Source: Alistipes sp.
Lineage (GTDB): Bacteria; Bacteroidota; Bacteroidia; Bacteroidales; Rikenellaceae
Direction of reading: 5' to 3'
DNA length: 32,296 bases
Assembly: GCA_017631285.1 (NCBI GenBank)
Contig: JAGBTO010000052.1
Location: 1-32,296 of the forward strand
Shown here: piece after piece, positions 1 through 32,296 of the stretch
Numbering within the stretch: the stretch's first letter is position 1
How the letters are laid out: each line of letters starts with the position of its first letter
Position numbers and translations under genes: made by a program
Notes under the pieces: generated by a model
What the model saw: the letters and a program-made list of their open reading frames with translations, nothing else
The model's database searches: none
Told to the model about the DNA's origin: nothing

Positions 1-1133
1 GAATTGGTGACGAGGCCAAGGCTTTAGGCAAAAACGTCTGTTTGGTTTCCTATAAGGATTTGACATTCTTGGAGCCATTAATGACCCGCATCGAGGGAAT
101 GTTAAAGGATGCCGGATTGAATGTTAGCACTTTCTACGAAGCAGAGCCCAACCCCGAAATCACCACTATTGCCAGGGGCGTAGAGCATTGCAAGACAAAT
201 AATGTTGATTTGGTTATTGGTGTGGGTGGCGGTAGCGCGATGGATGCTGCCAAAGCTATTGCTGCAGGTTTCTACTACGAGGGCGAGTTGTGGAATATGG
301 TATTCAGCCGTCACGACCAGGTGGACGCCGTTCCTCCTACAAAGTCACTGCCAACGATGATGATTCCTACACTTCCTGCAACAGGTAGCGAGATGAATAA
401 CTGCTCGGTAGTGAGCAACGCTGCGTTGAAGGAGAAGTCATACATTTGGAGCCCCGTACTCTACCCCAAGACATCTATCATCGACCCAGAGTTGACCCTC
501 ACATTGCCAGCATTCCAGACCGCTTGTGCGGCAGCCGACACTATCTCTCACGTATTGGAGATTTACATCAACGGCGAGGAGGACAGCGACGTGCAGCACT
601 ACTTCCAGGAGGGCGTTATCCGCACCGTGATTGACAACGTAGGCAAGGTGCTGGAGAACCCATCAGACATCTCGGCTCGCGCGCACTTGCAGTGGGCTGC
701 CACTTGCGCCATCAACGGCTGGGCATCGCCTGGTGATGCGTGGACTCCTATACACCAGATTGGTCACGTGCTGACATCACGCCACCGCGTACCACACGGA
801 GCATCGCTCTCTATTCTGATGCCTGCTTGGATGAAGTATATGCACTCACGCCGCTTGCCACAGTATGTGCGCTTTGCAAAGAATGTTATGCAGGTTGATA
901 CCGCAGGCAAGAGCCAGGAGGAGATTGCGTTGGAGGGTATCGAGCGCTTCAAGCAGTTCCTGGGCGATATTAAGACCCCTCTCACATTGCGTGACTACAA
1001 CATCACCGAGGAGGACCTGCCAGCCATCGTCGAGGGCGTTGTACGTGTAAGCTTCGGCCAGGATGGTATGCTGAAGTGCAACCCACCTGCAAGCCGCGAG
1101 GATATTATGGAGGTCTTGAAGCTTGCTTATTAA
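1..1133 (+). CDS. Iron-containing alcohol dehydrogenase, 5' end outside window
   Basis: The frame is open from base 3 and ends in TAA at 1131-1133, so the true start lies upstream; 376 residues are visible and only a short N-terminal piece is missing. The family oxidises alcohols or reduces aldehydes with NAD(P)H in the cytoplasm. Visible signatures are the nucleotide-binding GGGSAMDAAK, the PATGSEMN segment, and the metal-ligand pattern: Asp and His in ADTISH, His in HQIGH and His in VPHGAS. Overall it looks closest to the YqhD/BdhA butanol dehydrogenase branch rather than glycerol dehydrogenase. Substrate and cofactor preference cannot be read from the sequence. A strong terminator follows 28 bp after the stop, so it ends its transcription unit. 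Confidence 0.93.
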   Translation, partial: IGDEAKALGKNVCLVSYKDLTFLEPLMTRIEGMLKDAGLNVSTFYEAEPNPEITTIARGVEHCKTNNVDLVIGVGGGSAMDAAKAIAAGFYYEGELWNMVFSRHDQVDAVPPTKSLPTMMIPTLPATGSEMNNCSVVSNAALKEKSYIWSPVLYPKTSIIDPELTLTLPAFQTACAAADTISHVLEIYINGEEDSDVQHYFQEGVIRTVIDNVGKVLENPSDISARAHLQWAATCAINGWASPGDAWTPIHQIGHVLTSRHRVPHGASLSILMPAWMKYMHSRRLPQYVRFAKNVMQVDTAGKSQEEIALEGIERFKQFLGDIKTPLTLRDYNITEEDLPAIVEGVVRVSFGQDGMLKCNPPASREDIMEVLKLAY

Positions 1134-1161
1134 AAGATTTCCGCCCTACACACGGGCAACC

Positions 1162-1197
1162 AAATCCCCAAAAGAGCAATTCTTTTGGGGATTTTTT
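1162..1197 (+). terminator. Intrinsic terminator after alcohol dehydrogenase
   Basis: A perfect 14-bp stem (left arm 1162-1175, right arm 1181-1194) with a 5-nt loop, its right arm running into a T-tract to 1197. It isolates the dehydrogenase from the RNA region downstream. Confidence 0.93.
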
Positions 1198-1228
1198 GTG
1201 ACACTAAAGAAATTTATTTATATCTTTG
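1195..1228 (+). promoter_or_regulatory. Bacteroidales-type promoter for the 1235-1430 RNA region
   Basis: TATCTTTG at 1221-1228 is an exact match to the Bacteroidales -7 consensus TAnnTTTG. A TTTG at 1195-1198 is 22 bp upstream, at the long end of the usual -33 spacing. The predicted transcript start is near 1234-1236, about 255 bp before the next start codon, which implies an independent RNA or a very long leader. Confidence 0.65.
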
Positions 1229-1234
1229 TACTAA

Positions 1235-1430
1235 ACTGTCAAATAGGCAGTCTTTATATTGGTGGCATTTAGGCTATTGTTTTGTGAAGTAAAACGACCA
1301 AAATTTAACGAACAAATCAACAATAGGCACATTAAATGCTCACGCCATTTGGCGTGGGTGTGTCTTGATTTGTATGGGTACTTGGTCGTCCCTTCTTCAC
1401 AAAAGGCAGTACCCACGTTTCTTCTTTTTA
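1235..1430 (+). ncRNA. Candidate structured RNA, rod-shaped and possibly 6S-like
   Basis: Nested perfect helices form a long rod: 1280-1289 with 1395-1404 (10 bp), 1294-1301 with 1382-1389 (8 bp), 1312-1320 with 1365-1373 (9 bp), and an apical hairpin 1341-1346 with 1351-1356 closed by ATTT. Between the second and third helices lies an internal loop of 10 nt on one side and 8 nt on the other, resembling the central bubble of 6S RNA. With the promoter at 1221-1228 and a T-rich end near 1430, the RNA would be about 195 nt, in the 6S size range. A competing helix 1375-1381 with 1409-1415 directly before the T-rich tract could be the terminator. The fold is read directly; the 6S assignment is inference. 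It could instead be a cis-acting leader of the gene at 1491. Confidence 0.5.
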
Positions 1431-1478
1431 TTAAGTTAAACGGTTGCCATCTGCTGGCGAAGGAAAATTTTAACTTAA
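1431..1478 (+). promoter_or_regulatory. Stem-loop just upstream of the secreted protein gene
   Basis: A perfect 10-bp inverted repeat (1431-1440 with 1469-1478) encloses a 28-nt loop and ends 12 nt before the ATG at 1491. It has no T-tract after it, so it is unlikely to be a terminator. It may protect or occlude the translation start of the next gene. Confidence 0.4.
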
Positions 1479-1490
1479 CACCATGCTACT

Positions 1491-2012
1491 ATGAAGAAAA
1501 TTCTTTTATTAATGTTTTTGTGCACTATTTCAATATGCGCGAAAGCACAGGAGGCTGATTCTTTACAAACAAAAACGAACATCAGCATCGAAGAACTTGC
1601 AGCAAAGTTGGATAAATTGCAGCACGATTATGATTTATTACAATTAAGATATACTATAGACTTTACGACTCAAGGTCTTGAAAGAATAGAGCGGCAGTCG
1701 AATAATTGTTCTACCAAGATGATGGTTATGTTTCATCATCCTAATGAGTATGAATTTGGCTTAAATCAATATTTATCGTATCTAGAACTCTATAAACAAA
1801 ATACAAAATTATTGAATCAGCTTGAAAAAGAAACTATGCCTATGCTGAACAATATGATAAAAATAGAGATAACCAAATCAAGGTTCTCTAAAGACGAGAT
1901 TGGATTACTTCAGAGTCTAAACGATTATTGCATTAACTGTTGTGAACGCGCCAAATCCAGTTTAATTATTTTCAAAGTCTACATTGATGTTTATAAAAGA
2001 AACATTCAATAA
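1491..2012 (+). CDS. Secreted protein of unknown function, 173 aa
   Basis: I do not recognise a family. Residues 1-20 form a clear Sec signal peptide (basic MKK, hydrophobic core, CAKAQ before the probable cleavage), so the mature protein is exported. The mature part is strongly helical and charged, with heptad-like stretches around ELAAKLDKLQHDYDLLQLRY and YLELYKQNTKLLNQLEKE that suggest coiled coil. The C-terminal third has a CINCC cluster. No enzymatic motif is visible. The gene is noticeably more AT-rich than its neighbours. It ends 5 bp before a bidirectional terminator shared with glnS. The ATG at 1491 is chosen because it gives the intact signal peptide; the longer overlapping frame at 1259-1558 has none. 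Confidence 0.75.
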   Translation: MKKILLLMFLCTISICAKAQEADSLQTKTNISIEELAAKLDKLQHDYDLLQLRYTIDFTTQGLERIERQSNNCSTKMMVMFHHPNEYEFGLNQYLSYLELYKQNTKLLNQLEKETMPMLNNMIKIEITKSRFSKDEIGLLQSLNDYCINCCERAKSSLIIFKVYIDVYKRNIQ

Positions 2013-2017
2013 AGCCA

Positions 2018-2050
2018 AAAACCGCCGAGTATAATGCTCGGCGGTTTTCA
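2018..2050. terminator. Bidirectional terminator between convergent genes
   Basis: A 12-bp perfect stem (2018-2029 with 2037-2048) with a 7-nt loop; the GC-rich core ends in T-runs on both strands. It serves the secreted-protein gene on plus and glnS on minus, whose stop is at 2069. Confidence 0.92.
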
Positions 2051-2068
2051 TTATCTATTAAACCCCCT

Positions 2069-3805
2069 TTACTTATTCATCTTTGCCCAAGAATCCTTGA
2101 GTGTAACCGTGCGGTTGAATACCAACTTCTCGGCAGTTGAGTCCTTATCGACATTGAAGTAACCGATGCGCTGGAACTGCAGGTAGTCGAGTGGCTTGGC
2201 ATTGGCAAGATGCTTCTCAACATAGCACTCGGTGAGTACCTTCAACGAATCCTCGTTAATCATCTGCTTCATTGCATCCAATGCCTCGCAGCCCTGCTCC
2301 TTGCGGATGGCAGCCATCTCGTCACGAGGGTTCTCCACCTTCCACAAGCGGTCGTACAAACGTACCTCCGCCTTCAGGCAGTGGTCACAGCTCACCCAGT
2401 GCAGAGTACCCTTCACCTTGCGGTTGCTGCCTGGCATACCTGTCTTGGTCTCGGGGTCATACTCGGCATAAACGGTTGTCACGTTACCCTGCTCGTCCTT
2501 CTCGCAGCCTGTGCACTTCACGATATAGGCATTCTTCAGACGCACCTCCTGACCTGGAGTCATACGGAAATACTTCTTTGGAGCATCCTCCATAAAGTCC
2601 TCACGCTCCATCCACAACTCGCGGCTGAACTCAATAGTGTGAGTGCCTGATTCAGGATCCTCAGGGTTGTTCACAGCCTCCATAGCCTCAACCTGACCCT
2701 CAGGGTAGTTTGTAATAACAAGCTTCACAGGGTCGATAACTGCGCTCACGCGTGTAGCTCGCTTGTTCAAATCGTCACGCACAGCACTCTCAAGCAGCGC
2801 AAAATCGTTCAACGCATCGTATGTTGTGTAGCCAATCTTATCAACAAATGCACGGATAGACTCTGGCGAGTAACCACGACGGCGGAAACCGCACAATGTA
2901 GGCATTCGTGGGTCATCCCAGCCATTCACCAAGCCCTCCTTAACCAGGATAAGCAGGTTACGCTTACTCATCAAAGTGTAGTTGAGGTTCAACTTATTGA
3001 ACTCATACTGACGTGGACGGTTATCCGATGGGTCAACACCCTCCTTCACCCAATCAACAAACAAATCGTAAAGTGGACGGTGAGGCACAAACTCAAGGGT
3101 ACACAATGAGTGTGTAACACCCTCGAAGTAGTCGCTCTGACCGTGAGCAAAATCGTACATAGGATATACCTTCCACTTGTCACCTGTGCGGTGGTGAGGA
3201 TGATTTACCACACGGTAGATGATTGGGTCGCGGAAGTGCATATTCGAGCTTGCCATATCAATCTTGGCACGCAAGACCATCTTACCCTCCTCGATCTCGC
3301 CGTTAGTCATCTTCATAAACAAATCGAGGTTCTCCTCGATTGGGCGGTTACGATATGGGCTCTCAGTTCCGGGCTGTGTAGGTGTACCCTTCTGCGCAGC
3401 AATCTCTTCCGATGTCTGCTCGTCGATGTATGCCTTACCCTGCTTAATCAAGCGGACAGCAAAGTCCCACAACTGCTGGAAATAATCCGAAGCGTAGTAC
3501 TCGTTACCCCACTGGAAGCCGAGCCACTGGATATCTTCCTTGATAGCCTCGACATACTCCACATCCTCCTTTGTAGGGTTGGTATCGTCAAAGCGAAGAT
3601 TACACACACCGCCATACTTGGCCGCTACGCCGAAGTCCAAACATATAGCCTTGGCGTGACCGATATGAAGGTAGCCGTTTGGCTCGGGTGGGAAACGGGT
3701 CTGCACATGAGTTTTACCCTTTGCAATCGACTCCTCGATTACCTCCTCTACGAAATTAAGCCTCTCTTTTGGCTCAATTACTTCGTTGTTTGTTGTATTA
3801 GTCAT
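2069..3805 (-). CDS. glnS: Glutaminyl-tRNA synthetase
   Basis: Class Ic aminoacyl-tRNA synthetase that charges tRNA-Gln with glutamine in the cytoplasm. The class I signatures are clear: HIGH at residues 47-50 inside PPEPNGYLHIGHAKA and the KMSKS-type loop MSKR at 279-282. GlnRS-typical segments include LRFDDTNP and CGFRRRGYSPE. The anticodon-binding beta-barrel region follows in the C-terminal half. The length of 578 residues fits bacterial GlnRS, and the NxFVEEVIEE start aligns with family N-termini. It lies 11 bp downstream of the beta-barrel gene on the same strand, so the two are probably cotranscribed. Having GlnRS suggests direct rather than transamidation-based Gln-tRNA synthesis, but other genes are outside the window. 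Confidence 0.98.
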   Translation of the reverse strand: MTNTTNNEVIEPKERLNFVEEVIEESIAKGKTHVQTRFPPEPNGYLHIGHAKAICLDFGVAAKYGGVCNLRFDDTNPTKEDVEYVEAIKEDIQWLGFQWGNEYYASDYFQQLWDFAVRLIKQGKAYIDEQTSEEIAAQKGTPTQPGTESPYRNRPIEENLDLFMKMTNGEIEEGKMVLRAKIDMASSNMHFRDPIIYRVVNHPHHRTGDKWKVYPMYDFAHGQSDYFEGVTHSLCTLEFVPHRPLYDLFVDWVKEGVDPSDNRPRQYEFNKLNLNYTLMSKRNLLILVKEGLVNGWDDPRMPTLCGFRRRGYSPESIRAFVDKIGYTTYDALNDFALLESAVRDDLNKRATRVSAVIDPVKLVITNYPEGQVEAMEAVNNPEDPESGTHTIEFSRELWMEREDFMEDAPKKYFRMTPGQEVRLKNAYIVKCTGCEKDEQGNVTTVYAEYDPETKTGMPGSNRKVKGTLHWVSCDHCLKAEVRLYDRLWKVENPRDEMAAIRKEQGCEALDAMKQMINEDSLKVLTECYVEKHLANAKPLDYLQFQRIGYFNVDKDSTAEKLVFNRTVTLKDSWAKMNK

Positions 3806-3816
3806 ATTTAAAAGTA

Positions 3817-4914
3817 TTATCGTTCTTTCTTGATTGATATATCCTTAAGTAATTTTACCGACAGCGACACCACCTGCTTATTACCCAACTTGTAGCCATC
3901 GTATTGAAGGGCTATGTAGGCGTTGAGCGAAACAGTGTCAGAGAAAAAGCTGTTGCTGTATCCGATTTTTGTATTGCTATACACGCCGCCCTCGCTGCCA
4001 AAAAATCGTTCGCCAGCATAGAGGTCACCACCATAACCGAATGGAAATCTCTCGTCACGATACGAAGAGTAGTAAGGCTGCAAATTATCGCCCACGAAAA
4101 GCTGCTCGTCGATGTATGCACCCCACTTCTCAATCTTGGCCTTGAGCATCACACCCTTTGGAAAACATGAGTGCTCCTCGTTGGCACGGTCACGCTGCAT
4201 GGTCTGCACATAGTGCAAGCTAAGGTCGAAATCCATAAAGGCACTAAATCGCGCACCCACATGAGGCAAGACTATGATGTTATCTACCACACAATTGCTT
4301 ACGGTTTCGCTGCCAGCATAGTGACCCATCTGAAAAGCATAACCGCCATAGAAATGGTGATTGTTTTTATCGAAATAATATCGGCCTGCCGAGAGAATAC
4401 GGAACTTCTCACGCGAAGCATAGGAGTACATGCCATACCAATCGAGCGCAAGTTCCACAAAACCCCTGTCACCACGATACTGTCCCATTAAACCTTGCAG
4501 GCGATTTTCGTAAAAGCGCACCGAGTCGCTAAAAATTATCTCGGTATAATCGCCCTTGAGCTTATCGCGCGAAAAAAAGCCTGCTGCAGCCGTTACTTTA
4601 TCGTTCTCAAACTGATAATATACCTGAGGACGTGCTTTTGCAAAAGTCTGGGTATCATCGCCACAATGCGACCACAAATCCATGCCAAACATCAAGCGGT
4701 TATACTTATTCCACTCGACACCTATGGTAGGAGTTAGGCGCGAGGAGAATAGCGTCTGCGATGTTCCCACGCTACAGCCCGTATATTCACGATTGTCAAA
4801 GTAAGTATCAAAATCAGCACCTACAAGCAACTTCATATCCTCCTGCGCCACTACCTTTTGGGCAAGCGCAAGAGATGCGGAAATCAATATCAACAATCGA
4901 AAAATGGTCTTCAC
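3817..4914 (-). CDS. Putative outer-membrane beta-barrel protein, 365 aa
   Basis: No named family is recognised. I place the start at GTG 4912-4914, because the protein then begins VKTIFRLLILISAS with an ALAQKVVAQ signal-peptide end; the longer open frame to 5091 would run over the divergent methyltransferase gene and adds a non-signal N-terminus. The mature chain shows alternating hydrophobic/polar strands with many aromatic residues (for example VYYQFENDKVTAAAGFFSRD, RILSAGRYYFDK) and ends in a strand-like VVSLSVKLL segment, typical of outer-membrane barrels. A function such as porin or envelope structure is inference only. The gene leads a two-gene unit with glnS, a pairing that says little about its role. 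Confidence 0.7.
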   Translation of the reverse strand: MKTIFRLLILISASLALAQKVVAQEDMKLLVGADFDTYFDNREYTGCSVGTSQTLFSSRLTPTIGVEWNKYNRLMFGMDLWSHCGDDTQTFAKARPQVYYQFENDKVTAAAGFFSRDKLKGDYTEIIFSDSVRFYENRLQGLMGQYRGDRGFVELALDWYGMYSYASREKFRILSAGRYYFDKNNHHFYGGYAFQMGHYAGSETVSNCVVDNIIVLPHVGARFSAFMDFDLSLHYVQTMQRDRANEEHSCFPKGVMLKAKIEKWGAYIDEQLFVGDNLQPYYSSYRDERFPFGYGGDLYAGERFFGSEGGVYSNTKIGYSNSFFSDTVSLNAYIALQYDGYKLGNKQVVSLSVKLLKDISIKKER

Positions 4915-4940
4915 TTTGTAAAAAGTTAAATTATAACTCA

Positions 4941-4948
4941 CAAAGTTA
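4941..4948 (-). promoter_or_regulatory. Promoter -7 box for beta-barrel gene and glnS
   Basis: The minus strand reads TAACTTTG here, an exact TAnnTTTG match, about 27 bp upstream of the GTG start at 4914. No clear -33 TTTG is visible. This placement supports the shorter start over the frame reaching 5091. Confidence 0.55.
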
Positions 4949-4969
4949 AGTTTTTTTCTCGATTTGTAG

Positions 4970-4977
4970 TATATTTG
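4970..4977 (+). promoter_or_regulatory. Promoter -7 box for RNA methyltransferase
   Basis: TATATTTG matches TAnnTTTG exactly and lies 22 bp before the ATG at 5000. It sits only 21 bp from the opposing box at 4941-4948, so the two divergent promoters share one short control region. No well-spaced -33 TTTG is visible. Confidence 0.55.
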
Positions 4978-4999
4978 TGTACAGAAAAGATTAAAATAA

Positions 5000-5539
5000 A
5001 TGAGAAAAATTACAAACTCGGAGCTTAACCGCCCTTCGGCTGAGGTATTTGCCACAATGAAACGTATTCCCGTTGTGGTGGTTTTGGACAATGTGCGCTC
5101 GGCTCAGAATATCGGAGCATTCTTCCGCACGGGAGATGCTTTTGCAATCGACAAAATATGTTTATGCGGCATAACTGCCACCCCTCCATCACGCGACATT
5201 CACAAAAGTGCGCTCGGTGCCGAGATGACAGTTCAGTGGGAATACTTCGCCACAACAGCGGAGTGTGTGCAACAACTTTGCGAGCAAGGCTATCAAGCCA
5301 TAGCCATCGAACAGGTTGAAGGGGCTGTGATGCTAGACCGCTTGGAGATTGACGACACAAAGAGATATGCCCTTATTTTCGGAAATGAGGTCGAGGGCGT
5401 TGATCAAGACGTAGTGAATTTATGTAATGGTGCCATCGAAATTCCTCAGGTGGGAACAAAACACTCAATCAATGTGTCGGTAGCCGGAGGTGTGGTGTTG
5501 TGGGAATTTTACAAAGGGTTATCGCACACTTTAAAATAA
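5000..5539 (+). CDS. SpoU/TrmH-family RNA 2'-O-methyltransferase
   Basis: A SPOUT-fold methyltransferase that transfers a methyl group from S-adenosylmethionine to a ribose 2'-OH of tRNA or rRNA. All three SpoU motifs are present: motif 1 as VLDNVRSAQNIGAFFRTGDA, motif 2 as ALIFGNEVEGV and motif 3 as EIPQVGTKHSINVSVAGG, which builds the trefoil-knot cofactor site. At 179 residues it is a minimal catalytic domain without the extra N-terminal RNA-binding domain seen in RlmB. Whether the target is tRNA position 18 or an rRNA site cannot be told. It is divergent from the beta-barrel gene and 112 bp upstream of panB, which has its own promoter. Confidence 0.92.
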   Translation: MRKITNSELNRPSAEVFATMKRIPVVVVLDNVRSAQNIGAFFRTGDAFAIDKICLCGITATPPSRDIHKSALGAEMTVQWEYFATTAECVQQLCEQGYQAIAIEQVEGAVMLDRLEIDDTKRYALIFGNEVEGVDQDVVNLCNGAIEIPQVGTKHSINVSVAGGVVLWEFYKGLSHTLK

Positions 5540-5561
5540 ATACCCAGAAAACAATTGAAAA

Positions 5562-5593
5562 TTTGCTTTACCGACAAATCTTACCTACATTTG
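5562..5593 (+). promoter_or_regulatory. Promoter for panB
   Basis: TTTG at 5562-5565, a 20-bp spacer and TACATTTG at 5586-5593: one of the best two-element Bacteroidales promoters in the window. Predicted start is near 5600, leaving a leader of about 50 nt before the panB ATG at 5652. Confidence 0.75.
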
Positions 5594-5651
5594 TCGCGAT
5601 AAATAAATTAAAACCGACACACCCATTTGGTGTAATAACATAAAAGAAAAG

Positions 5652-6467
5652 ATGTCAGTAGCAGGTGCAGTAAGAGCAGTAACAACTCTGCGATTAACAG
5701 AAATGAAACAGCGTGGCGAGAAGATTGCCATGCTAACATCATACGACTATTCAACAGCCAAGATTGTAGATGCCGCAGGCATAGATGTAATTCTTGTAGG
5801 TGACTCGGCTGCGAACGTCATGGCCGGATATGAAACAACACTCCCTATCACACTCGACATGATGATATATCATGCACGCTCGGTAGTGAGAGGTGTCAAT
5901 CGTGCTTTGGTGGTAGTTGATTTGCCATTCGGTACATATCAGGGTAACTCAAAGGTAGCACTCGACTCGGCAATTCGCATAATGAAGGAGACCGAGGCTG
6001 ATGCCGTAAAGATTGAGGGCGGCGAGGAGATTTTGGAATCGGTGCAACGCATCATCTCGGCTGGAATACCTGTAATGGGCCATTTGGGACTCACGCCACA
6101 ATCTATCCACAAATTTGGAACATACAGCGTACGTGCAAAAGAGGAGGCTGAAGCCGAGAAACTAATCCATGACGCTCGCCTACTGCAGGAGGCTGGTTGT
6201 TTTGCTGTTGTGTTGGAGAAGATTCCAGCAACATTGGCTAAGCGAGTAACCGAGGAGCTCTCGATTCCAACAATCGGCATTGGTGCTGGCGGTGCAACCG
6301 ATGGCCAGGTATTGGTTGTTCACGACATGCTTGGTATCACCAACGACTTCTCGCCTCGTTTCTTGCGCCGATATGCCGACCTTCACGGTGTGATGAGTGA
6401 GGCTATCTCGAACTACGTTAGCGACGTTAAGGCGAAGGATTTCCCTAACGAAAAAGAGCAATATTAA
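5652..6467 (+). CDS. panB: 3-methyl-2-oxobutanoate hydroxymethyltransferase
   Basis: First committed step of pantothenate (and hence CoA) synthesis: transfers a hydroxymethyl group from methylenetetrahydrofolate to alpha-ketoisovalerate to give ketopantoate. The family signatures are clear: [19 protein letters not shown], the metal-binding [41 protein letters not shown], the Glu of VLEKIP, and [15 protein letters not shown]. At 271 residues it is full length. panC and panD are not in the window, so the pathway genes are scattered. The gene is followed after 20 bp by a glycosyltransferase, probably in the same transcript. Confidence 0.97.
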
Positions 6468-6487
6468 AACTTGCATACCTCCTCAAG

Positions 6488-7207
6488 ATGAAAAAACTTG
6501 TCATAATCCCCACCTACAACGAGATTGACAACATCTCGAAGATGATTGATACCGTGATGACCCTCGCGGGTAATTTCGACATGCTCGTCATTGACGATGG
6601 CTCACCTGACGGCACCGCTGCCGTAGTAAAAGAGCGTCAAAAAGAGTTTCCTACACGTCTTCACCTTTTGGAGCGCAGTGGAAAACTCGGCTTGGGCACA
6701 GCATATATCATGGGATTTAAGTGGGCATTGGACAAGAATTATGACTATGTGTTTGAGATGGATTGCGACTTCTCGCACAACCCCAACGACTTGGAGCGAC
6801 TATACGAACGAGCAGAAGAGGGAAACGACGTTGTCGTAGGCTCGCGTTATGTCCAGGGTGTCAATATCATAAATTGGCCCATGTCACGCCTATTGCTCTC
6901 ATACACAGCCTCAATGTACGTTAGATTTGTCACCCGCATGCCTGTTTGCGACGCTACGGCAGGATTCGTATGTTATTCACGTCGAGCGCTACAAACCATC
7001 GACCTCGACAAGGTGCAGATGAAGGGTTATGGATTCCAGATTGAGATGAAATACTCAGCATGGCGCTTAGGTCTGAAAGTCAGCGAGGTTTCAATAGTCT
7101 TCACCGAACGACGCGAAGGCGTTTCAAAGATGAATACAGGCATCTTTGGCGAGGCCTTGTTTGGAGTATTAAAGCTTCCTCTACGCAGAATACGCGGCAG
7201 GAAATAA
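6488..7207 (+). CDS. GT2 glycosyltransferase, dolichol-phosphate-mannose-synthase-like
   Basis: A GT-A fold family 2 enzyme of the polyprenol-phosphate mannose synthase type, which moves a sugar from a nucleotide donor onto a lipid phosphate at the cytoplasmic membrane face. Seen: N-terminal VIIPTYNEIDNI, VIDDGSPDGT, the metal-binding DCD at residues 92-94 within EMDCDFSHNP, VGSRYVQG, and the acceptor loop CDATAGFVCYSRRAL. At 239 residues it is the soluble catalytic domain alone, without the C-terminal GtrA-like membrane domain of longer homologues; notably, a free-standing GtrA protein lies at 10945-11439. Sugar and acceptor are not certain. A terminator follows. Confidence 0.9.
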   Translation: MKKLVIIPTYNEIDNISKMIDTVMTLAGNFDMLVIDDGSPDGTAAVVKERQKEFPTRLHLLERSGKLGLGTAYIMGFKWALDKNYDYVFEMDCDFSHNPNDLERLYERAEEGNDVVVGSRYVQGVNIINWPMSRLLLSYTASMYVRFVTRMPVCDATAGFVCYSRRALQTIDLDKVQMKGYGFQIEMKYSAWRLGLKVSEVSIVFTERREGVSKMNTGIFGEALFGVLKLPLRRIRGRK

Positions 7208-7229
7208 CATGGTAATATAAAACTAATTG

Positions 7230-7263
7230 AGGGGTTATTCTTGGAGAATAGCCCCTTATTTTG
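7230..7263 (+). terminator. Terminator after glycosyltransferase
   Basis: A 12-bp stem with one G-T pair (7230-7241 with 7245-7256), a TGG loop, and a following TTATTTTG stretch. Ends the panB-glycosyltransferase unit. Confidence 0.85.
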
Positions 7264-7291
7264 CATTATCAAAACAGATAACATTGAGCCC

Positions 7292-7340
7292 ATGGTGTCG
7301 TTTCACACCATTTGTCCCCTATTTTTTACATAAAAAATAG
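7292..7340. repeat. Two adjacent palindromes
   Basis: A 7-bp stem (7292-7298 with 7305-7311, loop CGTTTC) is followed after 7 bp by a perfect 10-bp inverted repeat with a 2-bp centre (7319-7328 with 7331-7340). Neither is placed directly after a gene. They could be operators, a backup terminator, or remnants. No function can be assigned. Confidence 0.5.
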
Positions 7341-7349
7341 CCCTTTTAT

Positions 7350-7380
7350 ATTGTTTTAACAAAGAATTTTACTATCTTTG
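7350..7380 (+). promoter_or_regulatory. Possible promoter reading toward the S24-like regulator
   Basis: TATCTTTG at 7373-7380 matches the -7 consensus, with ATTG (one mismatch to TTTG) 19 bp upstream at 7350-7353. A transcript from here would cross the tRNA-Arg gene in antisense before reaching the regulator at 7530. It is the only consensus box found ahead of that gene. Confidence 0.4.
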
Positions 7381-7387
7381 GATGATA

Positions 7388-7422
7388 TTAAAAAAAGCTG
7401 CCGACAAAATTGTCTGACAGCT
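7388..7422 (-). terminator. Terminator of tRNA-Arg
   Basis: On the minus strand an imperfect hairpin with AGCTG/CAGCT ends, a G-T pair and a one-base bulge is followed by a run of seven Ts. It lies 4 bp beyond the tRNA 3' end. Confidence 0.8.
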
Positions 7423-7426
7423 ATTG

Positions 7427-7498
7427 TGGCCCCGAAAGGATTCGAACCTTCATCGTAAGAACCGGAATCTTATATTCTATCCATTGAACTACGGGGTC
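7427..7498 (-). tRNA. tRNA-Arg (anticodon CCG)
   Basis: The minus strand folds as a tRNA: acceptor GACCCCG with CGGGGCC, D-stem GTTC/GAAT, anticodon stem TAAGA/TCTTA with loop TTCCGGT (anticodon CCG, reading CGG), a short variable loop, and T-arm GAAGG-TTCGAAT-CCTTT with a terminal G-T pair. The discriminator is A and CCA is not encoded. The second acceptor pair is A2-C71, a mismatch; all other acceptor pairs are Watson-Crick. The rest of the fold is sound, so the gene is probably functional. Confidence 0.95.
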
Positions 7499-7505
7499 GC
7501 AGGCA

Positions 7506-7513
7506 CAAAGATG
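7506..7513 (-). promoter_or_regulatory. Near-consensus promoter box for tRNA-Arg
   Basis: The minus strand reads CATCTTTG, one mismatch from TAnnTTTG, 7 bp upstream of the tRNA 5' end at 7498. That distance would start transcription almost at the mature 5' end. Confidence 0.45.
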
Positions 7514-7529
7514 ATAATTTTTTTTGAAT

Positions 7530-8159
7530 ATGACAAATAGAAATCAGAACTGGGCCCGATTAGAGCAGATTATCACCCGCGCAAATATGACTACCAATTC
7601 TTTTGGCAAACATATTGGTTTGACACGCTCTGAAAGTCTATATCAGATAAAGGCTGGGAAATTTGGCATATCTAATAATTTAGCACAACGTATCGTAGAA
7701 AAATTCCCCGAAATAAGCTTAGGGTGGCTGCTTTCAGGCGAGGGTGAGATGTTGGGTGGAAATCCCATTTCACAATTCATCCCCTATTATGACCTCGACA
7801 TAACATCATGCACACAATTAGGCAACGAAATACTTAAACCAACAAGCATATTATCGTTACCTATGATTGAGAAATGCGACTGTGCATTTCGCAGTTGCGA
7901 CAATGCCGTAGGCGATGAGATAATGCCCGGTTCGATAGTATTTCTAAAAAAATTAGCTCCTGAAGCTATTATTCCTGGCAGATTTTATGTGATTATTACA
8001 TCTAATTTCGTAATTTTGCGTAAATTGCGCATACAGGAGACCGGCTCTCACAAGGAATATATCCTCGAGTCGGCAAATAGCCAGCAAGAGGATGTGCGAC
8101 TAAAAGAGCACGAGATATTGGGATTATATCGCGTTGTAGCAAACCTAAAAATGTATTAA
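7530..8159 (+). CDS. S24/LexA-like transcriptional regulator, probably non-cleaving
   Basis: A 209-residue protein with a helix-turn-helix region at about residues 10-70 (ARLEQIITRANMTTNSFGKH through SLGWLLSGEGEML) and an S24-peptidase-like C-terminal domain at about 105-205. This organisation is that of phage-type repressors. In S24 proteases the nucleophile lies in a GDSM-type motif; here the aligned segment reads CDNA (123-126), and the region that normally carries the catalytic Lys reads FVILRKL (160-166) with Arg at the likely position. So self-cleavage is probably lost. I take ATG 7530; an upstream in-frame TTG at 7524 is less likely. It heads a tight plus-strand run ending with the GtrA gene. 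Targets are unknown. Confidence 0.8.
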   Translation: MTNRNQNWARLEQIITRANMTTNSFGKHIGLTRSESLYQIKAGKFGISNNLAQRIVEKFPEISLGWLLSGEGEMLGGNPISQFIPYYDLDITSCTQLGNEILKPTSILSLPMIEKCDCAFRSCDNAVGDEIMPGSIVFLKKLAPEAIIPGRFYVIITSNFVILRKLRIQETGSHKEYILESANSQQEDVRLKEHEILGLYRVVANLKMY

Positions 8160-8181
8160 CAACTTAAAACTTCAGAATAAA

Positions 8182-9237
8182 ATGATGGCTATAAAAACAA
8201 AAGAGAACGCTTCGTTATTGATGGCGGCAATGGCTGCAGCAATAGTTGCAGTTGTTATGGTGGTAAGTGGTATAGTGTGGTGGAAAGTCCTCATGATAGG
8301 AGTTGTTGTGTTTATCGTGATGGCTATATTCTCGCTCTATATGATAAAGTCTTATGTGGCATATAAGTTAAAGCCCATCTACTCGATGGTGCTTTCTCGT
8401 GATGTGCATACAGCCGAGATTGTCGAGGAGTTGCAGGACAAACATGTTGAGAATATTTCTGAAGAACTCACAGCCTGGGCTGATGACAACAACAAAGAGA
8501 TTTCGCGCCTTAAACAGAGCGAGGAATTTCGCAGACAATATCTGGGCAATGTTGCTCATGAGTTGAAGACTCCAATATTCAATATTCAAGGCTACATATC
8601 GACATTGCTTGATGGCGGTTTGGAAGACGAACTTATAAATCGCAAGTATCTGGAGCGCGCCGAAAAGAGTATCGACCGCTTGATAAATATCGTCAATGAT
8701 TTGGATACCATCAACAAACTCGAGAATGATATGAATCGTTTGAAGATGGAGAATTTCGACATTGTAGCACTCACCAAGGAGATTGCCGAGCAGTTTGAGA
8801 TGGAGGCTACAAAGCGCAACATCAAGGTCACTGTCAAAGGCGCCGACTCGCTTCCATCGGCCTTCAGAGTCATGGCCGACAAGCACTTCACCGGTCAGGT
8901 GCTTGTGAACCTTATTATCAACTCAATCAATTACGGCAAGGAGGGCGGTACAACCCGTATTCGTTTCCGCGACATGTTGGATAAGATATTAATCGAGGTA
9001 GAGGATACAGGTGTAGGTATTGCCAAGGAGGATTTACCTCGCATCTTCGAGCGTTTCTATCGTGTTGATAAAGGTCGTTCACGCGAGAAAGGTGGCACCG
9101 GCTTGGGTTTAGCTATCGTCAAGCATATTATCGAAGCTCATGGCGAACGCATCACCGTGCGTAGTGAGCTGGGCTCGGGTACAACTTTTGCCTTTCCACT
9201 AAAGAAAGCAACAGATTTGGCAACTTCAAAGAAATAA
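8182..9237 (+). CDS. Membrane sensor histidine kinase, PhoR-like, no adjacent response regulator
   Basis: Two transmembrane helices (about residues 11-31 and 34-55) are followed by a short linker and a complete kinase core: H-box NVAHELKTPI with phospho-acceptor His126, N-box NLIINSINYG, G1 VEDTGVGI, F-box FERFYRVDKGRS and G2 GGTGLGLAIVKH. At 351 residues, with almost no periplasmic loop, it probably senses a membrane or cytoplasmic cue. It lies 22 bp after the S24-like regulator and 19 bp before lgt. No receiver-domain gene is in the window, so its partner must be encoded elsewhere. The neighbours suggest an envelope-related signal, but that is inference. Confidence 0.93.
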   Translation: MMAIKTKENASLLMAAMAAAIVAVVMVVSGIVWWKVLMIGVVVFIVMAIFSLYMIKSYVAYKLKPIYSMVLSRDVHTAEIVEELQDKHVENISEELTAWADDNNKEISRLKQSEEFRRQYLGNVAHELKTPIFNIQGYISTLLDGGLEDELINRKYLERAEKSIDRLINIVNDLDTINKLENDMNRLKMENFDIVALTKEIAEQFEMEATKRNIKVTVKGADSLPSAFRVMADKHFTGQVLVNLIINSINYGKEGGTTRIRFRDMLDKILIEVEDTGVGIAKEDLPRIFERFYRVDKGRSREKGGTGLGLAIVKHIIEAHGERITVRSELGSGTTFAFPLKKATDLATSKK

Positions 9238-9256
9238 ATAGATAAAACCATTTTTC

Positions 9257-10120
9257 ATGCTAGATTTTCTATACATCGTTTGGGATTTCGATCCTGTGAT
9301 GTTCTCGATCGGAGGTTTTGAACTTCGATACTATGGACTTATGTGGGCCATCACATTCCTACTTGGAGAGCGATTCTTCTCTACTTTTGCCAAACGCGAA
9401 GGTTTCAGCAATGAGATTGTAGAGACCGGATTTATATGGATTGTTCTGGGTGCTGTTTTAGGTGCTCGCGTGGGACACTGCTTATTCTACGAATTCCCAT
9501 ACTACATCACCAAGCCTTGGGCTATTATCACAGAATTCCGCAATGGCGGTATGGCAAGCCATGGCTCGGCTTTAGGTATGTTGTTGGGTATGTGGATTAC
9601 ATGCCGTAAGCATAAGATGGCTTATGTATGGTGGCTTGACCGCATAATGATACCCGTAGCCATAGGAGGAGCCTTGGTACGCTTGGGTAATCTATTCAAT
9701 TCCGAGATTGTGGGTTGCACTACCGATGTCCCATGGGGCTTCAAGTTCATGCGTTTATATCCCAACATACCAATTGAGAATATTCCAGTCCAGCATCCTG
9801 CGCAACTATATGAGGCAATATGCTATATCATCACATTCTTCATTCTTATGTGGATGTATTTCAAGGGTGACCAGGGACGTAAGCATGCCGGTTTGATGTT
9901 TGGCATAGGTTTGATAGGCATATTCCTAACACGCCCATTCATCGAACTTATCAAAGAGAATCAGGAGGCATTCGAGGAGGGCATGGCAATGAACATGGGG
10001 CAGCTGCTCAGTATTCCATTTATCATCCTCGCGGCATATATGATTTGGGGTAGCTTGAAGGGTAAATTCCCTGTGGCAACACCACCTAAAAGCATAAACA
10101 AGAACAAAAAGCAGAGATAG
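9257..10120 (+). CDS. lgt: Prolipoprotein diacylglyceryl transferase
   Basis: First enzyme of lipoprotein maturation: attaches diacylglycerol from phosphatidylglycerol to the lipobox Cys in the inner membrane. Signatures seen are the RNGGMASHGSALG segment with SHG at residues 101-103, the Lgt signature RLGNLFNSE at 142-150, and HPAQLYEA. About seven hydrophobic segments are spread over 287 residues, as in the family. It would act on lipoproteins such as the one at 31148. It sits inside a run of envelope genes and overlaps none; the SPOR-protein gene starts 4 bp after its stop. Confidence 0.97.
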   Translation: MLDFLYIVWDFDPVMFSIGGFELRYYGLMWAITFLLGERFFSTFAKREGFSNEIVETGFIWIVLGAVLGARVGHCLFYEFPYYITKPWAIITEFRNGGMASHGSALGMLLGMWITCRKHKMAYVWWLDRIMIPVAIGGALVRLGNLFNSEIVGCTTDVPWGFKFMRLYPNIPIENIPVQHPAQLYEAICYIITFFILMWMYFKGDQGRKHAGLMFGIGLIGIFLTRPFIELIKENQEAFEEGMAMNMGQLLSIPFIILAAYMIWGSLKGKFPVATPPKSINKNKKQR

Positions 10121-10123
10121 GAG

Positions 10124-10945
10124 ATGGTTACAGAGGTAAATAAAATCATATATAACATGTTGGTGAGCAGCCGCGGTGTATATCTACCCGACGTGGGCTC
10201 GCTATACATCGAGCGACAGGCTGCACGCAAAATTGCAGACAACAAACTACTCAGCCCTCGCAACGTGGTGAATTTCACCACTCAGGTGCAGGCACCATCA
10301 CTTGTGGACGAGATAACATCCATCGCCAAATGCGATGTAGCTCAGTCGCAAGATATATATGAGCGCTGGCTGGCAAAGACACGCATAGACAACACCCTAA
10401 CTATTGAGGGTATAGGCAAGTTGGTGGATAAAAGTTTCATCATTGAAGATGGGTTCAACTCAACAATCAATCCACAGGGCTCAAAAATATTGGTCGTGCG
10501 CCGCAAGAAGTCTAATCTATGGCTCTATATATTAAGTGCCGCATGCGTGCTATTTGCTTTGGGTATGTTTGCTTTTATAAAGATGGCTGACACAACACCT
10601 GCAACAGGTGGAGCAACCGAAACCGAGAAAGTCATACCTTTGACCGAGCTCACTCCTGCCATAGAACAGGATTCGACACAACAAACCGCAGTTGAACAAC
10701 CACTAACCCAGCCTAAAGAGTATGCCTTCTATGTGGTGATGGGAGTGTTTGCACAAGAGGAGAATGCCATGCGTGCCGTAGAGCAGGTGAACGCAAAGAT
10801 TAACGATGCAGCATGTGTCATCCGTCCGTTCAAAGATAAGCACATGGTAACAATATTCGGTAGCGACAAACGCTCTGATTGTAACTCATACGCAAACGCT
10901 TATCGTGACATATATCCTAATTTGTGGATCTACGAAATTAAGTGA
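10124..10945 (+). CDS. HU-CCDC81 / SPOR domain membrane protein
   Basis: Three parts are visible in 273 residues. Residues 1-120 resemble the tandem bacterial HU-CCDC81 domains of Bacteroidota (KIIYNMLVSSRGVYLPDVGSL, then TLTIEGIGKLVDKSF), HU-fold modules in the cytoplasm. A single transmembrane helix runs from about 131 to 152. After a Thr/Gln-rich linker, residues 197-273 form a SPOR domain (FYVVMGVFAQEENAMRAVEQV), which in other bacteria binds denuded septal peptidoglycan. The topology would link something inside the cell to division-site wall, but the N-terminal ligand is unknown. It is packed between lgt and the GtrA gene, whose ATG overlaps this gene's TGA. Confidence 0.85.
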   Translation: MVTEVNKIIYNMLVSSRGVYLPDVGSLYIERQAARKIADNKLLSPRNVVNFTTQVQAPSLVDEITSIAKCDVAQSQDIYERWLAKTRIDNTLTIEGIGKLVDKSFIIEDGFNSTINPQGSKILVVRRKKSNLWLYILSAACVLFALGMFAFIKMADTTPATGGATETEKVIPLTELTPAIEQDSTQQTAVEQPLTQPKEYAFYVVMGVFAQEENAMRAVEQVNAKINDAACVIRPFKDKHMVTIFGSDKRSDCNSYANAYRDIYPNLWIYEIK

Positions 10946-11439
10946 TGCGTATTGCTGAGATAATAGGGAAAGTAATCGATAGTCTATATATTCGACCCAT
11001 TTCACACATTGTTCCGAATAGTGTGTTTCGATATGGTGTGTGTGGAGGTGTAAATATGACACTCGACATAGTGTGGTACTATTTAATCCTTCACTACATC
11101 GTAGCCGAGCGATTTATCGATTTGGGATTTTTGGTTATCTCTCCACATATCGCAGCCTTGATTGTGGTATTTCCCATAACATTCTTCACTGGATTTTGGC
11201 TCAATCGCAATGTAGCATTTAGGGCCACCTCGTTCGGTCAAGGCAAACAACTCTTCCGCTACACGCTGTCGGTGGCAGGGTCAATATTGCTCAACTATGT
11301 ATGCTTGAAGTTTTTTGTCGAGGTATGCCACATTTGGGCAACTCCGTCAAAGGCACTCACCACGGTTGTAAGTGTGGCATATAGCTATTTAGTGGGCAGG
11401 CATTTCACCTTTGTAGAACACACAAAGTCATCAACATAG
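10945..11439 (+). CDS. GtrA-like membrane protein
   Basis: A small four-helix membrane protein with GtrA hallmarks: VFRYGVCGGVNMTLDIVWYY in the first helix and the conserved loop FWLNRNVAFRA before the third. GtrA-family proteins help move lipid-linked sugars across the inner membrane or recruit a glycosyltransferase. The start is ATG 10945-10947, which overlaps the preceding TGA by one base; GTG 10942 is possible. It ends the plus-strand run begun by the S24-like regulator. A candidate partner is the soluble GT2 enzyme at 6488-7207, because these two domains are fused in many homologues; that pairing is inference. Confidence 0.88.
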   Translation: MRIAEIIGKVIDSLYIRPISHIVPNSVFRYGVCGGVNMTLDIVWYYLILHYIVAERFIDLGFLVISPHIAALIVVFPITFFTGFWLNRNVAFRATSFGQGKQLFRYTLSVAGSILLNYVCLKFFVEVCHIWATPSKALTTVVSVAYSYLVGRHFTFVEHTKSST

Positions 11440-11441
11440 AG

Positions 11442-13481
11442 TTACACTATCTCGTCACGCATCTTCTGCAACTCGTACATCTTATCACGATAACGTATTG
11501 CTGCAAGGAAATCCTGCGACTTGGCAGCTCGCTCCATATCTTCACGACTCTTTGCTATAAGTTTATCAAGCTCACCAACATCAATCTTCTCAGTAGCAGA
11601 ATACCCACCCTGAACGTCAGCGGCCACAGCATAATGCTGCTCTTGAATAGGATATGCCGTCATATCGTTAGGTCGCTCCATGGATGCAAGTAACAAACTT
11701 TGCCCCTTGCCACTCTTCTTCGCCTGACCGGGAGCCAAGCCATGCTCCATGTTATATTTAATCTGCTTTTCTCGACGACGATTGCTCTGCTCGATGGCTT
11801 TACGCATAGAATCTGAACAGTTGTCGGCATATAAAATCACTCGTCCATTAGGGTGGCGAGCTGCACGACCTGCCATCTGCGTCAAAGAGCGTACGTTGCG
11901 CAGGAAGCCCTCCTTATCGGCATCCATGATCACCACAAGACTCACCTCGGGCAAATCCAGACCCTCACGCAAGAGATTCACACCCACCAAGACATCAAAC
12001 GCATCGGCACGCATATCCTCCAGAATCTGCACACGTTCAAGAGTCTCAACATCCGAGTGAATATAGCGATTACGAACACCCACGCGGTCAAAGTAGCGAG
12101 ATAACTCCTCAGCCAAACGCTTTGTTATGGTGCATACCATTATCTTCTCCTTGCTCTTAACTCTTATCTGAATCTCCTCTAATAGATTATCAATCTGTTT
12201 ATCAGTCTCACGCACCTCAATCGGCGGATCAATAAGACCCGTAGGACGTATGAGCTGCTCGACAACCACACCCTCACACATATCAAGTTCGTAATCAGCA
12301 GGCGTAGCACTCACATATAATGCATTCTTTACCAACAACTCAAACTCGCTAAACATCAACGGGCGATTATCCTTTGCTGCCGGGAGACGGAAACCATATT
12401 CAACCAGATTCTCCTTTCTTGCCCTATCGCCGCCATACATAGCGTGTACCTGAGGCAGGGTTACATGACTCTCGTCGATAATCATCAAATAATCTTTAGG
12501 GAAATAATCCAGCAAGCAGAAAGGTCGTTCACCCTCTTTTCTGCCATCGAAATAGCGCGAGTAGTTCTCAATGCCCGAACAATAACCCAACTCCTTAATC
12601 ATCTCCAGGTCATACTCCACCCTCTGCTTTAAGCGCTGCGCCTCCATAGCCCTACCCTGTTGCTCGAAAAAGGCTATGCGCTCACCCATATCCACATATA
12701 TCCTACTTACAGCTCTATCAATGCGTTCTTTTGTTGTGACAAACATATTGGCAGGGAACAACGTCACCTCGTTCAAATGCTCTATGACTTGACCACTCTG
12801 CGAATCAATGAGTTGTATGGCTTCAATCTCATTATCGAAAAATATCACGCGATAGCAATTATCACCAAAGGCAGCCATGATATCAATGATGTCTCCTCGA
12901 GTGCGGAACGTGGCGGGCGTGAGTTCTAATTCTGTACGCGTATATAGGGCCTCAACAAGTTTATACAACAGCTGTTTATAGTTCTGCACCTCACCTACCT
13001 TTAAACTGATTGATGTTGCATGGAAATCCTCGGGATTACCTATACCATACAAACACGAAACACTCGACACCACAATTACATCTCTACGCCCCGAGAGCAG
13101 AGCCGACGTGGCACTCAAACGCATCTTCTCAATCTCGTCGTTTATCGACAAATCCTTTTCGATGTATGTATCCGTGGTTGGAAGATATGCCTCGGGTTGA
13201 TAATAGTCGTAATATGACACAAAATACTCGACAGCATTCTCGGGAAAGAAGTTCTTAAACTCACCATAGAGCTGTGCTGCAAGTGTTTTGTTATGGCTCA
13301 AAACAATGGTAGGACGATTAAGTTTTGCAATGACGTTAGCCATTGTAAAGGTCTTACCCGAACCTGTAACACCCATCAATGTATTAAATTGCTCGCCTTG
13401 CTCAATCGATTCAACCAATTGAGCGATAGCTTCGGGTTGGTCACCCATAGGAGCAAATTCAGATACGAGTTTAAAATCCAT
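11442..13481 (-). CDS. uvrB: Excinuclease ABC subunit B
   Basis: DNA-damage-verifying helicase-like subunit of nucleotide excision repair, working with UvrA and UvrC. Seen: Walker A GVTGSGKT at residues 37-44, the YYDYYQPEAYLP segment of the beta-hairpin that probes DNA, DEIEKMR, the VVSSVSCLYGIG region, helicase motifs including INLLREGLD-like VGVNLLREGLDLPEV and the QMAGRAARH motif, and a C-terminal UVR domain (LDKLIAKSREDMERAAKSQD) that contacts UvrC. The start MDFKLVSEFAPMGDQPEAI at 13481 matches family N-termini; the in-frame ATG at 13505 would add eight residues. It converges on the GtrA gene with only 2 bp between stops, and no terminator is visible there. Confidence 0.98.
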   Translation of the reverse strand: MDFKLVSEFAPMGDQPEAIAQLVESIEQGEQFNTLMGVTGSGKTFTMANVIAKLNRPTIVLSHNKTLAAQLYGEFKNFFPENAVEYFVSYYDYYQPEAYLPTTDTYIEKDLSINDEIEKMRLSATSALLSGRRDVIVVSSVSCLYGIGNPEDFHATSISLKVGEVQNYKQLLYKLVEALYTRTELELTPATFRTRGDIIDIMAAFGDNCYRVIFFDNEIEAIQLIDSQSGQVIEHLNEVTLFPANMFVTTKERIDRAVSRIYVDMGERIAFFEQQGRAMEAQRLKQRVEYDLEMIKELGYCSGIENYSRYFDGRKEGERPFCLLDYFPKDYLMIIDESHVTLPQVHAMYGGDRARKENLVEYGFRLPAAKDNRPLMFSEFELLVKNALYVSATPADYELDMCEGVVVEQLIRPTGLIDPPIEVRETDKQIDNLLEEIQIRVKSKEKIMVCTITKRLAEELSRYFDRVGVRNRYIHSDVETLERVQILEDMRADAFDVLVGVNLLREGLDLPEVSLVVIMDADKEGFLRNVRSLTQMAGRAARHPNGRVILYADNCSDSMRKAIEQSNRRREKQIKYNMEHGLAPGQAKKSGKGQSLLLASMERPNDMTAYPIQEQHYAVAADVQGGYSATEKIDVGELDKLIAKSREDMERAAKSQDFLAAIRYRDKMYELQKMRDEIV

Positions 13482-13485
13482 GATA

Positions 13486-13493
13486 CAAAGATA
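13486..13493 (-). promoter_or_regulatory. Promoter -7 box for uvrB, very close to the start codon
   Basis: The minus strand reads TATCTTTG, an exact -7 match, only 4 bp upstream of the uvrB ATG at 13481. Transcription would begin at or next to the start codon. A minus-strand TTTG at 13510-13513 is 16 bp further upstream. Confidence 0.55.
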
Positions 13494-13499
13494 GAAATA

Positions 13500-13530
13500 A
13501 TTCAAAATTCAAAATCTAAAATTCAAAATT
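13500..13530. repeat. AATTCAAAATT-type intergenic repeat
   Basis: Four near-copies of ATTCAAA or its variant spaced about 7 bp apart. The same sequence type occurs at 23972-23990 (inverse orientation) and 24753-24786. On the minus strand it supplies TTTG words upstream of the uvrB -7 box. Confidence 0.6.
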
Positions 13531-13536
13531 ACTTAC

Positions 13537-13544
13537 TATATTTG
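13537..13544 (+). promoter_or_regulatory. Promoter -7 box for ruvB
   Basis: TATATTTG, exact TAnnTTTG match, 21 bp before the ruvB ATG at 13566. Divergent from the uvrB promoter, so two DNA repair genes share this 84-bp region. Confidence 0.6.
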
Positions 13545-13565
13545 TGAAAATATTATTCCAAAATA

Positions 13566-14579
13566 ATGGCAAAAGATAGAAATATGAGAAATATCGAGAG
13601 CGACCTCGAATTTGAAAACCGCATACGTCCACAAGAGCTATCAACCTTCTCGGGACAGGATAAGATTGTGGATAACCTAAAGGTTTTCATAAAGGCTGCT
13701 CTGATGCGTGGTGACTCTCTCGACCATGTTCTATTGCATGGCCCTCCGGGACTCGGCAAGACGACACTGGCAAATATTATAGCCCATGAGATGGGTGCGC
13801 AACTTAAGGTAACGTCAGGCCCTGTGCTGGACAAGCCTGGCGACTTGGCTGGTTTGCTCACAAATCTCGACGCGGGCGATGTTCTGTTCATTGATGAGAT
13901 TCACCGTTTGAGCCCAATCGTTGAGGAGTATCTCTACTCGGCGATGGAGGATTACAAGATTGACATCGTTCTCGACAAGGGACCCTCGGCTCGTTCAATT
14001 CAGATTGAGCTCGCACCATTTACATTGGTAGGCGCTACAACACGTAGTGGATTGCTAACATCACCTCTGCGTGCACGCTTTGGCATTAACTGCCACCTGG
14101 AATATTACGACACTCCCGTATTGGCGGGCATCGTTAAGCGCTCATCTCGCATCCTCGACATTTCGATTGACGACGACGCAGCTCATGAGGTGGCTCTGCG
14201 CTCACGCGGCACACCACGTATAGCTAATGCCCTGTTGCGCCGTGTAAGAGACTTTGCAATGGTTAAAGGCGAAGGACACATCGACCTTGCTATAACCCGC
14301 ATAGCACTGCAGGCACTAAACATCGACTCACGAGGCTTAGACCAGATGGATAATAAGATTCTATCGACCATTATCGAGAAATTTAAGGGTGGCCCCGTAG
14401 GTCTTAACACCATAGCTACGGCTGTGGGCGAGGAGGCTGGAACGATTGAGGATGTTTACGAGCCATTCCTGATAAAGGAGGGTTTCATCAAGCGCACTCC
14501 GCGAGGTCGTGAGGCGACAGAACTCGCCTACAAGCACATGGGTTTTACACCCAAACCCAACGAAGGAATGTTATTCTAA
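13566..14579 (+). CDS. ruvB: Holliday junction branch migration ATPase RuvB
   Basis: AAA+ motor of the RuvABC resolvasome, forming hexameric rings that pump DNA through Holliday junctions. Seen: the N-terminal [18 protein letters not shown] segment, Walker [10 protein letters not shown] at residues 59-67, Walker B VLFIDEIH at 106-113, sensor 1 LVGATTRSG, the arginine-finger region SPLRARFG, sensor 2 [14 protein letters not shown], and the C-terminal winged helix ending in [13 protein letters not shown]. Its 337 residues are full length. It is divergent from uvrB and followed after 15 bp by a metallophosphoesterase on the same strand; ruvA and ruvC are not in the window. Confidence 0.98.
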
Positions 14580-14594
14580 TTAGCACCAAATCTT

Positions 14595-15725
14595 ATGACT
14601 CTAAGACGATTAACCACACTACTATTTGCTATGATGATGGCAACATCAGTCATGGCACAAGCTCGCAAGGGTGTACCGCAAATCCCGGTATATGCAGAAC
14701 TGCAGGAGCAGGGTTCATTCTCGATGATTATGGTACCCGACCCACAGAGCTACACCAAATTCGCAGCCAACCAGCCGTTGTTTGATTTACAGACAGCATG
14801 GATTGCTCAGAATATTGAATTACTGAATATCAAGGCTGCGCTATTTACGGGTGACATGGTAGAACATACAGGCAAATTGATATCTGCCCCACTTCCCAAT
14901 GATTACAATGGCGACCAGACGGGGCGTCAGCAGTGGGAGGCTGTATCGCGAGCCTTGAGTCGTCTGGACAATCGCCTGCCATACGTCGTAGCACAAGGTA
15001 ACCACGACATTGGTCACATCACTGCAACCGACCGCCATACCATCATGCCAGAGTATATCTACCCTGAACGAAACATCAAGTGGGAGAAGTCGTTGGTTTC
15101 AACCTGCCCAAACTTTGAGGGTGTGCATACGATGGAGAACTCGGCCTATGAGTTTGAGGATAAGGCTTGGGGTAAGATACTTGTTATAGCATTTGAGTTT
15201 GCACCTCGCGACGAGGCTATCGAGTGGGCACAGAGGCTCACCGAATCGGCTAAATATCAGAATCACAAAGTGATTATTCTCACCCATTCGTGGTTAGACA
15301 CCGCAGGTAATCGTATCGCACATGAGGGTTATACGCTTTCACCTTGCAATTGGGCTGAGGCCGTATGGCAAAAGCTGGTATATCCGTCAAAGAATATATG
15401 TTTGGTATTGTGTGGCCACACAGGCGATGCTCCGGCAATAACAGGCAACGAAGAGGTGGTTGATTACCGCCCAACAAGTTCGCTGCGCACCGATAAAGCA
15501 ATGGATGGAAGAGATATCCCACAGATGATGTTCAACTCACAACAGGGCGACGGCGACTGGAATGGAAATGGTGGTGACTGCTGGTTGAGAATCTTGGAGT
15601 TCCGCCCCGATGGAAAAACCATCAGCGTACGTACATTCTCACCGCTATTCGCACTTTCGCGCCGCACTCAACACATGGCATGGCGCACGGCAGAATATGA
15701 CCAATACGACATCGTGATTGAATAA
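14595..15725 (+). CDS. Secreted calcineurin-like metallophosphoesterase
   Basis: A 376-residue exported hydrolase. Residues 1-22 form a Sec signal peptide ending MAQ. Dinuclear metal motifs appear in order: PDPQ (residues 48-51, in place of the usual DxH), FTGDMVEH with GD at 86-87, GNHD at 135-138, LTHSW and CGHTG. A Gln in the first motif is known in several secreted members. The substrate, a phosphomonoester or phosphodiester outside the cytoplasm, cannot be named. It follows ruvB by 15 bp and is probably cotranscribed with it, though the functions look unrelated. It ends before a strong bidirectional terminator. Confidence 0.9.
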   Translation: MTLRRLTTLLFAMMMATSVMAQARKGVPQIPVYAELQEQGSFSMIMVPDPQSYTKFAANQPLFDLQTAWIAQNIELLNIKAALFTGDMVEHTGKLISAPLPNDYNGDQTGRQQWEAVSRALSRLDNRLPYVVAQGNHDIGHITATDRHTIMPEYIYPERNIKWEKSLVSTCPNFEGVHTMENSAYEFEDKAWGKILVIAFEFAPRDEAIEWAQRLTESAKYQNHKVIILTHSWLDTAGNRIAHEGYTLSPCNWAEAVWQKLVYPSKNICLVLCGHTGDAPAITGNEEVVDYRPTSSLRTDKAMDGRDIPQMMFNSQQGDGDWNGNGGDCWLRILEFRPDGKTISVRTFSPLFALSRRTQHMAWRTAEYDQYDIVIE

Positions 15726-15728
15726 GTA

Positions 15729-15763
15729 AAAAAGGATTTAAGACAATGGCTTAAATCCTTTTT
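15729..15763. terminator. Bidirectional terminator between phosphoesterase and dehydrogenase genes
   Basis: A perfect 14-bp stem (15729-15742 with 15750-15763) with a 7-nt loop and T-tracts on both strands. It overlaps the approach to the minus-strand stop at 15764-15766. Confidence 0.93.
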
Positions 15764-16555
15764 CTATACCCTATCCAATATTCGGCGAACCGCAGGCAAC
15801 TTCAAAATGGGCAATAGCACACATGCCGGCAATATTGCGCATATAGCGGCTTCCAATTTTGTCATGATGCCAGGCAAACAGAGTCGTCGAGAATGAAACA
15901 TGGCATTCAATGCTTTGTGCACAACTCTTTCGGCACTCATCATCAATCCACACCTGCGCAACCAACGACGGGTTGTTTCATCAAGCGTATAAAACGGAGT
16001 ATCGACAGCCGAAGGGAATACAGTGGTCACACTCACCCCCGCATCGCGCAACTCATACCACAGCGATTGCCCCAAGCTCTTTAGGTAGGCTTTTGTGGCT
16101 GCATAGTGAGAGATGGTGGGATAAGGCGTCCATGCGGTAATTGAACTTACGATAACTATTCTACCACGTCCTCGCTGGCGCATATCTTTGGCAAACTGAC
16201 GACACAGAAGTGTAGGTGCAGTGCAGTGAAGAGCTATAATTTGTTCTATTCGCTGGCTGGGCGTACGTTCCAACTGCGAGAAGAGCAACATGCCTGCATT
16301 GCTAACCAGAATCTCCACCTCCAAGCCTCGGCTAACAACCTTCTGATGGATTTTTTCGATGCTATGGGGTTGTGTTAAATCGGCATATATAGGCTCTGCC
16401 CATACATTATAGCGTTGAGCTAAATCACGAGCAACCCTGCGATTGCCCTGGTCATCATTACTCACTAAAACTATATTATAACCCTTTGCTGCAAGTTGTC
16501 GAGCATACTCTTCACCCATACCCGACGAAGCCCCTGTAACTAATGCACACTTCAT
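15764..16555 (-). CDS. Short-chain dehydrogenase/reductase, ketoreductase-like
   Basis: A classical Rossmann-fold SDR of 263 residues: cofactor motif TGASSGMG near residue 8, NAG at the end of strand 4, catalytic Ser in VIVSSIT and the YAATK motif with Tyr and Lys. The C-terminal 30-40 residues are hydrophobic (AICAILPACVLLPILKLPA), suggesting membrane association, as in DltE-like or very-long-chain 3-ketoacyl reductase-like SDRs. The substrate is unknown. It lies 15 bp downstream of the DUF819 gene on the minus strand, probably in one transcript. Confidence 0.88.
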   Translation of the reverse strand: MKCALVTGASSGMGEEYARQLAAKGYNIVLVSNDDQGNRRVARDLAQRYNVWAEPIYADLTQPHSIEKIHQKVVSRGLEVEILVSNAGMLLFSQLERTPSQRIEQIIALHCTAPTLLCRQFAKDMRQRGRGRIVIVSSITAWTPYPTISHYAATKAYLKSLGQSLWYELRDAGVSVTTVFPSAVDTPFYTLDETTRRWLRRCGLMMSAERVVHKALNAMFHSRRLCLPGIMTKLEAAICAILPACVLLPILKLPAVRRILDRV

Positions 16556-16570
16556 AAAGCCACAATAAAT

Positions 16571-17722
16571 TTACATTCCAGAGAGCAACTCCGCCATAAG
16601 AACTCCAAAATGGTTACCCAAGGCATAACCCATAATACCTGCACCCAGACCCGTAACGATTGCCCTCTTGTTACGCATAGCCACAGCTGCCATAGGTACG
16701 AATGGAGGTGAGTTGATAAATGCCACCGATGAAATCATCATTGAATCGGCATCGACCTTCATTACGCGACACATAACGGCGTGCAACATCAACGAGATAA
16801 ATACTGCAAACGCCATAAATGCCAACTGATTAATACCCGCCTTCAGGTCGAGCGACGAGAAGTCGGCCATCGAGGCGATGACAAGGCTAAAGATGTATAT
16901 GAAATACATTCCCACATGATAACTCAACGACATAGTGCGCACCCGCTTAATAAACGATGCCAACACACCCAACGTGGTGAGCATGAGGATAAAGATAACC
17001 ATAAACCAACTCTGACTAAAGGGTAGAGTCGATGCCGCCGACAAGGCGACGATGAGAACCGTCACACCAAAGATTTTAGCCACCTGACGCAGGCCCTCGG
17101 CTGTGAAGAGTTCTCGGTAAGGATTTTCTTCACTCTGCTCGAGCTCAACCTCTTGCTCAACATCATGCATTTTACCTTCGCCATAGAGCCATCTGAAGAG
17201 CTTGATGCCAAAACTAAACAGAAAGACAAAATATATGAACGAGATGATTATATCGTAGGAGTTGATGAGTATAAATACTTCACTCTTAACTTTAAAAATT
17301 GCTTGCAATGCTGCGGCATTGAGCGTTCCGCCTGTGTACATGCCTGAGATTATACCACCCACCTGGGCACCTTCGGTCACATTGTGCCCAAACAGCACAT
17401 ACCCCACCGCAACGGCTACGAAGACCGACAAAAAACCACTCACAACCACCTTGAGTTGCAACCCAGCCTCACGACGCGAGAACGCACATCCATACAACAT
17501 CATAGGGATTGCCAGGGGTACCATGACATTAGGTATTACATCTTGCAGGGGCAGCAGGTATGACGACAGCACGGGGATATTACCCAGCACCATACCCACA
17601 GCATAAAGCACCATGATGGGGCCCAGCTTACCCAAGATAGATGAGCGATTACACAACCACACAACACCTGCGGGCAATACACAAAGCAGAATTGTTAAAA
17701 CGATATAGATTATAGTAGTCAT
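16571..17722 (-). CDS. DUF819-family integral membrane protein
   Basis: A 383-residue protein with about ten to eleven hydrophobic helices that matches the YjcL-like DUF819 family. The pattern MVLGNIPVLSSYLLPLQDVIPNVM, the Gly-rich ISGMYTGGTLNAAAL, and the C-terminal repeat-like SSVAFINSPPFVPMAAVAM and LGAGIMGYALGNHFG segments are typical. A charged cytoplasmic loop rich in Glu lies near the middle (HDVEQEVELEQSEENPYREL). The family resembles transporters of the sodium-solute or cation-proton type but no substrate is established. It is 15 bp before the SDR gene and 63 bp after the LytTR gene, so the regulator may control it. Confidence 0.88.
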   Translation of the reverse strand: MTTIIYIVLTILLCVLPAGVVWLCNRSSILGKLGPIMVLYAVGMVLGNIPVLSSYLLPLQDVIPNVMVPLAIPMMLYGCAFSRREAGLQLKVVVSGFLSVFVAVAVGYVLFGHNVTEGAQVGGIISGMYTGGTLNAAALQAIFKVKSEVFILINSYDIIISFIYFVFLFSFGIKLFRWLYGEGKMHDVEQEVELEQSEENPYRELFTAEGLRQVAKIFGVTVLIVALSAASTLPFSQSWFMVIFILMLTTLGVLASFIKRVRTMSLSYHVGMYFIYIFSLVIASMADFSSLDLKAGINQLAFMAFAVFISLMLHAVMCRVMKVDADSMMISSVAFINSPPFVPMAAVAMRNKRAIVTGLGAGIMGYALGNHFGVLMAELLSGM

Positions 17723-17785
17723 ATTTGCTTTAGCAGGTAAAGGCGAACTCGCCGTGTCGCAGATGATGCAATTCCAAATAAGGCT

Positions 17786-18715
17786 CTACTCTGCCAAGGT
17801 CTCTTCCGATGCAACAACCGAGGCTGCATTAGCCTTCAGAACCGATGTGTTGTAGGCATCAATCTTCTCGATAAGATTTTCAAGATAGCTCTTTGACACC
17901 GGAATAGGCTTGATAAGCTCGTTCGAGAGAACTATGTATCGGGCCTTGCCACCCTTCTTCATGTGGTTAATCTTCATTACATTAACCATATAGGAGCGAT
18001 GGCATCGCACCATGCTCGTATCGGCAAGGTTCTCCTCGATGGCCTTTGTACGACAACGCAGCATGTAAGACAACAGCTTGCCCTGATTCTCGTAATAGAT
18101 CTTCACGTAATTATCCTGCGACTCCATATAGTAGAGTGAGTCGGAATTTATCGTGAGCTTCAATATGCCATTGTAATCATGCAGATTGATAAGTGATGGG
18201 TAGCTGACTGCCGACTCATCGTTGAGCGACATCTCATACTGAATCATCTGCAACTCTTCGGTCTTATCGCGATATGCCGCATACAACGTAAGAATACAAT
18301 AAGGTATGGCCACTATCATCAGGATACAACCCAATGCCTTGAAGAATATGCTCGACACCTCGTAATCCACAGGTTTCACATACACGTGGGTGAAGTAGGT
18401 ATAAAACAGAGCTATAATCAAAATCTCGACCAAAGCCCACAATATATATAGTGCATAGGTGAAACGAATACGGCTCTGCAATGTGTTCATAAACATCTTG
18501 CTGACACACATGATTGCTACTGCGACGATGTAAAACGCCACCGTCATTCCCAAATCGAGCCTATTGCTTAAATCAAACCATGCCGTATTCGAGAATGGTG
18601 TGTATATTGCCATGAACAGGAACGAGAATGTCATAATGAAGACAACCGACCCAAACAGATAACGTTTATCCAGAAGAAACTTGGGAATTTCCTGGTTTTT
18701 ATATATTTTTGCCAT
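17786..18715 (-). CDS. Membrane-anchored LytTR transcriptional regulator
   Basis: A 309-residue protein with four predicted transmembrane helices in residues 20-155 (starting LFGSVVFIMTFSFLFMAIYT) followed by a LytTR DNA-binding domain at about 190-285 (ILKLTINSDSLYYMESQDNY, VRCHRSYMVNVMKI, PIPVSKSYLENL). LytTR domains bind DNA through a beta fold, usually as response-regulator outputs; here the domain is fused to a membrane region instead of a receiver, a form frequent in Bacteroidota. It may report a membrane signal. It leads the minus-strand unit with the DUF819 and SDR genes. A GATATTTG box at 18739-18746 (minus) is a near-match promoter. Confidence 0.9.
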   Translation of the reverse strand: MAKIYKNQEIPKFLLDKRYLFGSVVFIMTFSFLFMAIYTPFSNTAWFDLSNRLDLGMTVAFYIVAVAIMCVSKMFMNTLQSRIRFTYALYILWALVEILIIALFYTYFTHVYVKPVDYEVSSIFFKALGCILMIVAIPYCILTLYAAYRDKTEELQMIQYEMSLNDESAVSYPSLINLHDYNGILKLTINSDSLYYMESQDNYVKIYYENQGKLLSYMLRCRTKAIEENLADTSMVRCHRSYMVNVMKINHMKKGGKARYIVLSNELIKPIPVSKSYLENLIEKIDAYNTSVLKANAASVVASEETLAE

Positions 18716-18850
18716 CGAAATTGCGTTTTAGTTCTGTGCAAATATCGTCATTTTAGTTGAAAAAACATAAATTTTACCACATAATATGTTGTTTTCATCA
18801 CAAAAAAGGGGTTTCGACCGCATGAAAGAGGGGTGTCGATTGGTTTTAAA

Positions 18851-18858
18851 TAATTTTG
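18851..18858 (+). promoter_or_regulatory. Promoter -7 box for fabH-fabF-fabG
   Basis: TAATTTTG matches TAnnTTTG, 55 bp before the fabH ATG at 18914. No clear -33 TTTG is present at the right spacing. The 198-bp region is shared with the divergent LytTR gene. Confidence 0.45.
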
Positions 18859-18913
18859 CGGCGACCTGAAAAAAGGCACAGAAAATTGGATTTTAACGTT
18901 TGATAATTTCATT

Positions 18914-19870
18914 ATGAAGATTATTGGAACCGGAAGGGCACACCCCTCAAAAGTGGTAACAAACGCAATGCTTGAACAATTTCTCGACACCAACGACGAG
19001 TGGATTAAGACTCGCACGGGAATGTCCGAACGAAAAGTCATCTCGTCGGAGAAGTTGGAGGACTTGGCAACGGAAGCCGCACTGAAAGCGATACAGGATG
19101 CAGGATTGACTCCTAAAGATATCGACTACATAATTTGCTCGAATGTGGTAAATGAGTATGTAACCCCAAGTTTGAGTTGCATCATTCAGGGCAAAATCGG
19201 AGCTCGATGTGCGTGTGTCGATGTGAACGCCGCCTGTTCTGGATTCGTCTATGCATTAGACATGGCCGACGACAGAATCAAAAGCGGTAAGGCGCAGAAC
19301 ATTCTCGTTGTGGCAGCCGAGGAGCCTACGCGCATGGTCGATTGGAGCGACCGCAGCCTGTGCGTACTCTTTGGCGACGGAGCAGGTGCCGTAGTGGTGA
19401 GTCATGGCCAGGGAATGATATGCTCGCGCCTGACGACCGAGAGCAAGACCGATTGCTTGTATTACGTGAGAAACTTGGAGCCTACGCCCTACATCACCAA
19501 GGAGGAGTATGGTGCGCCAATGTATATGAATGGTAAGGAGGTGTTTAAGACTGCCGTGTTGTCGTCGTCGCGCGACATCAAGCGACTGCTCGACAAGGCG
19601 GGGCTGCACCCCTCGGATATAAAATATTATGTTCTGCATCAGGCTAATATGCGCATAATCGAGGCTATTGCCAATTGGCTGAAACTCGACATGTCGTATT
19701 TCCCTCACAACGTGGATTACTGTGGCAACACATCCTCGGCGAGCATTCCGCTGCTGCTGGATGAATTGGCCAAGGAGGGCAAGCTCAAGCAGGGCGACAA
19801 GATATTGATGAGTGCCTTTGGTGCAGGCTTTACCACAGGTGCTTGTATTATTGAGTGGACTAAGGAATAA
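18914..19870 (+). CDS. fabH: 3-oxoacyl-ACP synthase III
   Basis: Starts fatty acid synthesis by condensing acetyl-CoA (or a branched acyl-CoA) with malonyl-ACP. The Cys-His-Asn triad is visible: Cys108 in NAACSGF, His242 in LHQANMRI and Asn272 in CGNTSSASIP. TRTGMSERK and FGDGAGAVVV are also typical. At 318 residues it is full length. The neighbouring fabF and fabG lie 17 and 19 bp apart in the same orientation, giving an initiation-elongation-reduction operon; acpP is not present. Branched-chain preference would fit Bacteroidales iso/anteiso lipids but is not shown by the sequence. Confidence 0.97.
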   Translation: MKIIGTGRAHPSKVVTNAMLEQFLDTNDEWIKTRTGMSERKVISSEKLEDLATEAALKAIQDAGLTPKDIDYIICSNVVNEYVTPSLSCIIQGKIGARCACVDVNAACSGFVYALDMADDRIKSGKAQNILVVAAEEPTRMVDWSDRSLCVLFGDGAGAVVVSHGQGMICSRLTTESKTDCLYYVRNLEPTPYITKEEYGAPMYMNGKEVFKTAVLSSSRDIKRLLDKAGLHPSDIKYYVLHQANMRIIEAIANWLKLDMSYFPHNVDYCGNTSSASIPLLLDELAKEGKLKQGDKILMSAFGAGFTTGACIIEWTKE

Positions 19871-19887
19871 AAACAGGAATATAGAAA

Positions 19888-21138
19888 ATGGAAAACAGAG
19901 TTGTCATTACCGGTATGGGCGTGGTCTCGCCGGTAGGAAATAATCTCACAGATTTTTGGAACAGCCTCGTGGAGGGTAAGTGCGGAATCGATTTCATCAA
20001 GGGCTACGAGGAGTATGAGTTGCCTGTCAGCGTAGCGGGTCAGATAAAGGATTTCAACCCCGAGGAGTGCGGACTCGACCGTAACGACGTGCGCCGCAAC
20101 GACCCCTATTGCCAATTCGCATTGGCGGCGGCTAATGAGGCGATGAAGGATAGCGGACTGAAGAGTGGCGAGCACATCGCACCCGAGCGCTTGGGTGTGT
20201 ATATAGGTGCTGGTATAGGTGGCTTGCAGACCTTCTTCAACGAGAGCGAGAAGCTCATCAAGGAGGGTGTACGTCGCGTATCTCCGCTGTTTGTGCCTAT
20301 GATGATTGGTAACATCGCTGCGGGAAATGTGGCAATAAAGTACAACGCCCAGGGCGTATGCTTGCCTGTGGTGACAGCTTGCGCTACGGGTACTCACGCC
20401 ATTGGCGAGGCTTTCAGAGCAATCAAGCACGGCTATGCCGATGCCATCATTGCGGGCGGTGCCGAGGCTTCGGTACATCCACTCGCCATCGGAGGCTTTG
20501 CCAACAGCAAGGCTCTCTCGCGTTCGAACGACCCTAAGACTGCTTCAATTCCGTTCAACCTCAACCGCAGTGGCTTTGTCATGGGCGAGGGAGCTGGAGT
20601 ATTGGTTTTGGAGTCATTGGAGAGTGCACAGAAGCGCGGAGCGAAGATTTACGCCGAGGTTGTGGGCTATGGCAACAGCTGCGATGCTCACCACGTTACG
20701 GCACCAAGTCCCGACGGCATTCCAGCCTCACGTGCTATCAAGCAGTCGCTCGACGAGGCGGGCTTCGACGCCGAGAAGGATGTGCTCTACATCAACGCAC
20801 ACGGTACCTCAACCCCACTCAACGACAAGACCGAGACGGCGGCTATCAAGCTCGCTTTGGGCGAGGAGGCTGCACGCAAGGCTATGATTAGCTCTACGAA
20901 GTCGATGACAGGCCACATGTTGGGTGCTACGGGCGCAGTGGAACTTATCGCTACAACCCTCACGGTACACCACGGCATTGTGACTCCTACAATCGGACTC
21001 GACACACCCGACCCTGAGTGCGACCTGGACTACACACCAAACGTGGCACGCAAGGCCGATGTGACCGTTGCTATCTCGAACTCATTGGGCTTTGGTGGTC
21101 ACAACGGTTGTGTGGCGGTAAGAAAGTGGAACGGATAA
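19888..21138 (+). CDS. fabF: 3-oxoacyl-ACP synthase II
   Basis: Elongating ketoacyl-ACP synthase of type II fatty acid synthesis. Catalytic residues are in place: Cys165 in VTACATGTH, His305 in NAHGTSTPLND and His343 in KSMTGHMLGA. The N-terminus MENRVVITGMGVVSPVGN is the classic KAS start, and 416 residues is the standard length. It is the middle gene of fabH-fabF-fabG. A long antisense frame covers its first half but is a codon-bias shadow. Confidence 0.98.
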   Translation: MENRVVITGMGVVSPVGNNLTDFWNSLVEGKCGIDFIKGYEEYELPVSVAGQIKDFNPEECGLDRNDVRRNDPYCQFALAAANEAMKDSGLKSGEHIAPERLGVYIGAGIGGLQTFFNESEKLIKEGVRRVSPLFVPMMIGNIAAGNVAIKYNAQGVCLPVVTACATGTHAIGEAFRAIKHGYADAIIAGGAEASVHPLAIGGFANSKALSRSNDPKTASIPFNLNRSGFVMGEGAGVLVLESLESAQKRGAKIYAEVVGYGNSCDAHHVTAPSPDGIPASRAIKQSLDEAGFDAEKDVLYINAHGTSTPLNDKTETAAIKLALGEEAARKAMISSTKSMTGHMLGATGAVELIATTLTVHHGIVTPTIGLDTPDPECDLDYTPNVARKADVTVAISNSLGFGGHNGCVAVRKWNG

Positions 21139-21157
21139 TAATTAAAAGGAATACCCT

Positions 21158-21904
21158 ATGAAACTTTTAGAAGGCAAGGTTGCTTTGGTAACAGGTGCCA
21201 CACGCGGCATTGGCAAGGCTATCGCACTGAAGTTTGCCGAGCACGGAGCCAATGTGGCATTCACCTTCCGTTCATCGGCGGCGGCTGCCGAGGAGGTTAC
21301 CAAGCAGTTGGAGGCCCATGGCGTGAAGGCTATGGCCTTTGCTTCCGATGCTTCGTCGTTTGACGATGCTCACAAGGTTGTCGAGCAGGTGGTGGCCGAG
21401 TTTGGCAGAGTGGATGTGCTGGTGAACAACGCTGGTATCACCAAGGATGGTCTGATGATGCGCATGTCGGAGCAGCAGTGGGACGATGTGATAAACAACA
21501 ACCTGAAGTCGGCATTCAACTTCACTCACGCCCTGACTCCCGTTATGGCGAAGCAGCGCAGCGGCTCAATCATCAACCTATCGTCGGTTGTGGGCGTCGC
21601 GGGCAATGCGGGGCAGTGCAACTACTCGGCTTCAAAGGCGGGCATGATTGGACTCACGAAGTCGATTGCCAAGGAGATGGGCCCTCGTGGCATACGTGCC
21701 AACGCCATCGCCCCAGGCTTTATCGAAACCGACATGACAAACCAGCTCTCCGAGCAGGTGCGCGAGGCGTGGGCTCAGCAGATACCTCTGCGTCGTGGCG
21801 GCACACCCGACGACGTGGCAGGCGTGGCGTTGTTCCTGGCGAGCGATATGTCGGGCTATGTGAGTGGTCAGGTGATAAACTGCTGTGGCGCGATGAACTG
21901 CTAA
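21158..21904 (+). CDS. fabG: 3-oxoacyl-ACP reductase
   Basis: NADPH-dependent SDR that reduces 3-ketoacyl-ACP in each elongation cycle. Seen: TGATRGIGK near residue 12, NNAG at 90-93, Ser142/143, and Tyr156 and Lys160 in YSASK, and the IAPGFIETDMT substrate loop. The 248-residue length fits. The C-terminus (VINCCGAMNC) is Cys-rich compared with the common GGM ending. It closes the fab unit; a terminator starts about 30 bp after its stop and the repeat-flanked element begins only 82 bp downstream. Confidence 0.97.
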   Translation: MKLLEGKVALVTGATRGIGKAIALKFAEHGANVAFTFRSSAAAAEEVTKQLEAHGVKAMAFASDASSFDDAHKVVEQVVAEFGRVDVLVNNAGITKDGLMMRMSEQQWDDVINNNLKSAFNFTHALTPVMAKQRSGSIINLSSVVGVAGNAGQCNYSASKAGMIGLTKSIAKEMGPRGIRANAIAPGFIETDMTNQLSEQVREAWAQQIPLRRGGTPDDVAGVALFLASDMSGYVSGQVINCCGAMNC

Positions 21905-21934
21905 CCATCGCCAACGGCATACCCATAAGAATAG

Positions 21935-21975
21935 AGAGGTTGTCCCTTCCTGAGTGGTTGGGCAACCTCTTCTTC
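21935..21975 (+). terminator. Terminator of the fab operon
   Basis: Stem 21935-21946 with 21960-21970, one bulged T, a 13-nt loop, then TTCTTCATTT. The left end of the repeat-flanked element lies about 10 bp further on. Confidence 0.85.
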
Positions 21976-21985
21976 ATTTAATGCT

Positions 21986-22019
21986 AATTACAAATTACAC
22001 TCATTACAGGGGTGTAATC
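21986..22019 (+). repeat. Left 34-bp terminal inverted repeat
   Basis: Exactly the reverse complement of 23792-23825. It begins AATTACAAATTACACTC, then ATTACA-GGGG-TGTAAT, so repeat orientation flips at the GGGG (22009-22012). Identity beyond the 34 bp stops at once outside (GCT versus ACA). Confidence 0.9.
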
Positions 22020-22220
22020 GGTGTAATTGTGTAATCAGTGTAATTGTGTAATTACTGTAATCACTGTAATCGGTGTAATTATGTAATTACTGTAATCGTG
22101 TAATCACTGTAATTACTGTAATCGTGTAATTACTGTAATCGCTGTAATTACAGTAATCGTGTAATCAGTGTAATCAGTGTAATCACTGTAATTGCTGTAA
22201 TTATGTAATTATGTAATTAC
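22013..22220 (+). repeat. Left array: 24 TGTAAT units of 8-9 bp
   Basis: 208 bp parse without remainder into 24 units: 16 of 9 bp and 8 of 8 bp. Every unit is TGTAAT plus a linker; one (unit 17) has AGTAAT. Linkers are CGG, CAG, CAC, CGC, TAC, TGC, TG, CG and TA: always pyrimidine then purine, then optionally G or C. Units are direct repeats within the array. Confidence 0.95.
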
Positions 22221-22255
22221 TACTACTTATTATTATATATATATATTTACTATTA
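22221..22255. other. AT-rich tract between left array and ATPase gene
   Basis: A tract made only of A, T and a few C, including alternating TA, between the inner end of the left array and the ATPase stop codon at 22256-22258. Easily melted DNA next to repeat arrays is typical of origins, but here that is only suggestive. Confidence 0.5.
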
Positions 22256-23458
22256 CTACTGCTGCATACAACTTATCATACCCTCGTTGTCGCTGACCAA
22301 GCCACACTGGATGGCTCGTGTAATCTTCACTCGAGCATTACCTATTGATATATTAAGCGACTCCATCAACTTGTTTGTCAGCTGCTGGCGTTCGGCCACA
22401 CCTCCAAACACCTCGCGCAGGATACGCACACAATCATTCTCCTTCTTTGCCGACTCGTACTCCTGGGGGTCACACTCGACAGGTATGCCCAGACCCATAC
22501 ACTCCTCGGGCAAGAATTCGGCATCATGGGCTGGCTCAATCTTAAAGGCGAAACGCTCGAACTCCTCGTTGCGGCAGTTGTGAGGCTCGACAAAGCTCAC
22601 ATCGCCAACCTTATGTACATACATAATACTTTCAACCTTACGCATAAGTGTTGAGCCGAGGTGTCCACGCGCCTTGTCGGAGTTAGGGTTGGCGTGCAAC
22701 ACACACATTATGTGACACTTAAACACCGACGAGAGAGTCAGCAGAGAAGATACCAGAGCTTCGCTGCTCTCCAGGTTGTTGATATTGTCCATCAGGTCAC
22801 TCACGCCATCGACAACCACCAGCCGTGGCTGATAATACTCGATAGCACTCTTCATAAGGTCGAGACGTCGCACAGGTGACTCCTCGCGCAGGGCGAGCAG
22901 GTTGATTTTAGGATGAGGCACATTGTGCGGCAGGCTACACATGTTGTTTATACGCCACAGCACTCGCTGAATGTGGGCACGCGACTGTTCGGTATCAATC
23001 CACAACACCTTACACATAGTACTCTCGATACCAAACATCTGACGCTTCAGATGGTCAATCAGCGAAGCTACTATGGCTGTGCAGAGAAATGTCTTTTTAC
23101 TCTTTGCCTCACCCACCACGGCCGATATGTTACCCTCCGAGCAGATGACCTTGTCGAAGCGTTTGACAATGGGCGTTACGGGAGGTATGGAGTCATAGGC
23201 CGAGAGTATGTAGTGTTCAAATTTTTGACGCAACTCTTCTCGGTAAATACGGTCGAGTTCAGCTTTGATTATTCGCTGTTCCTCGGCTCGTTGCAATTGA
23301 TACTCACTCTCCAACTCTTTCATAGCAGCCTCCTCTTCAGGGGTGAGTATGTTGTCGCAACTGCTTGTAGTTGAGTAGTTAGCACCATTCTCATACCCCA
23401 CCACCCCACTCGACTCGACAGGCTGGGGCTCAGAGGATAGTAAATTGTTTTGTTCCAT
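22256..23458 (-). CDS. RepA-like AAA_25 family ATPase with C-terminal winged helix
   Basis: A 400-residue protein. Residues 1-85 are charged and helical. A RecA-fold core follows: variant Walker A GEAKSKKT at 116-123 (Lys where the last Gly normally is, as in many Bacteroidota AAA_25 proteins), WIDTEQS at 153-159, Walker B LVVVDG at 213-218, and LHANPNSDKARGHLGS at 254-269. These match RepA/KaiC-like hexameric ATPases used as replicative helicases by plasmids and mobilizable elements. The last 60 residues (VFGGVAERQQLTNKLMESLN, then SIGNARVKITRAIQCGLV) look like a winged helix. It is the only gene in the element, has its own promoter, and has no primase or recombinase next to it. Binding to the TGTAAT arrays is a hypothesis. 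Confidence 0.85.
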   Translation of the reverse strand: MEQNNLLSSEPQPVESSGVVGYENGANYSTTSSCDNILTPEEEAAMKELESEYQLQRAEEQRIIKAELDRIYREELRQKFEHYILSAYDSIPPVTPIVKRFDKVICSEGNISAVVGEAKSKKTFLCTAIVASLIDHLKRQMFGIESTMCKVLWIDTEQSRAHIQRVLWRINNMCSLPHNVPHPKINLLALREESPVRRLDLMKSAIEYYQPRLVVVDGVSDLMDNINNLESSEALVSSLLTLSSVFKCHIMCVLHANPNSDKARGHLGSTLMRKVESIMYVHKVGDVSFVEPHNCRNEEFERFAFKIEPAHDAEFLPEECMGLGIPVECDPQEYESAKKENDCVRILREVFGGVAERQQLTNKLMESLNISIGNARVKITRAIQCGLVSDNEGMISCMQQ

Positions 23459-23515
23459 AAAATAGACTTTTTAGAATATTAAACTTCAATAGATATTACG
23501 TTTGGTTTGTCGCCA

Positions 23516-23523
23516 CAAATATA
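23516..23523 (-). promoter_or_regulatory. Promoter -7 box of the element's ATPase gene
   Basis: The minus strand reads TATATTTG, an exact match, 57 bp upstream of the ATG at 23458 and about 70 bp inside the right array. The element thus carries its own promoter, and read-in from the right array side is not required. Confidence 0.6.
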
Positions 23524-23591
23524 ATACAAGAATTGAACTTTGATACTCTATTTAGCAACTATTTGTTAAATTATTTTACTTTACGCTGATA

Positions 23592-23802
23592 ATTACACAA
23601 TTACATAATTACAGTGATTACAGTGATTACAGCGATTACAGCGATTACAGTAATTACACAATTACACCGATTACACTGATTACACCGATTACAGTAATTA
23701 CACAATTACACTGATTACACCAATTACAGTAATTACACCGATTACACGATTACAGTAATTACAGTGATTACAGTAATTACACAATTACACTGATTACACC
23801 CC
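23592..23802 (-). repeat. Right array: 24 TGTAAT units in inverted orientation
   Basis: Read on plus as ATTACA units: 24 copies, the last ending in CCCC at 23799-23802; spacing gives 17 units of 9 bp and 6 of 8 bp before it. On the minus strand the linkers obey the same pyrimidine-purine-(G/C) rule. Linker order differs from the left array except for a shared run CAG-TG-TAC-CAC near the outer end, offset by two units. Confidence 0.95.
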
Positions 23803-23825
23803 TGTAATGAGTGTAATTTGTAATT
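23792..23825 (-). repeat. Right 34-bp terminal inverted repeat
   Basis: Perfect reverse complement of 21986-22019. Contains the CCCC orientation switch and ends TTTGTAATT. The next bases, TGTTTTTCC, differ from the left flank. Confidence 0.9.
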
Positions 23826-23835
23826 TGTTTTTCCG

Positions 23836-23919
23836 CCGCCGAGGGGAGAGTACCAAAGGGCGAGTGCCGAAGGGCGAGTGCCGAGGAATGAGTGCCGAGG
23901 GGTGAGTGCCGAAGGGTAA
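23836..23919. repeat. Six tandem 14-bp repeats outside the element
   Basis: Six consecutive 14-bp units of the type GTGCCGAAGGGCGA (23850, 23864, 23878, 23892 and 23906 are unit starts; a diverged first unit starts at 23836). They are unrelated to the TGTAAT arrays. A minus-strand open frame crosses them but has no protein-like features. Confidence 0.85.
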
Positions 23920-23971
23920 ATTCATTTGCACATTGCCCCGTTGCAAGCAGGAAACGAGGATTTATTCCCAG

Positions 23972-24006
23972 TAATTTTGAATTTTGAATTATCTTTACTA
24001 TATTTA
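23972..24006 (+). promoter_or_regulatory. Probable pyrF promoter containing a TTTTGAATT repeat
   Basis: TTTG at 23976-23979, a 19-bp spacer and TATATTTA at 23999-24006 (last base differs from consensus). TATCTTTA at 23990-23997 is an alternative. The -33 words come from the TTTTGAATTTTGAATT repeat, the inverse of that at 13500-13530. Confidence 0.5.
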
Positions 24007-24050
24007 CAAATTGAAAGAGAATATATAAATCAAAAAAATCATATAGAGCT

Positions 24051-24752
24051 ATGAGCCAAAGAGATGTTATTATTGCGTGCGACTTCAGCTCGGCTGAGGC
24101 TACGCTCGAATTCCTTGACAAATTCACCGATTGCAAGCCTTTCGTTAAGATTGGCATGGAGCTTTACTATGCGGCAGGCCCTGCCATTGTGAAGGCTATC
24201 AAAGACCGTGGTCACAAGATTTTCCTCGACCTGAAACTGCACGACATTCCCAACACCGTGAAGAAGGCTATGGCGGTGTTGTCGAAGATGGATGTCGATA
24301 TGTGTAACCTCCACGCAGCAGGTACTATCGATATGATGAAGGCTGCCCTCGAGGGCTTGACTCGCCCCGATGGCACTCGCCCAATACTTCTTGCCGTGAC
24401 ACAGCTCACCTCGACAAGCGAGGAGCGCATGCAGCGTGACTTGCTCATTGGCGCATCAATCAACGACACCATCGTTCACTACGCCAAGAATGCCCAGCAG
24501 GCAGGCTTGGATGGCGTGGTTTGCTCTCCGCTGGAGGCAGGCATGGTTAAGGAGGCTTGCGGTGCAGGTTTCATCACCGTGACTCCGGGTGTTCGCTTCG
24601 CCGATGGCGAGGTTGGCGACCAGGTGCGCATCACCACCCCCGAGCGTGCAAAGCTCATTGGCACCGACTTCATCGTCGTAGGTCGTCCTATCACCCAGGC
24701 CGCTGACCCTGTGGCAGCCTACAAGCGTTGCATGGCAGAGTTTGCCGAATAG
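24051..24752 (+). CDS. pyrF: Orotidine 5'-phosphate decarboxylase
   Basis: Last step of UMP synthesis: decarboxylates OMP. The catalytic DxKxxDIPNTV signature is at residues 60-70 (Asp60, Lys62, Asp65), with MELYYAAGP before it, VTPGVR for phosphate binding, and FIVVGRPIT at the C-terminus. At 233 residues it is the short, Bacillus/E. coli-like subfamily; many Bacteroides have the longer form of about 270 residues. It starts the pyr-pur block and is separated from pyrE by a 296-bp structured spacer, so the two may be separately controlled. Confidence 0.96.
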   Translation: MSQRDVIIACDFSSAEATLEFLDKFTDCKPFVKIGMELYYAAGPAIVKAIKDRGHKIFLDLKLHDIPNTVKKAMAVLSKMDVDMCNLHAAGTIDMMKAALEGLTRPDGTRPILLAVTQLTSTSEERMQRDLLIGASINDTIVHYAKNAQQAGLDGVVCSPLEAGMVKEACGAGFITVTPGVRFADGEVGDQVRITTPERAKLIGTDFIVVGRPITQAADPVAAYKRCMAEFAE

Positions 24753-25048
24753 AATTAGAAATTCATAATTTAGAATTCAAAATTAACACATACGGTCTTA
24801 CCTCCACCCTCGGAGCGTAGCGACCAAAGTCCCCTGCCTGAGGCGGGGGATTAGGGGCTAATCCACCACAAGGGTGGCTTTTCACCGCCTCGGCTCGGCA
24901 TAGTAAACAAGTTTTCTCTGCCCTCGCCTTAACGGCGGCGTTGGGTCAGATTTGTATAATGGCGAAAGCCATAGGCTGTGACTACGGTTGTCTGATAGAC
25001 TGCAGTCACACCGCAGTAACGAATAATAAACAATAATACATAAAAAAT
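24753..25048 (+). promoter_or_regulatory. Structured pyrF-pyrE spacer, possible pyrE leader
   Basis: No gene is seen. It begins with an AATTCAAAATT-type repeat (to 24786). Hairpins follow: 24830-24838 with 24842-24850 (9 bp, loop TGA), 24848-24853 with 24859-24864 (overlapping the first), 24863-24867 with 24873-24877 followed by CTTTTC (weak terminator), a GAAA tetraloop hairpin 24959-24963 with 24968-24972, and a nested hairpin 24977-24983 with 25004-25010 enclosing GTCT-GAT-AGAC. Overlap of the first two stems allows alternative folds. A TTTG followed by TATAAT at 24951-24960 might be a promoter. Regulation of pyrE by attenuation is a hypothesis. Confidence 0.4.
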
Positions 25049-25681
25049 ATGAAAAACATAATTGCAAAAGATTTGCTCTCAATTGGCGCTGTATTCTTGC
25101 GTCCCGAGCAGCCATTCACATGGGCAAGTGGCATCAAGAGCCCTATATATTGCGACAACCGCCTCACACTCACAGCACCACGCGTGCGTGACAACGTCGA
25201 GAAGGGTCTGTCGGAGCTTGTGAAGGCTCACTTCCCCGAGTGCGAGGTGTTGATGGGTACCAGCACAGCCGGCATCGCCCACGCAGCTATCGTGGCTACA
25301 ATCATGGATAAGCCTATGGGCTATGTACGCAGTGGCGCCAAGGACCACGGCCGCACAAACCAGATTGAGGGTAAGTTGGAGAAGGGTCAGAAGGTAGTTG
25401 TTGTTGAGGATTTGATCTCGACAGGAGGCAGCTGCATTGAGGTTGTAAATGTATTGCGCGAGGCTGGTGCCGATGTTTTGGGTGTTGTGAGCATCTTCAC
25501 CTACGGCATGAAGAAGGGTCTTCAGCGTATGGAGGAGGCAAACGTGATTAACCACTCGCTCTGCGACCTCGACGCCTTGGTTGAGGTAGCTGCCCAGGAG
25601 GGCTACATCAAGCAGGAGGATTGCGCTCGCATCATCGCCTTCCGCAATAACCCATCAGACGAGAGTTGGATAAACAAATAA
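25049..25681 (+). CDS. pyrE: Orotate phosphoribosyltransferase
   Basis: Joins orotate to PRPP to make OMP, the substrate of PyrF. The PRPP-binding signature [13 protein letters not shown] is at residues 116-128; [16 protein letters not shown] binds orotate, and the flexible catalytic loop is [16 protein letters not shown]. The length of 210 residues is normal. pyrB starts 14 bp after the stop, so these two are cotranscribed. Confidence 0.97.
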
Positions 25682-25694
25682 AAAAGGCTCTGTT

Positions 25695-26777
25695 ATGCGA
25701 CATCTTATAGACACTACCGACATCTCGGTACAGGAAGTTGATAAGATACTTAACACGGCTCTTGACATCATCGAGAACCGCGCAAAGTACAGCGAAGCCT
25801 GCAAGGGCAAGAAACTCGCTACGCTCTTCTATGAGCCAAGTACCCGTACCCGCTTGAGCTTCACATCGGCAATGATGGAGCTGGGTGGTAATGTGTTGGG
25901 CTTCTCCGACGCCGCTTCATCATCGGTGAGCAAGGGCGAGACCGTAGCCGACACAGTGCGTGTTATCGGTTGCTTTGCCGACATCATCGCCATGCGTCAC
26001 TCGAAGGAGGGTGCTCCGCTGGTGGCATCACACTACTCTGAAGTGCCTATCATCAACGCTGGTGACGGTAGCCACGCCCACCCTACACAGACTCTGACCG
26101 ACCTGCTGACCATCCGCCGCGAGAAGGGTCGCCTCGACAACCTCACCATAGGTTTCTGCGGTGACCTGAAGTTTGGTCGTACGGTACACTCGCTCATCAA
26201 GGCTCTCTCGCGCTACGAGGGTATCAATGTGGTGCTCATCGCACCCGAGGAGTTGCGTCTGCCATCATACATCCGTCGCGAGGTGTGCGACAAGAACAAC
26301 GTGCCTACACGCGAGGTATCGACCATGGAGGAGGTTATGCCCGAGTTGGATATTCTCTACATGACCCGTGTGCAGAAGGAGCGCTTCCTGGACGAGGAGG
26401 AGTTCGAGCGCCTGAAGGATAGCTTCATCCTCAACCCCGAGCGTCTGAAGGCTGCCAAGGAGGATATGATTATCCTGCACCCACTGCCACGCGTAAACGA
26501 GATTACACGCGATGTGGACAACGACCCACGTGCCGCCTACTTCCGCCAGGTGGAGAATGGTAAGTTTGTACGTATGGCACTTATCTACAACCTGTTGGAG
26601 TGGTCGAAGGAGCGACCTAAGTCGAAGCTCACACCACGCCTGGGCGAGGAGTTGGTACGCAACGACTGGCGTTGCAGCAACCGTCAGTGTATCTCGAATA
26701 TGGAGGATGTCGATAAGCTCTTCCACCCCACAGCCGACGGTCACCGCTGTGCATACTGTGAGGCGAAAGTAAAATAG
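25695..26777 (+). CDS. pyrB: Aspartate carbamoyltransferase with C-terminal PyrI-like zinc domain
   Basis: Makes N-carbamoyl-aspartate, the committed step of pyrimidine synthesis. The catalytic chain is complete over residues 1-310: STRTR at 49-53, the SVSKGET loop at 78-83, [12 protein letters not shown] at 124-134 and HPLPRVNE at 262-269. The remaining 50 residues carry four cysteines spaced CSNRQC at 327-332 and CAYC at 352-355 (CX4C-X19-CX2C), with CIS and CEAK context as in the zinc domain at the C-terminus of PyrI. The PyrI nucleotide-binding domain is absent and no pyrI gene is in the window. So the chain may assemble through zinc contacts without effector binding. Followed by purT after 22 bp. 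Confidence 0.93.
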
Positions 26778-26799
26778 TAATATAAAGCAATAGAAAGAT

Positions 26800-27990
26800 A
26801 TGGTAAAAATTGGAACACCAATGACCCCCGTGGGCAAGAAGGCTATCCTGTGCGGCTCGGGCGAGTTGGGTAAGGAGGTGGCTCTTGAGTTGCAGCGTTT
26901 TGGTGTAGAGGTAATTGCACTCGACAAGTACCCTAATGCACCTGCCATGCAGGTAGCACATCGTTCGTATGTACTCTCGATGCTCGACGGCGAGCGCCTG
27001 CGTGAGATTATCGAGAAGGAGAAACCTGATTATATCATCCCCGAGGTGGAGGCTATCGCCACACCCACGTTGGTCGAGCTGGAGAAGGAGGGCTACAACG
27101 TAATCCCTACGGCTAACGCCACACTGCTCACCATGAACCGCAAGGGCATACGTCAGTTGGCAGCCGAGGAGTTGGGCATACCTACATCACCCTACTGCTT
27201 TGCAGCTACCCGCGAGGAGTTCGATGCTGCTGTTGAGAAGGTCGGAACGCCATGTGTCGTGAAGCCTATCATGAGCTCGTCGGGTCACGGTCAGAGCGTC
27301 ATGCGCTCAATAGAGGATGCCGACAACTCATGGAAAATCGCCCAGGAGGGTGGTCGTGCAGGTGGTGGCGAGGTCATCGTCGAGGGCTTTGTGAAGTTCG
27401 ACTATGAGATTACGCTCCTCACCGTTCGTCACTCGGGTGGCACACTCTTCCTCAACCCTATCGGACACCATCAGGTGGATGGCGACTACCGCGAGTCATG
27501 GCAGCCACAGCCTATGAGCGATGTTGCTCTGAAGCAGGCACAGGAGTATGCCAAGAAGGTCACTGACGCCCTGGGCGGCTATGGTATCTTCGGCGTTGAG
27601 CTCTTCGTATGCGGCGACCAGGTACTCTTCAGCGAGGTATCACCACGACCACACGACACAGGTATGGTTACAATGATTTCGCAGGATTTGTCGGAGTTCG
27701 CATTGCACGCTCGTGCGGTGTTGGGTCTGCCTATCCCAAAGATTAACTTCTTCGGCGCAAGTGCATCGAAGGCAGTTGTTGTGGAGGGCGACAGCGACAA
27801 GGTGGTATTCGGCAATCTCGAGGAGGTGTTGGCAGAGCCCGATGTTCAGGTACGCATCTTCGGCAAGCCCGAGGTGAAGGGTCACCGCCGTATGGGTGTT
27901 ATCCTTGCCCGTGGCGAGAATGTGGAGGATGCCCTGGCAAAGGCCGAGAAGGCATACTCGAAGCTCGAGGTGGAGGTATTGCCACGATAA
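26800..27990 (+). CDS. purT: Formate-dependent GAR transformylase
   Basis: ATP-grasp enzyme that uses formate and ATP to formylate glycinamide ribonucleotide in purine synthesis, an alternative to folate-dependent PurN. Seen: N-terminal [28 protein letters not shown], the ATP-grasp lid segment [32 protein letters not shown] and the metal-binding [15 protein letters not shown]. At 396 residues it is standard. It follows pyrB by 22 bp, so pyrimidine and purine genes are probably coexpressed here. No terminator is seen before the GH43 gene 48 bp on. Confidence 0.96.
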
Positions 27991-28038
27991 GGTCAAAGCA
28001 TTAAGAGACATCACCATTACAGAACACAACTAAAACTT

Positions 28039-29499
28039 ATGAATATGAAAAAACTACTATTTACACTTGTAGCTTGTGTCGCATTCATTGCTTCTGCATC
28101 GGCTCAGAGCGTATTGGTTATGCCGGGTGACTACCCCGACCCATCTATCATCAAGGATGGCGACGACTACTACCTGACTCACACGCCAAACTACTACAAG
28201 CCAGGTTTCCTTATCTGGCACTCAAAGGATTTGGTATCATGGGAGCCTATTGGCTACGCCTTGACCGATTGGAAGGAATCGGCTTGGGCACCCGACTTCC
28301 AGAAGGTGGGAGATACATATTATATCTACTACCCCGATGCAGGTTCAAACTATGTTATCTGGAGTAAGGATGTTGCAGGCCCTTGGAGCGAGCCTATCGA
28401 CTTGAAGATTGACGGTATCGACCCAGGATTGATTGTCACTCCCGAAGGCAAGCGTTACCTCTTCACCAACGTAGGCCACGTCACTCCTTTGACCGATGAC
28501 GGTTTGGCTCGCGCAGGTGAGACCAAGCACGTTTATGGCGGATGGAGCTATCCACGCGAGTGGGTTACCGAGTGTGGTTGCTTGGAGTCACCAAAGCTCA
28601 ACTACTACAACGGCTACTACTACATGACTTCAGCGATGGGCGGTACTGCTGGCCCAGCTACGAGCCATATGGCAGTAAGCGCACGCGCCAAGGATATCTA
28701 CGGCCCATGGGAGAACTCACCATACAACCCTATCGTTCACACCTACTCAGCTTCAGAGGAGTGGTGGTCACGCGGTCACGGCACATTGATTGAGGGTCCT
28801 GGTGGTCAGTGGTGGATTATGTACCACGCCTACAAGAAGGATGCTCACGCTATTGGTCGTCACACAGTGATGGAGCCAATCGAGTGGACAAAGGGTGGCT
28901 GGTATCGCCCAGTGAAGGATTTGGACGTATCGCACATGAAGCCAATGACACTCAACATCTCGGACAACTTCGAGTCGGGAGCTATCGGCTGGCAGTGGCA
29001 GGGTTGGAAGGAGCCTATCACCAACTATGTAACCACAAAGAAGGGTGCGGCAATCGTTCCTGGCAAGGGCTCTTCGCCCAAGGATGGACGTATGATGATT
29101 GCAGCTGCTCCAGACTATAAATATACAGTGGAGACATCAGTGACTTTGGGCAAGGGCAACCAGGCTGGTCTTATGCTCTTCTATCGTCAGAACGCATTTG
29201 TGGGCGTAACCGTTAGCAAGGATGTCATCACCATCCACAAGAGCGCATCAAGCAAGGATGAGATTTTGAACAAGTTTGGCGAGTCGTTGCGTCTTCGCCT
29301 CGAGAACAAGGGCAAGACTCTGACCATGAGTGCAAGCAAGGATGGCAAGGAGTGGGTAGCAATCTACGAGAACCTCGACATCTCAAATATGCACCACAAC
29401 AAGCTCGGCGACTTCATCTCGCTTCGTCCAGCACTCTGCTCAATAGGCGAGGGTGAGGCTAAGTTCCACGAGTTTATCTATAAGCCTATCAAGGAGTAA
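28039..29499 (+). CDS. Secreted GH43-family glycoside hydrolase
   Basis: An exported 486-residue enzyme; the signal peptide ends around residue 23 (ASASAQ). The five-bladed propeller catalytic domain shows the GH43 triad: Asp34 in YPDPS as base, Asp128 in IDPGL and Glu183 in CLESPKL as acid, plus WAPD at 83-86. Family members cleave arabinose- or xylose-containing plant glycans. Residues from about 320 form a second domain (ISDNFESGAIGWQWQGW, GNQAGLMLFYRQNAFVGV) like the concanavalin-type C-terminal domain of xylosidase-like GH43s. Exact specificity is open. No SusC/SusD pair is nearby, so it is not in an obvious polysaccharide utilisation locus. Ends before a terminator. Confidence 0.92.
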   Translation: MNMKKLLFTLVACVAFIASASAQSVLVMPGDYPDPSIIKDGDDYYLTHTPNYYKPGFLIWHSKDLVSWEPIGYALTDWKESAWAPDFQKVGDTYYIYYPDAGSNYVIWSKDVAGPWSEPIDLKIDGIDPGLIVTPEGKRYLFTNVGHVTPLTDDGLARAGETKHVYGGWSYPREWVTECGCLESPKLNYYNGYYYMTSAMGGTAGPATSHMAVSARAKDIYGPWENSPYNPIVHTYSASEEWWSRGHGTLIEGPGGQWWIMYHAYKKDAHAIGRHTVMEPIEWTKGGWYRPVKDLDVSHMKPMTLNISDNFESGAIGWQWQGWKEPITNYVTTKKGAAIVPGKGSSPKDGRMMIAAAPDYKYTVETSVTLGKGNQAGLMLFYRQNAFVGVTVSKDVITIHKSASSKDEILNKFGESLRLRLENKGKTLTMSASKDGKEWVAIYENLDISNMHHNKLGDFISLRPALCSIGEGEAKFHEFIYKPIKE

Positions 29500-29521
29500 G
29501 TCACAAGACTTCAACACCGAT

Positions 29522-29557
29522 AATTCCGTCTGACGAAGAGTTGGGCGGAATTTTTGT
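29522..29557 (+). terminator. Terminator after GH43 gene
   Basis: A 9-bp stem with one T-G pair (29522-29530 with 29544-29552), a 13-nt loop and a T-tract. Confidence 0.85.
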
Positions 29558-29630
29558 TTATATACCACCCCACTGTTTAGCACTCCGACACACCAAATGC
29601 TGGTAGCCGAGAAACAACATCATCACATAT

Positions 29631-29661
29631 TTTGATTGTTGGTGAAAATTTATTAACTTTG
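29631..29661 (+). promoter_or_regulatory. Promoter of the beta-lactamase-fold gene
   Basis: TTTG at 29631-29634, a 19-bp spacer and TAACTTTG at 29654-29661, both exact. The leader would be about 80 nt to the ATG at 29750. Confidence 0.75.
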
Positions 29662-29749
29662 TTGTAAACGCGAGGTGGCGTTCACGTGCCGAGGTTGCGT
29701 GCGTTACCCGATATGGAGTAAGAAATTCTAAACATTAATACTTTAAACT

Positions 29750-30997
29750 ATGAAAAGAGTGATGAGAGTTACATGCATCCTCGCAGTGATGCTCGTGACA
29801 TTAAGCCCGGCAGTGTTGGCACAAAAGAAGGCAAAGGATTCTAAAACAACATATGCGCAGGAGGTGTTACAACCATATGTTGATAATGGTCAATTGGCTG
29901 GCGCTATCAGCGTATTCTACAACGATGGGGTGCAGGAGACTTGCTGTGTGGGATATGCCGATGTAGCACAAAAACGCCCTATAAAGATGGATAATGTCTT
30001 TATGCAGTGTTCGCAGACAAAGGGTTTCTGTGGCGTGACCATCGCCAAGCTGGTTGAAGAGGGCAAGATTTCACTCGACGACCCTGTGGCAAAATATCTA
30101 CCCGAGTTCCGTGAGTTGTGGGTGCTTGCGTCAAACAAGGATGGCGTAAAGACTCTTCACAAGGCAAAGAACACACTTACCGTACGCATGGTGCTCAACC
30201 ACACCGGAGGTTTCCCATTCGAGGCAAGTGTAAAGCGTAGCGATGTACGTGGTGGTGGTTGGAGTGGTGGAGCTCCTCTGCGCCAGGTGGCTGCCGTAGC
30301 TGCCGAGTCGCCAATTATGTTCGAGCCCGGCACACGTGAGTTGTACTCAAATACAGGTATCGACATCGGTGCCGCAATCGTCGAGGTAGTCACAGGCATG
30401 AAGTGGGAAGATTATCTTAAGAAGGAGGTCTTGGATCCACTGGGAATGAAATCTACTTGGTTCTGGCCTACCGACAAGCAACTCAAGAAGAAGATTGAGC
30501 TTTACGCCTTCAAGGATAATGCTCCAGCAGAGTGGGTTGAGGAGATGGCATGGCAACAGCGCCCCTACAATGACTCTCACGTATTTGCCTCGGCAGGTGC
30601 TGGCTTGTGGACAACTGCAGCCGATCAGCTCAAGTTCTACAAGATGTTGATGAACCTGGGTGTGGGTGAAAATGGTGTGCGTATCCTGAAGGAGGAGACC
30701 GTAAAATCTATCCTGGCTTGCACTACACGCCCAAAGAATATGGGTGGCTACTCGCTGGGATTATCAGCTCCGGTTAATGATAATGAGAATGCATGGTTTG
30801 GTCACGGAGGCGCTTGGGGCACAAACTGCGTGGTTAATTGGCACAAGAAGCAGTTGAGACTATGGGTAATTCAGGCGGCAGGAGGCCCACAGCCTTGGGG
30901 TGGCAAAGTGAACGAGGCGGCAGAGAAGTTCTTTGCGCAGCCTACGGGCAAATCCGGCGTAGATGCTTATACCGGAAGAATAGGTTCGAACAAATAG
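29750..30997 (+). CDS. Exported serine beta-lactamase-fold hydrolase
   Basis: A class C beta-lactamase/esterase-superfamily protein of 415 residues. A signal peptide ends near residue 24 (AVLAQ). The three active-site motifs are present: SxxK as SQTK at 88-91, YxN as YSN at 199-201 and HGG at 352-354. Members include esterases, D-amino-acid peptidases and carboxypeptidases; true beta-lactamase activity is not implied. SQTK is preceded by CSQ rather than the usual small residue, and several Cys residues (CC at 65-66, 87, 94) are near the active site. It is a single-gene unit with its own strong promoter. Confidence 0.92.
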   Translation: MKRVMRVTCILAVMLVTLSPAVLAQKKAKDSKTTYAQEVLQPYVDNGQLAGAISVFYNDGVQETCCVGYADVAQKRPIKMDNVFMQCSQTKGFCGVTIAKLVEEGKISLDDPVAKYLPEFRELWVLASNKDGVKTLHKAKNTLTVRMVLNHTGGFPFEASVKRSDVRGGGWSGGAPLRQVAAVAAESPIMFEPGTRELYSNTGIDIGAAIVEVVTGMKWEDYLKKEVLDPLGMKSTWFWPTDKQLKKKIELYAFKDNAPAEWVEEMAWQQRPYNDSHVFASAGAGLWTTAADQLKFYKMLMNLGVGENGVRILKEETVKSILACTTRPKNMGGYSLGLSAPVNDNENAWFGHGGAWGTNCVVNWHKKQLRLWVIQAAGGPQPWGGKVNEAAEKFFAQPTGKSGVDAYTGRIGSNK

Positions 30998-31029
30998 AAC
31001 AAAACACAGACTTTGGACAAAGGGTGCAT

Positions 31030-31053
31030 AAAGGGTGCATCCTTTTCCTTTTT
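31030..31053 (+). terminator. Weak terminator after the hydrolase
   Basis: A 5-bp AAAGG/CCTTT stem around GTGCAT, followed by a TTTTCCTTTTT tract. Two direct GGGTGCAT copies precede it. Confidence 0.45.
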
Positions 31054-31118
31054 ATCTACACGCGATATAAAAGTAGTATAAATTGCTATGAGTAGAGTTT
31101 ATAATTACATTTTTTCAC

Positions 31119-31126
31119 TATATTTA
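31119..31126 (+). promoter_or_regulatory. Near-consensus promoter box for the lipoprotein gene
   Basis: TATATTTA, one mismatch from TAnnTTTG, 21 bp before the ATG at 31148. Confidence 0.4.
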
Positions 31127-31147
31127 CTCCACAGAAAACCTTATCAG

Positions 31148-32296
31148 ATGAAAAAACTCATATTCAAACTTTTTATCCCGGCAATTTCATTGCTCACATT
31201 GGCAGCTTGCAACAGCCATATTATCGCCGACAAAGAGCTCAGGGAGCAAATCCACAAGGAGTGGGAGCAACGCAAAAACTTTTTTGTCGATGGCGATTGC
31301 TTTGCCATATTCGAGGAGCAACTCACCACAGCAGAACGCGAAGCTATGGAGTTTCTCTATAGTTCGATGCCTTCAGCCGACCTGGCCGATTATACGGGTG
31401 AGTACTTTCTAAAGAATGTACGCCTTTCGCTCAAGGCTCGCCAGCAGATGGCGTGGGGTAAGAGCATCCCCGAGGATATTTTCCGCCACTTTGTGCTACC
31501 CATAAGGGTAAATAACGAACGAATGGATGACTTCCGCGCAGTTTATTACGATGAACTCAAGGAGCGTGTTGAGGGTCTTTCGTTGCACGATGCCGCCCTG
31601 GAGATAAACCATTGGTGCCACGAGAAGGTTACATACATCCCTTCCGATGCCCGCACCTCTTCGCCTATGGCTACGATAGTCAATGCCGAGGGACGTTGTG
31701 GCGAGGAATCAACATTCACCGTGTCGGCTATGCGAACAGTAGGTATTCCCGCACGTCAGGTATATACTCCGCGTTGGGCACACACCGACAGCAACCATGC
31801 CTGGGTCGAGGTGTGGATTGATGGCAAGTGGGAGTTCCTGGGTGCTTGCGAGCCCGAGCCCGAACTAAATATAGCATGGTTCAACCAGCCCGCAACACGT
31901 GCCCTTTTGATGCACACTCGCGTAAGAGGTGATTATCGCGGCAAGGAGGATGTAATTCAACGCACAAACTGCTTCACCGAAATAAATGTGATAGATAACT
32001 ACGCCCCCGTACGCAAGACAACGGTAACAGTTGTCGATACCGAGGGTAAGGCCGTCGAGGGTGCATTGGTTGAGTACAAGATTTTCAACTATGGCGAGTT
32101 TAACTCCGTTGTGAAGCTCCATACCGACTCATTTGGCCAGAGCACTATCCACAGCGGCTTGGGAGATATGCTCGTGTGGGCATCTTGCGATGGCCGTTTT
32201 GGCTTTGGCAAACTCACTGAAGAAGAACTGACCATCTGCCTGAAATATAAGGATGGAGATACATTCTCATTCACCGAAGATATCATCCCTCCCGCA
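31148..32296 (+). CDS. Transglutaminase-like lipoprotein, 3' end outside window
   Basis: An open frame from ATG 31148 to the last base, 383 residues without a stop. The N-terminus is a lipoprotein signal with lipobox LAAC (Cys21), so Lgt would lipidate it. A transglutaminase/protease-like core is seen: catalytic Cys184 in RCGEEST, His217 in NHAWVEVW, and the downstream FLGACEPEP, which is where the third residue is expected. Such proteins in Bacteroidales are usually much longer, with carboxypeptidase-regulatory-like or immunoglobulin-like repeats; TVTVVDTEGKAVEGALVEYK at about 295-315 begins such a domain. Peptidase rather than crosslinking activity is more likely. The substrate is unknown. 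Confidence 0.9.
   Translation, partial: MKKLIFKLFIPAISLLTLAACNSHIIADKELREQIHKEWEQRKNFFVDGDCFAIFEEQLTTAEREAMEFLYSSMPSADLADYTGEYFLKNVRLSLKARQQMAWGKSIPEDIFRHFVLPIRVNNERMDDFRAVYYDELKERVEGLSLHDAALEINHWCHEKVTYIPSDARTSSPMATIVNAEGRCGEESTFTVSAMRTVGIPARQVYTPRWAHTDSNHAWVEVWIDGKWEFLGACEPEPELNIAWFNQPATRALLMHTRVRGDYRGKEDVIQRTNCFTEINVIDNYAPVRKTTVTVVDTEGKAVEGALVEYKIFNYGEFNSVVKLHTDSFGQSTIHSGLGDMLVWASCDGRFGFGKLTEEELTICLKYKDGDTFSFTEDIIPPA

What the first reader, a model, noticed from the sequence alone, without database searches (positions are those of the whole stretch)
21986..23825. Single-gene AAA_25 ATPase element bounded by large inverted hexamer arrays
Seen: one gene between two inverted arrays of 24 TGTAAT units each, bounded by perfect 34-bp inverted repeats, inside an otherwise ordinary fab/pyr gene neighbourhood. 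Known: RepA-like AAA_25 ATPases occur in plasmids and mobilizable elements, normally with primase, relaxase or integrase genes, and iteron arrays are bound by replication initiators. Inferred: the ATPase may recognise its own arrays and drive replication, excision or copying of the unit, without any visible recombinase. I know of no described system with this layout.
Basis: partly seen in the sequence, partly recalled or inferred. Interest (0 to 1): 0.92.

Follow-up and report, generated by a model that had tools for sequence, protein, structure and literature searches.

The report
Mobile ATPase gene between word arrays
In bacteria of the Rikenellaceae family a single ATPase gene sits between mirror-image arrays of a short DNA word, turns up at different genome sites, and has a predicted DNA-reading helix that varies together with the word, so it likely moves by recognising its own ends although it carries no known transposase.

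Summary
In detail: 21986-23825 is one 400-aa AAA_25 gene between two inverted arrays of 24 TGTAAT words with perfect 34-bp ends. It belongs to a family. In one Rikenellaceae genus, 40 of 55 close homologues with enough flank lie between inverted arms, against 0 of 18 remote AAA_25 genes and 1 of 73 ordinary genes. The word differs between members (TGTAAT, TGTTAC, TGTGAC, TGTTCG and others), while both arms of one element match. The unit is mobile: empty sites exist, a relative with 93-94% identical flanks lacks one insertion, and a 98.7% identical gene-plus-arm lies beside different genes in two species, homology stopping at the arm's outer edge. Copies without the ATPase share the arms, and the same arms bracket host genes in place (purT, tgt, valS, a WYL regulator). 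The protein is predicted to be a RepA/RadA-type helicase with a C-terminal winged helix; residue 377 in its predicted recognition helix is the most informative of 338 columns about word base 4. Y1 (RAYT) transposase was found in 0 of 16 genomes. Best reading: a RAYT/REP-like selfish unit run by a word-reading ATPase, its nuclease probably borrowed. The chemistry of movement is untested.

The parts
21986..22221 (+). Left arm: 34-bp perfect terminal sequence (21986-22019) with the palindrome ATTACAGGGGTGTAAT (22003-22018), then 24 TGTAAT words pointing to the gene
22256..23458 (-). AAA_25 ATPase, 400 aa; predicted RepA/RadA-type core (about 80-335) and predicted C-terminal winged helix (about 342-398)
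23459..23589 (-). Upstream stretch of the gene; with the gene it is the part that tends to stay alike between elements whose arms differ
   Evidence: in 11 of 16 compared pairs homology begins 69-267 bp before the start codon, in one pair at -55/-136, in 4 inside or at the gene; promoter reading is by eye
23590..23825 (-). Right arm: mirror copy, 24 TGTAAT words on the minus strand, palindrome 23793-23808, 34-bp end 23792-23825
21158..21904 (+). fabG, left neighbour of the insertion; next to pyrF without this element in 16 relatives
24051..24752 (+). pyrF, right neighbour of the insertion
26800..27990 (+). purT, unbracketed here; its orthologue in genome G130 is bracketed in place by the same kind of arrays

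Best explanation
This is a family of single-gene mobile elements in which a RepA-type ATPase gene lies between inverted palindromic arrays of a short word, and the ATPase likely reads that word through its predicted C-terminal winged helix to bring the two ends together. Shown: at least one outer edge is sharply defined, the unit sits at different sites in related genomes, it has empty sites and copies without the gene, and it shares its ends with arrays that bracket host genes. Shown by covariation: residues of the predicted recognition helix change with base 4 of the word. Inferred: many ATPase subunits would load on the arrays, melt or bridge the hairpin ends, and hand them to a nuclease or to the replication and repair machinery of the host, because no nuclease is encoded. 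It would thus work like a RAYT/REP unit with a helicase-type ATPase in place of the HUH transposase. Single palindromes at former or target sites would be footprints or landing pads.
Against: No nuclease or recombinase is encoded, so the cutting step is unexplained. No clean target-site duplication was found; the one resolved empty site has a GTAATGTAAC stretch that could be a footprint or a target word. 15 of 55 homologues lack a detectable mirror pair within 500 bp (2 of these have one further out), and in 10 of the 40 pairs the best match is another repeat, not a TGT-type word (by eye). Core columns 259 and 126 are nearly as informative as 377, so shared ancestry explains part of the covariation; the independent-pairs test gave only 3:0, too few to decide. 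Four of the 10 genomes with the exact palindrome lack the gene (G069, G098, G110, G119; drafts 75-83% complete). Arrays bracket host genes that have not moved, which a plain transposon model does not predict. The winged helix is not confirmed by any profile, and the C-terminal piece folded alone gave a different model. In G126 the upstream edge lies beyond the contig end.
Confidence: 0.6

Rival explanations
1. The arrays and units are moved by an unrelated transposase or recombinase encoded elsewhere, and the ATPase is a passenger or only a regulator that binds the arrays.
For: No nuclease in the unit; arrays occur without the gene; host genes are bracketed too; several other array families surround the same genes.
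Against: In the genus inverted arms go with this gene family, and its recognition helix varies with the word. Y1 transposase was found in 0 of 16 genomes. DDE, serine and tyrosine enzymes were not searched for.
Confidence: 0.2
2. The arrays are iterons of a replication or partition unit: the ATPase is a RepA-like helicase loaded there, and the unit is a reduced integrated replicon.
For: Best fold match is RSF1010 RepA; tandem words of 8-9 bp resemble iterons; remote homologues lie on Bacteroidales plasmids and on phages.
Against: No primase, initiator or relaxase gene in the unit or beside it; no plasmid or phage record covers 80% of the protein, and the 10 listed of each are 29-39% identical; two mirrored arrays are not the usual iteron layout (recalled); gene-less copies and bracketed host genes are not explained.
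Confidence: 0.1
3. The mirrored arrays form a protein-bridged loop or an invertible segment that controls the enclosed gene, fixed by selection and not by selfish spread.
For: Host genes are bracketed in place; one unit lies flipped against its neighbours (L170 against L021 and L165).
Against: Brackets come and go between close relatives, words differ between species, and the bracketed genes have no evident common function.
Confidence: 0.08

Closest known systems
RAYT / REP units (REP-associated tyrosine transposases)
   Same: One gene always flanked by two inverted palindromic repeats, with more copies scattered between neighbouring genes (RAYT side from passages of PMC2817692). That RAYT and REP sequences change together is recalled, not read.
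   Different: The protein is an AAA_25 RecA-fold ATPase, not a Y1 HUH enzyme; ends are arrays of up to 24 short words, not one REP; a handful of loci per genome, where REPs usually exceed 100 copies (start of abstract); whole host genes are bracketed.
RSF1010 RepA hexameric helicase (AAA_25)
   Different: Extra long N-terminal helix and predicted C-terminal winged helix; no replicon around it; gene is bounded by its own arrays.
IS elements and their MITEs
   Same: Inverted ends, full copies and copies without the gene sharing ends, empty sites.
   Different: No DDE or other transposase gene; ends not conserved between close homologues; no clean target duplication seen.
TAACTGA direct repeats of Beggiatoaceae
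   Same: Short intergenic words repeated in tandem, also in a few Bacteroidetes (PMC4679880, passages read).
   Different: Sets of direct copies (two to six per set in the main genome); no mirrored pair and no linked ATPase in the passages read.

Membership tests
RAYT/REP system | Y1 (PF01797) HUH transposase gene | tested here: not met
   AAA_25 is the only family of the protein above its cut-off; PF01797 in 0 of 16 genus genomes, while the control rang in 5 of 14
RAYT/REP system | Gene flanked by two inverted palindromic repeats | tested here: met
   40 of 55 close homologues have an inverted pair, 30 of the 40 of TGT-word type by eye; hairpin ends
RAYT/REP system | Same repeats dispersed in intergenic regions, at high copy | tested here: inconclusive
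   Dispersed, but only 1-7 exact palindromes per genome in 10 of 121 genomes
IS / DNA transposon | Inverted ends, empty sites, copies at several sites | tested here: met
IS / DNA transposon | Transposase gene inside | tested here: not met
IS / DNA transposon | Target-site duplication | tested here: inconclusive
   One resolved empty site, no clean duplication
RepA-type replicon | RepA-like AAA_25 helicase | tested here: met
RepA-type replicon | Primase, initiator or mobilisation genes beside it | tested here: not met
   Nearest neighbours are fab and pyr/purT genes; single large ORF in the unit
Helper ATPases of transposition (IstB, TnsC, MuB) | IstB/TniB-type AAA+ fold partnered with a DDE transposase | tested here: inconclusive
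   Best folds are RepA/RadA/DnaB; a family not listed is not excluded; no partner gene in the unit
Inverton | Segment inverts through a site-specific recombinase | tested here: inconclusive
   One unit flipped between relatives; no recombinase in the unit

The most novel reading that the evidence does not exclude
A new class of transposable unit: a RecA-fold helicase with a winged helix, and no nuclease, mobilises itself, gene-less copies and bracketed host genes by reading a lineage-specific DNA word repeated in its mirrored hairpin ends, and the word and its reader switch together as the element evolves.
Probability: 0.3. Interest if true: 0.95.

Novelty: categorically new. Interest (0 to 1): 0.88.

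Why it matters
Known autonomous DNA elements carry an enzyme that cuts or copies DNA (general knowledge). Here the only gene is a helicase-type ATPase, yet the unit has ends, empty sites, gene-less derivatives and different sites in different species. If the ATPase is the driver, transposition can be run by an end-reading motor with a borrowed nuclease. The 54 elements with a readable word also give a natural set of predicted winged helices with matched target words, directly usable to learn a recognition code. The in-place bracketing of host genes is a rearrangement for which I know no mechanism.

Tried and rejected
Literature: the listings (titles and starts of abstracts) showed no paper on an ATPase gene bounded by such arrays; one search listed 15 of 653 papers, 10 of 11. 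Only passages of PMC4679880 and PMC2817692 were read. The library is open-access papers only.

Defence reading: no PADLOC match for the ATPase. RNA reading: at Rfam's gathering scores only a tRNA is found in the window. Solved relatives by sequence: none convincing.

Import of bracketed purT from elsewhere: rejected as main cause; G130 purT is still closest to G098 purT of the five compared (88.7%; neighbours 90-93%), so the arrays came to the gene.

Word class against phylogeny: an early label set of 33 words in 7 classes gave 15 changes, shuffled mean 18.7, 4 of 300 shuffles as low, a weak clustering; for base 4 with 54 labels 22 changes against 23.8, 71 of 300 as low. Words were read by eye from printed arms; 55 of 62 close loci could be read, 54 with a base 4. 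I had seen residue 377 against the first 33 labels before adding the rest; among the 21 later labels V377 is 1/1 for A, 1/11 for T, 0/9 for G, so A words are hardly tested in the later set. In one search two near-duplicates (L141, L151) were dropped. L159, whose downstream word I read as TTCG-like, does not have the D373 of the other four TGTTCG elements; L152 and L158 have D373 without a label.

Dropped rows: of 83 loci, two relics (L026, L032), 7 close and 1 remote locus with short flanks were left out of the 40/55 and 0/18 counts.

Gene-less pairs: one search seemed to show no ORF of 60 aa inside them, but its filter hid some. Rechecked: L197 has mechanical ORFs of 65 and 123 aa (the longer runs into the arm), L198 none, L208 one of 74 aa and L209 of 68 and 63 aa overlapping the arms; none matches the ATPase beyond short array pieces.

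Single-sequence fold of the C-terminal 67 residues gave one long helix, against the winged helix of the alignment-based model; I trust the latter but the conflict stands. No fold search was made with the C-terminal part alone.

Full report
OBSERVATION. Two inverted arrays of 24 words each (23 and 24 exact TGTAAT; spacing only 8 or 9 bp) enclose one 400-aa gene on the minus strand, and the outermost 34 bp are identical in mirror image. Words are nearly invariant while spacers follow a loose Y-R-S pattern, as expected of binding sites (by eye). Each end is itself a palindrome with reversed words outside, a GGGG/CCCC loop, then the long array; as single-stranded DNA both ends fold far better than shuffles (z -5.9 and -6.9; two palindromes of relatives -2.3 and -3.4).

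WHERE IT OCCURS. The nearest named record is a Rikenellaceae MAG, and source names among the 120 best of 977 homologues are Alistipes and Tidjanibacter. In the window's genus 73 of 180 genomes have a match at E <= 0.001, remote ones included. I took 83 loci (a few from outside the genus) and split them by score into 62 close, 19 remote and 2 relics.

ARMS BELONG TO THE FAMILY. Within 500 bp on each side, 40 of 55 close homologues with enough flank have an inverted pair; remote AAA_25 genes 0 of 18; ordinary ORFs of 280 aa or more in 16 of the fetched neighbourhoods 1 of 73. By eye the best pair is a TGT-type word array in 30 of the 40 and another repeat in 10 (in L021 and L170 a word pair lies inside it). 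Of the 15 without a pair, 2 have one further out and 12 have a word array on one side (by eye). The two arms of one element are 76-100% identical, 82% or more in all but two, but between elements the words differ: TGTAAY, TGTTAY, TGTGAC, TGTTCG, GTGAT, GTGAA and others. In 16 compared pairs the gene, and in most its upstream stretch, aligns, while the arms mostly do not. In 29 of the 40 the downstream arm starts within 30 bp of the stop codon.

MOBILITY. (a) Of 29 relatives' pyrF loci fetched, 16 show fabG next to pyrF; by eye 14 have no word array there, one (G119) has a single palindrome and one (G069) a bracket of another word. (b) G130's element on contig C2 is absent from G098, whose flanks are 93-94% identical; the join there reads GCCGAG-GTAATGTAACTT-CG, with no clean duplication. 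(c) In G162 and G126 the gene's larger part and the downstream arm are 98.7% identical over 981 bp, the homology stops at the outer edge of the arm, and the downstream genes differ; upstream the G126 contig ends inside the unit. (d) In G176 the array DNA has exactly four matches at E <= 0.001, two mirror pairs: one holds the ATPase, the other about 0.6 kb without it, with only mechanical ORFs of 65 and 123 aa; similar ATPase-less pairs occur in G027, G003 and G122. (e) Two relics in G029 keep arms around a gene fragment. (f) Among the 62 close loci (109 of 124 flanks long enough to test) only three groups share homologous genes on both sides, and in one of them the unit is flipped.

HOST GENES BRACKETED IN PLACE. 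The palindrome RTTACAGGGGTGTAAY has 32 exact matches in 10 of 121 genus genomes; the backward control has none. Five of the ten have the full gene, one (G128) has gene pieces at contig ends, four have none. The matches make 10 brackets of under 3.1 kb: 4 around the ATPase and 6 around other genes: tgt (G130, G098), purT (G130), valS (G110), a luxR-type regulator with a hemerythrin gene (G015), and in the window's own genome a WYL regulator. In G130, 7 matches give 3 brackets where my arithmetic expects about 0.07 close pairs by chance. These genes appear not to have moved: pyrB and purT are under 35 bp apart in 5 of 5 relatives compared (G098, G000, G069, G119, G033), while G130 has an array between them. 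In the window's genome the order is bcp, array, WYL, array, dnaA (the last 11 residues of dnaA at the contig end, a weak match); G069 and G119 have an array beyond the 3' end of WYL but none between dnaA and WYL. This suggests that one side came first and the mirror copy later; loss in both relatives is the alternative. The 34-mer end is shared by three of the four arms of the ATPase and WYL brackets.

WHO READS THE WORD. I read base 4 of the word (A, T or G) for 54 close elements. It does not follow the tree of the ATPase core (22 changes, shuffled mean 23.8). With two near-duplicates removed (n = 52) the most informative of 338 columns is residue 377, in the predicted recognition helix: V in 10 of 11 A words, 3 of 25 T words, 2 of 16 G words (Fisher 1.9e-6); 2 of 1000 label shuffles reach that value in any column. 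Residue 373 is T or S in 13 of 16 G words against 5 of 36 others, and D in four TGTTCG elements from two branches of the tree (a fifth, TTCG-like, L159, lacks it). The helix averages 0.18 bits above shuffle, the core 0.07, the rest of the domain 0.03 (trees). Against: core columns 259 and 126 come close (0.37, 0.34), and independent pairs gave only 3:0, too few for a test. I take this as good but not decisive evidence that the ATPase binds its own arms.

MECHANISM. Most likely the protein loads in many copies on the words, bridges or melts the hairpin ends, and a host or trans nuclease, or replication itself, does the rest. All of this is inference. Single palindromes and the GTAATGTAAC stretch at the empty G098 site fit imperfect excision, or a word-like target; I cannot tell which. 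How a mirror copy is added on the other side of an unmoved gene is unexplained.

COMPARISON. The nearest working likeness is the RAYT/REP unit, described as an ORF always flanked by two inverted REPs (PMC2817692, passages). It fails the defining test: no Y1 domain in the protein, and PF01797 in 0 of 16 genomes searched. As a transposon it lacks a transposase; as a replicon it lacks everything but the helicase. Plasmid and phage relatives are remote (18 and 17 records, none covering 80% of the protein). The literature listings named under Tried and rejected showed no such system.

VERDICT.

Noticed in passing
L091:5600-5720 and 6985-7100; L089:5330-5420 and 7040-7165: A second palindromic array family (TTTAGGGAG...GCAAAAGC...CTCCCTAAA) abuts the TGTAAY arrays around tgt and the ATPase gene in G130; similar arrays occur at L016-L018, L021, L168, L169.
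   Followed up: partly
L008:244-314 and 1819-1889; L013; L017; L020; L021: Nested brackets: a second pair of inverted arrays with another repeat lies outside the first pair around the same ATPase gene.
   Followed up: partly
L134 (G069, fabG-pyrF interval): About 0.9 kb bracketed by TGTTGCG arrays at the very site where the window has its element: a possible hot spot.
   Followed up: no
L021, L165, L170, L173, L151 (beside valS): The interval next to valS holds ATPase elements in several genomes, one of them flipped, and valS itself is bracketed in G110: another possible hot spot.
   Followed up: partly
window:23838-23917: Tandem 14-bp repeat GCCGAAGGGTGAGT, 5.7 copies, directly outside the right arm.
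   Followed up: no
L035:5100-5800 and L084: In G015 two further word palindromes stand upstream of the bracketed ATPase, and one stands alone on another contig, among copies of another intergenic repeat (GTCATTGCGAGG...GTGGCAATCTC).
   Followed up: no
window:7426-7498: tRNA-Arg (anticodon ccg) on the minus strand, the only Rfam match in the window.
   Followed up: no
L086, L087, L093, L095: Draft contigs end close to these arrays, so counts in MAGs are likely lower bounds.
   Followed up: no
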